The notes under the pieces: model-generated
Databases searched by the model: none
What the model was told of the DNA's origin: nothing
The model's input: the letters and a program-made list of their open reading frames with translations, nothing else
Part shown: positions 1-64,000 of the stretch, piece by piece
Numbering within the stretch: position 1 is the first letter of the stretch
Layout of the letters: each line of letters opens with the position of its first letter
Origin: Acetobacteraceae bacterium
Lineage (GTDB): Bacteria > Pseudomonadota > Alphaproteobacteria > Acetobacterales > Acetobacteraceae
DNA length: 64,000 nt
Assembly: GCA_003151425.1 (NCBI GenBank)
Contig: PLXO01000336.1
Span: 1 to 64,000 of the forward strand
Direction of reading: 5' to 3'
Position numbers and translations under genes: made by a program

Positions 1-1075
1 AGGACGTTGAAGGTCTCGTTCTCGATCTTCCAGCGCGCCCGGCCACAGGCGGCCAATTCGGCCACGGTGTCCGCGGAGACCGCGAGGTCTGTGACGAAGC
101 TGTTGTGGTAGGTCCGCTTTCCCCGGTCGTTGAAGATCTCGATGGAGAACCAGTTGACCGCTATGGCGTCCTCGGTGGCACGCAACGGCACCACGGTGAG
201 CCAGCGGTAGACGGTACTGGTGCGCTTGCCGCGTTTGCAGGTGGTCTGGCGATGCTCCTCCAGCGTGGCGCCATGCAAGTACTCGGTGATGGTCTGATGG
301 GAAGCAGGCTTGCACGTGAGGATGAAGTTGCCGCCGGCGTCTTGGATGGCGGCAACGATAGGCTGGCAGGCAAACAGGTCGTCACCAAGATAGACCGGCC
401 GAAGATGGCCGACCGCGGCGCTGTGCCGGGCCAGCCAGTAGCCTGCCCCTGCGAAGGCGGGGGCTTCGCGGCGTTGCGCTCACAGTCCTGCTTCTCCGCC
501 CCGTCCCGCGGCACGATGAACCATGCCCTTGGGCTTGACCCGAGGGTCCGGCGGCAGGGGCAAAACCTGCTTGTGACCTGGAGCGACCAGGGTAGCTCCC
601 AGGAAAGTGTGGAAGTATTCCGTGCCGCCGTCCGAACGACGCCGGGTCGAGCAGTGCCGGCATTTGATCTTGCGCGAGCAGAAGTGCTCGGTCCCGTCCA
701 GCGCGATCAGCACCCGCCCGTTCAGGCATTGGAACGGCGTAAGCGGCCCGGCTGCCTCGATCGCCTTGAGGAACAGCCCGTCGAACGCGGCTGGGGCAGC
801 GCCGTCCAGCATCAGGCGGATGTAGTTGTCGGAGGGGATCGCGGACATGCCGAAGAGTGCTTCGCAGTTTGACTGGCCGTGTCCCTCGGCCAGCGCCCGC
901 TGATGGGCCAGGAACGACGGGCTTCCCATGAAAAATATCGAGAATGCCGACACGCCGATGTCCGCCATCGCGTAGTCGTCGTCACGGCGCGGCCCCTTGC
1001 GCTTGTCCGGCAGACCGGCGCAGATCCCTTTCAGTTCCGCTATCAGTTCATCAACCAGGCTCGCCCGGCCGTGGA
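1..1075 (-). pseudogene. DDE transposase, broken, continues past left edge
   Basis: Three reading-frame segments on the minus strand together read as one transposase. The N-terminal part carries ALDGTEHFC and a C-x2-C pair; the middle reads EKQDCERNAAK; the C-terminal part reads YLGDDLFACQP and ends at the edge with RWKIENETFNVL. One extra base near 518-522 shifts the frame. A 26-base GC-rich palindromic insert at 438-463 then returns it to the original frame while separating AAK from WLARH. The in-frame reading begins after a TGA near 1075 and no convincing start was found. The family is a DDE-type transposase of the IS4-like/ISNCY group, recognised by motif memory only. It is not functional as read. 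Confidence 0.8.
438..463. repeat. 26-base REP-like palindromic insert inside the transposase
   Basis: The bases between the AAK and WLARH codons of the transposase form an imperfect palindrome (AGCCTGCCCC, then TGCGAA, then GGCGGGGGCT). Related transposases run directly from AAK to RWLARH, so these bases look inserted. GC-rich palindromes of this kind are common as dispersed REP-type elements in alphaproteobacteria. No target-site duplication is obvious. Confidence 0.5.
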
Positions 1076-1266
1076 ATCAAGGATCGAGTCCGGGCACAAG
1101 AGAAAACTACTGCATCGTGTGGGACGAAGAGAAGAAATCCACCAAATGTGGCATTTTGGACTCGGTCCAGCGCGTGGGCCGGCCAGCACCGGGGCCTCAC
1201 GCGGCATCGTTCGAGATAACTACGAATGCGACTCATTCGTATTGAGAACCGCTGGTGCTACAAAGG

Positions 1267-1294
1267 GGCGCCTTGCGGCGCCTCTCTCTTTTTG
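1267..1294 (+). terminator. intrinsic terminator-like hairpin with T-rich tail
   Basis: GGCGCC (1267-1272), loop TTGC, GGCGCC (1277-1282), then a CT-rich tail ending in five Ts. The shape is that of a rho-independent terminator reading rightwards. No gene on the plus strand directly precedes it, so it may belong to a gene removed when the transposon arrived. Bases 1076-1349 hold nothing else I can support. Confidence 0.45.
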
Positions 1295-1349
1295 GCAGGA
1301 TAAAAGCGGGACAAAGAGCTCGCTAAAACGAGCCTAAATCCTTGATATC

Positions 1350-1424
1350 GCCGGGTTAGCACAGTGGTAGTGCAGCGGTTTTGTAAACCGAAGGTCGGGG
1401 GTTCAAATCCCTCACCCGGCACCA
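1350..1424 (+). tRNA. tRNA-Thr (anticodon TGT)
   Basis: Acceptor arms GCCGGGT (1350-1356) and ACCCGGC (1414-1420) pair fully, followed by discriminator A and an encoded CCA. The T arm GGGGG-TTCAAAT-CCCTC has the usual TTCAA loop. The anticodon loop TTTGTAA places TGT at 1382-1384, reading ACA threonine codons. The 75-base length is normal. The minus-strand frame across it is the usual antisense artefact and not a gene. Confidence 0.96.
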
Positions 1425-1583
1425 TGGTATCCTTTAGGTTGTCCGCGGCAGAGATGCTGACGCTCGCGGTCGATGCCAACATAATCCGCTCCGGTCACCA
1501 TGCGCTTTCGTCGTCCGCAAAGCCCAACAAGCCGCGACAGAACGCCTTGCTACGCCACGCAGTTCAGGATCGCGACGGCATGT

Positions 1584-3953
1584 TCACGGCGCGGCGGTCC
1601 AATGCCAATCCTGAACCTCCGGCATGTCCTGGCCGTGCTCGCTGATATAAAGCTTGTGCCGCTCCATGATGGTCCAATAACGCGCCGTCGCGGTCGCCAC
1701 GAGACCGCTGAGGCGCGGGATGCGCCGGATGGCGTCAAGCGCAAGTTGGTACCGGTCGAGATTGTTCAGCACCACCATGTCAAACGGAGTAGTCGTAGTG
1801 CCCTCTTCCTTGTAGCCGCGCACGTGGATATTGTCGTGATTGCGCCGCCGGTAGGTCAGCTTGTGAATGATCGCCGGATAGCCATGAAATGCGAAGATCA
1901 CCGGCTTGTCTGTCGTGAACAGTTCGTCGAAATCCCGATCTTCCAGGCCATGCGGATGTTCCGATTGCGGCTGCAATGTCATCAAATCCACCACGTTGAC
2001 CACTCGAATTCGGATATCCGGGACATAAGAGCGCAACAGGGTCACGGCAGCCAGCGTCTCAAGGGTAGGCACATCGCCGGCACAGGCCATCACCACGTCA
2101 GGATCATCGGTGCCGTTGCTGGCCCATTGCCAGATGCCCGCGCCGGCAGTGCAGTGGCGAACGGCCGAGTCGATGTCGAGCCACTGCCACTCCGGCTGCT
2201 TGCCGGCGACGATCAGATTGATATAGTTCCGGCTACGTAAACAATGATCCGCCACGGACAGCAGGCAGTTCGCGTCGGGCGGCAGGTATATGCGCACGAC
2301 CTCCGATTTTTTGGCGGCCACATGATCGATGAAACCAGGATCCTGATGGGAAAAACCATTATGATCCTGCCGCCAGACATGCGATGTCAGCAGGTAGTTC
2401 AGTGACGCGATCGGCTTACGCCAGGGAATGCTCCTTGTGGTCTTGAGCCATTTAGCGTGCTGGTTGAACATCGAGTCGATGATATGGATGAAGGCCTCAT
2501 AACACGAAAACAGCCCATGGCGCCCGGTCAGCAGATATCCTTCGAGCCAACCTTCGCACATATGCTCGCTCAGTACCTCCATGACTCGGCCACTGGCGCT
2601 CAGATCGATGTCGACCTCCTCGATCGCAGCCATCCATTCCTTGCCGGAGACTTCGTAGACCGTGTCCAGTCGGTTCGAGGCGGTCTCATCCGGACCGAAC
2701 AAACGAAAATTCTGCTTCTCGAGATTCAGCTTCATGACATCGCGAAGAAATATCCCGAGATTGCGCGTCGCTTCGGCCCTGGTGGTCCCCGGGGCGGGAA
2801 TGTCGATCGCGTAATTCTGGAAGTGGGGCATCGACAATGCAACGAGCAGCTCGCCGCCGTTGGCGTGCGGATTGCTGCCCATGCGACGATGGCCCGTCGG
2901 CGCGAGCGCGGCGAGCTCCTCACGGAACGTTCCTCGTTCGTCGAACAATTCGTCTGGCCGATAACTCTTCATCCAATCTTCAAGTTGCTGAAGGTGTTCC
3001 GGGTTCTTGAAATCCACAATCGGGACCTGATGCGCGCGCCAGGTGCCCTCGACCGGCTTGCCGTCGACGAACTTCGGCCCCGTCCAGCCCTTGGGCGTGC
3101 GGAAGACGATCATCGGCCAGCGCGGACGTTCCGGGGTTGCCGTCCCACCATCCGCCCGGGCGGCACTTTGAATTTGGCGGATCCGCGCCAGGATCGTATC
3201 GAGCGTCGCGGCGAGACATTCATGCACGACCATTGGATCGTCGCCTTCGACGATATGCGGGTCATAGCCATACCCGTGCAGCAGGTCCGTCAGCTCTTGA
3301 CGGCTGATGCGTGCCAGCACCGTTGGATTGGCGATCTTGAACCCATTCAGATGCAGGATCGGAAGAACGGCGCCATCGCGCGCAGGGTTCAGGAATTTGT
3401 TGGAGTGCCAGCTTGCGGCCAGCGCGCCGGTTTCCGCCTCGCCGTCGCCGACCACGCAGGCGACGATCAGGTCCGGGTTGTCGAACGCCGCGCCGTAGGC
3501 ATGGGCCAAAGAATAGCCCAGTTCCCCGCCTTCATGGATGGATCCGGGTGTTTCGGGTGCGACGTGACTGGGCACGCCATACGGCCAGGAAAACTGCCGA
3601 AACAGCCGCTGCAGTCCATACCGGCTGCGCTCGATCGCCGGATAGCGCTCGGTATACGACCCTTCCAGGTAGGTCTGCGCCACCAGCCCCGGGCCGCCGT
3701 GGCCAGGCCCGATCACGCAAATCATGTCCAGATCGTTCTCTTTGATCAGACGGTTCAAATGGACGTAAAGAAAGTTCAGGCCGGGTGTCGTTCCCCAATG
3801 CCCAAGCAATCGAGGTTTGATATGCTCGAGCCTGAGCGGGGTCTCGAGCAGGGGATTGTCCTGCAGATAGATCTGCCCGACCGACAGGTAGTTCGCGGCT
3901 CGCCAGTAGGCATGCATCTTCTGGAGGAGGTCGGGCGACAGGGCATCTTGCAT
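1584..3953 (-). CDS. xfp: phosphoketolase (xylulose-5-P/fructose-6-P)
   Basis: A thiamine-diphosphate enzyme that splits xylulose 5-phosphate (and often fructose 6-phosphate) with phosphate to acetyl phosphate plus a sugar phosphate. The 789-residue product has the usual family length. Visible signatures include [27 protein letters not shown] and the diphosphate-binding [20 protein letters not shown] chose the ATG at 3951-3953 over the longer frame because GGAG lies just upstream and MQDALSP matches family N termini. It is transcribed away from a HAD phosphatase gene. No acetate kinase gene adjoins it, so the fate of the acetyl phosphate is not shown here. Phosphoketolase is common in Acetobacteraceae. 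Confidence 0.95.
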
Positions 3954-4282
3954 CACGGCGTCTCCGAGATTGGCCGCGACGCTATCACAACATCGGGCAG
4001 GGCGAAGCGCCAGGCGACTACGGCAGCACATCAAGTTACGGAACGGCACGGTTCAATGCCACCCGAGCAGCTTTTGCCCCGAGCCGCGGACGAATGCCCG
4101 CTCTTTCGCTTCAACAGTTCGCGAGTTGGGCCATGCCTGCCCTTGGCAATGATCCCCAGGGTCTCGATGCTCACCTCGACCGATGAGGTGTGGAAGGTGA
4201 GCAGCTTGCTCGCCACGCCCGGCATCGACCATCTGAACCTGCCGCCGTCGGGTCAGACGCGCGCCAAGTTGGGGACACCCTG
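3954..4282. promoter_or_regulatory. divergent intergenic region xfp / HAD gene
   Basis: This stretch separates two divergently transcribed genes and should hold both promoters. GGAG precedes the phosphoketolase start on the minus strand and GGGG precedes the HAD start on the plus strand. I found no clear operator, and the frames crossing it are antisense extensions. Confidence 0.4.
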
Positions 4283-5008
4283 ATGACCAAGCCGCAGGAC
4301 CTCGTCTTCCTGTTCGACGTGGACAACACGCTGATCGACAACGACAAAATCCAACTGGATCTGCGCAATCATCTTGCAACGAACTATGGTGTCAACGCGC
4401 GCGACCGCTACTGGGAGCTGTTCGAGGAGCTGCGCAACGAGCTCGGCTATACCGATTATCTTGGCGCGCTGGAGCGCTACCGGGTGGAGGAACTGCACAA
4501 CCCGCGCGTGCTTCGGATCGCGAACTGGCTGGCCGACTATCCGTTTGCCGAGCGGCTCTACCCGGGTGCGCTGGATGCGGTGCGGCACGCGCGGCAATGG
4601 GGTCTCACGGTGATCCTTTCAGATGGCGACGCGGTTTTCCAGCCCCGCAAGGTGGAGCGTTCCGGACTGTGGCGCGAAGTCGATGACCGGGTGCTGATCT
4701 ACATCCACAAGGAGCAGGAGCTGGATGATGTCGAGCGCTGGTTTCCGGCGAAACAGTATGTGCTGATTGACGACAAACTGCGGATCCTGGATGCCGTCAA
4801 GAAGATCTGGGGGGATCGTGTCACCACCGTGTTCCCGCGTCAGGGTCATTACGCTCTCGATCCACGCGAAACAACCTGGCGTACTCCGCCCGACATCACT
4901 ATTGAGCGTATAGGCGATTTTTTGCAGCACGACCTATCGGCGTTCCGGCGGAACGGTCCGGAAAGTACTCGGCAAAGGCAACCGCGTGCCCGGACGCGCC
5001 GGGTCTAA
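4283..5008 (+). CDS. HAD-superfamily hydrolase
   Basis: Cytoplasmic phosphatase-like protein of 241 residues. Motif I is FLFDVDNTLID (nucleophile and acid Asp), motif II is ILSDGD, and the acidic motif IV is VLIDDKLRIL. A helical cap lies between motifs I and II. The start is the ATG at 4283 (MTKPQDLVF), about nine bases after GGGGACA; the upstream in-frame residues have no HAD character. The substrate cannot be read from sequence. Its position opposite phosphoketolase suggests, without proving, a sugar-phosphate or acyl-phosphate role. The last 20 residues are Arg-rich and probably disordered. Confidence 0.85.
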   Translation: MTKPQDLVFLFDVDNTLIDNDKIQLDLRNHLATNYGVNARDRYWELFEELRNELGYTDYLGALERYRVEELHNPRVLRIANWLADYPFAERLYPGALDAVRHARQWGLTVILSDGDAVFQPRKVERSGLWREVDDRVLIYIHKEQELDDVERWFPAKQYVLIDDKLRILDAVKKIWGDRVTTVFPRQGHYALDPRETTWRTPPDITIERIGDFLQHDLSAFRRNGPESTRQRQPRARTRRV

Positions 5009-5195
5009 CGTTCCCTGAAGAGCCCCTGGCTGTGGTATGCCAGTTGGCGGAACGAATAACGTACGTCGGCGTCCGGCTTACCACGTCATGGCTGGGCCTG
5101 ACCCGACTTCTGCACCGGGCGAACGTACGGCCGCGATTTGTCACCCCCCAAAAAGAGGAGAATCGTTCCGAAACATATTCCAGGCATCAGACCGC

Positions 5196-5477
5196 CTACG
5201 CAACGCCTTGCAGCATCGCTCCGCAGGGTCGAAAGCCCCACCGCGGCCGGTACGCGACCGACGCGGCAACCATCGGCGGTGGGGGTTCATTCGGCGGGAC
5301 AGGGATTGGACGCGGTGGCTCCTCGATGGGCGTGGGCTTGTCTGGATCTGGTATTTCCGGCGGCTGCCCAGGTGGTTTGGGCGGATCAGACGCGACAGCC
5401 CCGCTGGTGTCGGGACGAGGCTGCGGGCGCGTAGCCAAAGTGCCATCCGGGACTTCCGGACCACCCCGCGCCCTCAC
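5196..5477 (-). CDS. proline-rich hypothetical protein
   Basis: A 93-residue frame with a GTG start overlapping the stop of the ruined metallo-hydrolase gene (GTGA), preceded by GGGGAAA. Its centre is a run of short proline and acidic repeats (PPKPPGQPPEIPDPDKP, then PTPIEEPPRPIPVPP), a low-complexity style seen in short uncharacterised alphaproteobacterial proteins. There is no signal peptide or membrane segment. The frame may be a leftover rather than a gene. The neighbouring gap 5009-5195 shows nothing. Confidence 0.3.
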   Translation of the reverse strand: MRARGGPEVPDGTLATRPQPRPDTSGAVASDPPKPPGQPPEIPDPDKPTPIEEPPRPIPVPPNEPPPPMVAASVAYRPRWGFRPCGAMLQGVA

Positions 5478-5720
5478 AGGCTGCACCGTTTCCCCACCGC
5501 CGAGGGCACGACGATCCGCTCGGCATAGGACTGCTCCAGCGCGTTCAGCGTCTGCCAGCCGGTGCGGTGCGCCGGGACGATCAGCCTGAACGCGCACCCC
5601 CTGAAGCTGCAACTGCACCCATTCCCGGGTCGCGAACGCTGGCGTGGAGGACAGGCTGTCGGTGACGTTGTCCACCAGCACCTGAATCTCGGGCCGGTCC
5701 ACCGGCTGAAATGTCGTCAT
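5474..5720 (-). pseudogene. MBL-fold metallo-hydrolase with large internal deletion
   Basis: The start at 5720 gives MTTFQPVDRPEIQVLVDNVT followed by DSLSSTP, the typical N terminus of the large metallo-beta-lactamase-fold family that begins with LVDNVTDSLS. About 35 codons later the frame breaks. Continuing one frame over gives IVPAHRTGWQTLNALEQ, then ERIVVPSAVGKRCSL and stop, which is the typical C terminus of the same family. The whole catalytic core, including the HxHxDH site, is missing. This is a deletion remnant of a gene of roughly 300 codons. It is divergent from the amidohydrolase at 5852. Confidence 0.75.
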
Positions 5721-5851
5721 GGTCGCCTCCTCGCGCCGGCGCGTCGGCCGTTCCGACGCATGTTTGCCAATGTCGCAGAATGCCGCGGCACTGGCGACCG
5801 TCAGCACGGCCATGCCACAATCCGGCAGGACAGCGGGCAGGGGAGGAATCG

Positions 5852-6811
5852 ATGCCGGCCAAACCGCAGGTCATCGCGCTGGAAGAACATTACCAGGACC
5901 CGGACGTGGTCCGCGCCTACGCGCCCGAGGACGCCAGGCAGGCCCCCGTCATCGCCGAACGCTTGAACGATGTCGCCGAGCTGCGCATCAAGGAAATGGA
6001 CGCCGCCGGCATCGACCTGCAGGTGCTGTCGCACGGCAACCCCGGGCTGCAGACCATGGACGCCGAAGCCGCCGTGCGTCTGGCACGCATCGCCAACGAC
6101 CGGCTGGCGGGCGCGGTGGCCGCGCGGCCCGACCGGTTCGCCGCCTTCGCAGCGTTGCCCACCCCCGATCCAAAGGCCGCCGCCGACGAGCTGGAACGCG
6201 CGGTGACAAAGCTCGGCTTCAAGGGCGCGCTGATCAACGGCCCGACGCACGGCGTGTTCCTCGACGACAAACGCTTCTGGCCGATCTTCGAGCGCGCCGC
6301 CGCGCTTGACGTGCCGATCTATTTGCACCCGGCGGTCCCGCAGCAGGCAGTGGTCGACGCCTACTACCAGGACTACGTGCAGGACTGGCCGTCGATCCTG
6401 CGCGCCGCCTGGGGTTTTACGGTGGAGACCGCGACGCAGGGCGTGCGCATGGTGCTCAGCGGCGTGTTCGATGCGTATCCGGGCCTAAAGATCGTCCTCG
6501 GGCATCTCGGCGAGGGGCTGCCGTTCCTGCTCTGGCGGATCAACATGGGTTTTACGCGCGACGCCAAGGGCGGCCGCGGCTTCCGCGAGGTGTTCTGCGA
6601 CCACTTCTGGATCACCACCAGCGGCTTCTGGTCCGACCCGGCGCTGCTGTGCTGCGTGCAGGAGGTGGGGGTGGACCGCATCATGTTCTCGGTCGACTAC
6701 CCGTTCGCGCCGAACCAGCCGGCCACCGAGTGGCTGCACAAGATCCCGCTCTGCGCCGAGGACAAAGCGAAGATCGCCAGCGGCAATGCACGGCGATTGT
6801 TGAAGCTGTGA
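5852..6811 (+). CDS. amidohydrolase 2 family metal-dependent decarboxylase/hydrolase
   Basis: A 319-residue TIM-barrel protein of the ACMSD/gamma-resorcylate decarboxylase branch. The N terminus IALEEHY has the E-x-H metal pair of the dihydroxybenzoate and resorcylate decarboxylases rather than H-x-H. Other metal or catalytic positions are present: YLHPAVP, GHLGEGLPF and FSVDYPF. The start at 5852 has an ideal GGGGAGGAA six bases upstream. The family acts without oxygen on aromatic acids, or as a hydrolase; the substrate here is unknown. It stands alone, divergent from a deleted metallo-hydrolase gene. Bases 6812-7289 downstream contain no gene or clear signal. Confidence 0.85.
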   Translation: MPAKPQVIALEEHYQDPDVVRAYAPEDARQAPVIAERLNDVAELRIKEMDAAGIDLQVLSHGNPGLQTMDAEAAVRLARIANDRLAGAVAARPDRFAAFAALPTPDPKAAADELERAVTKLGFKGALINGPTHGVFLDDKRFWPIFERAAALDVPIYLHPAVPQQAVVDAYYQDYVQDWPSILRAAWGFTVETATQGVRMVLSGVFDAYPGLKIVLGHLGEGLPFLLWRINMGFTRDAKGGRGFREVFCDHFWITTSGFWSDPALLCCVQEVGVDRIMFSVDYPFAPNQPATEWLHKIPLCAEDKAKIASGNARRLLKL

Positions 6812-7289
6812 CGGGCGTTGGGCGGGGTTGGAACGGCGCTGAGCGGATCGGGCCGTTGCGGCATCCGGCGGCTGATGGCGGACGTAATCAATGCGTGAGA
6901 TTGGTGGCGGTCAGGCCGGCCACTCGACGGCGTTTCAGTGCGATGCTGAATTGCTCAGGGACAGCGGAAGGCGCACACAAGGGCCAGTTGATCCGTTACG
7001 CTCTTGTCCGCACCGGAAGGCCCCGGACCCGCGACGGTCGCACAGCCTCATGCCCAGACTCGCCCAGCGTGCGGCCGCACCCGACAGCAGGGCTCTCGTG
7101 ATGCGGAACTGAGCTCGGGCCGCCCTGTTACCCGCAAATCCACCCACCCGCCGCCGCGCCCGACGGTTGGTTCGGGAATCCTGGGTTCGGACGTTACTTT
7201 ACAACAGCCAAATCGGCGGCGTAGGGTTGTTGTCCGCGGCTGGGCAACGTTGTGCGCCAGCCGGGTAACGAATAATCGTGGGGGATGTC

Positions 7290-8966
7290 ATGAAACGTAC
7301 CGCCAAAAGCACCATTACGGCCGGCGCGGCGGCGCTTGCCATGCTCGCCGCCTTGCCGCACGCACGGGCACAGACCACGGCGGTGACACAGGATCAGCTG
7401 AACAAAGCAGGCAGCGACGGCAACAACTTCCTGCACACCAACGGCAACTACGCGCAGACTCGTTTCTATCCCAACCGGCAGATCAATGCCGGCAACGTCG
7501 CGCATCTGCACCCAGCCTGGATCTTCCAGACCGATGTCAAGGAGTCAACGGAGACAACACCGATCGTCGTCAACGGCATCATGTACATCACCACATCGTT
7601 CGATCACGTCTATGCGCTGAACGCGCGCACCGGCGAGCAGATCTGGTACTATGCGCAGAAGCTGGGACCGCTGACGATCTATTGCTGCGGTCCCAACAAC
7701 CGCGGTGTCGCGGTGTCCGGCGACAAGGTGTATCTGGCGACGCTCGATTCCAAGCTGGTCGCGCTGGACGCCAAGACCGGCAAGGTGGCCTGGGAGACCC
7801 AGATCGCCGATCCCACGCTCGGCTACAGCGAGACGATGGCGCCGACCGCGGTGAACGGCAAGATTCTCATCGGCACCAATGGCGGCGAGTATGGCATTCG
7901 TGGTTTCGTACGCGCCTATGATGCCGAAACCGGCAAGCTGATCTGGAATTTCGATACCATTCCAGAGAACTCGGTCGGCGTCTGGGCGACCAAGGACGCC
8001 ACGGGCCGTGACTTGCATCGCGATATCGCCGCCGAGAAGGCAGCGCTCGCCAAGGATGGCGATCCCTACAAGCGGCTTGGCGGTGGCGTGTGGCAGAACC
8101 CGGCGGTGGATCTGGCGCACCACCGGATCTATTTCGTGGTCGGCAATCCTTCACCCGACCTCGACGGCGCGGTTCGCCCGGGCGACAACCTGTATACCGA
8201 CTCGCTTGTCTCGCTGGATCTCGACAGCGGCAAATATGTCTGCCACTTCCAGTACGTTCCGCATGATATCTGGGATCTCGACGCGGTCAGCCCAACGGTC
8301 CTGGTGCCGGTGCGCGACAAGAGCGGCAAGCTGGTCGATGGCGTGCTGCACGCCGGCAAGACCGGGCACGTCTATGTCAACAAGGCGGACGATTGCAGCC
8401 CGATCCGATTCTCCGCGGCGATGGTGGAGCAGAAGAACATGTGGACGCTGCCCACGCCGCAGGGGGCGATCATGCTGCCGGGCGCCAACGGCGGCGTCGA
8501 GTGGTCGCCCATCGCGGTCGATCCCGGGCTTGGCCTGAGCTACGCCATCAACCTGCACCAGCCAATGACTTATACCGTGACCCCGTCGCCCTATCCGGAC
8601 GGCAAGCTGTGGCTGGGGGGCGCGTTCGCGGTCATCCCGGGCGCTCAGCAAACAGGCAACGTGACCGCGGTGGACTACAACACCGACAAGATCGCCTGGC
8701 AGGTGAAAACCGAACAGCCGATGATCGGCGGGATTCTCGCGACCGCCGGAGGCCTCGTGTTCACCGGCGAGGGCAACGGCCAGTTCAAGGCCTATAACGC
8801 CAAAACCGGGGCCGCACTGTGGCGCTTCCAGGCCGGCGCCGGCGTCAATGCGCCACCGTCTTCCTATACCGTCAATGGCAAGCAGTACGTCGTCGTGGCC
8901 GCTGGCGGCAACACACAGATCGACTTCAAGCGCGGCAACGCGGTCATCGCATTCACGCTGGACTGA
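7290..8966 (+). CDS. PQQ-dependent methanol/ethanol-family dehydrogenase, probably lanthanide type
   Basis: Periplasmic quinoprotein alcohol dehydrogenase of 558 residues passing electrons to a cytochrome c. A signal peptide covers about residues 1-27 (cut near ARA-Q). Tryptophan-docking repeats ([27 protein letters not shown]) mark the beta-propeller. The vicinal disulfide is C132-C133. Metal and active-site residues are E200, N286 and D329. D331 follows in the motif WDLDA; an Asp two positions after the catalytic Asp is the signature of lanthanide-using XoxF and PedH-type enzymes. There is no fused cytochrome domain. GGGG lies ten bases before the ATG. A diheme cytochrome gene follows 79 bases later. 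The alcohol substrate is unknown. Confidence 0.93.
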
Positions 8967-9045
8967 TCGACCGCGAGCGAAACAAATCAGCCGACGGGTC
9001 CCGCTGGGGTCCGTCGGCCACGCGCCACACCACGCCGGGCAGGGA

Positions 9046-9642
9046 ATGCGAGCAGGACATCTGATTGGTGCACTCCTGGCCAGCCTGATGCTTGCCGGCA
9101 GCATCGCCACAACCGCGATGGCACAAACCACCGGCACCGAATCAATCGAGGACAAGGCTGCCATTTGTGGTGCCTGCCACGGTGCCGACGGCATTCCGGC
9201 GAGCAAGGAGATCCCGATCATCTGGGGCCAGCACGCCGGCTACATCTTCCTCAATCTCCGCGACATCCAGACCGGCACGCGGAAGAACGAGCAGATGGAA
9301 CCCATCGTCAAGATGCTGAGTCGCGGCGATATGCTTGCGCTCGGGGAATATTTCGCGCGGAAGCCGTGGCCCGATCTCGGGCAGCCCAGGGCGCCAGCAG
9401 AGGTCGCAACGCGCGCTGCGGTGGTTGCCACCTCGGGGCAGTGCACGCAATGCCATCTCGGCGGATATCTGGGCGACAGCACGAACCCACGCCTGGCCGG
9501 GCAAAATGTCGAGTACCTGCGCAAGACCATGCGGGACTTCCGCAACGGCACCCGCGGCAACAATCCCTGGATGGCAGCGCTGCTGAAGACGTTCTCGGAT
9601 GGCGATATCGACGCCCTGGCACGCTATCTGGCCGGGCTGTAG
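9046..9642 (+). CDS. diheme c-type cytochrome (c4/c553-like)
   Basis: Exported 198-residue protein with a signal peptide (about residues 1-26, ending AMA) and two heme c sites, C41-GA-C44-H45 and C133-TQ-C136-H137, one in each half. The two halves resemble each other, as in cytochrome c4. It follows the quinoprotein dehydrogenase in the same direction and is the likely electron acceptor, linking alcohol oxidation to the respiratory chain. The chosen ATG at 9046 begins the hydrophobic leader, although its AGGG is very close; longer in-frame readings overlap the dehydrogenase gene and are poor. Confidence 0.88.
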   Translation: MRAGHLIGALLASLMLAGSIATTAMAQTTGTESIEDKAAICGACHGADGIPASKEIPIIWGQHAGYIFLNLRDIQTGTRKNEQMEPIVKMLSRGDMLALGEYFARKPWPDLGQPRAPAEVATRAAVVATSGQCTQCHLGGYLGDSTNPRLAGQNVEYLRKTMRDFRNGTRGNNPWMAALLKTFSDGDIDALARYLAGL

Positions 9643-9691
9643 CACGATGTCGCGACAGCCGGGCCGCCACGCGCACTCGGGACGCGATGCC

Positions 9692-9795
9692 GAGAAGTCG
9701 TGCCGCCGTTCCGCCGAGAATTGCGTTCCGCTCGTCGTCGCTCAATCCCGGCGTGCCGAGCACGAAGTCGACCCTCGTGCTGGTCCACGGGACCC
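9692..9795 (-). pseudogene. 3'-end remnant of an amidohydrolase gene
   Basis: About 100 bases on the minus strand closely match the 3' end of the amidohydrolase at 11926-13008. Both encode GTPGLSDDER followed by AILGGTAARLLGI. Nothing upstream of the remnant resembles the rest of that gene. The result is a scrap and a full copy flanking the SDR gene and the toxin-antitoxin pair in the same orientation, as expected after duplication and partial deletion. Confidence 0.75.
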
Positions 9796-9879
9796 TGCTC
9801 GATGCGGTTTGCCCGTACGTGCGTCGCGGTCGATAATCGGCTGGGCGCTACAGAGCGCGAGGATATCGGGGAACACGCC

Positions 9880-10674
9880 ATGATGCCGGTCGAATTCGAT
9901 GTCACAGGGAAAGTCGTCTTCATCACGGGGGCCGGACGCGGCATCGGCAAGGGGATTGCCCAGGTGCTGGCTGAGGCCGGCGCCGACATCGCGCTCAATG
10001 CGTTGACGCCGACCTACGTCACGCCGACGGCGGCGGAGATCGCGGCGGTGTCCGGGCGACGCGTCGTTCCCATCGTCGCTGACGTAACGAAACCGGACGA
10101 GGTCCGGCGCGCCGTGGAAGAAATCCTCGCCACGCTCGGGCGCATCGACGTGCTGGTGAACGCGCTGGGCGATTCCATCCGCAAGCCGCTGGTCACGCTT
10201 CCCGGCAAGGCGGACAGCGGCATCGGCGTGTCCGACGACGAGCTTCGGTTCATCATGGACATCAACCTGACCGAGGCGCTGCTCTGCACCCGCGCCGTCG
10301 GCCCGCACATGCTGGCGCGTCGTTCCGGGAAGGTGATCAACATCGCGTCGTGGACCGCGCATCAGGGCGGGCGGGACATGGTGATCTACACGACGGCGAA
10401 GACCGCGCTCGCCGGATTTACCCGGGCGCAGGCGCTGGAATGGGCGCCCTATGGCGTGCGCGTCAACGCCATCGCGCCGGGGCTGTTTCCGGACGTGGTG
10501 ACCGCGGGGGAAGAACGGTTCCAACAGCTTACCCAGCGGGCGGAGCAGACCGTGCCGCTCGGGCGGGCGGGGCAGTTGCGGGAGGTCGGGCTGCTGGCGC
10601 TGTACCTTGCGTCGGATGCGTCGGACTATATGACCGGACAGACGATTTTGCTGGATGGTGGGTTGGGGTTGTAG
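9880..10674 (+). CDS. short-chain dehydrogenase/reductase
   Basis: NAD(P)-dependent oxidoreductase of 264 residues. The cofactor motif is ITGAGRGIGKGIA near the N terminus; the NNAG-like segment is replaced by NALGDS. The catalytic region shows NIASW (Ser) followed by YTTAK (Tyr-x3-Lys). The C-terminal YMTGQTILLDGG is standard for the classical FabG-like group. The start is the first of two adjacent ATGs at 9880, after GGGGAA. The substrate is unknown. It sits between two related amidohydrolase 3' ends, so it may have arrived during that rearrangement. Bases 10675-11041 after it contain nothing identifiable. Confidence 0.88.
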   Translation: MMPVEFDVTGKVVFITGAGRGIGKGIAQVLAEAGADIALNALTPTYVTPTAAEIAAVSGRRVVPIVADVTKPDEVRRAVEEILATLGRIDVLVNALGDSIRKPLVTLPGKADSGIGVSDDELRFIMDINLTEALLCTRAVGPHMLARRSGKVINIASWTAHQGGRDMVIYTTAKTALAGFTRAQALEWAPYGVRVNAIAPGLFPDVVTAGEERFQQLTQRAEQTVPLGRAGQLREVGLLALYLASDASDYMTGQTILLDGGLGL

Positions 10675-11041
10675 CGGGTGGGTATGTGATGCGTGAGAAT
10701 TGTTCCGGATAGGAGTCACGCGGCCGTTGGGTGTCATGGCCTTCGCCCAGGCGTCGCCAGCGGCTCCTGCGCGGAGGATGGGGACGATTTCAACCAAGTC
10801 CCGTTCCGCAGACCGGCCGCGCCCGGAGCTTAGCGGGCTGACTTCTGCTCGGCGATTCGGCCGTGGGTAGAATTGCGGCCCGACTGCGCACCGGCGCAAC
10901 GCCCATCGTACGACGGCCGCAAGGAGACACCGCGCCAAGCGGGCCATCAGCCTGAGGGAACCTCCTTGGGGATGCTTCACGCCACGCCCCCACTGGCTGA
11001 CGAGGCCGACGGTTTGATCGTGCCCGTGACGGCGCAGCGCG

Positions 11042-11410
11042 CTATGGCGCTGGGGCGGGCTCCGGCACCAGGTCCTCGATCCGCAGCCGCAACACCTCGG
11101 CCAGCCGCGCATAGAGCGTGACGTCGCCGGTCCGCTTGCCCGCCTCGAGCTGGGCCAGGTAAGGCTGTGAAATGTCGAGCGCGGTCGCGAGCTGCGCCTG
11201 CGTCATGCCGCGGCGCTTTCGCCAGTAGGCCAGCGGCGTCGGCGCGGCGAGATATTCGCCGAGTTCCGCCTCGGTCAGCGTATCCGCCCCAGCCGCGACC
11301 TCGCGCATCGCCGCGGCATGATCACGGGCGTCCAGCAAATCCTGGTAATCCTGTCGGCTCAACACCACGAGCTCGTCGCCGCTCGGTGAAACGATTGTCT
11401 GAACGCCCAT
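11042..11410 (-). CDS. HTH antitoxin, XRE/HigA-like
   Basis: A 122-residue DNA-binding protein with a helix-turn-helix near residues 69-93 (MTQAQLATALDISQPYLAQ). The N-terminal segment begins VQTIVSPSGDELVVLSRQDY and may contact the toxin. It lies 12 bases after the toxin gene on the same strand, with GGAG before the ATG. Toxin-first order is typical of HigBA-type systems, where the antitoxin also represses the operon. The assignment rests on the HTH and the partner. Confidence 0.85.
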   Translation of the reverse strand: MGVQTIVSPSGDELVVLSRQDYQDLLDARDHAAAMREVAAGADTLTEAELGEYLAAPTPLAYWRKRRGMTQAQLATALDISQPYLAQLEAGKRTGDVTLYARLAEVLRLRIEDLVPEPAPAP

Positions 11411-11422
11411 TCCAGTCTCCGC

Positions 11423-11671
11423 TCAGTCGTAGGCCGATCCTCTCGGCCGCACCTTGGTAGCCGTGATCATCTCGGGTGTCTCCTCGAAGATCGCCCGGAA
11501 GTCACCGATACGCATGCGCAGCGAGGTCGCGCCAACCAGTTGCGTCACGTTGTTGGCGTGGGCCGCCGGATTGGCAGCGTAGTCGCGGACTGCCTTGCGC
11601 ACGCGGTTCGCGACATTGCCGTGCCGCCTGAGGTCTCTCGCTGCTTCCTTCGTGTAACGGACGGCCTTCAC
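11423..11671 (-). CDS. RelE/ParE/HigB-family toxin
   Basis: An 82-residue basic protein, MKAVRYTKEAARDLRRHG at the N terminus and LRMRIGDFRAIFEE in the middle, which is the usual core of the RelE/ParE fold (R-x-R-x-G-D-x-R). Members cleave mRNA at the ribosome or poison gyrase; which applies cannot be read here. It is the first gene of a two-gene operon with the HTH antitoxin. The intergenic stretch 11672-11925 has only a weak short frame. Confidence 0.85.
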   Translation of the reverse strand: MKAVRYTKEAARDLRRHGNVANRVRKAVRDYAANPAAHANNVTQLVGATSLRMRIGDFRAIFEETPEMITATKVRPRGSAYD

Positions 11672-11925
11672 GACGCCAATATAGCGGATCGCTATATGCG
11701 ATGCAAAGCCTGTTTGTCACGAACCGCGGAAATCGTCCGGAAGGTGGCATCGGAGTTGAAGTCGCGTGACCAGTCCGCGGTTGCTTGCGCGAGATCGGCA
11801 TAAATCGGGCCATAGGTTGGGCCCGGGTAGTTAAGGGTCAGACCGAAGGTGCCGGTGGTCGGCTGCTCTTGTCCGTCGCGCGACGCTGCGGGCGGAACTC
11901 TCTCGCCACAGCCTGCCACGCCCGC

Positions 11926-13008
11926 TCAACCCCCAATCCCCAGCAGCCGCGCCGCCGTCCCGCCAAGGATCGCGATCCGTTCATCGTCGCTCAATCCCGG
12001 CGTGCCGAGTACGAGATCGACCTCGGTGCTGGTCCACGGGAACGGGTAGTCGGTCCCGATCATGATCTGGCCAGGGCCGGTTTCCGCGATCAGATGGCGC
12101 AACGCCTCGGGCGTGAACACGATCGTGTCGAAATAGAGCTGCCCGTCCCGCAGATACGCGGTCGGATCCTTCTTCGGCAGTGGGCCGACCCGGTCGGGGA
12201 AGCACCGGATCACCGCGTCGGACCGGTTGGCGTAGGACGGCAGGAAGCCGCCGCCATGCGCGGCACAGATCTTGAGCCCAGGAAAGCGGTCGAGGGTGCC
12301 TTCGAAGATCAGGTGCGACAGCGCAATGGTGGTTTCCAGCGGATTGCCGATCGTGTTGGTCAACAACCCGCTGCCGCCCAGCCGGCCGCTCGGTTCCAGT
12401 TCGCGCGTGCCGAATGGGTGCATGAAGACAAGAACGCCGAGCTCCTCGCACTTGGCCCAGAACGGATGGAATTTGGGATTGGCCAGTTCCTCGCCGGCGA
12501 CGCTGCCGCCGACGCCGACGCCGCGGAAGCCGAGTTTCTTGACCGCGTATTCAACTTGTTCCGCGGCGAGATCGGGATGCTGCAAGGAAGCGGTCGCGAA
12601 GGCGACGAAGCGGTCGGGGTTGGCGGCGCAGAATTCCACCAGCGTTTCGTTCTGGATTTTTATCAGTTGCGCCGCGACATCGCGCTCGGCGCGGTACCAG
12701 TACGGGTTGATGCTGAGTGCCTCAACGTCGATGCCTTGCGCGTCCATCGCCGCGATGCGCGTGCTGGTGTCGGCCATCAGCAGGCCCGGCGCTTCGAGCG
12801 GATGGTTGATCAGCGCCGCGGCCGGCGGGACGATGCAGTGGGCGTGCACATCGACGGTCTTGATCCGCTTGCCGTTGACCACGACCTCGCGGCGGCGTCC
12901 GTGCGCATGCGGGTGCGCGCCCGGCGCTGGCGCCGCGGTCGTCATCGCGCAGCCGACGAATGCGATGCTGGCCAGAGCGCTGGTGAGCAGATCCCCAGGT
13001 ATTGGCAT
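11926..13008 (-). CDS. amidohydrolase 2 family protein with export-like N terminus
   Basis: A 360-residue metal-dependent hydrolase/decarboxylase. Metal positions are intact: VDVHAHCIVP (H-x-H), FMHPFG, CAAHGGGFLP and GTDYPFPW. The start at 13008 has an excellent GGAGGGG upstream. The first 35 residues include a hydrophobic stretch (LASIAFVGCAMTTAAPAPG) that may act as a signal or lipoprotein leader, unusual in a family that is normally cytoplasmic. A His-rich segment (AHPHAHGRRR) follows. A second, mostly deleted copy of its 3' end is at 9692-9795. The substrate is unknown. Confidence 0.85.
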   Translation of the reverse strand: MPIPGDLLTSALASIAFVGCAMTTAAPAPGAHPHAHGRRREVVVNGKRIKTVDVHAHCIVPPAAALINHPLEAPGLLMADTSTRIAAMDAQGIDVEALSINPYWYRAERDVAAQLIKIQNETLVEFCAANPDRFVAFATASLQHPDLAAEQVEYAVKKLGFRGVGVGGSVAGEELANPKFHPFWAKCEELGVLVFMHPFGTRELEPSGRLGGSGLLTNTIGNPLETTIALSHLIFEGTLDRFPGLKICAAHGGGFLPSYANRSDAVIRCFPDRVGPLPKKDPTAYLRDGQLYFDTIVFTPEALRHLIAETGPGQIMIGTDYPFPWTSTEVDLVLGTPGLSDDERIAILGGTAARLLGIGG

Positions 13009-13169
13009 TTTCGTCCCCTCCTTCGTGTTTCGGCGGTCAGTTCGCGATGCTACCATAGCGTGATCGCGGCATGGGACCCGGTGCTCGACCGGTTTCCTGC
13101 GCTTCTTCGGAAGCTGAACCGCGCTGCGGCGGGGTTGACGCGGCGCGGCCCCGTCCGCACATCGGCGCA

Positions 13170-13616
13170 ATGTCCGATGCCTTCGTCACGCCCGAGGAAC
13201 CCTCCGCCGCCGAAGCCATCGCCGCGATCGGTGACGAGCTTGGCGTGTTCGACGACTGGATGGATCGCTATCAGTTCATCATCGAGCTGGGCCGCAAGCT
13301 GCCGCCGTTCCCGGACGCCTGGATGAACGACGCGCATCGCGTGCCCGGCTGCCAGAGCAAGGTGTGGATGGAGGCGGTGCTGCGCGACGGCCGGCTGTAC
13401 CTGGGCGGCCTGTCGGACGCGGCGATCGTCTCCGGCCTGATCGCGTTGCTGCTGCGGGTCTATTCCGGGCGGGCACCGGACGAGATCGTTGCCACCGATC
13501 CGGTGTTCCTGAAGGACCTCGGGCTGCTGGAGGCGCTGTCCACCAACCGCGGCAACGGCATCGCCGCGATGGCGCGCAAGATTCGCGAGCTGGCGGCGCA
13601 CCAGCAGGCGGCGTGA
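13170..13616 (+). CDS. sufE: SufE family sulfur acceptor
   Basis: A 148-residue cytoplasmic protein that takes sulfur from the cysteine desulfurase SufS for Fe-S cluster assembly. The acceptor cysteine is C61 in RVPGCQSKVW; the helical C-terminal part (GLIALLLRVYSG) is typical. The start at 13170 gives MSDAFVTPEE; no strong ribosome-binding site is visible. No suf genes adjoin it, which is common for stand-alone sufE in alphaproteobacteria. Its stop codon directly abuts the stop of the convergent VapC-type gene. Confidence 0.9.
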   Translation: MSDAFVTPEEPSAAEAIAAIGDELGVFDDWMDRYQFIIELGRKLPPFPDAWMNDAHRVPGCQSKVWMEAVLRDGRLYLGGLSDAAIVSGLIALLLRVYSGRAPDEIVATDPVFLKDLGLLEALSTNRGNGIAAMARKIRELAAHQQAA

Positions 13617-14006
13617 TCAGCGAATCAGCTCGACCCGCACCTCCGCTTGCTCCGCAATTGCCTGCCAGGCGCGATCGGCCGTCAGCGCCGGCACGTCGAG
13701 CCGGCGCGCCAGGGCGAGGCAGGCGCGGTCGGCGAGCGACAGTCCGGCGGCCCGTGTCACCGGCAGCAGGATGCCGACTTGGTAAGCAAACTCATGGTCG
13801 AAGGGCACAAGCGACACCGGCAGCGGGTCCAATATCGCACGGATCTCGGCGTCGCGGCCACCATTGCGGGAATAGTGCCCCACGACCTCCGCGAAATTGA
13901 CCGTGGTCATCGCCGAGTCCGTCAGCGCCTGACCGACGCGAGCGCCGCCGGGCTCTCCCAGCAGCAACGCGAGGAGCGCCGACGCGTCGAGCACAAAGCC
14001 CGTCAC
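13617..14006 (-). CDS. vapC: PIN-domain toxin, VapC family
   Basis: A 129-residue PIN ribonuclease. The acidic active-site set is present: FVLDASALLALL (D7), NFAEVVG, LSLADRACLAL and LTADRAW. Such toxins cut tRNA or rRNA when released from the antitoxin. Its start overlaps the antitoxin stop by four bases (ATGA), and its stop touches the stop of sufE on the other strand with no gap. Confidence 0.92.
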   Translation of the reverse strand: MTGFVLDASALLALLLGEPGGARVGQALTDSAMTTVNFAEVVGHYSRNGGRDAEIRAILDPLPVSLVPFDHEFAYQVGILLPVTRAAGLSLADRACLALARRLDVPALTADRAWQAIAEQAEVRVELIR

Positions 14007-14254
14007 TCCCGCTCTGCCTCGCGCTTTCGCTCATCGAGAAACGCCTGCACGCTGCCCTCCGGACGATCGCCGAGGATGCGGCGGGAGAGTTCTTGCGCGC
14101 GCGCGATCACGGCGTCGACGGTACGGATGCGGATTTCATCGCCCGCCAGTTCCACCACGACGTCACCGCCGTCATGCAGGCCGACCGCCTTGCGGAATTC
14201 CGCCGGCAGGCTGATACGCCCCGATGTCGACACCCGCCCATGGATCGCATTCAT
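14003..14254 (-). CDS. vapB: AbrB/SpoVT-fold antitoxin, VapB family
   Basis: An 83-residue protein whose first 45 residues form a swapped-hairpin DNA-binding domain (GRVSTSGRISLPAEFRKAVG, then GDEIRIRTVD). The charged helical C terminus (FLDERKREAERE) would bind the toxin. AGGAG lies about eight bases upstream. It begins the VapBC operon, 35 bases from the divergent MFS gene, with a short palindrome between. Confidence 0.88.
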   Translation of the reverse strand: MNAIHGRVSTSGRISLPAEFRKAVGLHDGGDVVVELAGDEIRIRTVDAVIARAQELSRRILGDRPEGSVQAFLDERKREAERE

Positions 14255-14273
14255 GGCGCAAACTCCTGTTAGG

Positions 14274-14293
14274 CCATAACTGCGATATTATGG
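14274..14293. promoter_or_regulatory. inverted repeat between vapB and the MFS gene
   Basis: CCATAA (14274-14279) and TTATGG (14288-14293) form a perfect six-base inverted repeat with eight bases between. It spans the MFS start codon and lies 20-39 bases upstream of vapB. VapBC complexes usually bind such palindromes to repress their own operon, so this is a candidate operator. The evidence is position and symmetry only. Confidence 0.3.
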
Positions 14294-15450
14294 TGTCTAT
14301 ACCCTTCAAGACAACCGATCTTTCGCCCGGCGCGCGTGTGGGGCTGTTCTTCGCTGCACTCTTCGCCGCCGCCGCCGTCAACACCGCCTTCCTGCCGCTG
14401 TGGTTCGCCGATCGCGGGATCGGCCCCGGCGCGATCGGCCAGATCCTCGGCGCGGCGTCCTTGCTGCGGGTCATCACCGGCCCCGTCTGGGGCACGCTCG
14501 CGGATCGGATCGGGCGGCGACGCCCGGTGCTGCTGGGGGCCGCAGTCGTCGCCACGTTTACCAGCCTGCTCTATTTGGCACTGCGCGACTTCCTGCCTTT
14601 GCTGCTGCTGTCGGTATTCCAGGCCTCGGCGTCCTCCGCGCTCAACCCGCTGGTCGACTCGCTGGCGCTGGCGCTGGCGCGGGACCGGCGGCTGGAGTAC
14701 GGGCCGGTGCGCGCCGTCGGCTCCGTCGCCTTCATGGTCGCCACCGCCGCGACGGGATGGCTGCTGACGCGCACGGGGACCTGGGTCGTCCCCGCACTGC
14801 TGGCACTGGCCTATGGCGGCTGTGGCGCGTTCGCGACCGCGTTGCCGGAGGCGACGACGCGGCCGATGGCGGCGCACCCGCTCGCCGGGCTGCGCCTGCT
14901 GGGGCACCGTCCGTTCCGCCTGATCGTGCTGGCCAGCGCGCTGATCCAGGGTGCGCACGCCGCCTATTACGGCTTCGCACCGCTGTTCTGGCGCAGCCAG
15001 GGGTTCAGCGACAGCACGATCGGCCTGCTGATCGCCGAGGGCATCATCGCCGAGGTCGCCCTGTTCGCGTGGGGCCGCCGGCTGGTGGAGCGGCTGGGTC
15101 CGGCGGGCCTGACCGCCTGCGCCGCCGCGGCGTCGCTGCTGCGCTGGGGTGTGACCGCCGCCGCGCCGCCACTGCCCATGCTGGCCGGCGTCCAGTTGCT
15201 GCATGCCGCCACCTTCGCCATGCAGCACCTCTCGGCGATGCTGGTGCTCAGCCGCGCAATCCCGCCCGAACGGGCCGCCACCGCACAGGCGCTGCATTCG
15301 GCGTTGGGGATGGGCGCGCCGACCGGATTGATGATGCTGATCTCCGGCTGGGTTTACGCGCGCTGGGGCGGCCTGGTGTTCCTGATCATGGCCGCCCTGG
15401 GCGCGGCCGCGCTGCCGATCGCATTCAAGCTGCGGCGGGTCCTGGCGTGA
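14290..15450 (+). CDS. MFS transporter, 3-phenylpropionate/nucleoside-permease-like
   Basis: An inner-membrane carrier of 386 residues with about 12 hydrophobic segments. The loop after helix 2 carries GTLADRIGRRRPVLL, the major-facilitator signature. The overall layout matches the MFS_1-like group that includes HcaT, inferred to import small organic acids by proton symport. The start at 14290 gives MVSIPFKTTD, with no obvious ribosome-binding site. It may be co-regulated with divergent vapBC through shared upstream DNA. Confidence 0.85.
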   Translation: MVSIPFKTTDLSPGARVGLFFAALFAAAAVNTAFLPLWFADRGIGPGAIGQILGAASLLRVITGPVWGTLADRIGRRRPVLLGAAVVATFTSLLYLALRDFLPLLLLSVFQASASSALNPLVDSLALALARDRRLEYGPVRAVGSVAFMVATAATGWLLTRTGTWVVPALLALAYGGCGAFATALPEATTRPMAAHPLAGLRLLGHRPFRLIVLASALIQGAHAAYYGFAPLFWRSQGFSDSTIGLLIAEGIIAEVALFAWGRRLVERLGPAGLTACAAAASLLRWGVTAAAPPLPMLAGVQLLHAATFAMQHLSAMLVLSRAIPPERAATAQALHSALGMGAPTGLMMLISGWVYARWGGLVFLIMAALGAAALPIAFKLRRVLA

Positions 15451-15600
15451 TCGCCTGTGGCGCGCCAATGGATAATATCAGGCGGATGGTTCCCGCGCCC
15501 GAAGATCGGGCGGTGGGCCGGGTGCGGATATTCACACCGGATTGGTGCGCACGTTAGAATGCTGACGCGGCCAAGATGATTCCTTGCGGCGGAATTCCTG

Positions 15601-15668
15601 CAGACCGTGTGAAAACTCTCACGGTATGTCGTTTTGATACCGGATTTATCGCGTTTTCACACGGTCTG
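15601..15668. repeat. miniature inverted-repeat element (16-bp perfect arms)
   Basis: CAGACCGTGTGAAAAC (15601-15616) is perfectly repeated in inverted orientation at 15653-15668, with 36 bases between. The element is 68 bases long. Perfect long arms with a non-coding centre are typical of MITEs or a solo remnant of an insertion sequence. No flanking target duplication is evident. An inner GTGTGA/TCTCAC partial symmetry also exists in the left arm. Confidence 0.65.
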
Positions 15669-15852
15669 TTTGATTTATGCAACATGGCAAACCTGCTCCA
15701 CCACCATCAGCAACCGCGGCACCTCCTTGCGCACGGCCGCCCAGAGCCGTTCCCGCCGCCCGAAAATCACCATGCGCGACGACATCCCGCAGCCCGGCGA
15801 ACCCGCGCCCGGCGCCCCACGCAAGGGAGCAATGCGCTCGCGCCACGCCCCA

Positions 15853-15866
15853 TTGATCCAGGTCAA
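15853..15866. promoter_or_regulatory. FNR/FixK-type operator upstream of the oxidoreductase operon
   Basis: TTGAT-CCAG-GTCAA differs from the palindromic FNR/FixK consensus TTGAT-N4-ATCAA at one base. Its centre is about 100 bases before the first ATG of the flavin reductase gene. Activators of this family usually bind 41.5 bases before transcription start, which would place the start near 15901. This supports induction under low oxygen. Confidence 0.7.
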
Positions 15867-15959
15867 TGCCCCGCCACGCGGTTGAGGTGTTGGTGCGGTC
15901 AACAACCGGTTGGTTGGCACGCGGCACTCATCGCCGTGCGGCAGGAGGGCCGTCTAACT

Positions 15960-16841
15960 ATGAACGACGTCCAAGACGGCTACGGGTTCGAAATCGTCCG
16001 GCGACAGGATTTCTCCGACGTTACCTACCTGCTTGAAGTCCGCCATCCCCTGATGGCAAAGGCCGCGCAGCCCGGTCAGTTCGTCATCGTCATGTCCGGC
16101 GAGCATGGCGAACGCATCCCCCTGACCATCGCTGATTTCGATCGCACCGCCGGCACCGTCACGCTGGTGATACAAGCGGTCGGCAAGACCACGCGGGAGA
16201 TGCAGCAGACCTGCCAGGCCGGCACGCACCTGCATGCGCTGGTCGGCCCGATGGGCATCCCCACCCATATCGGCGCCGCACGCAAGGTGGTCTGCGTCGG
16301 CGGCGGCCTGGGCGTCGCCCCGATCTATCCGCAGGCGCGCGCCTTCAAGCAAGGTGGCGCCTACGTCATCGGCATCCTCGGCTTCCGCAACAAGGACCTC
16401 ATCTTCTGGGAAGACAAATTCCGCGCCTGCTGCGACGAGGTCATCCTGTGCACCGATGACGGGTCCGCCGGGTTGAAGGGCTTCGTCAGCGACGGCATCA
16501 AGCAGGCCCTCGCCGCCCACACCGACATCGACGAGGTGGTGGCGATCGGCCCGCCGGTGATGATGAAGGCCTGTGTGGAAACCACGCGCCCGCTCGGCAT
16601 CAAGACCATGGTGAGCCTCAACCCGATCATGGTCGACGGCACCGGCATGTGCGGCGGCTGCCGCGTGAAACTCGGCGACCAGGTGAAGTTCGCCTGCGTC
16701 GACGGGCCGGATTTCGACGGCCACCTGGTCGACTTCGACGACATGATGCGTCGCCTGCGCCGCTACGCCGAGGCGGAAAAGGCGGCCACCGCGCGCTGGT
16801 CGGATAGCTGCCGCATGGCGACCCTGCAGGCGGCGTTGTGA
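15960..16841 (+). CDS. FAD/[2Fe-2S] NAD(P)H reductase subunit (NfnA/SudB-like)
   Basis: A 293-residue flavoprotein of the ferredoxin-NADP reductase superfamily, resembling the small subunit of NADH-dependent ferredoxin:NADP oxidoreductase and sulfide dehydrogenase. The FAD-binding barrel includes GERIPLTIADFD; the nucleotide-binding half begins KVVCVGGGLGVAPIYPQ. The C-terminal cysteines in GTGMCGGCRVKLG and VKFACVDGPDFDG form a [2Fe-2S] site. The ATG at 15960 follows GGAGGG. It is the first gene after the FNR-type box and precedes its partner large subunit in the same direction. In the family it exchanges electrons between NAD(P)H and the partner flavoprotein. Confidence 0.87.
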   Translation: MNDVQDGYGFEIVRRQDFSDVTYLLEVRHPLMAKAAQPGQFVIVMSGEHGERIPLTIADFDRTAGTVTLVIQAVGKTTREMQQTCQAGTHLHALVGPMGIPTHIGAARKVVCVGGGLGVAPIYPQARAFKQGGAYVIGILGFRNKDLIFWEDKFRACCDEVILCTDDGSAGLKGFVSDGIKQALAAHTDIDEVVAIGPPVMMKACVETTRPLGIKTMVSLNPIMVDGTGMCGGCRVKLGDQVKFACVDGPDFDGHLVDFDDMMRRLRRYAEAEKAATARWSDSCRMATLQAAL

Positions 16842-16908
16842 CCCGGCATGGCCGATCGGCGGAAAGAACGAAGCATGGCAGGCACCGACACCCCCTCCAC
16901 GTCATGAC

Positions 16909-16933
16909 CGTCCCCGGGCTGGACCCGGGGACG
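16909..16933. repeat. 10-bp perfect hairpin, REP-type
   Basis: CGTCCCCGGG (16909-16918) and CCCGGGGACG (16924-16933) are perfect inverted repeats around a five-base loop. Such palindromes are widespread intergenic repeats in alphaproteobacteria. There is no T-tract, so it is not a standard terminator. It lies in the gap between the two flavoprotein genes and could modulate transcript stability. Confidence 0.5.
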
Positions 16934-17020
16934 ATCGTGACGTGGGCGGATGACAGTGCCGGCTATGCGTTGATTGCTTCGGACAAACGAATTGCAATTG
17001 TACTGCCCTGGTGAACAGTA

Positions 17021-18508
17021 ATGGCGAAGAAACGAACGATCCGCACGATCCCCCAGCAGCGCACGCCGGTCCGGGAACAGGACCCGGCCGAGCGCGCCCA
17101 CAACTTCGCCGAGGTCAACTGCGGCTACACCGAGGCCGAGGCGCTGCTGGAAGCCGAGCGCTGCCTGTTCTGTCCCGATCCGGTCTGCGTCGCCGGCTGC
17201 CCGGTCGGCATCGACATCCCCGCCTTCATCGAGCGCATCTCCGCCAAGGACGTCCACGGCGCCTATGACGCGATCGGGCGCACCAACCTGCTGCCGGCGG
17301 TGTGCGGCCGTGTCTGCCCGCAAGAAACCCAATGCGAGGGCCGCTGCATCGTCGGCGACACGCTGGAGCCCGTCGCGATCGGCCGGCTGGAACGTTTCGT
17401 TGGCGATCGCGCCATCGCCGAGGGCTGGGCCAACCTGCCGCACATCGAGCCGAACGGCCGGCGCGTCGGCATCGTCGGCTCCGGCCCCGCCGGCATGGCC
17501 TGCGCCGCCGACATGGCCAAGGCCGGCTGCGAGGTCACCGTGTTCGAGGCGTTCCACGAGCCCGGCGGCGTGCTGCGCTACGGCATCCCCGATTTCCGCC
17601 TGCCCAACGCGGTGATCGACGCCGAGATCGCCAACCTGCGCCGGCTCGGCGTGAAGTTCCAATGCAACACCCTGGTCGGCCGGCTGTTCACCATTGCCCA
17701 GATGATCAGCGAGATGGACTACGACGCGGTGTTCATCGGCACCGGCGCCGGCTATCCCGCCATGCTCGGCGTTCCCGGCGATTCGCTGAACGGCGTGCTG
17801 TCGGCGAACGAGCTGCTGACGCGCTGCAACCTCATGCGCGCGCGCGACTTCCCCGCCTACGACACGCCGATCCCGCTCGGCCGCCATGTCGCGGTGGTCG
17901 GCGCCGGCAACACCGCGATGGACGCGATGCGTGTTTCGTTGCGGCTCGGGGCGCAGAACGTCACCTGCGTCTATCGCCGCACCAAGGCGGAGTGCCCGGC
18001 CCGCGCCGAGGAAGTCCATCACGCCGAGCAGGAGGGCGTGGTGTTCAAGTGGCTCACCGCGCCGGTCGAGGTGCTCGGCGACGACCAGGGCAACGTGCGA
18101 GGCATGCGCTGCATCGCCATGGAGCTGGGCGCGCCCGACAAGTCCGGCCGCGCCCGCCCGGTGCCGATCCCCGGCAGCGAACACGAGATCGCATGCGACG
18201 AGGTGGTGTTCGCGATCGGCACCAACGCCAACCCGATCATCGGCCAGACCTCGCGCATGCGCCTCGACAAGCGCGGCTACATCGAAACGGATGCGGACCT
18301 TGCCACCTCGATGGCCGGGGTGTTCGCCGGCGGCGACATCGTCACCGGCGCGGCCACCGTCATCGAGGCGATGGGCGCCGGGCGCAGGGCCGCGCGCAGC
18401 ATGAAGGCGTATCTCGGCATCAGCGAGCCGGGCTGCTCGCTCGATGCCGCAACGATCTTCGGCATCCAGGCGAGCGAGCGCAACTTCGCCCGCATCCGTT
18501 GCGCCTGA
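17021..18508 (+). CDS. GltD/NfnB-like Fe-S flavoprotein (NADPH-dependent)
   Basis: A 495-residue homologue of the glutamate synthase small subunit and of the NfnB/SudA large subunit. The N-terminal cysteine clusters CLFCPDPVCVAGCPVGIDIP and CGRVCPQETQCEGRC bind [4Fe-4S] centres. The FAD motif is GIVGSGPAGMACAADMAKAG; the NADPH motif is AVVGAGNTAMDAMRVSLRLG. The C-terminal FAGGDIVTGAATVIEAMGAG closes the FAD site. No glutamate synthase large subunit is nearby; the preceding NfnA-like gene is the natural partner. The pair probably couples NAD(P)H to the ferredoxin pool used by the next two genes. No strong ribosome-binding site is seen at the ATG. Confidence 0.88.
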   Translation: MAKKRTIRTIPQQRTPVREQDPAERAHNFAEVNCGYTEAEALLEAERCLFCPDPVCVAGCPVGIDIPAFIERISAKDVHGAYDAIGRTNLLPAVCGRVCPQETQCEGRCIVGDTLEPVAIGRLERFVGDRAIAEGWANLPHIEPNGRRVGIVGSGPAGMACAADMAKAGCEVTVFEAFHEPGGVLRYGIPDFRLPNAVIDAEIANLRRLGVKFQCNTLVGRLFTIAQMISEMDYDAVFIGTGAGYPAMLGVPGDSLNGVLSANELLTRCNLMRARDFPAYDTPIPLGRHVAVVGAGNTAMDAMRVSLRLGAQNVTCVYRRTKAECPARAEEVHHAEQEGVVFKWLTAPVEVLGDDQGNVRGMRCIAMELGAPDKSGRARPVPIPGSEHEIACDEVVFAIGTNANPIIGQTSRMRLDKRGYIETDADLATSMAGVFAGGDIVTGAATVIEAMGAGRRAARSMKAYLGISEPGCSLDAATIFGIQASERNFARIRCA

Positions 18509-18566
18509 GCAGCGACCGCAGCGCGCCGCACATGCCCGCCAGCAACCCCAGGTCACGGACGAGGCC

Positions 18567-20558
18567 ATGAACGACGTAACCCTGCTGACCCCGCCAACCA
18601 CAAGCGACGAGCCAATCGCGCGCGACCGGCCAAGCGGTGACCAGCCTGCCGCCGGCGACAACCCAACCGCCCGCGACACAACAATCGTCCGCGACAACCC
18701 AGCCGCCCACGACAAAACCGTGACCACGCTCGCGGAACACATCGTCGAGATCATCAGCGACTCCGGCGAGGGCGCGCAGCGCTGCGGCCAGTGCATGGGC
18801 GCCATCGCCGCGCGCACCGGGTATGGCGTCTGGACGGTGGAGATCATCCCCGCCGAGATCCGCCCACCGGCCCGCAGCGTCGCCGGCGCCTCCGGCATCC
18901 GCATCCGCTTCGGCTCGCGCCGCATCACCAATGGCGGCAACGAAACGGATCTGGTGATCGCCTTCAACGAGCAGGTGCTGCTCGGCCGCGTGCGTGCCGG
19001 CGAGCTGAAACCGGGTGCGACCATCTTGCTCGAAAGCATGTGGCGGGAGGACCGCAACAAGGCGATCGCCGCCTCCTACGCCGAGGTGTACGACCAGGTC
19101 GTCGCCGCCGGCTACGACGTGCACGAAGTGCCGATGGAGCGCGAGTGCCGCACCATCGTCAGCGACCCGCGGCGCGGCAAGAACATGTTCGCGCTCGGCA
19201 TGCTCTGCAACATCTACAGCCTGGACATGCAGCTCGCCGCCGAACAGGTGGCGGCGATCTTCGGCAAGAAGGACCGCAAGATCGTCGAGACCAACGTCCG
19301 GCTGCTGGAAGCCGGCGCCGCCTGGGCGGGCCAAAACCTCGCATTCAAATACCGCATCCCGGCCGAGCCCGCGACCGAGCCGCAGATCGTCGTGAACGGC
19401 AACGTTGCGCTGGCGCTCGGCATCCTCGCCTCGGGGATGGAGGTGTGCGCCATGTACCCGATCACGCCGGCGACCTCCGCGTCCCACTATCTCAGCGACG
19501 TGTTCGAGCGAATCGGTGGGACCGTGCACCAGGCGGAAGACGAGATCGCCGCTTGCGCGTTCGCCCTCGGCGCCTCGTACGCCAACAAATGCGCCGTCAC
19601 CATCACCTCCGGTCCCGGCTATTCGCTGAAGCAGGAGGGCATCGGCCTGGCTGTCATGGGCGAGATCCCGCTGGTCGTCGTCAACGTACAGCGCGGCGGT
19701 CCGAGCACCGGCCAGCCCACCAAGGTGGAACAGGGCGACCTGCTGGCCGCCATGTTCGGCAGCCATGGCGACGCGCCTAAGGTGGTGATGGCCGCTGCCA
19801 CCATCGAGGACTGTTTCTACTCGGTGATCACCGCGCGCAACCTCGCCGAGACCTTCAACATGGTCGTGGTGTTGCTCACCGACGCCGCGCTGGCGAGCTC
19901 GCAGCAGCCGATCCCGCGCCCGCAGTTCCGCGAGACGTGGCTGGCGCCGCCGGCGGACCAGAGCGCGGTTCCCGACGGCACCAAGCCGTACAACTGGGAT
20001 CCCGTCACCGGGCTGGCGCGCCGCATCATCCCCGGCCAGCCCGGCGGCATGCACACCCTCACCGGCCTCGCCCACGACGGCCAGAGCCACGTCGCCTACG
20101 ACGCCGAGATCAACCAGCAGAGTATCCAGGCGCGCAGCCGCAAGCTGGCGGCGTTGCAAAAGACGCTGCTGCCGCCCCCGGTTTTCGGCGCCGACAGCGG
20201 CGAGCTGCTGGTGATCGGCTGGGGCAGCACGCGCGGGGCGATCGAGGAAGCGGTCGAGCAACTGCGCAACGAAGGCCGCGCCGTGTCGTCGATGCACCTG
20301 ACGTTCCTGCAGCCGATGGCGCCCGGCATCAAGCCGATCATGGCGCGCTTCCGCCAGGTGATGACCATCGAGGGCAACTGGTGCGATTCGCCGGACGACC
20401 CGCTCATCGACGAAAGCAACCGGCGCTACACCGCGCTCGCGATGCTGCTGCGCGCGCGCTACCTGGTCGATGTCGACTGCTGGTCCGAGGTCAAGGGCCA
20501 GCCGATCAAGCCGTCGCTGATCCGCGCCGCCATTCTGCGCAAATTGCTGACGCAGTGA
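18567..20558 (+). CDS. korA: 2-oxoacid:ferredoxin oxidoreductase, fused gamma-alpha subunit
   Basis: A 663-residue KorA-type subunit. Residues about 50-250 form the gamma domain (SGEGAQRCGQCMGAIAARTG, PAEIRPPARS). The alpha domain then follows (CAMYPITPATSASHY, ITSGPGYSLKQEG, VNVQRGGPSTGQPTK). With KorB it oxidatively decarboxylates a 2-oxoacid, probably 2-oxoglutarate or pyruvate, to acyl-CoA and reduces ferredoxin. The first 45 residues are an odd low-complexity lead of repeated R/G-D-x-P-x-A/T units (for example RDNPAAHDK) absent from ordinary KorA. GAGG lies eight bases before the ATG. KorB follows 14 bases after the stop. Confidence 0.92.
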   Translation: MNDVTLLTPPTTSDEPIARDRPSGDQPAAGDNPTARDTTIVRDNPAAHDKTVTTLAEHIVEIISDSGEGAQRCGQCMGAIAARTGYGVWTVEIIPAEIRPPARSVAGASGIRIRFGSRRITNGGNETDLVIAFNEQVLLGRVRAGELKPGATILLESMWREDRNKAIAASYAEVYDQVVAAGYDVHEVPMERECRTIVSDPRRGKNMFALGMLCNIYSLDMQLAAEQVAAIFGKKDRKIVETNVRLLEAGAAWAGQNLAFKYRIPAEPATEPQIVVNGNVALALGILASGMEVCAMYPITPATSASHYLSDVFERIGGTVHQAEDEIAACAFALGASYANKCAVTITSGPGYSLKQEGIGLAVMGEIPLVVVNVQRGGPSTGQPTKVEQGDLLAAMFGSHGDAPKVVMAAATIEDCFYSVITARNLAETFNMVVVLLTDAALASSQQPIPRPQFRETWLAPPADQSAVPDGTKPYNWDPVTGLARRIIPGQPGGMHTLTGLAHDGQSHVAYDAEINQQSIQARSRKLAALQKTLLPPPVFGADSGELLVIGWGSTRGAIEEAVEQLRNEGRAVSSMHLTFLQPMAPGIKPIMARFRQVMTIEGNWCDSPDDPLIDESNRRYTALAMLLRARYLVDVDCWSEVKGQPIKPSLIRAAILRKLLTQ

Positions 20559-20572
20559 GGGAAGATCGCATC

Positions 20573-21619
20573 ATGCCCGACACTCATATCGCCCACTCGC
20601 ACACCGAATGCCTGCTGCGGCTGCACGACGAACAGTACGATCTTGAGGACTATCAGAGCGGCGTGCCGCGCTGGTGCACGGGATGCGGCGACAACGCCAT
20701 CCTGACGGCGGTGCAACGACTGTGCCGCGACGAGGCACTGCCGCCGGAAAAGACCGTGTTCATTTCAGGCATCGGCTGCTCCAGCCGCTTCCCGCACTAC
20801 ATGAAGACGTACGGCCTGCACGGCATCCACGGCCGCGCGCTGCCGATCGCCGAGGGCGTCAAGATGGCGCGCCCCGACCTGAACGTGTTCGTCAACACCG
20901 GCGACGGCGACTGTTGCAGCATCGGCGCGGCGCACTGGATCCATGCCATCCGCTACAACATGAACCTGACGGTGATGCTGCACGACAACCAGATCTACGG
21001 GCTGACGAAGATGCAGGCCTCGCCCACCTCGCCGATCGGGCTGAAAAGCAACACCACGCCGCGCGGCTCCTATCTGGAGGCGCTGAACCCGCTGAGTGTC
21101 ACGCTCGGCGTGCAGAACGTTTCGTTCGTGGCGCAGGCGGTCGATTGGATTCCGGACGTGCTGTACGACGTGATCGCCGCGGCATTCCACCACAAGGGCA
21201 CCGGCTTCGTGCGCATCCTGCAACGCTGCCCGGAATGGCTGCCGAAGATGTTCGAGCCGTATGTGCAGGATCCGTCGCGCATCAAGCTGCTGCACCACGC
21301 GCGCGGTCTGACGCTCAGCCCGGGGACGGCGAAGATCTACCGCACGCAGGAGGAACACGATCCGGGCAATCTCGACCGCGCACGGGAGATTGCTTCCGGG
21401 CGCGATCCGATCCCGGTGGGCATCATCTACCACAATCCGGACGTCCCCTGTTACGAGGAGGTGCGCCACGCTGGAAAACTCCGCTCGCCGGAGCTGATCC
21501 GCAACGGCCTGGAAGCCGAGTTCGATAAATTTACGATCTGGCCGTCGGGCTGGCCCCCGGGCTCGCCAGGGAGCATCGGATCGGGCGGCCGACCGGACGC
21601 GCGCAGCGCCACGGCCTGA
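20573..21619 (+). CDS. korB: 2-oxoacid:ferredoxin oxidoreductase beta subunit
   Basis: The thiamine-diphosphate and [4Fe-4S] subunit, 348 residues. Cluster ligands are the two cysteines of WCTGCGDN, the cysteine of SGIGCSSRFPHY and the late cysteine of NPDVPCYEE. The thiamine motif is VNTGDGDCCSIGAAHWIHA ending in MLHDNQIYGLTK. AGGGAAG precedes the ATG at 20573. The gene is tightly coupled to korA. Ferredoxin reduced here is a strong low-potential donor; in Thauera the equivalent enzyme supplies benzoyl-CoA reductase, and in phototrophs or diazotrophs nitrogenase is another consumer. No consumer gene is inside this window. Confidence 0.93.
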   Translation: MPDTHIAHSHTECLLRLHDEQYDLEDYQSGVPRWCTGCGDNAILTAVQRLCRDEALPPEKTVFISGIGCSSRFPHYMKTYGLHGIHGRALPIAEGVKMARPDLNVFVNTGDGDCCSIGAAHWIHAIRYNMNLTVMLHDNQIYGLTKMQASPTSPIGLKSNTTPRGSYLEALNPLSVTLGVQNVSFVAQAVDWIPDVLYDVIAAAFHHKGTGFVRILQRCPEWLPKMFEPYVQDPSRIKLLHHARGLTLSPGTAKIYRTQEEHDPGNLDRAREIASGRDPIPVGIIYHNPDVPCYEEVRHAGKLRSPELIRNGLEAEFDKFTIWPSGWPPGSPGSIGSGGRPDARSATA

Positions 21620-21697
21620 TCCGCGGCGAACGCGGATCGAACCGGACCCTGGCAAACCCGGACGCTGGCAAACATGGACATGCGAGGCGACGGCAAC

Positions 21698-24040
21698 ATG
21701 CAAGCTGCACATCAAGCGCAGGTGACGTTCTACCTCACCGGCCAAAGCACGCGCGATGGCCTCGATGCCGTCGAGGGGCTCGGCCTGCGTCCCGCACTGT
21801 TCGCCGGCTACCGCGACCTGACCGCGTTGCGCTACGACTTTCCGCTGGTGCTGCTGCCAGGCGCCGACGGCGCCGGCGCGGTGCGCTCGCTCAGCGAACT
21901 GTTCGACGCCGCGCTCGACACGGTGCTCGACGCTGGGCTCACCGGCGCACTCGCCGGCGCGACCGGCGCCGATCGCTTGCGCCACCATGCCGGTCGCATG
22001 GAGCGCGAGATGCGCCGCATCGCCGCGGCGGACGGAGTCGGAACGTTCCGGGAAATGTGGCAAACGGCAGCGCAGCGCCTGAGCGCGCGCGCCGACGACG
22101 AGGGTTTCGCCGACAGTCTCGCGCGCCTCGGAGCAAATCTGCCAGCCGACGGGCAGGTGGTTGATTGCGACGCCGCCCTGCCTGGGCGCCTGTTCTCGCA
22201 CGCCTGCACCGCGGTTCACCGGCGCAAGGCGGCGCTGTTCCGCGCCGATCTGACCCGGCTGATCCAGAAGCTGTCCGACATCCTGCGCGCCGACTTTGCC
22301 CGTTCCGACGAAGGCCACAGCGCCGAGAACCTGCGCGCCGCGATCGGCCAACCGCAGGCGCAGGCATTCGATTTCGCGGCGATGTCGCGCATGCTGGCCA
22401 GCGTCTCCGCGCCCTCCCTGCTGGCGGACAGCCGCCGCGAGCGCATCCGCTGGCTGCTGTCGGTACTGCAATCGCAGCGCTTCTACGCCCCGCCCCAGGA
22501 CGCCGCCGCACCGGCGCAGGCGTTGCCGGGATACCGCTTCACGTTCGACAGTTGCAGCCAAGCACTGGAAGCCTGGCACGAGCGGCTGCCCAGGCTGGTG
22601 GAGCTGACCAAGGCGATCGCCATCGCCGAGCTGGAGGTGAAGGGTGACTACCGCGAGGCGGATCACGACGCCGTCTTCGCCAGCTTCGGCGCCAACCGTG
22701 TGGGCGTGGCCGAGCGGGCCCGGTTCCCGGATTATCTGGCACGGATCGACACCGGTACAATAACGCCCACCGAGTTCACCCGCGTGCTCGATGCGCTCGC
22801 GAGCGGCCTGCCGCTGAAGATCCTGCTGCAGACCGACGACATTCTTGCCCCGCTCGTCGACGATCCCGCGCGCGCCTCGTTCGGCCTGTGCGCCCGCACG
22901 CTGACCAACGCCGCGATCGCACTGAACGAGACGTTCGTCTTGCAGTCCAGCGCCTCGAACTTGCCGCGCCTGCGCGACCGATTGTTCGCCGGGCTGGACT
23001 ATCCCGGCGCAGCGTTGTTCTCGGTGTTCTCCGGCGCGAGCGGCCACGCGGGCGACATCCCACCCTATCTTGTCGCCGCGGCGGCGATGGAATCGCGCGC
23101 CTTTCCGGCCTTCGTCCACGACCCGTCGGCCGGGGCGGACTGCGCCGCCCGCTTCAGCATTGCCGGCAACCCGCAGCCCGAGCAGGACTGGCCGGTGCAT
23201 AGGCTCGACTACGAGGACGCCGAGCACCAACGCGTCGGCGAAACCGTCGCCGTCACGGCGGTCGACTTCCTGGCCTGCGACCGGCGCTACGCCGCGCATT
23301 TCGCGCTTGTTCCGCGGGCGGACTGGAACGGCCAGATGGTGGAAGCAGCCGAGGCCATCGCGCATGGCACCGACACCGCTTCCGGCAGCGTCCCATGCCT
23401 GCTGATGGTCGACGCCGGCAATCGGCTGCAGAAGGTGATGGCCGACGACTGCATGATCCGCGAAGCGGGGCGCGCGGGCGCGATGTGGCGCAGCCTGCGC
23501 GAGCTTGGCGGCATCCGCAATTCGCATGCCGAGCGTCTGCTCGCCCATGAGCGTGCGGCGTGGCAGGAGCAGCAACAGCGCGAGGTCGCCGCAGCCCGCG
23601 CGGTCGCGGTCGCCGAAGCGAGTACGCCCCAGGGCGCGTCGCAGGGTGCGCTCCAGGGGGCGTCCCCCGGCGCGCCCGCGGACGCGCCCGCCCGGGGGAC
23701 AAATATCGCAGTTGCAAGGATTGCAGGGGCCAAGGCGGCGGCGACCGAGACGGCCGTAGCCGAGGCGGCGGTTTCCGAGCCCGAGCGTTCGCCGGATGAG
23801 CCCTACATCGAGACTGCGCGTTGCAGCAGTTGTAACGAGTGCACGCAGATCAACGATAAGCTGTTCGCCTACAACAAGGACAAGCAGGCTTACATCGCCG
23901 ATGTGACCGCCGGCACCTACCGCCAGCTCGTCGAGGCCGCCGAAAGCTGCCAGGTTTCCGTCATCCACCCCGGCAAGCCGCGCAATCCCAAGGAGCCGGG
24001 ACTCGACGAACTACTGAAGCGCGCCGAACTGTTTCAATAG
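21698..24040 (+). CDS. large protein of unknown type with C-terminal ferredoxin domain
   Basis: A 780-residue protein. Residues 1 to about 620 match no domain I know but keep a regular, charged soluble composition, with a PFOR-like patch SRAFPAFVHDPSAG and RFSIAGNPQPEQDWPVH. An Ala/Gln/Pro-rich linker (about 625-700) follows, with repeats such as GASQGALQGASPGAPADAPA. The last 75 residues form a single [4Fe-4S] ferredoxin: C709-x2-C712-x2-C715 and C751. I prefer the ATG at 21698 because GAGG lies upstream; an ATG at 21674 would add eight residues. It is 78 bases after korB, same strand, so it is probably the electron acceptor or a partner of KorAB carrying its own tethered ferredoxin. Confidence 0.8.
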   Translation: MQAAHQAQVTFYLTGQSTRDGLDAVEGLGLRPALFAGYRDLTALRYDFPLVLLPGADGAGAVRSLSELFDAALDTVLDAGLTGALAGATGADRLRHHAGRMEREMRRIAAADGVGTFREMWQTAAQRLSARADDEGFADSLARLGANLPADGQVVDCDAALPGRLFSHACTAVHRRKAALFRADLTRLIQKLSDILRADFARSDEGHSAENLRAAIGQPQAQAFDFAAMSRMLASVSAPSLLADSRRERIRWLLSVLQSQRFYAPPQDAAAPAQALPGYRFTFDSCSQALEAWHERLPRLVELTKAIAIAELEVKGDYREADHDAVFASFGANRVGVAERARFPDYLARIDTGTITPTEFTRVLDALASGLPLKILLQTDDILAPLVDDPARASFGLCARTLTNAAIALNETFVLQSSASNLPRLRDRLFAGLDYPGAALFSVFSGASGHAGDIPPYLVAAAAMESRAFPAFVHDPSAGADCAARFSIAGNPQPEQDWPVHRLDYEDAEHQRVGETVAVTAVDFLACDRRYAAHFALVPRADWNGQMVEAAEAIAHGTDTASGSVPCLLMVDAGNRLQKVMADDCMIREAGRAGAMWRSLRELGGIRNSHAERLLAHERAAWQEQQQREVAAARAVAVAEASTPQGASQGALQGASPGAPADAPARGTNIAVARIAGAKAAATETAVAEAAVSEPERSPDEPYIETARCSSCNECTQINDKLFAYNKDKQAYIADVTAGTYRQLVEAAESCQVSVIHPGKPRNPKEPGLDELLKRAELFQ

Positions 24041-24573
24041 CCGCGACAGCCGTACGCCTCTGCCGCACTTGCGCGGGCTTGGGCCGCAAAGCGGACCAAG
24101 GCGGCGAGCGGAGCGATTGGGCCGCGAAGCAGACCAACGGTGAGGGTCAGGCCCGTGCCATGCGCCCACCGCTCGTGTGCGCGGCAACAGCCTTGTTCTT
24201 ATCACAGAGGGAAAAGCGGCGGATCGAGTAAACGCAGCAGTAGTGTCTCAGTTTGAAACTGCCATACCGTGAGACGTACTGGAAGATGCCAAGCCAATCG
24301 CGCCCCGCTGCAAGGACGTTGCAACCGCTCTGGTGGTTTTGTCCTGCCACGCGTCCCGAACCCGGCGCGTAACCAACGCAGCGCACCAAGGACCGCAACC
24401 ATTCGGCCTCCCGTTTCCCTGTGATAGAAACAGGGCGAAACGAACCGCACAGACGCCGCCACGATCGGCAGGCGCATCTTCCGGCAGGGATCAGGGTCGG
24501 CAAGATCGATGTGCTGGCGCACACGTTGCCGACGACGTTACGGCCAGCCTCGGCCGCCGCAAGCGATCACGCT
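24041..24573. other. 533-base gap with no supported gene
   Basis: I find no reading frame with protein character. GTCTCA (24244-24249) and TGAGAC (24270-24275) form an inverted repeat around an inner CAGTTTGAAACTG palindrome, which may be a regulatory hairpin or an insertion-element scrap. Short GC-rich repeats around GGGCCGCAAAGCGGACCAA and its variant occur near 24080-24140. Confidence 0.4.
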
Positions 24574-24738
24574 TTAGCCGGCCGTCTCGTGGTCCTCGAT
24601 TTCGGCGGCGACCTCCTCGCAGGTCTCAGCCAGATCCTCGTATTCGGTGGCTTTGTCGGGTTTGTTGAGTTTGAGCCACCGGCGTGCAATCTCGTGGTAG
24701 TAGACCGCCTGTTCGCGCAGACTTTCGATGTATTGCAT
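24574..24738 (-). CDS. small acidic helical protein, FNR-linked
   Basis: A 54-residue frame starting MQYIESLREQAVYYHEIARR and continuing WLKLNKPDKATEYEDLAETC, ending EIEDHETAG. It is rich in Glu, Ala and Lys and predicted to be all-helical, with paired aromatic and charged positions suggesting a helical hairpin. GGGAGAG lies eight bases before the ATG. A perfect FNR/FixK palindrome sits about 133 bases upstream and points to low-oxygen expression. It resembles short uncharacterised proteins; no function is known. Codon composition and the ribosome-binding site make it likely real. Confidence 0.65.
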   Translation of the reverse strand: MQYIESLREQAVYYHEIARRWLKLNKPDKATEYEDLAETCEEVAAEIEDHETAG

Positions 24739-24864
24739 CGCGCTCTCCCGTCGATAGGTTCGGACCCTGCGTCCGGCCTGGAAGCGGTATTCGCCGTCGA
24801 CGCCGCTCGCAGCGGTGCAGGCAACATTCGTGCATCATCGCAGCAATCCAAGCCGATCGCCGCA

Positions 24865-24878
24865 TTGATGCAGATCAA
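24865..24878. promoter_or_regulatory. perfect FNR/FixK palindrome
   Basis: TTGAT-GCAG-ATCAA matches the FNR/FixK consensus TTGAT-N4-ATCAA exactly. It lies between the cupin stop and the 54-residue gene start, both on the minus strand, so the small gene is the probable target. Together with the box at 15853 it brackets the oxidoreductase operon. The remainder of 24739-25045 shows no gene. Confidence 0.75.
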
Positions 24879-25045
24879 TTTAACCTATATCGGAACGGAA
24901 CTAACCGGTTCGCCGCCAGACCGTGCGCCGGCATCCGGCTGGGTGCCGATTTCCCGGAAGGTTCGCCGAAGCAGGGAGCGTTGAACCGCCCCGATTTGCT
25001 GGGCGATGAAGGCATCGGCAGCGAATGCCTCGCTACCCGCCGGGA

Positions 25046-25516
25046 TCATCGCTTGCGCCTTTCCTCCGTCCACGCGCTTTCAACCGCCGCGGCAAGCGGA
25101 ATCTCCGACCCCAATCCCTCGACGAACGCCACGCCCTCATCTGGATAGAGGCATACCTCGTGGCTGAATCGATTGCCGAACGCCCAGAGCACGAGGTCAT
25201 CCGTCCCAGTATTTTCGAACGCATGCACCTCGGCGTCGCACGGCGTGTAGCAGAAGCAGTCCCCTGGCCGGACCGGGACCTGCGCCTCGTCATGCAGCAG
25301 CGTTCCGGTTCCTGCCATGACGATCAGGATTTCCTCCTGGAACACATGTCTATGCCGCCGCGACGACCGGCACCCTGGCGTCACCGTCTGGATGGTCAGC
25401 CCGATCGACTGCGACCCGACGGCCCGCCCGAGGTCAGCCATGCGCGCGCGGATGTTGCCACCGAAGTCGTATTCAAACGGCGCAACGCCATCGATGCGGA
25501 CATGATGCAGTGTCAT
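25046..25516 (-). CDS. cupin-domain protein
   Basis: A 156-residue beta-barrel protein. The first cupin motif is visible as RHRHVFQEEILIVMAGTG (two His and a Glu as metal ligands), the second as PGDCFCYTPCDAEVHAFENTG. GGAGG lies before the ATG at 25516. Such proteins serve as dioxygenases, isomerases or sugar-binding regulators; nothing here distinguishes them. The gene stands alone. The gap 25517-25736 has nothing identifiable. Confidence 0.8.
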   Translation of the reverse strand: MTLHHVRIDGVAPFEYDFGGNIRARMADLGRAVGSQSIGLTIQTVTPGCRSSRRHRHVFQEEILIVMAGTGTLLHDEAQVPVRPGDCFCYTPCDAEVHAFENTGTDDLVLWAFGNRFSHEVCLYPDEGVAFVEGLGSEIPLAAAVESAWTEERRKR

Positions 25517-25736
25517 GAGTGCGGCCTCCGGGATTCATAGTCCGTCTGGGAGTCCATCTTGTCGGTGGCATGAAGTGACGCAACCGGTCACGGAGCTGGC
25601 AACGTCGCAGAGCCACACCTGCGAAAGGCCTGCTACCACGCCTTATCAAGTGCGGACGTGGTGCCGGCGTACGGCGTTCGTTTCCCCTCACCCGGTCCGG
25701 CAGCCACGCCCGCGACCCGGTCGCATGGATGGGCGT

Positions 25737-25931
25737 TCACTCCTCGCTCAACGCGCAGTGGCCGATCAGTATGGCCGCCGGCAGCGAGCACATCAGCCAT
25801 GTAAGCAGGCTCGTCGCAAGCATGCGCGATGTCGCGCCGTGCAGCACGCCGAGGTCCAGGACGGCGACGATCAGCACGAACCCGAGGCCGATCAATACGG
25901 CATCGATCAGGCGCCTACCGGATAGTTTCAT
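25737..25931 (-). CDS. small two-helix membrane protein
   Basis: A 64-residue protein with two hydrophobic segments (LIDAVLIGLGFVLIVAVLDL and LLTWLMCSLPAAILIGHCAL) joined by a short loop, and a positively charged N terminus (MKLSGRR). This predicts an inner-membrane hairpin with both ends in the cytoplasm. The ribosome-binding site is weak. The function is unknown and there is no operon partner. Confidence 0.55.
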   Translation of the reverse strand: MKLSGRRLIDAVLIGLGFVLIVAVLDLGVLHGATSRMLATSLLTWLMCSLPAAILIGHCALSEE

Positions 25932-26394
25932 GCCCGTCCACCAGTCGTCTCAATTTGCGAACTCGTGTCACTGCTCCGTCATGGCGGCGTGGTGAAAGGG
26001 GTCGATGCACGAGCCATGCCATGAATGGAGATTGAAAGGAATTGAAGGAGTTAGGAGTGCGAAAAGCATGCAACTTGGAGTTGCATGTAAACTTTACTGA
26101 CAACCCCGCACCAATTGCTTTCTGCCCATTATGCAACCCAGAGATAGCCGGAATTGTCGCCAATTTGAACCAGCCGCCTTTGCTGCCTTGGCCATCCGCC
26201 GCAGCGCAGCAAACGGACGCCAGCGTTACTTGCAGTCAGCCACGATGCAGAGCCAACCACCACGCAGCCAGCTACCATGCACCTAGCCACCAGCGCCACT
26301 TGCCGGCCCTGCGGGCGGATGCCAGCCTGACCGGCGTCGCAAGCACCGTCGAACGGTGCGCGCCCAGGGAAACAAAGCCAGAGGAAACAAAGCC
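25932..26394. other. 463-base upstream region of the aminotransferase
   Basis: The region holds a strong palindrome at 26067-26087, listed separately, and an AT-richer patch around 26020-26110 that is unusual for this window and could carry a promoter. From 26200 to 26340 there are loosely repeated AGCCACCA-like units. No gene is supported. Confidence 0.4.
26067..26087. promoter_or_regulatory. 9-bp perfect palindrome, likely operator
   Basis: CATGCAACT (26067-26075), TGG, AGTTGCATG (26079-26087). The symmetry and the TGCAACT half-site resemble operators of MarR- or GntR-type regulators of catabolic genes. It lies about 310 bases before the aminotransferase. A second small symmetry, TAAA-C-TTTA, follows directly. 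No regulator gene is adjacent. Confidence 0.5.
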
Positions 26395-27630
26395 ATGAGC
26401 AACCCGGACTTCGATCTGACGCGCCTGTTCGGCACCGGGCTGCCCGACCCGTCGCCGCGCTTCGCGGGGTTCCCCGAGTTCAACTTCATCGGCGGCCACA
26501 ACGATCCCGAGCACATTCCGATCGAAGGCCTGATCGAGGCCGCGGCCAGCGTGCTGCGGCGCGAGGGCGGCAGCCTGGCGATGTACAATCTCGGCCGCGG
26601 GCCGCAGGGTTACCCGGGGCTGCGCGATTTCCTCGCCGACAAGCTCAAGCGCCACCGCGGCATAGACTGCGGGCGCGACGACATCATGATCACCACCGGC
26701 TCCGGCCAGGGGATCGACATGGTCAGCCGCCTGCTGGTCGATCCCGGCGAGACGGTGATCCTGGAGGAATGTTGCTATGCCGGCGCGATCAACCGCTTCA
26801 AGCGGATCGGCGCCAAGATCGTCGGCACGAAGCTGGACGAGCACGGCATCTGCATCGACGCGCTGACCACGCTGCTGGACGAGCTGAAGTCGAAGGGCGT
26901 GACGCCCAAGTGCATCTACACCATCCCGACCATCCAGAACCCTACCGGATCGATCCTGCCGCTGGAGCGCCGCCACGCGCTACTGGCGCTGGCACGCGAA
27001 CGCGGTATCGCGATCTTCGAGGACGAGTGCTACGCCGACCTGCTGTGGGTCCGCGCGGCGCCGCCGTCGCTCTATTCGCTGGCCCCCGACCAAGTGGTGC
27101 ATATCGGCTCGTTCTCCAAGTCGCTCGCGCCGGCGTTGCGCATCGGCTACTGCGTGGCGTCCTGGCCGGTGCTGTCGCGGCTGCTCGCGATGAAGACCGA
27201 TGGCGGCACCGGCGCGCTCGACCAGATGATCGTCGCCGAGTATTTTACGCGTTCGTTCGACACGCACGTGGAACATCTATCGGCGGTGCTGCGCGAGAAG
27301 CTGGACACCATGGTCGAGGCGGTGGAGCGCGAGTTCGGCACCGCGGTGGAGATGTGGCGGCCGGAGGGCGGCATCTTCCTGTGGCTCAAGCTGCCGGACC
27401 AGGTCGACGTGACGAAGCTGGTCAAGCCGGCGGCCCAGGCGGGCATCGCGTTCAACCCGGGTCCGGAATGGGCGTGCGATCCCGCGACGGCGAAGTCCTC
27501 CATGCGGCTGTGTTTCGCGCTGCCCAGCAAGCAGCAGATCAAGGACGGCGTGGCGGCTCTGGCGCGGGTGTGTTTCGAGGAGACCGGGATCCCGCCGCGC
27601 AGCGCGAATGTGGGGAACGTGCGGGCGTAG
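26395..27630 (+). CDS. PLP-dependent aminotransferase, class I/II
   Basis: A 411-residue fold-type I enzyme of the group related to the MocR aminotransferase domain and 2-aminoadipate transaminase. The PLP lysine is K242 in GSFSKSLAPALRIGY; the cofactor-ring motifs are GSGQGIDMVSRLL, PTIQNPTG and DECYADLLW. The ATG at 26395 is in the frame of the family N terminus (MSNPDFDLTRLFG), and GAGG lies 11 bases upstream. It is monocistronic, followed by a dispersed repeat and a convergent CoA-transferase gene. The amino donor cannot be told. Confidence 0.88.
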   Translation: MSNPDFDLTRLFGTGLPDPSPRFAGFPEFNFIGGHNDPEHIPIEGLIEAAASVLRREGGSLAMYNLGRGPQGYPGLRDFLADKLKRHRGIDCGRDDIMITTGSGQGIDMVSRLLVDPGETVILEECCYAGAINRFKRIGAKIVGTKLDEHGICIDALTTLLDELKSKGVTPKCIYTIPTIQNPTGSILPLERRHALLALARERGIAIFEDECYADLLWVRAAPPSLYSLAPDQVVHIGSFSKSLAPALRIGYCVASWPVLSRLLAMKTDGGTGALDQMIVAEYFTRSFDTHVEHLSAVLREKLDTMVEAVEREFGTAVEMWRPEGGIFLWLKLPDQVDVTKLVKPAAQAGIAFNPGPEWACDPATAKSSMRLCFALPSKQQIKDGVAALARVCFEETGIPPRSANVGNVRA

Positions 27631-27639
27631 CAGACATCG

Positions 27640-27785
27640 GAGGGCGGAAAAGCGCAGCGCATTCCGCCGCTTTGCCTGACGCCCGCTCCGTCATGTCGGA
27701 CGGCTCGCCGCTGCCGGAACGACGTGCCGGCGGAAGAGGTTGGCTGCGTGGCGGTGGAATGCGCTGCGCTTTTCCACCCTACTCG
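27640..27785. repeat. dispersed inverted-repeat element (copy 1)
   Basis: The left arm GGCGGAAAAGCGCAGCGCATT (27645 onwards) and the right arm GGAATGCGCTGCGCTTTTCC with a CACCCTAC tail (to about 27785) are inverted copies about 80 bases apart. The same arm occurs at 38694-38765. This is an intergenic repeat family placed between convergent genes, with no coding content. It might act as a bidirectional hairpin terminator. Confidence 0.65.
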
Positions 27786-27792
27786 TTCCGCG

Positions 27793-28986
27793 TTACGCGC
27801 GTGCCCCCAGCCGAACCACGCCGCGCTCGGCCAGCGCGGCGATCTCCGCCGCCGCGTAGCCATGCTCGCGCAGGATCGCCTCGGTGTGCTCGCCGAGCGA
27901 GGGTGCGACAGCGCGCGGCGCACCGTCCTCGAACGCCGGCAACCCGACCAGGTTCGGCAGCGCCAGGGTCCGTTCCACATCCGGATGGTTCACCCGGCTG
28001 ACCGCGCCCGAGGCGCTCGCCTGCTCGTGCGCCAGAAAATCCGCATAGGTGTTCACCCGCTCGTGCAGCACCTTGCGCACGACGAAGCGTTGCGACCACG
28101 CATTGAACGACCGCGCGGCGATCACCGGACGCAGCAGCGCGATCAGCGCATCGGCATGCGCCAGCCGGTCCTTGGCGGTCGCGAAGCGCGGGTCCTGCGC
28201 CAGGTCGGGCCGCTCGATCGCGTCGCAATACGCGATCCATTCGTGCTGGCGCGCCACCGTCACGTTGATCCAGTCGTCGCTGGTCCGAAACACCCCCGAC
28301 GGCGGGTTCACCGCACGCGGCGACGCGCCCTCCAGGTGCGATTGCAGCAGGCGCACCACCTGCAATGCGGCGGCCGACTGCATCAGGCTCGCCTCGATAT
28401 GCCGTCCGCGCGCCGCGTCGCGCCGCGCGTGCAGCGCCGCGGCCAGCGCGGTGAAGGCATAGAGCCCGGTGCTGGTGTCGATCGCCACGATCGGCACGCG
28501 GTGCGGGATGCCGTCCTCGCCCTTGTTCTCCATGATCAGGCCAGTGAAGGCCTGCAGCACCGGGTCCATCGCCGGTCGTTCCGCCAGCGGCCCGGTCTGG
28601 CCGAAGCCGGAGACCGACAAATAAAGGATGCGCGGCTCCCGTTCCGCCACCGCATCATAGCCGAAGCCCATCCGCTCGATCACGCCCGGGCGGAAGCCCT
28701 GCAGGAACACGTCGGCGCCCCGGATCAGCCGCCACAGCACGTCCTGCCCCTCGGCGCTCTTCAGATCAAGTGCGATCGAGCGTTTGCCGAGGTTGCTCGG
28801 GATCGAATACGCGGTGTGGTCGCCGTAGACCACTCCGAGGCCACGGCTCCAGTCGCCGGTCTCGGTTGGTTCCACCTTGATCACGTTTGCGCCGTACTGC
28901 GCCAGCAGCATCGCGCAGTATGGCCCCGCGACGCCCTGGCTGAGATCGACCACCTTCAACCCGGCATAGGGCGAGGCGTAGCTCAT
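27793..28986 (-). CDS. CaiB/BaiF family III CoA-transferase
   Basis: A 397-residue enzyme moving CoA between carboxylic acids. Signatures are LKVVDLSQGVAGPYCAMLLA at the N terminus, VIKVEPTETGDWSRGLG, and the catalytic Asp D141 in AMDPVLQAFTGL. The long C-terminal half is complete. GGGAG precedes the ATG at 28986. It is the last gene of an operon after the enolase-superfamily gene, with 15 bases between. In that setting it probably activates a hydroxy- or unsaturated acid released by the preceding enzymes. Confidence 0.9.
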   Translation of the reverse strand: MSYASPYAGLKVVDLSQGVAGPYCAMLLAQYGANVIKVEPTETGDWSRGLGVVYGDHTAYSIPSNLGKRSIALDLKSAEGQDVLWRLIRGADVFLQGFRPGVIERMGFGYDAVAEREPRILYLSVSGFGQTGPLAERPAMDPVLQAFTGLIMENKGEDGIPHRVPIVAIDTSTGLYAFTALAAALHARRDAARGRHIEASLMQSAAALQVVRLLQSHLEGASPRAVNPPSGVFRTSDDWINVTVARQHEWIAYCDAIERPDLAQDPRFATAKDRLAHADALIALLRPVIAARSFNAWSQRFVVRKVLHERVNTYADFLAHEQASASGAVSRVNHPDVERTLALPNLVGLPAFEDGAPRAVAPSLGEHTEAILREHGYAAAEIAALAERGVVRLGARA

Positions 28987-29001
28987 CGCGACATCTCCCG
29001 C

Positions 29002-30180
29002 TCAGCGCGCGCGATAGCGCTCGACCGCGGCGGGATCGAGCGCGATGCCCAGCCCCGACCCGAGGGTGGACAGAAGAACCATGCCGTTGCCGTCGGTGGT
29101 GATCCGCTCGCGCAACAACTCATCGCGCAGCGCGTGCGCGGTCTGGTCGAATTCCACCATCAGCCCGTTCGGGATCGAGGCGGCGAAGTGCAGCGACGCC
29201 GCCAGCAGCACGGCAGAGGAAAACGCGTGCGGCGCCACCATCATGTTGTGCGCGTGCGCCAGCGCGGCGATACGGCGACCCTCGCTGAAGCCGCCGGACC
29301 ACGCCAGGTCCGGCTGCGCGATGTCGATCGCGCGGCGGGTGATCAGCTCGCGGTAGCCATACAGTCCGACCTCCGTTTCGTACCCGGCGATCGCCATCGG
29401 TAGGGCGCGCGCCACCTCGGCGCTGCCGTCGATGTCGTCGGTCGCCACCGGCTCCTCGAGCCAGAAGATGTTGTAGGGCTCGAACGCCTTGCCCATCGCA
29501 ATGGCAACCGAAGGCGACCAGACGCAGTTGGCGTCCAGCATCAGCCGTGCCTCCGGTCCCAGCGCCTTGCGCACCGCGGCGACGCGGGCGAGGTCCTCGG
29601 CCACGGTGACCTCGCAGACCTCCGGCTCCGCGGTCAGGCTGCGCAGCTTCGATCCGATCGGGCGGGTGCGCCCCACCTTCATCTTCATCGCCTTGAAACC
29701 CTGCGCAGCATAGCGCGCCGCCTCGTCGGCGAGCGCGGCGACATCCTTGCCCCGCTGGTAGAAACCGCCGCTGGCATAGACCTCGACGCGGTCGGTGAAC
29801 CCGCCGAGCAGGCGATACAGCGGCTGCCCCACCGCCTTGCCGGCCAGGTCCCACAGCGCGATATCAATGCCACTGATCGCGTGCATGACGATGCCGCGCC
29901 GCCCATGCTGACGGGTGCGGGCGAACATCTTCTGCCACAGCGCCTCGATCATGCCCGCATCCTCGCCGAGCAGCATCGGGCGCAGTTCCTGCTGGATAAC
30001 CGTTTCGGTACTGATCAGCGGTCCGCCCGCCGAGCCCGCCTCGCCGAGGCCGATCAGCCCAGTGTCGGTCTCGATCTCCACCAGCAGCGCGTTGCGCGCG
30101 GCGTTGGCACCGCCGGCACTCATCGCCGGGTTCGGTGAGCGGAACGTCAGCGGAATGGTACGGATGTCGATGATCTTCAT
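29002..30180 (-). CDS. mandelate racemase/muconate lactonizing enzyme family protein
   Basis: A 392-residue enolase-superfamily enzyme. Acid-base and metal residues are all visible: the K-x-K pair K166/K168 (AMKMKVG), metal ligands D216 (MLDANCVW), E242 or E243 (WLEEPV) and E268 (GYETEVG), and H318 (APHAFSS). It abstracts the proton next to a carboxylate, so it is a racemase, epimerase or sugar-acid dehydratase. Its start overlaps the stop of the upstream luciferase-like gene by four bases. An insertion rich in basic residues (RTRPIGSKLRSLTAEPE, 171-187) follows the Lys pair and is longer than in typical members. Confidence 0.9.
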   Translation of the reverse strand: MKIIDIRTIPLTFRSPNPAMSAGGANAARNALLVEIETDTGLIGLGEAGSAGGPLISTETVIQQELRPMLLGEDAGMIEALWQKMFARTRQHGRRGIVMHAISGIDIALWDLAGKAVGQPLYRLLGGFTDRVEVYASGGFYQRGKDVAALADEAARYAAQGFKAMKMKVGRTRPIGSKLRSLTAEPEVCEVTVAEDLARVAAVRKALGPEARLMLDANCVWSPSVAIAMGKAFEPYNIFWLEEPVATDDIDGSAEVARALPMAIAGYETEVGLYGYRELITRRAIDIAQPDLAWSGGFSEGRRIAALAHAHNMMVAPHAFSSAVLLAASLHFAASIPNGLMVEFDQTAHALRDELLRERITTDGNGMVLLSTLGSGLGIALDPAAVERYRAR

Positions 30181-31232
30181 GGCGCGGCCCAGTTCGTATC
30201 GAAGCCGGTGAAACGGTGCGGGATGCGGCGGATATCGGCCACCAGTTCGCGCTGCAACCCGATCGGCGCGTCCGGCGGAAAATTCAGGTCGATGGAATCC
30301 GCCGCGCCGCCGAACCGCGCCGCGACCGCTGCTGCCAGCCCGTCATACGGCGCGCAGGCCGCAAAGATATGCAGCACCTCGTCGGGGATCGCCGCCGCCA
30401 TCTCCTGCCACCGCCCCCGCACCGACATGGTGTGCAGCTTCAGCCCCAGTTCCTCCAGCCCGTGCAGCGCCAGGATCGGCAGGTAGGTGCGGGTGGAACC
30501 ATAGAACGCGATGCGCTCGCGCACACGAACCGACGCGCGGGCAACCGCCGCTTCATCCGGCCCGGTCACCACGAAACCCCCGCCATGTACATCGAACCGC
30601 TCGCGTATCCTTCCGGATCGCGCCATACCCTCCGCGATGCGCGGCAGGCACACCTGCTCGAGATAGCGGCGCGAGCACAGCGGATGCAGCCGCGCCCCGT
30701 CCGCCACTTGGCCGGCGACGCGCAGCATCGCCTCGCCGACCGCGGCGATGGTGACGGGGACCATGGGCAGCCCGGTCGGTTCCGGCGAAAACGCCGGCGT
30801 CATCAGCGTCAGGGTGTAGTGCGGGCTGTGATAGTCCAGCTTCCCGCGCGTCTCCCAGCAGCGCCAGAGCGCCCGCAGCGCGCCGACGTAGTCGCGTAGC
30901 CGTGGCGCCGGCGGGGTCCACTCGATACCGAAACGACGCTCGTTGTGGCCCTTCACCTGGCTGCCGAGCCCCAGCACGAAGCGCCCGGCGGAATTGGCGT
31001 GCAGGTCCCAGGCGTTGCTCGCCGTCACCGTGGGGCTGCGCGGAAACGCGACGGCGATCGAGGGCGTCAGCTCCACACGTTCGGTCGCCAGCGCGGCGAG
31101 CGCCAGCGGGGTGAACACGTCGTGGCCCAGTTCGACCGTCATTACGGCGTCCAAGCCGGCGTCTTCCGCCGCCCGTGCCGCCGGGCCGACCTGGCGCCAG
31201 TCGGCCATCGGGATCGCGGTGAAGACCCGCAT
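30177..31232 (-). CDS. luciferase-like (LLM class) flavin/F420 oxidoreductase
   Basis: A 351-residue TIM-barrel oxidoreductase of the LLM group that uses F420 or FMNH2. Visible features are VELGHDVFTPLALAALAT at the N terminus, TPSIAVAFPRSPTVTA, FVLGLGSQVKGHNERRFG and PVTIAAVGEAMLRVAG. It is the first gene of the operon with the enolase-superfamily protein and the CoA-transferase. Whether the cofactor is F420 or flavin is not decided by sequence alone. Bases 31233-31389 upstream separate it from the ATPase gene and contain no clear promoter. Confidence 0.88.
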   Translation of the reverse strand: MRVFTAIPMADWRQVGPAARAAEDAGLDAVMTVELGHDVFTPLALAALATERVELTPSIAVAFPRSPTVTASNAWDLHANSAGRFVLGLGSQVKGHNERRFGIEWTPPAPRLRDYVGALRALWRCWETRGKLDYHSPHYTLTLMTPAFSPEPTGLPMVPVTIAAVGEAMLRVAGQVADGARLHPLCSRRYLEQVCLPRIAEGMARSGRIRERFDVHGGGFVVTGPDEAAVARASVRVRERIAFYGSTRTYLPILALHGLEELGLKLHTMSVRGRWQEMAAAIPDEVLHIFAACAPYDGLAAAVAARFGGAADSIDLNFPPDAPIGLQRELVADIRRIPHRFTGFDTNWAAP

Positions 31233-31389
31233 GCAGTCCTCCCCCTGCTGGGTGATCGATGTGTGGTCGGCGGACGGTGCGCTGCACCGGCGCTGATGTC
31301 GATACCGAGCGGGGCAGTCGGAATACGTGGGGCCGAGTCGTGCAATTGGCCGAAAATCGAAACAATCAGGGGCGGTTCCCGAGACTACG

Positions 31390-34300
31390 TCATGCTGGGA
31401 GATACTGCTTTAGTTTACACACATGGACTGTTTCCGCGGGTAAGTGCGCGGCTAGTTCAAGCAGATGTCGATGATGCGTTAACAGGATCACCTGAACACT
31501 CCGACTCAGCTCCAATAGCATTCGCATAGTCGCCAAAGCCCTGTCGTCGTCGAAGGTCTGCAGAATGTCGTCGCCGATGAACGGCAGCGGCGGAGCCATT
31601 GCGGCGTGTTCCTCGATCGCCGCCATACGCAGCGCAAGAAAGAGCTGGTCTCGCGTTCCCTCAGACAATTGCCCAACGTACTTGGGTTCACCAGGAAACG
31701 CACGTTCACGCAATACTAGCAGTTGGGTCTTGTCATCCTCCGTTACGGTATGAACGCGGTCGTAAACTCCGTCAGTCAATGTTCGGAACAATTCGCTGAT
31801 CCGCCTCAATAGTTCCGAATCACCTGCTGCGTCGACTGACGCGAGCGATTTCTCCAGCAGTGCCGAGGCGATATGCGAGAGTAAGGCCTCCTCTAGAACT
31901 CGCCCGATCGTTGCTGCGGCCGCCTGCTGCTCCATCACCGCGGTGCTTGCGGACGTTGCTGTCGCGTCACGCTCCATCTGCTGCGCAATGCGCGCGATTT
32001 GCGCGGCCGCCGCTTGCGCCGCGTCGTTGGCATCTTTTCGGTCGCGCGAGGCGCGGTCGATCATCGTCTCGATGTCGTCGGCTGAAACTGAGGCCACTTC
32101 GGCTCTCAGCCCTTCTAATGAAAGCGCCTGACCCGCTTCGTGCAGCCTCGCCTGAGCGTCAGCCAAGTTTAAGTCCTGGTGCCGTCGCTCGGCAGACAAT
32201 GCGAGTCGAGCTTCCGCCGCCTCCACCGAGTCCGCTCCGATCAGCAGCAGCGTCGCGCGTAACGCCGCGCGGTGTTCAGCCAACTCGCGCTCTGCTTTGA
32301 TTGCACTCGCCTGGGCACTCTCGAACTGGCTCTGCAACAGACTGTGCTGCTTCTCAAGTCCGCGTTGATGGATCAGACGTCTGCTGAGCTCCGCCACCGC
32401 GTCGAACGGTGTCAGTGCGTGTAGGTCCGATGCAACCGATGAGACAAGCACGCTGGCTGCGGATCTGAACCGGCGATCGTCTGCATCCATTCCCACAATG
32501 CGGGAGGTCAATGCGGCCGCCGCCTGGTCTTCCCCTGCAAGGTCGATCATGAGTTGAAGGAGTTCGTCCGTCACCTCGGGTTCTTCATCGGCCGGCCGTC
32601 CAAGTTCGGCCATCAGACCGCGCCACTTCCCCTGCCAATCGGCTAGCGCTGCCGTATCCGCCGAAATCTTGTCGTGTTCCTTTGCCAACGCTTCGACTGC
32701 GCTTGCGCGCCGGTCGGCAACCCGCGCCCTTTCAGCACGGGCGTCGTTGGCATGTTTGAGCACTTGGTCCGCAGCGGCAAGGCACTGCGTCAACGTCAGC
32801 GGCGGATCTGGCCGCAGTGAGAGGTGAGCAGTTAGCTCGGCCACCCATAGGGCATGTTGGCTGTCGAGTGCGCGCAGGATATTCTCGGTGGTAGCGCGAG
32901 CCCGCATAACGTCAATAACGCGCTCGCGGGCAGTGAGAAATGCGTGCACCTCGCCGATGGTCGGGGCCGCACCGAGGGGCAGGCCAGTGCACGACTGCGA
33001 CCACGCCCGCTCCACAGCCTGCAGTACCTCGCGTTGTACGCGGTGTCTCTCCTCGGCCGCAGAGACTCTTGCCTGAGCCTTCGCCACCGCAGAGCGATAG
33101 ACCTCGGCCTGCACGATGGCTGAACCGTGCTGCATGCGGATGTCGGCCATTGCGTCCGCCGCCGAGACCGCGCGTTCATATGCCAATGGCAAGGGCAGTT
33201 CCCGGGTAAACGGCGCTTGCTCCTCCGCAGAGGGCGGGTCGTCGGTGAATGCACGACGGTAGATCAAATGCCAACCAGCATCGCGATGCGCGCGTGAACC
33301 GACCAAATCCTGCTCGCTCACTATCACGCCAGCCTCGCTAATCGCGGCAAGACGTTCAATTTCCCTTCCAAGCGCGTCCTTCGCTTCGTCCACTAGCTTC
33401 CGACGATTGAGTTCCTCGGTGCGGGCCGCGTCCCTATCCGCAGCGGGCTGATCATAGGCGATTGGCTGCAGGGGAGCGAGATCGGAAAGCGCCTGCGCCC
33501 CGGAGGTCCATCCCGGCACACGTGCCAAAGCGTCCGACAAGGCAACGTCTGCGTTCGTCAGGGCCGCGGCGAGCTCGCGGCGGCGGCGGGCCGGATCTCC
33601 CTCGCTACGAATCTCTTGAACCAAGGTTTCGAGGGCCTGTGTCTCGGCTACAGGCGACAAAGCGGCGAGCTGCGCATCAATGTGCGCGAGATTCCGGGCA
33701 AACTCAGCGACCCTGCGCTGCGCAGAGTTCATCGCGGAGACCTGGTCACGATGGGCCGCTATCAATCGGCGGGCGCGGTTGATTGCGGACCGCGGTGGAA
33801 TCGCCTTTGCCGCATTCGTTACCAGCTCGGAGCTGCCGAGTTCCTGTAATAGCGCGGCGATCCGTCTGCGGCATGTGTCGAGTTCGGACTGCACGCCGGG
33901 CAGGTCGGCCGCCGCCTTGCGCGCGGCACCGGCCGCCTCCACCAACCGATCGATCCCTACGGCCGCGGCCAGCAATGGGGCGTCCAGCACAATCGACTGG
34001 AGCTGTTCAGTGAGCTGACCGACTTGCGCGTGATCTCTTGCGGCACGGTCCTCCGCCATTACTATGGCGGCGCGAATATCCGCAAGCCGAGTTGCCAGAT
34101 CGGCGTCGAGCACCGGTGCGTCAGGATGCGCGGCCACCCACGCGGCGGCTTCGTCATAAACAGCAAGCCACGGTGCGACGCGGCGTACTCGTTCCAGCCG
34201 AGCGATCTCCGCCGATCCGAAATCAGCCCGCTTGTTCAGTTCCTCTAGATGTCCCTGCGTTTCCCGTAGCTCTCGTTCCTGTCTCTCCCAATGTTCTGGC

Positions 34301-34908
34301 TTGAGCACGCTGTTGCTGAGCTGTCGGCGAGAGGCGACAAATTTTTCCAGTTCGACGTAGAACGGCCGTTGACTGGATCGGCGCATCGGAGCCAGGGCGT
34401 CGCGTGCTGCCTCAAGCGACTCCCGCAATCGCGTTGCGTCGCGGGTCCCTCCCGCGCCGGAGACCAGCGCGGCAGCGAGTGCGCCATTGGACGCCAACAG
34501 TTCATCTTGGCCCTCGCGCAACTTTTCAGTGTTCAGTGCGAACAGCCGCTCCAGCAGGGTACGGTCAGTACGGCCAAGAACGCGGGCCAGGGTCACTGGA
34601 TCGAGCGTATTCCCCTCGCCATCGACGAGTGTGTTGCCTTGTCCCTTTCGGCGGCCAAACGTGAAGCGTTCACCCTCCTTGGTGATTGCGTCGGCCGAGA
34701 CACGCATCCCCGCGTAGCCGTGTCGGAACCCCATCGGGGTCTGCCCACTGATACCGAACAGCAGATCGCAAAACGCGCTTCGCAGCACGGATTTGCCGCT
34801 GCCGTTCGGTGCCACGAGCAGGTTGATCGTGCCGGGCCGAGCGTCGAAGGTAATGTCTTCTGACGCGAAGTTGCCGTAGTTCCTGAGTGACAGCGAAGTC
34901 AGCCGCAT
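31390..34908 (-). CDS. YhaN/SbcC-like SMC-type ATPase
   Basis: A 1172-residue ABC-type ATPase. Walker A is APNGSGKS at residues 33-40. Two long coiled-coil arms (about 200-540 and 600-1000) follow. The C-terminal ABC signature is LSEGTRDQLFLALRMA, Walker B is LPFIGDDILQTFDD and the switch His is in LLTHHRH. The family partners a Mre11-type nuclease and handles DNA ends or hairpins. It starts three bases after the nuclease gene stop. There is no visible zinc-hook CxxC in the coiled-coil middle, favouring YhaN over true SbcC. It is the second gene of the operon. Confidence 0.88.
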   Translation of the reverse strand: MRLTSLSLRNYGNFASEDITFDARPGTINLLVAPNGSGKSVLRSAFCDLLFGISGQTPMGFRHGYAGMRVSADAITKEGERFTFGRRKGQGNTLVDGEGNTLDPVTLARVLGRTDRTLLERLFALNTEKLREGQDELLASNGALAAALVSGAGGTRDATRLRESLEAARDALAPMRRSSQRPFYVELEKFVASRRQLSNSVLKPEHWERQERELRETQGHLEELNKRADFGSAEIARLERVRRVAPWLAVYDEAAAWVAAHPDAPVLDADLATRLADIRAAIVMAEDRAARDHAQVGQLTEQLQSIVLDAPLLAAAVGIDRLVEAAGAARKAAADLPGVQSELDTCRRRIAALLQELGSSELVTNAAKAIPPRSAINRARRLIAAHRDQVSAMNSAQRRVAEFARNLAHIDAQLAALSPVAETQALETLVQEIRSEGDPARRRRELAAALTNADVALSDALARVPGWTSGAQALSDLAPLQPIAYDQPAADRDAARTEELNRRKLVDEAKDALGREIERLAAISEAGVIVSEQDLVGSRAHRDAGWHLIYRRAFTDDPPSAEEQAPFTRELPLPLAYERAVSAADAMADIRMQHGSAIVQAEVYRSAVAKAQARVSAAEERHRVQREVLQAVERAWSQSCTGLPLGAAPTIGEVHAFLTARERVIDVMRARATTENILRALDSQHALWVAELTAHLSLRPDPPLTLTQCLAAADQVLKHANDARAERARVADRRASAVEALAKEHDKISADTAALADWQGKWRGLMAELGRPADEEPEVTDELLQLMIDLAGEDQAAAALTSRIVGMDADDRRFRSAASVLVSSVASDLHALTPFDAVAELSRRLIHQRGLEKQHSLLQSQFESAQASAIKAERELAEHRAALRATLLLIGADSVEAAEARLALSAERRHQDLNLADAQARLHEAGQALSLEGLRAEVASVSADDIETMIDRASRDRKDANDAAQAAAAQIARIAQQMERDATATSASTAVMEQQAAAATIGRVLEEALLSHIASALLEKSLASVDAAGDSELLRRISELFRTLTDGVYDRVHTVTEDDKTQLLVLRERAFPGEPKYVGQLSEGTRDQLFLALRMAAIEEHAAMAPPLPFIGDDILQTFDDDRALATMRMLLELSRSVQVILLTHHRHLLELAAHLPAETVHVCKLKQYLPA

Positions 34909-34911
34909 CGC

Positions 34912-36180
34912 TCAAGCCTCCGCGAGGCGAGCTATCAACAGAGCGCGCGCGCGTTCGATCAAGGCTCCTGGGACCTTGCCCGCCGCGGCAGCAACCACTG
35001 CGTGCTCCTCGCCGAGAGCCTCGCGCAGCCCGCCCGCTCGATCCAGCATAGTGCGGCAATAGTCCTCGATCGTCGCTTGCAGTTCGTCCGGACTGGTGCC
35101 TTCAATCGCCCGCACCAGCAGCCCGAACGCGTCGGCACGCTCGCGCAGCGCGGCAATGTCGAGTGATGGGCGGGTATTGACTTCCACGCCCTCGATCCAA
35201 AGCGCGTCGGGGCCGGCGCAGCCTAACGCCTCAGCGCGCACTTTCTCACGGACGGCGCCAAGGTCGCGGCTGAACGCCGTATGGGCCGCAGTGGCGCCGC
35301 TCAACGCGACACGGGCCGCCAGGAGACGACCGTCGGCGCCCGAAATTGCATCAAGTAAGGCGGAACGGGTCAGCGCCATTGCCACGTCTTCGTCGGCGTC
35401 GCCCGGCAGTTCAATCGGTACAACCCGCCATCGCACAGTGTCGAATGTCACCGGCTCGACCCGGCGGACTTGATCGTCCTCAACGGTGACGAGTGTAGCA
35501 CCCTTCGGGCCAGTCTCGCCGATATGGCGCCCCTGTAGGTTGCCTGGGAATACGATCCACGGGTCTGAGCACAGCACCTCGCGGGTATGGACATGTCCAA
35601 GGGCCCAGTACTGGTACCCGTGGTCGCGCAGTTGCTCCAACGTGCAGGGCGCATAACGATTGTGGGGCGGTCGCCCCTCTACGGCGGTGTGAAGCAGGCC
35701 GATGTTCAGACAACCCGGTATTGCCGGTGGGTAGCTTGGGACAATGTTCTCTGTCATCGCGGGCTCGGCGTAGCTCCGTCCGTGAATGCGAACGTTGAAA
35801 GCCGGTAGCTCCACGGTTTCGCATCGGCCCGGCTTGAGGAGCTGGGCCGGAGGTGGCGGCTCCAAATGACGCGTGATGACGCTGTCGGCATCATGGTTCC
35901 CACGAATCGCTATGAGTGGGATGCCGGCGCGGTTGAGGCGCCCAATCTGCGTGATGAGGAACCGGCCCGTGCGCCAGTCGCGCCAGTCACCGTCGTAGAG
36001 GTCGCCCGCTGCGAGTACGAAGGCGACGTTCTCCTCGATGGCAAAGTTGACGAGGTTGACCAGCGCATCACGCGTGGCGTTGCGGATGCGCTCCACCGGG
36101 GCGTCCGGATCGGCTTCGAGGCCCCGCAGGGGGCTGTCGATGTGCAGATCCGCGCAATGGAGGAACCGGAACGACGCCAT
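34912..36180 (-). CDS. YhaO/SbcD-like metallophosphoesterase nuclease
   Basis: A 422-residue calcineurin-fold DNA nuclease. Metal-binding motifs are in order: ADLHID, AAGDLYDGDW, IRGNHD, LLHTAVEG and ALGHVHTRE. A C-terminal domain of about 150 residues should contact the ATPase partner. I chose the ATG at 36178-36180 (MASFRFLHCADLH); a TTG at 36204 would add eight residues and neither has a clear ribosome-binding site. It leads the operon and is coupled to the YhaN-like ATPase. Expected role: trimming or sensing of damaged DNA ends. Confidence 0.88.
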   Translation of the reverse strand: MASFRFLHCADLHIDSPLRGLEADPDAPVERIRNATRDALVNLVNFAIEENVAFVLAAGDLYDGDWRDWRTGRFLITQIGRLNRAGIPLIAIRGNHDADSVITRHLEPPPPAQLLKPGRCETVELPAFNVRIHGRSYAEPAMTENIVPSYPPAIPGCLNIGLLHTAVEGRPPHNRYAPCTLEQLRDHGYQYWALGHVHTREVLCSDPWIVFPGNLQGRHIGETGPKGATLVTVEDDQVRRVEPVTFDTVRWRVVPIELPGDADEDVAMALTRSALLDAISGADGRLLAARVALSGATAAHTAFSRDLGAVREKVRAEALGCAGPDALWIEGVEVNTRPSLDIAALRERADAFGLLVRAIEGTSPDELQATIEDYCRTMLDRAGGLREALGEEHAVVAAAAGKVPGALIERARALLIARLAEA

Positions 36181-36261
36181 GGAGCCGATAAAAGGCTGGT
36201 CCAAAGTCGATGCGCAAGCCCCGCCGCTGCACAGGCCCCTCGCGCAGAACGCCCAGTCATA

Positions 36262-36279
36262 GGAAAAGTATTCTGTTCC
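36262..36279. promoter_or_regulatory. imperfect 18-bp palindrome upstream of the nuclease operon
   Basis: GGAAAAGTATTCTGTTCC pairs at seven of nine positions (GGAA at one end, TTCC at the other). It lies 82-99 bases before the nuclease ATG, in a locally AT-rich patch suited to a promoter. It is not a standard alphaproteobacterial LexA box (GTTC-N7-GTTC). Operator status is a guess from symmetry. Confidence 0.25.
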
Positions 36280-36288
36280 ATAAATTGC

Positions 36289-36319
36289 CGGTAGAAGAGA
36301 GGTAATTCCTCTTCTACCG
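36289..36319. repeat. 11-bp perfect hairpin
   Basis: CGGTAGAAGAG (36289-36299) and CTCTTCTACCG (36309-36319) pair fully around nine bases. There is no T-tract on either side. It is upstream of the nuclease-ATPase operon and may be a repeat element or a regulatory hairpin. Confidence 0.5.
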
Positions 36320-36949
36320 ATCTATGTCGAAGGTATTTCTACGATTTGGCATTATGAAGTTTTTGGGCTGACGCTCGATAAAATACCCTTTTCATCCGCC
36401 CGGTTGTACGCCCATAGTCGCGGGACACTGGCATCGCCAACGATTCGAGAGGCCGCTCCAGAACTTGCACATGGTTGGGTCCGAAATTCGGTAGCGATCA
36501 CCCACATTGGCGGCGACCTCCCCGGGAGGGAGGCCGCCGCCCGATGAAGTCTACCAGCCGTCTACCTGAAAGCGGGCTGGAACGTGGGACCACTTTCATT
36601 CGGTGGGCACCCTGTGCGGCCGGCGCCCTAAAAGGCGCCGCTCGCTGACCCGTCTGCATTCACAGACGTAGGCGGCGATATTCGACCCCCGCGCGCCTCG
36701 GCCATAGTGTCCGGACATTATGCCTCGATGCAACAGTTAACCTGCCGCCGGCGACCTTCCCTGCCAGCTGGCGTCGGATATCAGCGCGGCCCGATGACGG
36801 TTTGCCTGGCGTCGGTGGGGCGTTTGGTGTAAGAATAACTAACTACACTACGGCCCACCAGGATCCCAGGTGCACCAGATCACAGACGCCGCCGCCCGCA
36901 CCTCCTCCGGCGCGGCTATCGCCTCGCCGGACAAAGACTCCATGCTGAG
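36320..36949. other. gene-free stretch before the tandem array
   Basis: No gene is supported. Two small hairpins occur: CGGCGCC-CTAAAA-GGCGCCG at 36621-36640 and GTCTG/CAGAC near 36652. The base composition is less GC-biased in 36300-36480 than in the flanks. A 34-codon frame from 36533 has no ribosome-binding site and is not called. Confidence 0.4.
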
Positions 36950-36989
36950 CCTGCCCGCGGACGCCGGAAGGGCTCGCCAGGCTGGCCGC

Positions 36990-38320
36990 CGCGCACACCA
37001 CGCACGGGGATTATGCGCAAGCGGGGCCTGGCGCGGAACATCGGGCGGCGTACCGGGCATGGCAGTGTCGTGGCGCGACGGTTGCGGCTGGCGCTCGCCT
37101 GACCGGGACGAGGGCGACGAATGCGAAGATCGCCGCAACGACCCTACAACAGCCTGCCACCGGGCTTGTTCCGGTGGTGAGAACGGCGTGCATCGGGCGC
37201 CGGCGCGGCTGGTGGACGGGCGCCATGTCGCGACGGGCGGCCCGTGCTCGCCCGACCGGGGGCTAGGGCGGCAAATGCGAAGATCGCCGCAACGACTCTA
37301 CAACGTGAGGACAGCCTGCTCCGGGCGCCGGCGCGGCTGGCTGGCAGGCGTGGTGCCGCGACTTGTGGCCCGCGCTCGCCGGACCTGGGCTAGGGCGACG
37401 AATGCGACGATCGCCGCAACGACCCTACAAGGTGAGGATGGTGTGCATCGGGCAGCGGCGCGGCTGGCGGACAGGCGCCGTGCCGCGACTTGTGGCCGGC
37501 ACCCGTCGGACCGGGACCGGGGCACAAATGCGAAGATCACCGCAACGACCCTACAACGTGAGAACGATGTGCATTGGGCGCCGGGGCGGCTGGCGGGCAG
37601 GCACCGTGCCGCGATGGGCGGTCTGCGCTCGCCTGACCGAGCGCCAGGGCGACGAATGTGAAGATCGCCGCAACGACCCTACAACGTGAGAGCGACCTGC
37701 TCCGGGCGGCAGCGCGGCTGGCGGACAGGCGCTGCCCCTCGACGGGTGGTCCGCGCTCGCCTGACCGTGGGCTAGGGCGACGGATGCGAAGATCACCGCA
37801 ACAACCCTACAGCAGCCTGCCACCGGGCTACGACCCGGTGGTGAGGACAGTGTGCATTGGGTGCCGGCGCGGCTGGCGGGCCGGCGCCGCGCCGCGACGG
37901 GTGGTTTGTGCTCGCCTGACCGGGGCTAGGGCGACGAATGCGCAAATTACCGCAACGACCCTACAACGTGAGGACGGTGTGCATCAGGCGCCGGCACGGC
38001 TGGCGGACAGGCGCGCGCCGCGATGGGTGGCCGGTGCTCGCCTGACCGGGCGCCAGGGTGACGAATGTGAAGATCGCCGCAACGACCCAACAACGTGAGG
38101 ACGATGTGCATCGGGCGCCATCGCGGCCGGCGGACAGGCGCCGTGCCGCGATGGGTGGCCGGCACTCGCCTGAGCGGGACGGGGGCGACGGGTGCGAAGA
38201 TCACCGCAACAACCCTACAACGTGAGGATGGTGTGCATCGGGTGCCGGCGCGGCTGGCCAACAGGCGCCGCGCCGCGACGGATGACCTGCACTCGCCGGG
38301 CCCCGGCAACGACGGCGAAG
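36990..38320. repeat. tandem array, about nine units of roughly 127 bp
   Basis: Imperfect direct repeats. The marker GCGAAGATC (or a variant), followed by CCGCAACGACCCTACAA, recurs at 37123, 37277, 37404, 37530, 37658, 37786, 37940, 38067 and 38194. Spacings are 154, 127, 126, 128, 128, 154, 127 and 127. A degenerate partial unit precedes the first marker. Each unit also carries GCGCGGCTGGCGGACAGGCG and CTCGCCTGACCGGG. The period is not a multiple of three and the frames change from unit to unit, so the array is non-coding. Every unit can form a GC-rich hairpin (CGGCGC with GCGCCG). No genes lie between units, which excludes an integron cassette array, and spacers are not unique, which excludes CRISPR. 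Confidence 0.85.
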
Positions 38321-38535
38321 GCGAAGGCGAGGCTCGCGGTAACGACCCCGGCCTCCGCCGCCGGGGCAGACCCAACGCAAGGCGAGACGGAGGGTGCGGA
38401 TGGTTTGGCAGTACCAGCCATGATGGCTATCCCGCCGCGGACCAAATGCGACTCCACTGGCCACGCCGGGGCTTCCCCTTTCCCTGACGATTTGCGAACC
38501 TACTTCCCAAGCAATAACCTCGGGGAGGTCCGGTC

Positions 38536-38646
38536 ATGGAATATTGGGTCCAGATCGCGGTTGGGACGGCGGCGCTGTTCGCCCTGCTCGCCAGTGCCAT
38601 CGAGGGCACGCGGCTGTGGCGGAGTTGGCGACGCACGCACCACTGA
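38536..38646 (+). CDS. 36-residue single-pass membrane peptide
   Basis: The frame MEYWVQIAVGTAALFALLAS, then AIEGTRLWRSWRRTHH, follows GGGGAGG seven bases upstream. It has one hydrophobic helix with an acidic start and a strongly basic tail, so the tail should face the cytoplasm. This is the style of a real small membrane protein. There are no neighbours on the same strand within 900 bases. The function is unknown. Confidence 0.5.
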   Translation: MEYWVQIAVGTAALFALLASAIEGTRLWRSWRRTHH

Positions 38647-38693
38647 TCCTGTCGCGATCCGTCGGGCGGAAGAGCCATGGCCCTCGGACTTGA

Positions 38694-38765
38694 TCCGGGG
38701 GGAAGCGCATTCCGCCGTCGTGGCGGCTGGTGGCGGAATGCGCTGCGCTTTTCCGCCCTACGCGG
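38694..38765. repeat. dispersed inverted-repeat element (copy 2)
   Basis: GGCGGAATGCGCTGCGCTTTTCC followed by GCCCTAC repeats the right arm of the element at 27640-27785, and GGGGGAAGCGCATTCCGCC is a shorter left arm about 15 bases away. It lies just after the methyltransferase gene stop on the minus strand, again between genes. Confidence 0.65.
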
Positions 38766-38787
38766 CGCCGCGTCACGCCGCGCCGCG

Positions 38788-39498
38788 CTACGCGGCCTCC
38801 GCCAGCACCAGCCGCCGTTGCAGCACGGCGCGCAGCGGCATCGCGGCATATGCCTCCTTCACCGCCTCGGTGATCGTCACCCCGGCCAGCCCCGGAATGA
38901 ACCGCCGCAAGCTGCGCTCCAGCAGCTTCGCGCTACGCAGCGCCAACCGCAGGTTGGTGGGTGGCAGATACAGCGCGGTGTCCCGCCGCTCCACCCGGAA
39001 CAGCGACGCAGCCAGCAGCCGGCCGACCTGGCCGGGCGAGTATGGCTGGCCGTGGCCGAACGGCGTCGCCTCGACATACGCCCACACCCCGCGCCGGTTC
39101 GGCGCCACCACCAGCAGGCGCCCATCATCCTTCAGCACGCGCCAGATCTCGCGCAGCAGGCGGCGCGCGTTCTCCGCCGTCTCCAGCCCGTGCACCAGCA
39201 GGACGCGATCGAAGCTCAGATCGGCGAAGGGCAGCGCATCCTCCTCCGCCGTGCAGGACAGGTTGCGCGCGCCCAGCGGCCAGCGCGCCACGCCGGCCTG
39301 CGCCGGGGTCAGCGCGATGCAGCGCCCGGCGTGCTCGCGCCACGGCCGCAGATACGGGGCGGCGAAGCCGATGCCCAGCACCGACTGGCCGGCCAGCTCG
39401 GGCCACAGCAGCGCCAGCCGCTCGCGCAGCAGGCGGGCCGTCACCGCCCCGCGCGCCGTGCCGTAGAAATCAGCCGTGCCGTGGACATCCGCGGTCAT
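38788..39498 (-). CDS. class I SAM-dependent methyltransferase
   Basis: A 236-residue protein. Motif I is VLGIGFAAPYL, the post-I acidic region is followed by LPFADLSFDRVLLVHGLE (motif II) and ILREIW-like REIWRVLKDDGRLLVVAPNRRG (motif III). The C-terminal third is basic and helical. It is divergent from GloB with 140 bases between. Fusions and neighbours of this group with glyoxalase II are common in alphaproteobacteria; the substrate is unknown. Confidence 0.85.
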   Translation of the reverse strand: MTADVHGTADFYGTARGAVTARLLRERLALLWPELAGQSVLGIGFAAPYLRPWREHAGRCIALTPAQAGVARWPLGARNLSCTAEEDALPFADLSFDRVLLVHGLETAENARRLLREIWRVLKDDGRLLVVAPNRRGVWAYVEATPFGHGQPYSPGQVGRLLAASLFRVERRDTALYLPPTNLRLALRSAKLLERSLRRFIPGLAGVTITEAVKEAYAAMPLRAVLQRRLVLAEAA

Positions 39499-39638
39499 GG
39501 CGTCCCTTATAGCACGAGCGTGCGTTTTCGCCCGTCACGCGGAATGCTACCAATGGCCCTGACTGCTGCCGATGGCCTCCTGATCATTGCCCAAAGCCCC
39601 CGATCACTGACCCAAGCCCTGAACACCGGAGCCGCGCC

Positions 39639-40364
39639 ATGACCGTAACCGCCCAACCCGTGCCGATCCTGAGCGACAACTACGCCTGGCTGCTGCGCGA
39701 CGACACCTCGGGCGCCATCGCGATCGTCGATCCGGCCGAGGGCCCGCCGATCATCGCCGCGATCGAGGCCGCCGGCGGGCGGCTGGACCTGATCCTGCTG
39801 ACCCACCACCACGCCGACCACATCGCCGCCACCGACGAGGTGCGGGCCCGTTTCCCCGCCCCCGTGGTCGGCGCCGCGGCGGACGCGCACCGGCTGCCGA
39901 AGCTCGACCAGGCGGCGAAGGAGGGCGACGAGGTCCATTTCGGCAACGCAACAGCGCGGGTGATCGACACGCCCGGCCACACCCGCGGCCAGATCAACTA
40001 CTTCTTCCCCGATGGCGAGGTGCTGCTGGCCGGCGACACGCTGTTCAGCCTGGGCTGCGGCCGGCTGATCGAGGGCACGCCCGCGGAGATGTTTTCATCG
40101 TTGCGCAAACTGGCGGCGCTGCCCGGCGGCACCAAGGTCTGCGCCGGCCACGAATACACCGAGGCCAACGCGAAGTTCGCGCTGAGCGTCGATCCGGACA
40201 ACGCGGCGCTGCGTGCCATGGCCGAGCAGGTCCACCGCCTGCGCGCGGCCGGGCAGCCCACCCTGCCGTCGCTGCTGGCCGACGAGCTGAAGGCCAACCC
40301 GTTCCTGACCGCGCCTGACGTGGCGACCTTCGCCGACCGCCGCGCGCGCAAGGACCGCTTCTAG
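39639..40364 (+). CDS. gloB: hydroxyacylglutathione hydrolase (glyoxalase II)
   Basis: A 241-residue metallo-beta-lactamase-fold hydrolase that cleaves S-lactoylglutathione to lactate and glutathione, finishing methylglyoxal detoxification. The dinuclear metal site THHHADH is complete, with TPGHTRGQ, LAGDTLF and CAGHEYTEANAKF. The C-terminal Arg/Lys-rich end (RRARKDRF) contacts glutathione in the family. It is followed 21 bases later by a glutathione transferase, so the pair shares a glutathione theme. Confidence 0.95.
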   Translation: MTVTAQPVPILSDNYAWLLRDDTSGAIAIVDPAEGPPIIAAIEAAGGRLDLILLTHHHADHIAATDEVRARFPAPVVGAAADAHRLPKLDQAAKEGDEVHFGNATARVIDTPGHTRGQINYFFPDGEVLLAGDTLFSLGCGRLIEGTPAEMFSSLRKLAALPGGTKVCAGHEYTEANAKFALSVDPDNAALRAMAEQVHRLRAAGQPTLPSLLADELKANPFLTAPDVATFADRRARKDRF

Positions 40365-40385
40365 CCATTACAAGGGGAGCCAATC

Positions 40386-40988
40386 GTGAAACTGCATCAC
40401 TCGCCAGCCAGCCCCTACGTCCGCAAGGTGCGGATCTGCGCCATCACGCGCGGCATCGACAGCCGCATCAAGCTGGTACCCTGTAATCCGAACACCTCCC
40501 CTGCCGCGCTGCTGGCGGACAACCCGCTGTCCAAGGTGCCGACGCTGGTCACCGAAGACGGCGTCGCGCTGTTCGACAGCCCGGTGATCTGCGAGTACCT
40601 CGACAGCCTCGGCGACGCGCTGCCGATGTTCCCGGCGCACGGCGCGGCGCGCTGGCGGGCGTTGAAACTGCAGGCAATGGGCGACGGCATCCTGGATGCC
40701 TGCGTGCCGCGCCGGATGGAGATGCAGCGCCCGCAGGACGAGGGGCGCGCGGGCGTCGTCGCCCGCATGCGCGCGGCGGTGGAGCGCACGCTGGACGCGC
40801 TGGAGGCGGACCCGCCGCACAAGGCGGTGGACATCGGCTCGATCGCCGTGGCCTGCGCGCTGGGCTATCTGGATTTCCGCTTTCCGCAGCAGCCGTGGCG
40901 GCAGACCCGGCCGAGGCTGGCCGCGTGGTTCGAGGTGTTCAGCCAGGACCCGGCGGTCGCGGCCACCGCGCCGAAGGAACCCACCTGA
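40386..40988 (+). CDS. glutathione S-transferase family protein
   Basis: A 200-residue protein. The thioredoxin-fold N terminus [17 protein letters not shown] has the [11 protein letters not shown] pattern of the bacterial GST branch related to YibF. The cis-proline SKVPTL and the glutathione contact [12 protein letters not shown] are present. The all-helical C-terminal domain is complete. GGGGAGC lies before the ATG. It is co-directional with gloB and probably cotranscribed. Confidence 0.9.
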
Positions 40989-41040
40989 CCGACCCCGCTC
41001 TGAGCGCGGCCTTGATAGCCCGCGCGCTGGCGCAGCCACT

Positions 41041-41265
41041 GGCACCGTGGAGGCGGCCCGCGCCGGCGATGCCGGCAAGGGCTTTGCCATCGTCGCCAGC
41101 AAGGTCAAGTCGCTCGCCAGCCAGACCGCGAAGGCCGCCGAGGAGATCCGCGCGCAGATCGGCGAAATCCGGAACGCGACAGGGCAGACCGTGAAGACGA
41201 TCCACAGCATCGGCGCGACGATCCGCCAGATGAGCGAGATCGCTGCCACATTCGCTCGTACCGTC
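41041..41265 (+). pseudogene. chemoreceptor (MCP) signalling-domain fragment
   Basis: About 70 codons, [20 protein letters not shown], then [20 protein letters not shown] and [15 protein letters not shown], match the signalling hairpin and adaptation region of methyl-accepting chemotaxis proteins. There is no ligand-binding domain, no membrane segment and no start. The fragment ends before tRNA-Ser. It is a remnant of a longer gene, most of which has been lost. Confidence 0.8.
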
Positions 41266-41345
41266 GCGTGGTTGCGCCGGGCAGCGGGGCGGTCCGGCGG
41301 GTGCGGTTGCGCCGACCCGGGCACGTCCCTATAAGCGCCCGCCAC

Positions 41346-41435
<90 letters not shown>

Positions 41436-41806
41436 TTCCTTCGCCAGAACGAGCCGTAGTATCGGATGACCCCCCATACTATCTATATAGGTACCGCTGA
41501 GATGGGTGTCTGCGTAAGCGAGCATGTTCCTCAGCCGCTGCCTATTTGGTGCGGCGTCTGCAAGCGCCTTGGCATGGCGGCCCAGGACGGGAGGCCGGTC
41601 AACGCCACCACGAAGACTCGGTCGGGTTCACCACGCGGCGAGGTGGTTCTGTCGCCTGGCGCTGTCCGAGAAACGCTATGATCCTCCGAGGCTGCTCAAA
41701 CCTTACTCCGATGGCACCAACGATCGATCGCCGCGGTCCTTGCTTTCGGTTCAGTCAGTTATAACGTCTGTACAGCGGCGCTAGCCACAAATCGAGGCGA
41801 CAACAC
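41436..41806. other. 371-base gap downstream of tRNA-Ser
   Basis: No gene is supported. A short AT-rich stretch, ACTATCTATATAGGTA, lies near 41478-41494. No duplication of the tRNA 3' end was found within the following kilobase, and no integrase gene is present, so an integrated element cannot be claimed. Confidence 0.4.
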
Positions 41807-42277
41807 CTGAACCAGCATCAGCAGGCATCACAGCGGAACGACTTCCTGGCGGATTGCGATCGCATCCACCGCAGTTGGCACGAGTGCGCCAAGGCGCGTG
41901 ACACCGAGGGGCTGCTCGCGCTCTACGCCGAGGACGCCGTGCTGGAGAGCCCGCTTGTGCCGGCCATCCTCGACGACACGCCGGACGGTGTGCTGCGCGG
42001 CCACGGCGAGCTGCGCCACTTTTTCGCGGAGGGCGCGCGGCGCCGGCCCAACGACCTCGTGCGTTGGTATCGCACGGGCGAGTGGCTGACCGACGGGCGC
42101 CGCATGCTGATCTGGGAGTACCCGCGCCAGGCGCCGGATGGGGACCAGGTGGATCTCGTTGAGGTCATGGAGATCGCGGACGGGTTGATCCGACACCACC
42201 GCATCTACTGGGGCTGGAAGGGCTGCACCCTGATCGCACCCGTGCTTGCCCGGCGCGCGACGACGGAGCTCAAGTAA
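41807..42277 (+). CDS. NTF2-like/SnoaL-like protein, start uncertain
   Basis: The protein-like reading runs from about 41807 (LNQHQQASQRNDFLADCDRI), through ARDTEGLLALYAEDAVLESP and GELRHFFAEGARRRPNDLVR, to GLIRHHRIYWGWKGCTLI. This is a typical nuclear-transport-factor-2-like cone fold of about 150 residues. No ATG, GTG or TTG lies before a GTG at 41939, which would cut off the first helix. A CTG at 41807 has GAGG nine bases upstream and gives the full domain, so either CTG is used or the start was lost. The function is unknown. Confidence 0.6.
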   Translation: MNQHQQASQRNDFLADCDRIHRSWHECAKARDTEGLLALYAEDAVLESPLVPAILDDTPDGVLRGHGELRHFFAEGARRRPNDLVRWYRTGEWLTDGRRMLIWEYPRQAPDGDQVDLVEVMEIADGLIRHHRIYWGWKGCTLIAPVLARRATTELK

Positions 42278-42349
42278 CGAAGCCCCGATCGCCGTCCATT
42301 TGGCGGCGACGCGGCTTGAAATCGGCCTTCGCAACCGAGCGAGGCGGCG

Positions 42350-42553
42350 TAGCGGTTGTTCCTGGCCAGAATTCTCGTCGCATGGTGTGAGACCAGGAGC
42401 GCCTTCAGGCATTTCCGAACTGATAGAATCGCCGCCATATCGGAACTGGACGAACGATATCCGCGCCGCCGGCTGGCCCTGCTCAAGGAATGGCGACAAA
42501 CGCAAATCGATCGCACAGGCTGCCTCGATGACGCCCATCGCGACAGCGGCTGA
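42350..42553 (+). pseudogene. C-terminal fragment of a WYL-domain (YafY-type) regulator
   Basis: The reading LARILVAWCETRSAFRHFRT, then DRIAAISELDERYPRRRLAL and LKEWRQTQ, matches the C-terminal tail of WYL-domain helix-turn-helix regulators (W-C-E-x-R-x2-F-R-x-F-R-x-D-R-I). The DNA-binding domain and most of the WYL domain are missing. The rest of 42278-42700 contains no gene. Confidence 0.7.
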
Positions 42554-42700
42554 AACGGCGCAATGCGGAAATCCGGAGTGCCAGGATGACATTCAATCAT
42601 AGCGCCATGGCGCAGAAATAGTGCTCACCATCGTCGGTCGCCGCCCGCCAGGCCCTTTTCAACCTCAGGGTGGTCGCGAGATCCGAAGCCGCTTGCACCA

Positions 42701-43804
42701 TCAGGTGCGCAGCACCACGGTTTGCCCTGGGAGCCAGGTCAGAACGACAAGGCTGCCGTCCGTCCGCGCGCCGGCGCTCGGGTGGGATTCGACGACCCAT
42801 TCCGCGCCCGCCACCTGGACGCGCGTTCGGTACACATTGCCGCCGAAGCTGGTGAACAGCACACGGCCGGGAAGCCGATTGCCGGACCGATTGGCATCGC
42901 CATCGGCACCGACATTGGAAACGCCATCGGCCACGCCATCCGCAACGCCATCGGCAACGAACGCGATCTGGTGCGGCCGCACGCCGATGGTGACCGCTCC
43001 GGGCGTCCCGGGCGGAACCAGGAGCTGGGATCCCCCCGCCTGAGCGACATCCCAAGGACCGTCACGGCCGACAACCGTTCCTTCGATGAAATTGATCTGC
43101 CCGATGAAGTCGGCAACGAAGCGGCTCGTCGGGTGCTGGTAGATCTCTTGCGGGGGACCGCGCTGCACCACGCGGCCCTCGGACATCACCGCGATCGTGT
43201 CGGCAAGGTTCATCGCCTCGCCCTGGTCGTGCGTCACGAAGATGGTCGTGATGCCCAGCGACTGCTGGATGCGGCGCAGCTCCACCTGCATCGCCTCGCG
43301 CAGCTTCTGGTCCAGCGCGCCGAGCGGCTCGTCCATCAGCAGCACACGCGGCGGATGGGCGATGGCGCGGGCCAGGGCGACGCGTTGCTGCTGGCCGCCC
43401 GTCAACTGACCCGGGTAGCGTCGCCCGGCATCCGGCAGATGGATCAGCGCGAGCAGGTCCGCCACGCGCGCCGCCACCGCCCCATCTCGCACGCGCGGCT
43501 CGCGCAAGGCGAAGGCGATGTTCTCCGCGACCGTCAAATGCGGGAATAGCGCATAGTCCTGAAACACCATGCCGACCTGGCGCTGATTGGGTGGCATCCG
43601 GGTCACGTCGTCATCACCGAACAGCACGCGGCCGGCGCTGGGCGGAACGAATCCCGCCAGAATGCGCAGGGTGGTGGTCTTGCCGCCGCCGGAAGGACCG
43701 AGAAGTGTAAGGAATTCGTCCTCCACGACGTCCAGATCGGTCGGATGCGGCGCCGTCACGGTGCCGTAATGGCGGCTGACCTGGCGCAGCGAAATCCACG
43801 ACAT
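42701..43804 (-). CDS. ABC transporter ATPase, PotA/spermidine type
   Basis: A 367-residue import ATPase. Walker A is GPSGGGKTTT, Q-loop VFQDYALFPH, signature LTGGQQQRVALARAIA, Walker B VLLMDEPLGALD and switch THDQGEA. A C-terminal TOBE domain follows. Within it lies an unusual near-repeat VADGVADGVADGVSNVGADG encoded by iterated GCCATCGGC-like triplets. Its ATG overlaps the TGA of the upstream binding-protein remnant by one base. The partner binding protein and permeases of this type are broken or missing here, so the ATPase may be orphaned. Confidence 0.9.
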   Translation of the reverse strand: MSWISLRQVSRHYGTVTAPHPTDLDVVEDEFLTLLGPSGGGKTTTLRILAGFVPPSAGRVLFGDDDVTRMPPNQRQVGMVFQDYALFPHLTVAENIAFALREPRVRDGAVAARVADLLALIHLPDAGRRYPGQLTGGQQQRVALARAIAHPPRVLLMDEPLGALDQKLREAMQVELRRIQQSLGITTIFVTHDQGEAMNLADTIAVMSEGRVVQRGPPQEIYQHPTSRFVADFIGQINFIEGTVVGRDGPWDVAQAGGSQLLVPPGTPGAVTIGVRPHQIAFVADGVADGVADGVSNVGADGDANRSGNRLPGRVLFTSFGGNVYRTRVQVAGAEWVVESHPSAGARTDGSLVVLTWLPGQTVVLRT

Positions 43805-44612
43805 CAGTGCGCGATGATCCGGTTCCAGCGGTCGTTCCACTCCGCCAGATCGACCTTCGTGTAATCGATCCGTGTCATCAGCGCGATGCGGGCCGGATCC
43901 AGGATCATCTGGTCGTGCACCACCGGCACCTCCGACAGCCTGGCGCGCGCGGCCGGCACGACCGGAACGGTGCCGGTCTTCACCGTCATCAAATATTGTG
44001 TGGCAGCATCGACGTAGGCGTTGATGTAGAACGCGGCGAGCGCCTACTACCGGCTCGCGCGCCCGATGCCCATCCATCCCTCCTTGATCAGCCCGATATG
44101 CGCGCCGATCTTCACCGGCACGCTGACGACTTTTACGCCCGCATACTCGGTGCGCACGGCCCAGCCCGCATGCGCTTCGGCAACCCAGATGTCGCCCGAC
44201 TTGAAGGCGGTGACGGCCTCGCCGTCCGCCTTCCACAGGCGCAGGTCCGGGATACGATGGATCAATTGCAGCCCCGGATCAATATTCGTTTCGCTGCCCC
44301 CCGCCGTCAGCGCGAACGCGCCGACCGCCTCCAGCCCGCCGCCCGAGGTGATGTCCGGGATCATCACCCGCCCGCGCAGCCGCGGATCGGCCAGTTTCGC
44401 GAGCGAGGTCGGTAGTGGAATCTCCTGTTCGGCCAGTTTCGCGGCGTTGCAGATGATCATTTCTTGCGTGGTCCAGATCGCCACCAGCTTCGCCTGCCGC
44501 TGCGCGGGTTCCAGCGCCTGCGCGTTGGGAATAAGGCTGTAGTCAAGGTCGGCCAACAGCTTGAGCGCCAGGACTTCGGGGATCATGGCGCCCAGGATCT
44601 CGAACGCGTCCA
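43804..44612 (-). pseudogene. polyamine-type ABC binding protein, N-truncated with stop codons
   Basis: The reading GAMIPEVLALKLLADLDYSL, LAKLADPRLRGRVMIPDITS and GGGLEAVGAFALTAGG belongs to the extracellular solute-binding family 1/PotD type. The signal peptide and first 100 or so residues are missing; instead the reading continues in frame from the deacylase upstream. After IGRASR two stop codons (TAGTAG, 44044-44049) interrupt the frame, which then continues ALAAFYINAYVDAATQYLMT to DYTKVDLAEWNDRWNR and a normal stop. It is non-functional. Confidence 0.82.
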
Positions 44613-45321
44613 TCGGTGCCGGCAACAGGCCCAGATGGCGCAGCGCCGCGCTGGTGCCGGCGTCCGCCACCGCCATCGACGCATGCGAAACGAAACCGCC
44701 GCCCAGCTCCGTGGCGATCATCGGAACGCCCTGCCGCTCGCAGGCGGCAGACAGCGAGCGGGTCTCTGCGGTGGCCCCCACGACAATCGAGATCGGCGCC
44801 GCAAACGCATCCGCCATCGCCGCCTTCGCCGCTGCGATCGGGCCGCCGGCATAGACGTAGGAGCACGGCAGGTACTCCGACGCAGTGCCGCCGAAATGCA
44901 GGTCCAGCGCCGCCTGGCAGCGCGGCAGCAGCAGGGTCTCCACGTAATGCGCAAGCTGCGTGGTGGGACCGCTGTCCGGATCACCAGGAAACGCCCTGTT
45001 CATGTTGGCGCCATCGATCGGCGAGGTTCGTCGCGCCGCCCGCACCGCCGGCAAATTCAGCGCCGGCAGCACGATCAGCCGGCCGGCAAGCCGCGTCGGG
45101 TCCAGCGTGTGAAGCAGCCGCCGCAGCACAATCTGGCCCTCGTACTCGTCGCCATGCACCCCGGCCGCCAGCAGAACCGTGGGGCCGTCCCCGCCGCCGA
45201 GCACGGCAATCGGCACCGGAATGACCCCATAGGCATGCGCGTCGTCAGAGAACGGCACGGCCAAATGCCCGACATGGCGCCGCGGCGCATCCAGCGGGAT
45301 CGAGCACGCGATACGGGTCAT
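44610..45321 (-). pseudogene. succinylglutamate desuccinylase/aspartoacylase-family deacylase, truncated
   Basis: Starting at 45321 (MTRIACSIPLDAPRRHVGHL) the reading carries the zinc site GVHGDEYEGQ (H-x2-E) and LDLHFGG, and GANMNRAFPG. It resembles the N-acetyl-diaminobutyrate deacetylase group (DoeB-like). Near residue 237 the deacylase similarity ends and the frame passes without a stop into the solute-binding-protein remnant. The deacylase tail and the binding-protein head were lost in one deletion. The catalytic core may survive, but the fused tail is broken. Confidence 0.75.
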
Positions 45322-45332
45322 GCCCGCAGCTT

Positions 45333-46247
45333 TCAACGCCGCTCCAACCCGCGGAACAGCAACGAGCAGGTGAAGCACACGGCGAAATAAAGCGCTGCGG
45401 TGAACAGTCACACCTCGAAGAAGCGTTGTGTGGTGCTGGAGACTTCCGAGGTCATGAACGTCAGCTCTTGGATGGAAATCAGCGCCACCAGCGAGCTGTC
45501 CTTGATCGAGACGATGAACTGCCCGGCCATTGCCGACAGCACATTGCGCACCGCCGGCGGCAGGACGATCTTGCGGAAGACCGCCCAGCCGCGCAGGCCA
45601 AGTGCGCGCCCGGCCTCGATCTGGCTGGCGGGCACCGATTGAAGGCCGGCACGAATGATTTCGGTCATGCAAGCACCGGCGAGCAGGCCGAGGCAGGCCA
45701 GCCCGGCCAGGAAGTCGTTGATCCGCTCCGGGCTTGCCAGCAGCGTCCCGGCCACAAGTTGCACCGATCTCGGCGCGGCAAGCAGCGCCCGGTCGAGCCC
45801 GAGACCCGGCATGACTTGACTGGAAACGAAAAAATACCCCACGAAGATCAGCACGATCGGCGGCGTATTGCGGACCAGCTCCACGAAGCCGCGCGCCAGC
45901 CAGCGCAAGGCTGGGCGGCCGGAGACCCGCATCGAAGCAGCAATCGTGCCGATGACGGTGCCGATCAACAACGACCAAACCGCCAACCTCATGGTGGTGA
46001 AAAACCCTTCCAGCAGCAGGTTCGGTGCCCAGATGCCGCTGGCCGGGTCGGTCCGCACCAGGAATATCGGGATGACCGACCAGTCCCAGCGATGATCCAG
46101 CACGGCGTTGGCGCGGATCACCAGCGCGCCCAGCACCGCCAGGGCACCGGCGATCACCACCACGTCCAGCACGCGCGCCGTCCGCCACGCCTTCCGCGGC
46201 GGACGGCGCGGCAACAACAAGTCCAGCGCGTCGGCCGAAGCGCTCAA
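45333..46247 (-). pseudogene. polar amino acid ABC permease with premature TGA
   Basis: An HisM/GlnP-type permease with five hydrophobic segments and the coupling loop EAGRALGLRGWAVFRKIVLPP. The reading stops at 45408-45410 after RFFEV. In the same frame it continues LFTAALYFAVCFTCSLLFRG, LERR and a second stop at 45333-45335, 12 bases before the deacylase start. Family members have a Trp at this place, so TGG to TGA is the simplest explanation. The last membrane helix is removed. Its start overlaps the binding-protein stop by four bases. Confidence 0.8.
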
Positions 46248-47071
46248 TTCACCTTACCGACAACGGCGCGCCAATCCTGCGTCTCAAACCAGTAATGCCG
46301 GCGGGCCTGCAGGAACTTGGTGTTGGCCGCGATCCAGTTGTTCAGTACATTGAGCGTGTCGACATCACCCTTCCGGATCGCCATGCCGGAGGGCAGCCGA
46401 TTCATTTGGTCTTGCTGGCCGAGCGGCGTGAACAGTTTCCCTGGGTTCTCGATCGTGGTGCGGCTTGGCAGCGGTTCGCTCGCGGCGAAGGCGTTGGCGT
46501 TGCCGTTCAGGACCTCCTGCGTCATCGCCGCGTCGTCGTCGAACTGGCGCAGGGTGACCTTGGGGAAATACTCACCGGCGTTGGTGCAGGCCGTGGTGCC
46601 ACGTCGGCAGGCGATGGTCACGCTCGGCGCGTTCAGCGTGGCCAGCGCGAAGTCCTTCTGCAACGATACGGCGACCGCCAGGCCGGTCCCCGTGTAGTCG
46701 TAGGGCGCGCTGAAATTCACCGTCAGATTGCGTTTGGTGGTGATCGTCATACCCCCGATGATCACGTCGAACTTGCCGGCGATCAGTGCCGGAATGATGC
46801 CGTCCCACGCGGTCGGCACCAGGTCCAGCTTCAGCCCGAGATCCTGCGCGAGCTTGGTGGCAACATCGACTGCGAAGCCGACCAGCTTGCGCTGCGCGTC
46901 GCGCATCGCCCACGGCACGAAGGTCGCCATCCCGACCATCATCGAGCCGCGCTGTTCCATGATTTCGATTGCACTCAGGGGCGCACTCTGGGGCGCGGGT
47001 TGGGCACGCGCCGGCAACGCAACCAGCATGACGGCACAAGTCAGCGTGGCAAGGACATTACGGACAGGCAT
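46244..47071 (-). CDS. polar amino acid ABC substrate-binding protein
   Basis: A 275-residue periplasmic binding protein family 3 member with a signal peptide (residues 1 to about 23, cut after ARA). Visible signatures are VGFAVDVATKLAQDLGLKLD, PTAWDGIIPALIAGKFDVII and MTITTKRNLTVNFSAPY. It appears intact, while both permeases beside it are damaged. A four-base overlap couples it to the downstream permease. The ligand is probably an amino acid or opine-like compound. Confidence 0.9.
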   Translation of the reverse strand: MPVRNVLATLTCAVMLVALPARAQPAPQSAPLSAIEIMEQRGSMMVGMATFVPWAMRDAQRKLVGFAVDVATKLAQDLGLKLDLVPTAWDGIIPALIAGKFDVIIGGMTITTKRNLTVNFSAPYDYTGTGLAVAVSLQKDFALATLNAPSVTIACRRGTTACTNAGEYFPKVTLRQFDDDAAMTQEVLNGNANAFAASEPLPSRTTIENPGKLFTPLGQQDQMNRLPSGMAIRKGDVDTLNVLNNWIAANTKFLQARRHYWFETQDWRAVVGKVN

Positions 47072-47170
47072 GGAGGTCTCCTTCGTCTCTGCCGCACCTG
47101 CGGCTGAGGGTCACTGCCGCACCGCGGCCGGGGGTCACCGCCGCACCCACTGCGCGGATGGGATGGCACG

Positions 47171-47560
47171 TCATCGCGCCGGCACCAGGCGCGTTTCGAT
47201 CCATTGCACGACCGAGGACAACGGCAGCGTAATCGCCAGATACATTGCCGCGACGGTCAGCCAAACCTCGAAGCTCATCAACGTGTCGGAGATGAGGTTG
47301 CGGCCCTCGGTCGCCAGATCCGCGATCGCGATCACGCTGACGATCGCGGAGTGCTTGACCAAATTCACCAGCACCCCGGTCAGCGGCGGGATCATCAGTG
47401 GCAGCGCCTGCGGCAGCACCACGTGGCGCAGGACCCGCGCCGGCCGCAGCCCCATGGCGCGGGCGGCTTCCCATTGGCCACGCGGCACCGCCTCGATGCT
47501 GCCCCGGATCACATCGGCCGCGAGCGTGGCTGCTGCCGCGGCGGCTGTCGGTTCGATGTC
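47171..47560 (-). pseudogene. polar amino acid ABC permease, N-terminal half missing
   Basis: The reading AATLAADVIRGSIEAVPRGQ, WEAARAMGLRPARVLRHVVL and PPLTGVLVNLVKHSAIVSVI is the C-terminal half of an HisQ/GlnP-type permease with the coupling motif intact. Upstream of about 47550 the reading has no membrane segments and runs into unrelated sequence. About 100 residues are missing. It would have been the first gene of the transporter operon. Confidence 0.82.
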
Positions 47561-47710
47561 ACGTCGCCCATGTCATCAACGTCGGCAAGCCCCCTGTTCG
47601 GCATGCCGCATGTTCAGCAAGCCCCACGCCACACCCGGATCGTGTTTGTCCGGGCGCCTTGCATGATCCGTCCATTGTTGCGCGCCGCCAAGTCTGATCT
47701 GATGTGACGC

Positions 47711-48251
47711 ATGATGGCAAATTCCGGGACGGCGAACCCTGGCATGGCAAACTCCGGCCCACGCGGCGCCGACATCATCGGCGTCCTGAAGGCAGCCCGC
47801 GTCGAGTTCGTCGCCGCCGTGCCCGACATCGTGACGAGCGCCGGCCTGCTCTGGCCGATCTCCCGCGACCCGGCGCTGCATCTGATCCGCTTATGCAAGG
47901 AAGACGAGGCGTCTCGATCTGCACCGGCCGCGCGTTCTGCGGCCGACGGGCGGTTCTGCTGATGCAACAAACCGGGTTGATGGACAGCCTGAACGCGATC
48001 CGGGCGATCGCCGTCGAGTATCAGCAGCCGGTGTGCATGATCGTCGGACTGCTGGGCAAGGAGCCCGATCGTCCCGCCGCCCCGTCGGCAAAATACGGCG
48101 TGCGAATCATCGAACCCGTGTTGGATGCGATGGGGCTGGACCGCATCACCCTGGACAGTCCCGAGGACGTGACGGCGCTCGGCCCCCCATCGATCGTGCC
48201 TACGCGTTGTCTCGCCCGGTCGTGGCACTGATCGGAAGGACGGTGGTCTGA
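47711..48251 (+). pseudogene. sulfopyruvate/phosphonopyruvate decarboxylase alpha-like subunit, two frameshifts
   Basis: The pyrimidine-binding domain of a thiamine-diphosphate decarboxylase in three frames. It starts with ADIIGVLKAARVEFVAAVPD to RLCKEDE. A one-base loss near 47908 follows, then GVSICTGRAFCGRRAVLLMQ to KYGVRIIEPVLDAMGLD. A second shift near 48185 leads to PIDRAYALSRPVVALIGRTV and stop. The final TGA overlaps the ATG of the next gene by one base, as in intact ComD-ComE pairs. It is not translatable as one chain. Confidence 0.78.
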
Positions 48252-48829
48252 TGGCAATGCGGCGGGACGACTGCATCCGCGCGCTGACCGCGCATCGCGG
48301 CGACGCCATCGTCGTCGCGACGTATCAGTCGGCGTTCGACCTGATGCGGATCGCGCCGCATCCGTTGAACTATCTCTCGGTCGGCGCGATGGGCCAGGCG
48401 TCGTCCCACGCCCTCGGACTGGCGCTCGACCGGCCTGATATGCGCGTGATCGTGCTGGATGGCGACGGCAGCCTGCTGATGAACCTGGGCACGCTCGTCA
48501 CCATCGCGGGCGCGGCGCCGGCCAACCTGGTACATTTCGTCTGTGAGAAAGGCTACTACGAGGCCAACGGATCGCACCCGCTGCCCGGTGGCGGTCGAGT
48601 CGATTTTGCCGGGCTGGCCAAGGCCGCCGGGATAAACGATGTCTCCACATTCGATACGCTGCCAGCGTTCGAGGCAAGCCTGCCCGTCCTGCTCACGCGT
48701 CCCGGTCCGATCTTCGCGACCCTCAAGATTGTTCCGGGCGACCCATCGCCGCAGGACTACGACGTGATCCACGGCGTCGAGACACGTCGCCGCTTCAAGG
48801 AAGCGCTGAGCGCGGCGGCGCCAGCGTAA
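48251..48829 (+). CDS. thiamine-diphosphate enzyme, sulfopyruvate decarboxylase beta-like
   Basis: A 192-residue diphosphate-binding domain. The thiamine motif is VLDGDGSLLMNLGTLVTIAG, followed by FVCEKGYYEANGSHPLP. Similar proteins form the beta subunit of sulfopyruvate decarboxylase (ComE) or the C-terminal half of phosphonopyruvate decarboxylase. It is intact, but its alpha partner directly upstream is frameshifted, so activity is doubtful unless another alpha subunit exists. Convergent with the amidohydrolase downstream. Confidence 0.83.
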   Translation: MAMRRDDCIRALTAHRGDAIVVATYQSAFDLMRIAPHPLNYLSVGAMGQASSHALGLALDRPDMRVIVLDGDGSLLMNLGTLVTIAGAAPANLVHFVCEKGYYEANGSHPLPGGGRVDFAGLAKAAGINDVSTFDTLPAFEASLPVLLTRPGPIFATLKIVPGDPSPQDYDVIHGVETRRRFKEALSAAAPA

Positions 48830-48850
48830 CGTTCCGCCGGGCTGCACAGG

Positions 48851-49855
48851 CTACAGTGCCAGCCCCAGCACCCGCTTCGCAGTCCCAGATGCCACTGCGA
48901 CACGCGCCGCATCGCTGATGCGCGCCACGTCCAGCGCATCCGTCGCCACAGCACTGTCGAATATCGGATAATCCGTCCCCAGCATGATCCGCTCTGCGCC
49001 CGGCACCGCGACCGCCATCTCCAGCGATCGCGGCCCCAACGAGGCCGTATCGAACACTAGGCCGCCCACCAGCTCGGACGGCCGTGGCGCCCCCGGGTCG
49101 CGGGTGGCGACGATGTGGTCCATCCGCTCCACCAGCATCGGGAACGTTCCACCCAGGTTCACCACCTGAAACGACGCCGCAGGATAATGCACCGCCAGCT
49201 CGGCGTAGATTAGCGTAACAACCGCATGCGACAGGCCGTTGTGCAGGTCGACCGTTGACGCACGATGTATCGCCAGATCGTCGTACCGTCGCGGCGCCAG
49301 GCTCTCGTCGTGGCGCTGCCCGGGATGCACCATCAGATGCGCGCCCAACGCATCCACCGCTTCCAGGACCGGCCGCAGATACGCCATCGTTGCGAGGCTG
49401 GCAAAGTAATTGCTGGGCAGGATGGCGCCGCGCAATCCCAGCGTGCGGCACGCCCGTTCCAGCTCCGCTACGGCCAGGTCGATCGCGGCGAGCGGCAGCC
49501 CGGCCAAACCCGTGAAGCGCCTGGGATGCGCAGCGCAGACCGCGGCCAGTTCGTCATTTACCTCGCGCACCAGCGGGGCCGCCTCGGCGGCTGGCAGGAC
49601 GTCCGGACCGAGCGCGCCCGGGAAGGTGATTACCTGGTGATCAATCGCCTGCCCGTCCATCCAGGCAAGACGGGCGGCAAGATCGATGAAACCACCCCGC
49701 AGCACGAAGCGACTGGTCGGCGTTACCATGAATCGGTCAACCCCGTCGATCTCCACGCGAGGAACCGCATCGCGCAGGGCCAGGGCCTGGAACAACGCCC
49801 CACCATAATAATGCGAATTCGTATCTATATGCGGCACCCGGCGCGGCACCGACAC
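48851..49855 (-). CDS. amidohydrolase 2 family protein with altered metal site
   Basis: A 334-residue TIM-barrel protein of the ACMSD-like family. Several positions differ from the rule. The N-terminal H-x-H is replaced by N-x-H (HIDTNSHYYGG), and the strand that normally reads H-x-G-G reads VVNLGGTFP. The third His (LMVHPGQRH) and the final Asp (GTDYPIF) are kept. It may bind metal differently or have a new role. It lies three bases from the stop of the frameshifted oxygenase upstream on the same strand, so both were probably one operon. Confidence 0.8.
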   Translation of the reverse strand: MSVPRRVPHIDTNSHYYGGALFQALALRDAVPRVEIDGVDRFMVTPTSRFVLRGGFIDLAARLAWMDGQAIDHQVITFPGALGPDVLPAAEAAPLVREVNDELAAVCAAHPRRFTGLAGLPLAAIDLAVAELERACRTLGLRGAILPSNYFASLATMAYLRPVLEAVDALGAHLMVHPGQRHDESLAPRRYDDLAIHRASTVDLHNGLSHAVVTLIYAELAVHYPAASFQVVNLGGTFPMLVERMDHIVATRDPGAPRPSELVGGLVFDTASLGPRSLEMAVAVPGAERIMLGTDYPIFDSAVATDALDVARISDAARVAVASGTAKRVLGLAL

Positions 49856-49857
49856 GC

Positions 49858-50855
49858 TCAGCGCCGCACCGACTCTGCCTGCTGGCGATAAGCGAAGCTC
49901 GCATCCAGCCGGCTACGCAAATACGCGGCGCACGTCACCGGCGCGTAGTGCGCTATGTCGCCAGGCTGGACCACCGGCTCGATCGTTGTGTCGGCGTCCG
50001 GATCGATGAACAGCGCCGTAGAAAAACGCGCCCTACCGGAACGATTGACCACGCGATGTGGCGTCGAGCGGAAGCGATCGTTGGTCCAGCGCGCCAGCAG
50101 ATCGCCCACGTTGACAACGAACGTGCCTTCGATCGGGTGCGCGGTCAGCCAAGTGCCCCCGCTCCCCTGCACCTCGAGGCCACCGGTGCTGTCCTGGTAT
50201 AGCAGCGTCAGGCAGCCGTAGTCGGTGTGGCTGGAGACGCCGAACTGGTCCGCCCCCATGTCCGACGGCTGCGGCGGGTAATACAGGATCGAGCCGCGGC
50301 TGATCGGCCGATCGTTCGTGCGCACGAACGTATCCGGCTCGATATTCAGTCCGGCGGCAAACGCGCGCAGCAACGACCAGCCGACCTGGCCGCCCACTGT
50401 GAAGAAGTCGGTCAGCACGCCACGCATGTCGGGCAGGAAGTCGGGCCACCGGTTGGGCGGAATGCCGTCGGGGCCCGGCTGGTCCAGGCCCCAGATGAAG
50501 CTCTCTTTCAAATCCGGCTTGGCGCGGCTCGCGATTTTGGCCTCGCCGATTTGAATGTAACCGCGATGGCCCGCATTCACTGCACCTCTTGTTTGCGCCC
50601 CGGCGGTTCCCCGAAGAAGCGGGCCGACACGGCGAACACGGCATCGATCAAACTCGCCGGGATCCCGTGATTGCGGATGTAGAAGAAACCGATGCCCTCG
50701 GCCGCCGCCAGCATCTGACGGCCGATGGCGGACATTGCCGGACCGCCGGCGGCGATGTCCGTCAGGTCGATGACCGGAATGGCTGCGACGTCGATGCGCT
50801 CGGCTTCCGCGTACTGCACGAGGATCTCCTGTTGCCACGCGCCGGACCGTTGCAC
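49858..50855 (-). pseudogene. isopenicillin N synthase-family oxygenase, frameshifted
   Basis: A 2-oxoglutarate/Fe(II)-type oxygenase. The N-terminal part (IPVIDLTDIAAGG, GIGFFYIRNHGIP, ARFFGEPPGRKQEV) ends at a TGA near 50577. The main part then reads GHRGYIQIGEAKIASRAKPD, with the iron facial triad HTDYG and TPHRVVN, and R-x-S in RARFSTALF, in another frame. A single-base indel near 50580 explains it. Apart from that the gene is complete. A sequencing error cannot be excluded for this single lesion. Confidence 0.8.
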
Positions 50856-51008
50856 CGCGCTGTCGCAGCGTAAAGGGCGGCGTCGATGCCCGATCCATTT
50901 CTGACGGTGCGCAGGCCAGTTGGACGGCCACGCCGTTGACGCCGCGCGAGGTGCGTTCCATCGTCATTTGATCAACGATCATTCACATGTCCGAGGTGCA
51001 ATAAGCCA

Positions 51009-51929
51009 ATGCTCCGCGTGCGCCTTTGCGACAACATGCGAGCCCTCGGCTACGCTCCGTTCTACTTTGCGCTCGCGGGCGAGCACTTCACGCAAGCCGG
51101 GGTCGAGATCGACCTGATCACCTCGCCGTCGGCGAGCCGGACCGGGATCATGCTGCTGGAGGGGGCAGCGGACGTCTCCTGGGGCCGCCCCACGCGGGTG
51201 ATGACGCACCACCAAGCCGATCCCGCCTGCATGCTGGTCTGCTTTGCCCAGATCGTTGCCCGCGATCCCTTCGTCCTGGTTGCTCGCATGCCGAACAAGT
51301 CGTTCCGCTTCCAGGATTTGCTGGGCCTGCGGGTCGCGGTTGCCACCGAGATCCCGACGCGGTGGCTGATGTTTCTGGACGACCTGGCCCACGCCGGCAT
51401 CGATCCCGCCACCCTCCGGCGCACCCGTCACCAACCCATGGACGCAAGTGCGGCCGCGCTGCTGGCAGGCGACGCCGATGTCGTGCAGGTGTTCGAACCC
51501 TACGTCGACCAACTGACAGAATTGGGATGCCACATTTGGCACCGGTTTTCCGCTCGCGGGGACATGGCCTACACGACGTTCTACGCCACCCGCGACTATA
51601 CAACGGGGCAGCGGGAGACCTGCCGCTTGCTGGTGCGCGGCATGGCAGCGGCCGAACGTGCCTTCCACGCCGCCTGCGCTGAATATATTGCTGAATCAAT
51701 CCAGTCGTTCTTTCCCGAAATCAGTGCGACGGCACTGGCCCGGATCGTCACCGGCCACCGGCAGGCCGGGGTGTGGGCACGCACGCCGGCGCTGCCGGTC
51801 CAGAGCTTCGTGCGCTTGAAGACGGCCCTCCTCTCGGGGGGATTGATCGACCGTGACTTCCCGTTCGATCGGATTGTCGATGCCGATCTCAGCCGGACCG
51901 ACCCGGCGCGACCCAGTCCACGGGCGTAA
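51009..51929 (+). CDS. NMT1/THI5-like solute-binding protein without signal peptide
   Basis: A 306-residue protein of the SsuA/TauA/ThiY binding fold. Visible features are NMRALGYAPFYFALAGEHFT at the extreme N terminus, LLEGAADVSWGRPTRVMTHH and LLGLRVAVATEIPTRWLMFL. The domain starts at residue 4 and there is no leader, so it is either cytoplasmic or its true start was lost. No ABC permease or ATPase of the nitrate/sulfonate type adjoins it. Cytoplasmic NMT1-fold proteins can be enzymes or sensors. Confidence 0.78.
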   Translation: MLRVRLCDNMRALGYAPFYFALAGEHFTQAGVEIDLITSPSASRTGIMLLEGAADVSWGRPTRVMTHHQADPACMLVCFAQIVARDPFVLVARMPNKSFRFQDLLGLRVAVATEIPTRWLMFLDDLAHAGIDPATLRRTRHQPMDASAAALLAGDADVVQVFEPYVDQLTELGCHIWHRFSARGDMAYTTFYATRDYTTGQRETCRLLVRGMAAAERAFHAACAEYIAESIQSFFPEISATALARIVTGHRQAGVWARTPALPVQSFVRLKTALLSGGLIDRDFPFDRIVDADLSRTDPARPSPRA

Positions 51930-51947
51930 ATCGAACAGGATCGCGAC

Positions 51948-52925
51948 ATGGACAAAGTACCCGCCATGGACCTCGCCGCGTTTCTGTCCAGCGGCGATCG
52001 TGCGGCTGTCGTCAGCGAACTTCGTGACGAATACGAACGGATATGTTTCGTCGTTGTGTGCGGGCACGACCTGCCGGAACGCCTGCTCGACCGCGCGTTC
52101 GCCTAATCGCTGGCCTTCTTCGCGCTGTCGCCGGAGGTCAAGCGCCAGGCACCCCCCCATCACCGGTCAGCAACGCGGCTATCACGGCCTTGCCACGCGC
52201 AACCTCGGCCGGACGCTCGGCGCCGACGTGCCGCCCGACCTGCGCGAGAGCTTCTTCCTGGGCCCGATCGACGACCACCGCGCGCATTCTGCGTTCATTC
52301 CGGAGGCGGCCGCGAGCTACGCCCCGAACATCCTGCCCGAGCAGCCGTCCGGCTTCGCAACAACGATGACCGAGCTGTATCGCGGCTTCGAGCGCATGTC
52401 GCAGGATCTGCTGCGCGTGTTTGCCCTGGCGATTGAGCTGCCGGAGACGTGGTTCGTCGACAAGATCGGTCGCCATTTCAGTATCATGTCCAGCCACCAC
52501 TACCCGCCGCTACAGGAACAACCCCGCCCCGGGCAACTGCGCACCGGAGCCCACACTGATTTCGGGGCATGACGATCCTGGCGATGACCGATGCCGCCGG
52601 CGGCCTGGAAGTCCACATGCCGGACGGCGCCTGGACCCCTGTCGTTGCGCGACCGCAAGAGCTGGTGATAAACCTGGGTGACATGATGGCGCGCTGGACC
52701 AATGGGCGGTGGGCATCGACCGTGCATCGCGTGGCCAATCCGCCGGTCATCAGCCTGGCAGAGAGCCGCCGGCAATCGATCGGCTATTTCATGCATCCCG
52801 ATTACGACGCCCCGATCAGGTGCATCTCCACCTGTGTCATCGATGGGACCACGCCGCATTTTCCGGAAATCTCCGCCGGCATGCACATCCGCAACAAGAT
52901 CGAGCAGAGCCACAAAGCGGCGTGA
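51948..52925 (+). pseudogene. second isopenicillin N synthase-family oxygenase, one stop and two frameshifts
   Basis: The reading starts MDKVPAMDLAAFLSSGDRAA and meets TAA at 52106 where the family has FAYSLAFFALSPE. It then shifts near 52147 to ITGQQRGYHGLATRNLG through HTDFGA, and shifts again at 52569 to MTILAMTDAAGGLEVHMPDG and STVHRVANP. The iron ligands HTD and VHRV would be present if joined. Three independent lesions make a dead gene more likely than sequencing error. It follows the binding-protein gene by 18 bases. Confidence 0.85.
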
Positions 52926-53070
52926 CCGGCGGTGCCCGCTACATGGCGCGGAGTGAGTCTACGACACCGAGCACTCTGCCCCGCCTCTTGCATCGCCTGA
53001 GCAGGTCGCGCATCCTCACCCCAACATTCGCCCAACTGCGAGCGTCATCGTCAGGATTTGGTAACGGAAC

Positions 53071-53988
53071 ATGCGAAAAGTCATCGATCTCGAATGCGAC
53101 CTGCCGCCGGACGAAGACGGCAACCCACGTAAACTCGAATCGGCGACGCATCCACCCGGCTATGGCGATCCCGAGCGGCTTGAACCGCTGCCGGGCCATG
53201 GCTTCTCCAACTACCAACGCATCTTCACGCGGCGCACCGACGGCGGCGTGGCGGCCGAGACCGAGACCGAGAAGAAGCACGGCATGTCGATCGCCGCGTT
53301 CGTCGGCCTGATGGATCGCGCCGGGATCGAGGTCGGCCTGCTGCGCGCCGGCAATCAGACCATCGCCGACATTCTGGCACAGTATCCCAAGCGCTTCATC
53401 GGCCTGGCAACGATCAGCCCACATGACGGCATGCGCGGCGTGCGCGAACTGGTGCGCCTGGTGCAGGATCACGGATTCGGGGCGATGCGGGTTTCGTCGC
53501 TCTACAACATGATCCCCGCCAGCGACCGCCGTTACTACCCGCTTTATGCGAAATGCGTGGAGCTGGACATTCCAGTGCGAATCTACACCAACATGAACTA
53601 CGCGACCGACCGGCCGTACGATCTCGGCCACCCGCGCCATCTAGATCAGGTCGCCATGGACTTCCCGGAGCTGCGCATCGTTGCCGCCCTGAGCGGCTGG
53701 CCCTGGGTCAACGAGATGGTCGCCTTGCTGCGGCGGCATCCTAATCTCTACGCCGATACCGCATCGCATCATCCGCGCTATTTCGGGGTGAACGGGTCGG
53801 GTTGGGAACAATTCATGCAGTTCGGCAACACACTGCTGCAGGACAAGATCATGGTCGGCCTGTCGTGGGAGGCATTCGGCCTTTCCATGGAGGCGCTGGT
53901 CGAGGAATATACCAAGCTGCCGCTGAAGGCCGCCGTGCTCGACAAGTGGCTGTACAAGAACGCACAGCACTTCTTTCGCCTGGGCTGA
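53071..53988 (+). CDS. amidohydrolase-fold protein lacking canonical metal ligands
   Basis: A 305-residue protein. The overall order resembles amidohydrolase 2 proteins (PKRFIGLATISPHDGMRGVR, YYPLYAKCVELDIPVRIYTN, ALSGWPWVNEMVALLRRHPN). However, the N-terminal H-x-H is E-x-D (VIDLECDLPP), the strand His is gone (VRIYTNMN), H-x-G-W is S-G-W, and the final GTDYP is GLSWEAF. The pattern seems typical of a whole subfamily and not random decay, because the frame is clean. It is followed 21 bases later by the ABC permease and probably belongs to that operon. Confidence 0.78.
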   Translation: MRKVIDLECDLPPDEDGNPRKLESATHPPGYGDPERLEPLPGHGFSNYQRIFTRRTDGGVAAETETEKKHGMSIAAFVGLMDRAGIEVGLLRAGNQTIADILAQYPKRFIGLATISPHDGMRGVRELVRLVQDHGFGAMRVSSLYNMIPASDRRYYPLYAKCVELDIPVRIYTNMNYATDRPYDLGHPRHLDQVAMDFPELRIVAALSGWPWVNEMVALLRRHPNLYADTASHHPRYFGVNGSGWEQFMQFGNTLLQDKIMVGLSWEAFGLSMEALVEEYTKLPLKAAVLDKWLYKNAQHFFRLG

Positions 53989-54009
53989 CGATCACGGATC
54001 ACCGCAGGC

Positions 54010-54978
54010 GTGCTCCGCTACACGGCGATCCGGCTGGGCTACGCGATGCCTCTGCTGTTTGGCGTGATCGTCGTGATTTTCTGCGTGCTGCAACTGGTGC
54101 CCGGCGATCCAGTCCAGGCCATCGTCGGCGAATTCCCCGTTCCGCCGGCGTTCCGTGCCGCGATCGAGGCACGCTACCACCTCAGCGACCCGCTCTGGCT
54201 GCGCCTGTATCATTACGTCGCCACGCTGCTGCACGGCGACCTGGGGTTCTCATTCCACCTGCAGCAAAGCGTGCTTAGTGCGATCATGGAACGGGCACCG
54301 CGCACGCTCCTGCTGGCGATCACGGGGTACGCGGTGGGAATCCTCGCCGGCATCCTGGTCGGCATCCACGCGGCAATCACCAACCACCGCGCGGTGGACC
54401 GGGCATGGACCTGCGCCGTCCTGGTCGGCTACGCCATGCCCAGCTTCTGGGTTGGTCAGCTACTGGTGATCGTGTTCGCGATGCATCTCGGCTGGTTGCC
54501 GACCCAGGGTATGGGCCCGCTGATCTCGCGCGCCAACGGGTTTGCCTGGTTCGCGGAGCGCGCGCCGTATTTGATTATGCCAGTGACGACCTATGCGATC
54601 TATGAGGGCACGCGGGTCGCCCGGTTGATCAAGGCCAGTGTCACGGACACGCTCAACCAGGGCTACATCGTCACTGCGCGGCAGAAGGGCCTCACGCGCG
54701 CGGAGATCATCCGCGGCCATGTCATCCGCAATTCGATCCTGCCCGTGGTCACCGCGCTGGGCTATTCGTTCGGCACCGCAATGGGTGGCGCGGTATTGAT
54801 CGAGACGGTGTTCTCCTGGCCTGGCGTTGGTCTCCTGATGATCGATGCGATCCGCATGCGTGACAATCAGGTGATTGTCGGGGTCGTGTTGTTCGTTGCG
54901 GTCTGCGTGATCCTGATGAACCTGATCGTCGATCTGCTGTATTTCTGGCTCGATCCACGGATCCGGCTGGCACGATGA
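54010..54978 (+). CDS. dipeptide/oligopeptide ABC permease, DppB type
   Basis: A 322-residue inner-membrane permease with six hydrophobic helices. The N terminus IRLGYAMPLLFGVIVVIFCV and the extracytoplasmic GDPVQAIVGE are typical of DppB. The coupling loop is ARQKGLTRAEIIRGHVIRNS. The start is GTG at 54010. It is the first transporter gene of a five-gene set (two permeases, two ATPases, binding protein) running to 59266. Confidence 0.92.
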   Translation: MLRYTAIRLGYAMPLLFGVIVVIFCVLQLVPGDPVQAIVGEFPVPPAFRAAIEARYHLSDPLWLRLYHYVATLLHGDLGFSFHLQQSVLSAIMERAPRTLLLAITGYAVGILAGILVGIHAAITNHRAVDRAWTCAVLVGYAMPSFWVGQLLVIVFAMHLGWLPTQGMGPLISRANGFAWFAERAPYLIMPVTTYAIYEGTRVARLIKASVTDTLNQGYIVTARQKGLTRAEIIRGHVIRNSILPVVTALGYSFGTAMGGAVLIETVFSWPGVGLLMIDAIRMRDNQVIVGVVLFVAVCVILMNLIVDLLYFWLDPRIRLAR

Positions 54979-55017
54979 CCCACGGCGACCCCACGATGCC
55001 CCCACAATGAACCCACG

Positions 55018-55908
55018 ATGACTACGGGCTCGATGCTGCATCCCATGCTGCCGCTCCGCGTGCTGCTGTCGACGCTGCGGGGCGTGGCGCGAACGCAATC
55101 GGGTCGCGTCGGGCTGGTGATCGTGCTGCTGATGGTGACGCTCGCCACCGCCGCTCCGTGGGTCGCGCCGAACGGTCCGCTGGACCTGGCCGGCGCCGCC
55201 TTGCAGTCGCCGTCACGCATTCATCCGATGGGCACCGACAACGTTGGCCACGACCTGCTGTCGGTGGTGCTCTACGGCGGCCGGGCGTCGCTGGCCATCG
55301 GCTTCTTTGCCGCGCTGATCGCCTTCCTGATCGGCGGGACGATTGGCGCGCTCGCTGGTTATCTGCGCGGCCCGGTCGAGCTGGTACTGATGCGCATTGC
55401 AGAGCTGTTCCAGACCCTGCCGGTGGTCATCGTGGTGCTGTTCATCGTCGCCGTGCTGGGCGCCAGTTTTTGGCTACTGATCGGCGCCGTTGCGCTGGCG
55501 ATCTGGCCGCTGGAGGCCAGGATCGTCTATGGCCAGTTCGTCACGATGTCGGATCGTCCCTTCGTTACCGCCGCCCGCGCCGCCGACCTTTCGACGGCGC
55601 ATATCGTGCTGCGCGAGATCCTGCCCAACGCCCTGCCGCCCGTGATCGTGCAGGTAGCCCTGGACGCCAGCCTGGCCATCCTGATCTCGGCCGGACTGGG
55701 GTTTCTCGGCCTGTCGGATCCCAGCGTACCGAGTTGGGGCGAGCTGCTCAATCGCGGCCAGACCTATCTGGACAGCGCCTGGTGGATGAGCGTTTTTCCC
55801 GGCGTCGCCATCTGCATCGCCGTGCTTGGGCTCAATCTGCTGGCTGACGGTTTGAACGAGGCTGGCAACCCGCGCGCGCTTGCCACCACGGCACGCTTGC
55901 AGGCCTGA
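55018..55908 (+). CDS. dipeptide/oligopeptide ABC permease, DppC type
   Basis: A 296-residue permease. Typical DppC marks are HPMGTDNVGHDLLSVVLYGG in the periplasmic loop, YLRGPVELVLMRIAELFQTL, the coupling loop AARAADLSTAHIVLREILPN and the C-terminal GLGFLGLSDPSVPSWGELL. The preceding 39 bases contain an iterated ACCCACGATG/CCCCCACAATG-like run. ATG at 55018 is the first plausible start. Confidence 0.92.
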   Translation: MTTGSMLHPMLPLRVLLSTLRGVARTQSGRVGLVIVLLMVTLATAAPWVAPNGPLDLAGAALQSPSRIHPMGTDNVGHDLLSVVLYGGRASLAIGFFAALIAFLIGGTIGALAGYLRGPVELVLMRIAELFQTLPVVIVVLFIVAVLGASFWLLIGAVALAIWPLEARIVYGQFVTMSDRPFVTAARAADLSTAHIVLREILPNALPPVIVQVALDASLAILISAGLGFLGLSDPSVPSWGELLNRGQTYLDSAWWMSVFPGVAICIAVLGLNLLADGLNEAGNPRALATTARLQA

Positions 55909-55914
55909 GCTTCA

Positions 55915-56739
55915 ATGTCCGGCACCAAGCCCCGCCCGGCTCTGCTGACGGTACGCCAGGTGAAGGTCCACCTGAGAGTGAACGATCGCATCATCCACGC
56001 GGTTGACGGCGTCGATCTCGACCTGCGCGCGGGCGAGTGCGTCGGCATCCTTGGCGAGTCCGGCTCGGGCAAAAGCACATTCGGCCGTGCCATCACCCGG
56101 CTGTTGCCGAACGTCGCGCTGGCGCATCTGTCGGGTGAGGTAATGTTCGACGGACACGACGTCGCGCGGATGCCCGAAGCTGGGCTGCGGTTGTTACGAC
56201 GCCGCGGCGGTTTCTCCATGGTGTTCCAGGACCCGCTCAACCACCTCAACCCGACGCGGCGCATCGCGGCACAGATGGACGAGGCGCTGCGATCGATCGG
56301 CGACCGGCACAAGCTGCGTGCCCGCGCCGCGGAGCTGCTGCTGCAGGTCGGCCTGTCGGACGTAGAGCGCGTCCTGCGCGCCTATCCGCACGAGCTGTCC
56401 GGCGGCATGCGCCAGCGCGTGTTGATCGCCATGGCGCTGGCCTCGGAACCGCGGCTGCTGGTGGCCGACGAGCCGACGACCGCGCTCGATGCGACGGTGC
56501 AGATGCAGGTGATCGAGACGCTGCGCCGGCTGAACCGGGATCGGCACGTGGCGCTGCTGATCATCACCCACAATTTCGGCCTGGTCGCCGAGTTGTGCGA
56601 CCGGGTCTATGTGATGACTGGCGGCAAATTTGTCGAAGATGCCGACGTGTTCAGCCTGTTCGAGTCGCCGCGTCACCCCTACACCGCCAGCCTGATCGCC
56701 GCCGGTCGGCGCCTGCTGCAACCCAGCGCGCGTGTATGA
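55915..56739 (+). CDS. dipeptide ABC ATPase, DppD type
   Basis: A 274-residue ATPase. Walker A is GESGSGKST, Q-loop VFQDPLNHLNP, signature LSGGMRQRVLIAMALA, Walker B LLVADEPTTALD and switch ITHNFG. It is shorter than typical DppD and lacks the extended cysteine-rich tail of E. coli DppD. The stop overlaps the next ATG by four bases. Confidence 0.92.
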   Translation: MSGTKPRPALLTVRQVKVHLRVNDRIIHAVDGVDLDLRAGECVGILGESGSGKSTFGRAITRLLPNVALAHLSGEVMFDGHDVARMPEAGLRLLRRRGGFSMVFQDPLNHLNPTRRIAAQMDEALRSIGDRHKLRARAAELLLQVGLSDVERVLRAYPHELSGGMRQRVLIAMALASEPRLLVADEPTTALDATVQMQVIETLRRLNRDRHVALLIITHNFGLVAELCDRVYVMTGGKFVEDADVFSLFESPRHPYTASLIAAGRRLLQPSARV

Positions 56740-57563
56740 CGCCGATCCTGTCGGCGCGCGCGGTGACGAAGACCTTTGCCGTGGGCAGGCAGGGTTGGCG
56801 GCGCAAGACCATCCAGGCGGTCGACGCGGTCGATCTGCATGTGCATGAAGGCGAAACACTCGCCATCGTCGGCGAATCCGGGTCGGGCAAGAGCACCCTG
56901 GCCCGCATCCTGCTCGGGTTGTCCGCGCCGACATGCGGCGACGTTTTGTTTCGTGGCCAGATCACCACGGCGCTGACGCGCCACGACCGGCACGTGTTTC
57001 GCCGCGAGATTCAGCCGGTCTTCCAAGACCCCGCAGCGTCGCTGAACCCACGCATGCGGATCGAGACCACCCTCGCGCATGTCTTCCTGCGGCACCGTCT
57101 GGCCACACCGCAGACGCTGCGCGCCATTACGATAAAACAACTCGAGGCCGTTGGTCTGGTGCCCGGGGACCACTACCTCGGCCGCTATCCGCATGAGCTG
57201 TCCGGCGGCCAGCAACAGCGCGTCGCCATCGCCCGGGCGCTGGCGGTTCAGCCAAAATTGCTGATCGCCGATGAACCGCTGTCAAGTCTCGACATGTCGG
57301 TCCAAGCACGGGTGCTCGATCTGCTGATCGAGTTGCGGCGGCGGTTCCATCTCGGGCTTGTCCTGATCAGCCACGACCTTAATGTAGTCGAGACGATCGC
57401 CGACCGCGTCGCTGTCATGTATCTGGGTAAGATCGTCGAGACCGGCGCCACGGCCGAGGTGATGCGCAGCCCACGCCACGCGTATACGCGGACGTTGCTG
57501 AATGCCAGACTCATCGCGGATCCGCGGCTGGCACGGCGGCGCCGAACGGAAGAAGGGGGTTGA
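56736..57563 (+). CDS. dipeptide ABC ATPase, DppF type
   Basis: A 275-residue ATPase partner of the previous gene. Walker A is GESGSGKSTLARILLG, Q-loop VFQDPAASLNPRM, signature LSGGQQQRVAIARALA, Walker B LLIADEPLSSLD and switch ISHDLN. Translation is coupled to the preceding gene by an ATGA overlap. The order B-C-D-F-A is an uncommon variant with the binding protein last. Confidence 0.93.
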   Translation: MTPILSARAVTKTFAVGRQGWRRKTIQAVDAVDLHVHEGETLAIVGESGSGKSTLARILLGLSAPTCGDVLFRGQITTALTRHDRHVFRREIQPVFQDPAASLNPRMRIETTLAHVFLRHRLATPQTLRAITIKQLEAVGLVPGDHYLGRYPHELSGGQQQRVAIARALAVQPKLLIADEPLSSLDMSVQARVLDLLIELRRRFHLGLVLISHDLNVVETIADRVAVMYLGKIVETGATAEVMRSPRHAYTRTLLNARLIADPRLARRRRTEEGG

Positions 57564-57565
57564 TC

Positions 57566-59266
57566 ATGGGTTGCCGGAACGCGACGGCGGAACTGCGATG
57601 GGCGCTTGCCGCCCCCGCCTTCGCGACTAGGGCCTTCGTGACTTGGGCCTGCCTGACGGGGACGTTCGCGGCTGAGATCCTGGTTGCCGCGGCGCTGCTT
57701 GGCGTGCCCGCCGCGGCGCAAGCGGCCGACGCGACGACGCCGCACAAGGGCGGCACGCTGGTGGTCGCGCTCGACGGCTCGGGTCTCGGCACCCTCAATA
57801 CCCAAATGACCTCGGCGACCTCCGCATTGACCATCGCGGATATTTGGGCGGACGGGCTGTTCGCGCGCGATGCAAAGGGCCAGAAGGTGCCACACCTCGC
57901 CGCCTCATGGGACGTGTCGCCGGACCTGAAGACCTATACGTTCCACCTGCGGCCGAGCGTGAAATGGTCGGACGGCGAGAAATTTTCCTCCGCCGACGTG
58001 GCGTTCACGCTGCTCGAGGTCGCCAAGTTCAACACCTACCAGACGCAGACGCTGGCCAACGTGGCAAGCGTCGAAACGCCCGACGACGCAACGTTCGTGG
58101 TGCACACCAAGGCGCCGCTGGCGGTCATGCTCGATGCGTTCGACAAGGAAGTGTTTCCGCTGATGCCGAAGCACGTCTACGAGCATACCGACATCGCACT
58201 CAATCCGGCCAACCGCACGCCGGTCGGTCTCGGCCCATTCAAGCTGCAAAGCTGGGAACAGGGCCGCGCGCTGACCTTCGTCCGCAACCCGTATTTCTGG
58301 GACAGCCCCAGGCCCTATCTCGATTCGGTGGTCGTCGCGATCATTCCCGACATGCAGCAAGAAACCAATGCTCTGTTGCGTGGCGAGATCGATTTCATGA
58401 AGCTGCCATATACGCAGTTGAAGCGCGTCCAGGATGCGGCGGCTGATGGCAAGGTGATCGCGCATAAGGTCGAGCTGAGTGCGCCGGAGCGCGCGTCGCT
58501 CGATCTCAACACCGCGCGCAAGCCGTTTGACGATGTGCGGGTGCGTCAGGCCCTGCTGATCGCGATGGATCGGCACCGCATCGTTTCCGATGCCTATCAT
58601 GGCTTCGCCGCCGAGGCGGGCAATGCGATTCCAGAGCAGTTTACCGACCTGACCGACCCATCGATCAAATACAGCGAGCTGTATCCGTACGAGCCGGCCA
58701 AGGCAGCCAAGATGCTGGACGACGCGGGTTATAAGCTGGTCAACGGCAAGCGGTTCGCGATGGAGCTGACCTACCCCAGCGCCGAGTTCCTACGCGTGAT
58801 CATGGAGCCGATGGCGCAGATCCTCGCCGCCCAATGGGGGGCCATCGGGATCGATGTGAGGCTTGTCGGCCTGGACGTCCAGCTCTGGGTCGACAAGGTC
58901 TACAATCAGCGCAACTTCGATGGCTCGCTGGTCTCGTTGACCGGCCGGACCGATCCGATGCTGGGCGTAGATCGCAGCTTCCTCTGCAACAGCACGCACC
59001 TGCCCTATGTGAATCCGACTTCCTATTGCAATCCGGCGCTTGATGCCGCGGCGGCAAAGGCGAACACCGCGGCGGCGGCCGATCGCCGACAGTACTACAA
59101 GACCTATATCGAGATCGTCGCGCGCGACCTGAACGAGATCACCCTGACCAACGTCTCCACCTACTACGGTGTCTCGACCCGGTTCGAGAATCTGCAAAAG
59201 CAGTTCGACATCTCATTCAATGAATACCCGAACTGGGCCGAAGTCTGGCTTAAACCTGGCCAATAG
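57566..59266 (+). CDS. ABC peptide/organic substrate-binding protein, SBP family 5
   Basis: A 566-residue periplasmic protein. The leader is long (about 53 residues) with two hydrophobic parts, the second ending LLGVPAAAQA-AD. Family marks are LVVALDGSGLGTLNTQMTSA, PHLAASWDVSPDLKTYTFHL (family 5 signature), PVGLGPFKLQSWEQGRALTF and RQALLIAMDRHRIV. I chose the ATG at 57566 with AGGGGG just upstream. Ligand is unknown; the neighbouring CoA synthetase hints at an organic acid or peptide-like compound. Confidence 0.92.
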   Translation: MGCRNATAELRWALAAPAFATRAFVTWACLTGTFAAEILVAAALLGVPAAAQAADATTPHKGGTLVVALDGSGLGTLNTQMTSATSALTIADIWADGLFARDAKGQKVPHLAASWDVSPDLKTYTFHLRPSVKWSDGEKFSSADVAFTLLEVAKFNTYQTQTLANVASVETPDDATFVVHTKAPLAVMLDAFDKEVFPLMPKHVYEHTDIALNPANRTPVGLGPFKLQSWEQGRALTFVRNPYFWDSPRPYLDSVVVAIIPDMQQETNALLRGEIDFMKLPYTQLKRVQDAAADGKVIAHKVELSAPERASLDLNTARKPFDDVRVRQALLIAMDRHRIVSDAYHGFAAEAGNAIPEQFTDLTDPSIKYSELYPYEPAKAAKMLDDAGYKLVNGKRFAMELTYPSAEFLRVIMEPMAQILAAQWGAIGIDVRLVGLDVQLWVDKVYNQRNFDGSLVSLTGRTDPMLGVDRSFLCNSTHLPYVNPTSYCNPALDAAAAKANTAAAADRRQYYKTYIEIVARDLNEITLTNVSTYYGVSTRFENLQKQFDISFNEYPNWAEVWLKPGQ

Positions 59267-59287
59267 GGCGTAAGGCGAAACACCGAG

Positions 59288-61399
59288 ATGTTGAACGTCA
59301 TGGACTCGCTGATCAGGCCGCGCACGATCGCCGTCATCGGTGCATCGTCGCGGCGTAGCAACAACGGCAACGTCGTGTTGACCAATTTGCGTGACAGCGG
59401 CTTCAACGGCCTGGTCATTCCGGTGCATGCCGAGGCTGCCGAGTTGGAAGGATACGCCACCGCAAAGTCGATCGACGGACTTGCCGCCGACACCGACGTC
59501 GCGGTGGTGTCGGTGCCGGCATCCGGCGTGCCGGATGTGATGCGCCGGCTTGACCGCGCCGGCGTTCGTTCAGCGATCGTGATGTCGAACGGCTTCACCC
59601 AGGCGGAAGAGTCGAAGCTGCGCCAGATCGCCACCGAAGGCCGCATCGTCATGCATGGTCCCAACTGCATGGGACTGGTCAACATGTCGGATGCGCTGTC
59701 GCTGTACACGGCGAAGGTCTCGCCGCGGGTGCGTCGCGGGTCGGTGGCATTGCTCGCCCAGTCCGGTTCGGCTGCGATCGCCGTCATGAACTCGGCCAAT
59801 GTGGGGTTCTCCAAAGTCGTGACGCTCGGCAGCGAGTTCCGCGTGACATCGGCGGATTATCTGCGATGGCTCGCGCATGACGACGAGACATCGGTCGTCG
59901 GTGTGGTCATGGAATCGATCCAAAACCCGGATGCTTTCGCTGATGCAGTGGATCTGGCGCAGACGGCAGGCAAGTCCGTAGTGGTGCTGAAGGTCGGGCA
60001 ATCGCGGGCCGGTGCCCTGGCCACCCAGGCGCACACCGGCGCGCTGATCCGCGATCGAGATGCGGTCGAGTGTTTTTTCGCGCGGTACGGCATCCCGACC
60101 GTGTCGGACTACGACGAACTGGTGGCCGCGCTGGAATGCATGGCGGTTTCCCGCTGGCGCCCGAGCGGCAAACGGTTGGGCGTGATTGGCATCTCCGGTG
60201 GCGAGGTTGCGCTGATCTGCGACCTGGCCGAGGCGGCTGGGGTGCCGCTGGCGTCGTTCACGTCGGAAACTGCGGAGCAGCTGAAACACCTGTTGCCAGG
60301 CTCGTCCGGGCTTAATCCGCTCGACCTCGGCGCCACCGTCGTGGCGGGCGGCAACCGCAACGACATGCCCGGAATGAAGGCGGTGTTGGACGATTCGAAT
60401 GTGGACATGCTGTTCGTGATTCAGGACGCACAATATTCGATCGCCACACGCAGCATCGGGCGGTACAAGGGCCAGTGTCAGTCGGTCGTCGAGCTAAGCC
60501 GCGACTCCAGCAAGCCGGTTGTGGTGGTTTCGTCCACAGGCGAAGCGCTGAGCGACGAGTTGAGCGGCGTGTTGTCTGGGACCGGAATTCCCATGCTGCG
60601 CGGTCTGCGCACCGCGCTGGCGGCGACACGCTGCATGGCGACATGGTCCGCGCGCCGACCGGACCCGCGGCGGATCTCAGGTCGGCAACTGGGTGCAGAC
60701 AAAGATCTGTTACGGAACGATCTGCGCGCATCTCGCGGCCCTGTGCGCGGTGAACTGGTTCGGCGTCTGCTGGACACCTACGCTTTGCCCCAGGTGCGGT
60801 CGGGCGTGGCGCGGACGGCCGCAGAAGCTGCAACCCTTGCCGCAACACTCGGATATCCGCTGGTGGCGAAGGTGGTGTCGCGCGATGTCCCGCATCGATC
60901 GGATGTCGGCGCCGTGCAACTGGGGATTCGCGATGCGGCTGACCTGCACGAGGCAATCGCGCGAATCGAGGCGAACATACGGGCGAACGTTCCGGGAGCG
61001 GTGATCGACGGATTCGAACTGCAGGAGGAACTGGTGGACTGCGTGGAGGCGATGGTCGGGTTCAAGGCATCCCCGCCGTTCGGCGCGCTGATGGTAGTCG
61101 GGATGGGCGGCACGCTGGTGGAATTGCAGGCCGATCGCGCTATTGCCCTCAGCCCGGTGTCCACGGCGGAAGCCGCCGGCATGATCGATCGCACGCGGCT
61201 GGGCGCACTGCTGCACGGCTACCGCAATCTCATTCCGCTGACCGACATGGCTAAGCTCGCCGGACTGATCTGCAGACTGTCGAACCTCGCGGCCGATTTG
61301 TGCGACGTACTTCTCGAGTGTGACCTCAATCCCGTCCTGATCCGCAAGGGATCCGGCGAGGTGCGCGTGGTGGACGCATTGTTCGTGGCATCGCACTGA
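59288..61399 (+). CDS. ADP-forming acyl-CoA synthetase (acetate-CoA ligase family)
   Basis: A 703-residue fused alpha-beta NDP-forming acyl-CoA synthetase. The CoA-binding domain starts IRPRTIAVIGASSRRSNNGN; the Rossmann and ligase domains follow with AQSGSAAIAVMNSANVG. The phosphohistidine is in ATQAHTGALIRDRDAV. The C-terminal ATP-grasp part contains LVAKVVSRDVPHRSDVGAVQ and VVGMGGTLVELQADRAIALS. It makes an acyl-CoA from a free acid with ATP hydrolysed to ADP. It is 21 bases after the binding-protein gene, so it is likely cotranscribed and may activate the imported acid. Confidence 0.92.
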   Translation: MLNVMDSLIRPRTIAVIGASSRRSNNGNVVLTNLRDSGFNGLVIPVHAEAAELEGYATAKSIDGLAADTDVAVVSVPASGVPDVMRRLDRAGVRSAIVMSNGFTQAEESKLRQIATEGRIVMHGPNCMGLVNMSDALSLYTAKVSPRVRRGSVALLAQSGSAAIAVMNSANVGFSKVVTLGSEFRVTSADYLRWLAHDDETSVVGVVMESIQNPDAFADAVDLAQTAGKSVVVLKVGQSRAGALATQAHTGALIRDRDAVECFFARYGIPTVSDYDELVAALECMAVSRWRPSGKRLGVIGISGGEVALICDLAEAAGVPLASFTSETAEQLKHLLPGSSGLNPLDLGATVVAGGNRNDMPGMKAVLDDSNVDMLFVIQDAQYSIATRSIGRYKGQCQSVVELSRDSSKPVVVVSSTGEALSDELSGVLSGTGIPMLRGLRTALAATRCMATWSARRPDPRRISGRQLGADKDLLRNDLRASRGPVRGELVRRLLDTYALPQVRSGVARTAAEAATLAATLGYPLVAKVVSRDVPHRSDVGAVQLGIRDAADLHEAIARIEANIRANVPGAVIDGFELQEELVDCVEAMVGFKASPPFGALMVVGMGGTLVELQADRAIALSPVSTAEAAGMIDRTRLGALLHGYRNLIPLTDMAKLAGLICRLSNLAADLCDVLLECDLNPVLIRKGSGEVRVVDALFVASH

Positions 61400-61544
61400 C
61401 CGGGAGGCCTTGGCGACCATCCTGTTCGCGGCTGCTTTGCCCCTGACTGGCAGCGCACTGCTGCGGCGCCATTACTACGCCGCGCGCCGCTGATCGCGCC
61501 GCGCCCTTCATAACGAGCTCCAGCCCATAAGAAGAAACTGCTCG

Positions 61545-62110
61545 ATGATCGACACCGACGCATGCGTGAGGCAACCGAAGGACGTGCTGGACACGCCGTC
61601 CCTGCTGATCGACCTCGATGTGCTTGCGGCCAACATCGCCCGCATGGCAGCGGCGTGCCGCGAGGCCGGCGTGTCCTGGCGGCCGCACATCACGGGCAAG
61701 AAGACGCCCGAGATCGTGCGTCGGCAGCTCGCCGCCGGCGCCATCGGCGTCATCTGCGCGAAGGTCGGCGAGGCCGAGGTGATGGCCGCATCCGGCCTGC
61801 GCGACATCCTCACCGCCAATCAGATCGTCGGGGCGCAGCAGATCCGCCGGCTAGCAAGAAGGCGATGAGCAGCGATGCCGCGGCGCCCGAGCCGCTCGGG
61901 CTACCCAAGGCCAAGCCGATGCGGCTCTCCGCCGAGCACGGCATCATCGCGCTCGAAGCACCGAGCGAGACGCAGCGCGTAGGTGACAAACTCGAAGCGA
62001 TCGTCGGCTACACCGATACCACCGTGCATCTGCACGAGCGGATCTACGCGACACTCGGCGGCCGCATCGAGGCGGTCTGGCCGGTGGCCGCCCGCGGACG
62101 CATTTTGTGG
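61545..62110 (+). pseudogene. D-threonine aldolase/alanine racemase-like enzyme, internally deleted
   Basis: The N-terminal segment DTPSLLIDLDVLAANIARMA, GAIGVICAKVGEAEVMAASG and DILTANQIVG is the start of the DSD1/D-threonine aldolase PLP barrel. After about 105 residues the reading jumps into the C-terminal domain, MRLSAEHGIIALEAPSETQR, VGYTDTTVHLHERIYATLGG and RIEAVWPVAARGRI. About 180 residues are missing and the frame changes at the join near 61858. In addition the PLP-lysine segment, normally RPHxKxHK, reads RPHITGKK. The gene is dead. Confidence 0.82.
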
Positions 62111-62147
62111 AGCGACACAAGCGGGGGACGGATCGTGATGTCCCGCT

Positions 62148-63188
62148 TCAGCTCAGGATCCAGCTATTGAACACTTCGCCGACCTTCTGTCCGTTCTGCG
62201 CCCACCAGTCGAAATTCTGAAACACGCCCTTTGGCAAATTTTCCTCCGAGGAAGGCAGAAACGCGAGCCGCTGCTTGTCGAGCAGCGCCAGCGCCTTGCG
62301 GTTGACCGGCCCGTACGGAATCGCCTTGGAAAATTCTGCCTGCGGACCGGCCTGCAGGGTGAAGGCGATGAAGTCCATTGCCGCCTGCTTGTTCTTTGTC
62401 CCGCGCGGAATCATCCACGCGTCGGCAACGAACAACGCCTGGTTGAAGTTGAAGTCGACCGGCGCGCCGGCGAGCTTGGGATCGAACACGCGGCCGTTCC
62501 ACGTCATTCCGGCGGCGATGTCGCCGTCAATCAGGATTTGCGCCGATTGCCCGCCACTGGTCCACCAGAAGATCTGCGACTTGATCCGATCCAGGCTCTT
62601 CAACGCACGCTCGACATCGATAGGATACAGCTTGTCCTTTGCCACGCCGTCCGCCAGCAGTGCGATCTCCATGGTCTGGAAGGGCTGCTTCCAGAAGCCG
62701 CGCTGGCCGCCGAACCGTTTCATATCCCACAGCTCCGCCCAGGTCTGCGGCACATCCGCCGCCTTGACGTTCTTGGTGTTCCAAGACATCACCGCGGCGG
62801 CCACATCGCATGGAACGTAGGACTCGTGCGGCACGCCGGCGATCAGATCGGTCTTGTCGATCACGCCGTAATCCAGCTTCTCCAGCAACCCCTGCGCGGC
62901 GTTGGTCGCCGCGGCAGAGGAATCCATCTGTGCCACATCCCATTCAACCGCGCCTGCCTCCACCATCGCCTTAAGTTTCGAATAGGTGTTGACCGTGCTG
63001 ACGATCTCGATGCCGGTCTTCGCGGTGAACGGCTTGTAATAGGCCGCGGTGAACGCCTCCTCCAGCTTGCCGCCACTCGACGCGACGACAATGCTTGCCG
63101 GCTTGGCGCGCGCCAGGGGTGGCGCGGCCAACACGGTTGCGGCGGCCCCTAGCACGGCACGGCGAGAAACACGGCGTGATGTGGTCAT
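62148..63188 (-). CDS. Tat-exported polyamine-type ABC substrate-binding protein
   Basis: A 346-residue binding protein of the PotD/AfuA type. The leader MTTSRRVSRRAVLGAAATVL carries a twin-arginine motif and ends near ARA. The mature part contains SGGKLEEAFTAAYYKPFTAK, EWDVAQMDSSAAATNAAQGL and WMIPRGTKNKQAAMDFIAFT. GGGGGAG precedes the ATG at 63188. The ATPase gene lies 28 bases upstream on the same strand; permeases presumably lie outside the window. It is a healthy paralogue of the broken binding protein at 43804-44612. Confidence 0.93.
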   Translation of the reverse strand: MTTSRRVSRRAVLGAAATVLAAPPLARAKPASIVVASSGGKLEEAFTAAYYKPFTAKTGIEIVSTVNTYSKLKAMVEAGAVEWDVAQMDSSAAATNAAQGLLEKLDYGVIDKTDLIAGVPHESYVPCDVAAAVMSWNTKNVKAADVPQTWAELWDMKRFGGQRGFWKQPFQTMEIALLADGVAKDKLYPIDVERALKSLDRIKSQIFWWTSGGQSAQILIDGDIAAGMTWNGRVFDPKLAGAPVDFNFNQALFVADAWMIPRGTKNKQAAMDFIAFTLQAGPQAEFSKAIPYGPVNRKALALLDKQRLAFLPSSEENLPKGVFQNFDWWAQNGQKVGEVFNSWILS

Positions 63189-63216
63189 GGTCACTCCCCC
63201 TGTTGTGGCACTGTGC

Positions 63217-64000
63217 TCATGCCGGCAGCACCAACGCGTCCTCGGCGTCCCAGCCGACATGCACGACGCCATCCCTTGGCAGCACCGTCGTGCGTCGCTC
63301 CGACGCGACACGCGCGGTCACGATGCAGTTCGGCGCGATCGCTACACGATAACGGATGCTGCCGGCGGCATGCACGATATCGACGATGCGGCCAGAGAAG
63401 CAATTGTCCCGCGCCGGCGGGGTTTCGGCAATGGTGACGTTCTCCGGCCGGATACAAACAACCGTGCCCGTCGGCGATCCGCACGCAAGCAGCTCCAGTC
63501 CTACTTCGGTGGCGAACCGCGACCGCCCCGCCGGGAGTGGATCGGTCCGCACAATACCGAACATATTCGCCTCGCCCAGGAAGCGCGCGACGAAGCTGTT
63601 GCGCGGTCGTTCGTAAAGCTCATGTGGTGGGCCGACCTGCTCGATCGCGCCGTGGTTCATGATCGCCATTCGATCCGCCATCGATGCGGCTTCCTGCTGA
63701 TCGTGCGTCACGTACAGGATGGTTGCGCCGACGCTGTGATGGAACTGCCGCAGTTCCTCCTGCATGTCCTCGCGCAGGTTCTTGTCCAACGCACCGAGCG
63801 GCTCGTCCATCAGCAGCAGCGGCGGATCGTAGACCGCGGCCCGCGCCAGCGCCACGCGCTGCTGCTGTCCGCCGGAAAGCTGCGCCGGCATGCGATCGGC
63901 AAAGCCGCCGAGCCGCACCATCTCCAGCGCGCGCGCCACCCGCGCGGCGATCTCCGCCCGTGGCAGGCGGCGCATCTTCAACGGAAATGCAATGTTCCGC
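63217..64000 (-). CDS. ABC ATPase, PotA/spermidine type, partial at right edge
   Basis: The last 261 codons of an import ATPase; the Walker A end lies beyond the window. Visible: signature LSGGQQQRVALARAAVYDPP, Walker B LLLMDEPLGALDKNLREDMQ, switch THDQQEA and a C-terminal TOBE domain with CIRPENVTIAETP. It is cotranscribed with the Tat-exported binding protein. The reading at the edge is RNIAFPLKMRRLPRAEI, typical of the helical subdomain. Confidence 0.93.
   Translation of the reverse strand, partial: RNIAFPLKMRRLPRAEIAARVARALEMVRLGGFADRMPAQLSGGQQQRVALARAAVYDPPLLLMDEPLGALDKNLREDMQEELRQFHHSVGATILYVTHDQQEAASMADRMAIMNHGAIEQVGPPHELYERPRNSFVARFLGEANMFGIVRTDPLPAGRSRFATEVGLELLACGSPTGTVVCIRPENVTIAETPPARDNCFSGRIVDIVHAAGSIRYRVAIAPNCIVTARVASERRTTVLPRDGVVHVGWDAEDALVLPA

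Follow-up and report, generated by a model that had tools for sequence, protein, structure and literature searches.

Two-subunit 2-oxoacid:ferredoxin oxidoreductases (KORs) carry the cluster of KorB only and require an external ferredoxin. The structurally known two-subunit examples, of the Sulfolobus type (5B46-5B48), are not known to have a partner derived from pyruvate:ferredoxin oxidoreductase (PFOR). The window analysed here, a stretch of 64,000 nucleotides from an Acetobacteraceae bacterium, encodes KorA and KorB of this same kind, followed by a protein, P0001, that is related to PFOR. P0001 is homologous to NifJ-type PFORs (Moorella 6CIN-6CIQ, Desulfovibrio 1B0P/7PLM) over domains V-VI, but lacks their domains I-IV, three [4Fe-4S] sites and TPP site, and has a C-terminal ferredoxin in addition. 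Long PFORs ending in a ferredoxin (loci L003 and L004) have the same order of parts from the pre-domain-V linker to the ferredoxin, together with inserts that canonical PFOR does not have; however, they keep the clusters, the TPP motif and domains I-IV, whereas P0001 is a separate gene without these motifs. The NfnA- and NfnB-like genes of the window (15957-18508) resemble NfnAB and the fused Nfn AadN (PMC9973337; review PMC6405883), and the excerpts of these two papers do not mention a PFOR-derived ferredoxin adaptor. In the literature covered, two cases come nearest. In the anaerobic degradation of aromatics, electrons are supplied by either KorAB or an Nfn homologue (excerpt of PMC9973337). 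In the Riftia symbiont, a dimeric korAB and a "PFOR-like" gene are co-regulated and change expression together (excerpt of PMC11636981, which contains no analysis of active-site loss). No description of a PFOR pseudoenzyme acting as an electron-transfer adaptor was found in the full-text literature, a weak negative as only open-licence papers were covered.

The five genes of the window operon lie on the forward strand in the order nfnA-nfnB-korA-korB-P:

15957-16841, forward strand: nfnA-like FAD/NAD-binding protein with a [2Fe-2S] domain (PF10418; NF004862 above cut-off)
17021-18508, forward strand: nfnB/gltD-like flavoprotein with Fer4_20 (TIGR01316 above cut-off)
18567-20558, forward strand: korA, alpha subunit with fused gamma domain (TIGR03710)
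20573-21619, forward strand: korB, beta subunit of a two-subunit 2-oxoacid:ferredoxin oxidoreductase, TPP motif and cluster cysteines intact
21698-24040, forward strand: P0001 ("P protein"), 780 aa plus stop, predicted PFOR-derived pseudoenzyme with C-terminal ferredoxin

The open frame of the nfnA-like gene begins at 15576, with a likely start at 15957, and for korA a start at 18567 is likelier than one at 18444. The adjacent NfnA-like (DHODB/PyrK-type) and NfnB/GltD-type genes form the pair expected of an Nfn. KorB retains CxxC, GIGCSS, GDGD and the distal cysteine, the alpha subunit is of the OAFO type, and the neighbouring korAB thus looks catalytically intact, judging from its motifs. An earlier note, made from the DNA alone, correctly placed P0001 directly downstream of korB but overlooked the NfnAB-like NAD(P)H:ferredoxin transhydrogenase genes upstream of korA. 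The E1 of 2-oxoglutarate dehydrogenase was found in all 11 genomes searched, including that of the window, so that KorAB as a replacement for this enzyme is unsupported; the TCA cycle can be closed without this pathway and the KOR would be an additional route. The genome of the window (97% complete) gave no RnfC match, a weak negative since this search had no positive control. An apparent ordinary NifJ-type PFOR (G000:C15:23371-26820, L047/L049; open frame of 1219 aa) was seen in the same genome, and P0001 is thus not the only PFOR relative there.

P0001 can be divided into four parts:

21698-22546, forward strand: residues 1-283, remnant of the PFOR pre-domain-V linker and of domain V
22547-23587, forward strand: residues 284-630, degenerate PFOR domain VI (TPP-binding fold) and C-terminal extension
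23588-23797, forward strand: residues 631-700, flexible low-complexity linker rich in Ala, Pro and Gln
23798-24037, forward strand: residues 701-780, single [4Fe-4S] ferredoxin with predicted ligands C709, C712, C715 and C751

The frame is already open from an ATG at 21674, but the relatives at L039, L067, L072 and L073 start at the position equivalent to 21698, which supports this start, the one chosen previously. An antisense open reading frame of 1067 aa (20765-23968, reverse strand) lies opposite korB and P0001; no evidence for coding was found and it is considered a high-GC shadow, because conservation at the protein level sits on the plus strand.

The approximately 630 N-terminal residues of P0001 matched no Pfam, NCBIfam or PHROGs model; the whole protein had no match in NCBIfam and only Fer4_13 above the cut-off in Pfam. 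In tblastn against plasmids and in a whole-genome search, however, P0001 matched the C-terminal part of PFOR-like proteins of 1630-1740 residues, the alignment with these long PFORs running from the pre-domain-V linker through the last residue. The N-terminal part of P0001 aligned along its full length with domains V-VI, the C-terminal half of PFORs of the long, ferredoxin-ended type. The family profile matched that of the long PFORs with hhalign (100%, E 4e-101) and that of canonical split PFORs without ferredoxin tail (99.6%, E 1.4e-23, 494 columns), whereas the unrelated RnfC, used as a control, reached 10.6% on the ferredoxin cysteine motif only. Structure models built from P-family sequences alone (pLDDT 69.5, then 79.2) retrieved exclusively PFOR chains at the top of Foldseek searches of the PDB (ranks 1-17, then 1-18; probability 0.97-1.00); the TM-scores were low (0.17-0.20 by query length) and we thus make no claim on the overall domain arrangement. 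Searching the PDB directly with phmmer, only the ferredoxin of P0001 was matched at a meaningful E-value, and the family profile matched PFOR weakly (E 0.11). The link to PFOR thus rests on the long-PFOR intermediates, the profile comparison and the fold search. A completely new domain is ruled out by the hhalign and Foldseek matches, and what had been taken for an undescribed domain is a diverged PFOR domain V-VI over its whole length. The profile-profile search, the structure prediction and the comparison with PFOR domains, all suggested at that time, point to PFOR, and the short PFOR-like patch then pointed out is genuine: SRAFPAFVHDPSAG...NPQPEQDWP of P0001 aligns with ESRAYPLFRFNPDLG...GNPAIDADWP of a PFOR. 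The segments that P retains and that distinguish long from ordinary PFORs are residues ~178-265 (a helical insert specific to long PFORs), 293-328 and 542-582, as well as the ferredoxin tail.

The features that define the enzyme are lost. Both CxxCxxCxxxC motifs of domain V are deleted from residues 1-283 of P0001 and, in domain VI, the TPP/Mg motif GDG...NTGGQ and the cysteines of the proximal cluster are replaced, while NPQPEQDWP is near-invariant; the same deletions and replacements were observed in every member of the P family inspected, which for the domain-VI sites covers all 15 relatives aligned. Domains I-IV (POR_N, gamma, EKR) are absent from the 780 aa. P0001 is thus homologous to PFOR without being a PFOR enzyme; it is predicted to descend from the C-terminal half of a long PFOR with a ferredoxin tail and, from these losses, to be catalytically inactive.

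The C-terminal part was previously described as a single-cluster ferredoxin behind a Pro/Ala/Gln linker, and this was confirmed at the sequence level. Fer4_13 matched residues 705-757 (E 1.2e-5, 26.4 bits for a Pfam cut-off of 24.5), the C-x2-C-x2-C...C pattern is present, and phmmer against the PDB retrieved 1DAX, of the Desulfovibrio ferredoxin I type. The four predicted ligands are the only invariant cysteines across the 15 relatives aligned. The linker has a pLDDT below 50 over most of its length.

A scan of genome contigs and two genome searches yielded 16 distinct P-family members, including the one of the window and a partial one (L070), of which 15 were included in the alignment and the tree. 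Two of the finds, L038 and L071, appear to be one contig: PKWQ01000067.1 carries the title Acetobacteraceae and looks the same as G852:C225, from a genome placed in the family of the window genome, and title and placement may disagree. We recovered the monophyly of the P family with maximal support (100/100), with two subclades and 34 invariant columns in the alignment. The family is rare, being present in 5 of 385 genomes from the class, with the window genome counted. The ferredoxin is its best-conserved part, with 54% identity between the subclades versus 17-33% elsewhere. Between P0001 and L038, which are 80% identical, dN/dS was 0.30 (NG86) or 0.17 (YN00), which shows that the coding sequence is under purifying selection. 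With NG86, the same pair gave 0.13 for the ferredoxin and 0.32 for each of the two dead domains, so that selection maintains the latter as well. P is, on this sequence evidence, a new, selected family of predicted PFOR pseudoenzymes with a tethered ferredoxin.

The gene neighbourhoods were conserved as well. korB lay directly upstream of P in 14 of 14 loci having upstream sequence. The complete order nfnA-nfnB-korA-korB-P was present in seven loci (the window, L040, L067, L068, L069, L072 and L073) and was cut short by contig ends in L070 and L039, which show part of it. In the sister subclade, L043-L046 showed korA-korB-P-rnfB-X-rnfC-rnfD, plus rnfG and rnfE in those with sequence beyond this point, L042 showed P-rnfB-X, and L041 ended with korA-korB-P; rnf genes followed P in all five loci of this clade with downstream context. 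Nfn or Rnf thus neighboured P repeatedly, across distant taxa. The protein X of the rnf clusters has the length of a PFOR:

L042:3992-8497: X
L043:14256-18185: X
L044:12596-17161: X
L045:6968-11740: X
L046:11110-15744: X

X proteins form one clade (100/100) and have the two [4Fe-4S] motifs of domain V, but lack the active-site residues of domain I, the proximal cluster and the TPP motif; X is a second predicted PFOR-derived pseudoenzyme. Four full-length PFORs, with cluster and TPP motifs intact and the same ferredoxin at their end, are located in rnfB-PFOR-rnfCDGE clusters, rnfB being at the far end in L003:

L003:4548-9437: long PFOR with ferredoxin (Persicobacter)
L004:4230-9278: long PFOR with ferredoxin (Gemmatirosa)
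L029:5210-10162: long PFOR with ferredoxin (G327)
L030:5413-10422: long PFOR with ferredoxin (G421)

The presence of these apparently active PFORs within rnf clusters suggests direct PFOR-to-Rnf coupling. In five other loci (L031, L035, L074, L075 and L076), a long PFOR (~1670-1690 aa) with a ferredoxin-like tail is followed by nfnB-nfnA, and is the putative PFOR-Nfn counterpart of the window operon.

Since the relatives of P0001 are always located beside KorAB and mostly beside Nfn or Rnf, P0001 is probably a dedicated electron plug between them. The reading that we favour, and consider reasonably probable, is that this PFOR pseudoenzyme has been kept as a scaffold and tethered ferredoxin linking KorAB to Nfn and, elsewhere, to Rnf. 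The PFOR-like body would dock KorAB and/or the Nfn-like flavoproteins of the same operon; in long PFORs this fold would face their own ferredoxin tail, and we infer that the body of P is a likely docking platform. The ferredoxin, on its flexible linker of ~70 residues, would swing between the cluster of KorB and NfnB, and the electrons from the oxidation of a 2-oxoacid, the presumed substrate of KorAB, would reach NAD(P)+ without relying on free ferredoxin. Alternatively, electrons could take the same path in reverse, towards reductive carboxylation. For the sister subclade, Rnf would be the partner of this adaptor. Nfn and Rnf both exchange electrons between ferredoxin and NAD(P)H, and the replacement of one by the other between the subclades is consistent with such an adaptor, with the KorAB side fixed and the far side variable; further support comes from the segments that P shares specifically with long PFORs together with the position of the latter next to rnf or nfnB-nfnA. 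The synteny by itself is compatible with direct docking and with co-regulation alone. The earlier suggestion that P0001 serves KorAB as a built-in electron acceptor or scaffold is supported, but the presence of Rnf in the place of Nfn in distant relatives suggests a bridge and not an acceptor alone. A larger assembly is conceivable, although we regard it as tentative: P (ferredoxin) and X (domain-V clusters) may wire KorAB to Rnf, or P alone KorAB to Nfn, in a dedicated supercomplex in which electrons would pass between 2-oxoacids and either NAD(P)H or an ion gradient with no free ferredoxin involved.

Other functions were considered. It is unlikely that the PFOR-like body, as a subunit of KorAB, has mainly a structural or protective role, such as stabilizing the dimer or keeping oxygen from its cluster, with a secondary role for the ferredoxin: the E1 of 2-oxoglutarate dehydrogenase in the genome fits an oxygen-exposed lifestyle and conservation extends past the ferredoxin into the dead body, but it is highest in the ferredoxin by both identity and dN/dS, with the four ligands invariant. 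We consider it quite unlikely that P0001 carries the electrons of KorAB to another low-potential consumer (benzoyl-CoA reductase, nitrogenase or other) while Nfn feeds the pool independently. KorAB does supply benzoyl-CoA reductase in Thauera aromatica, and in R. palustris this role falls to KorAB in some strains and to the Nfn homologue AadN in others (both from the excerpt of PMC9973337); however, no aromatic-reduction gene was present among the window neighbours examined by Pfam, and it is Nfn or Rnf that recurs beside P across distant taxa. A catalytic or sensing role of its own for an altered domain VI still binding a ligand (in a modified TPP site, CoA or a nucleotide) could account for the strongly conserved core around NPQPEQDWP and QSS, but appears highly improbable, the recognised TPP/Mg and cluster ligands being gone in every member and the absence of domains I-IV preventing the formation of a normal active site. 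Finally, a decaying PFOR fragment located by chance beside korB, as the large deletions relative to PFOR might suggest, is barely credible and was rejected, given dN/dS values far below 1 for each dead domain (window versus L038), the single clade formed by 15 relatives with its invariant columns, and the conserved operons.

If the adaptor reading is right, P would directly couple a ferredoxin-dependent 2-oxoacid oxidoreductase to Nfn or Rnf, with bearings on the operation of KOR in oxygen-respiring or autotrophic sulfur bacteria and on the energy accounting of reverse TCA fixation. P could also be used in engineering as a modular ferredoxin tether. Should the supercomplex reading be true, a central metabolic enzyme would have been turned into an electron-relay scaffold. 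There is a bearing on annotation too, as P-type genes will otherwise be labelled ferredoxin, hypothetical or, wrongly, PFOR. Elsewhere in the window, an AAA_27/SMC-like ATPase of 1172 aa (31390-36204, reverse strand) adjoins a calcineurin-like phosphoesterase, an arrangement that recalls an SbcCD-type pair.
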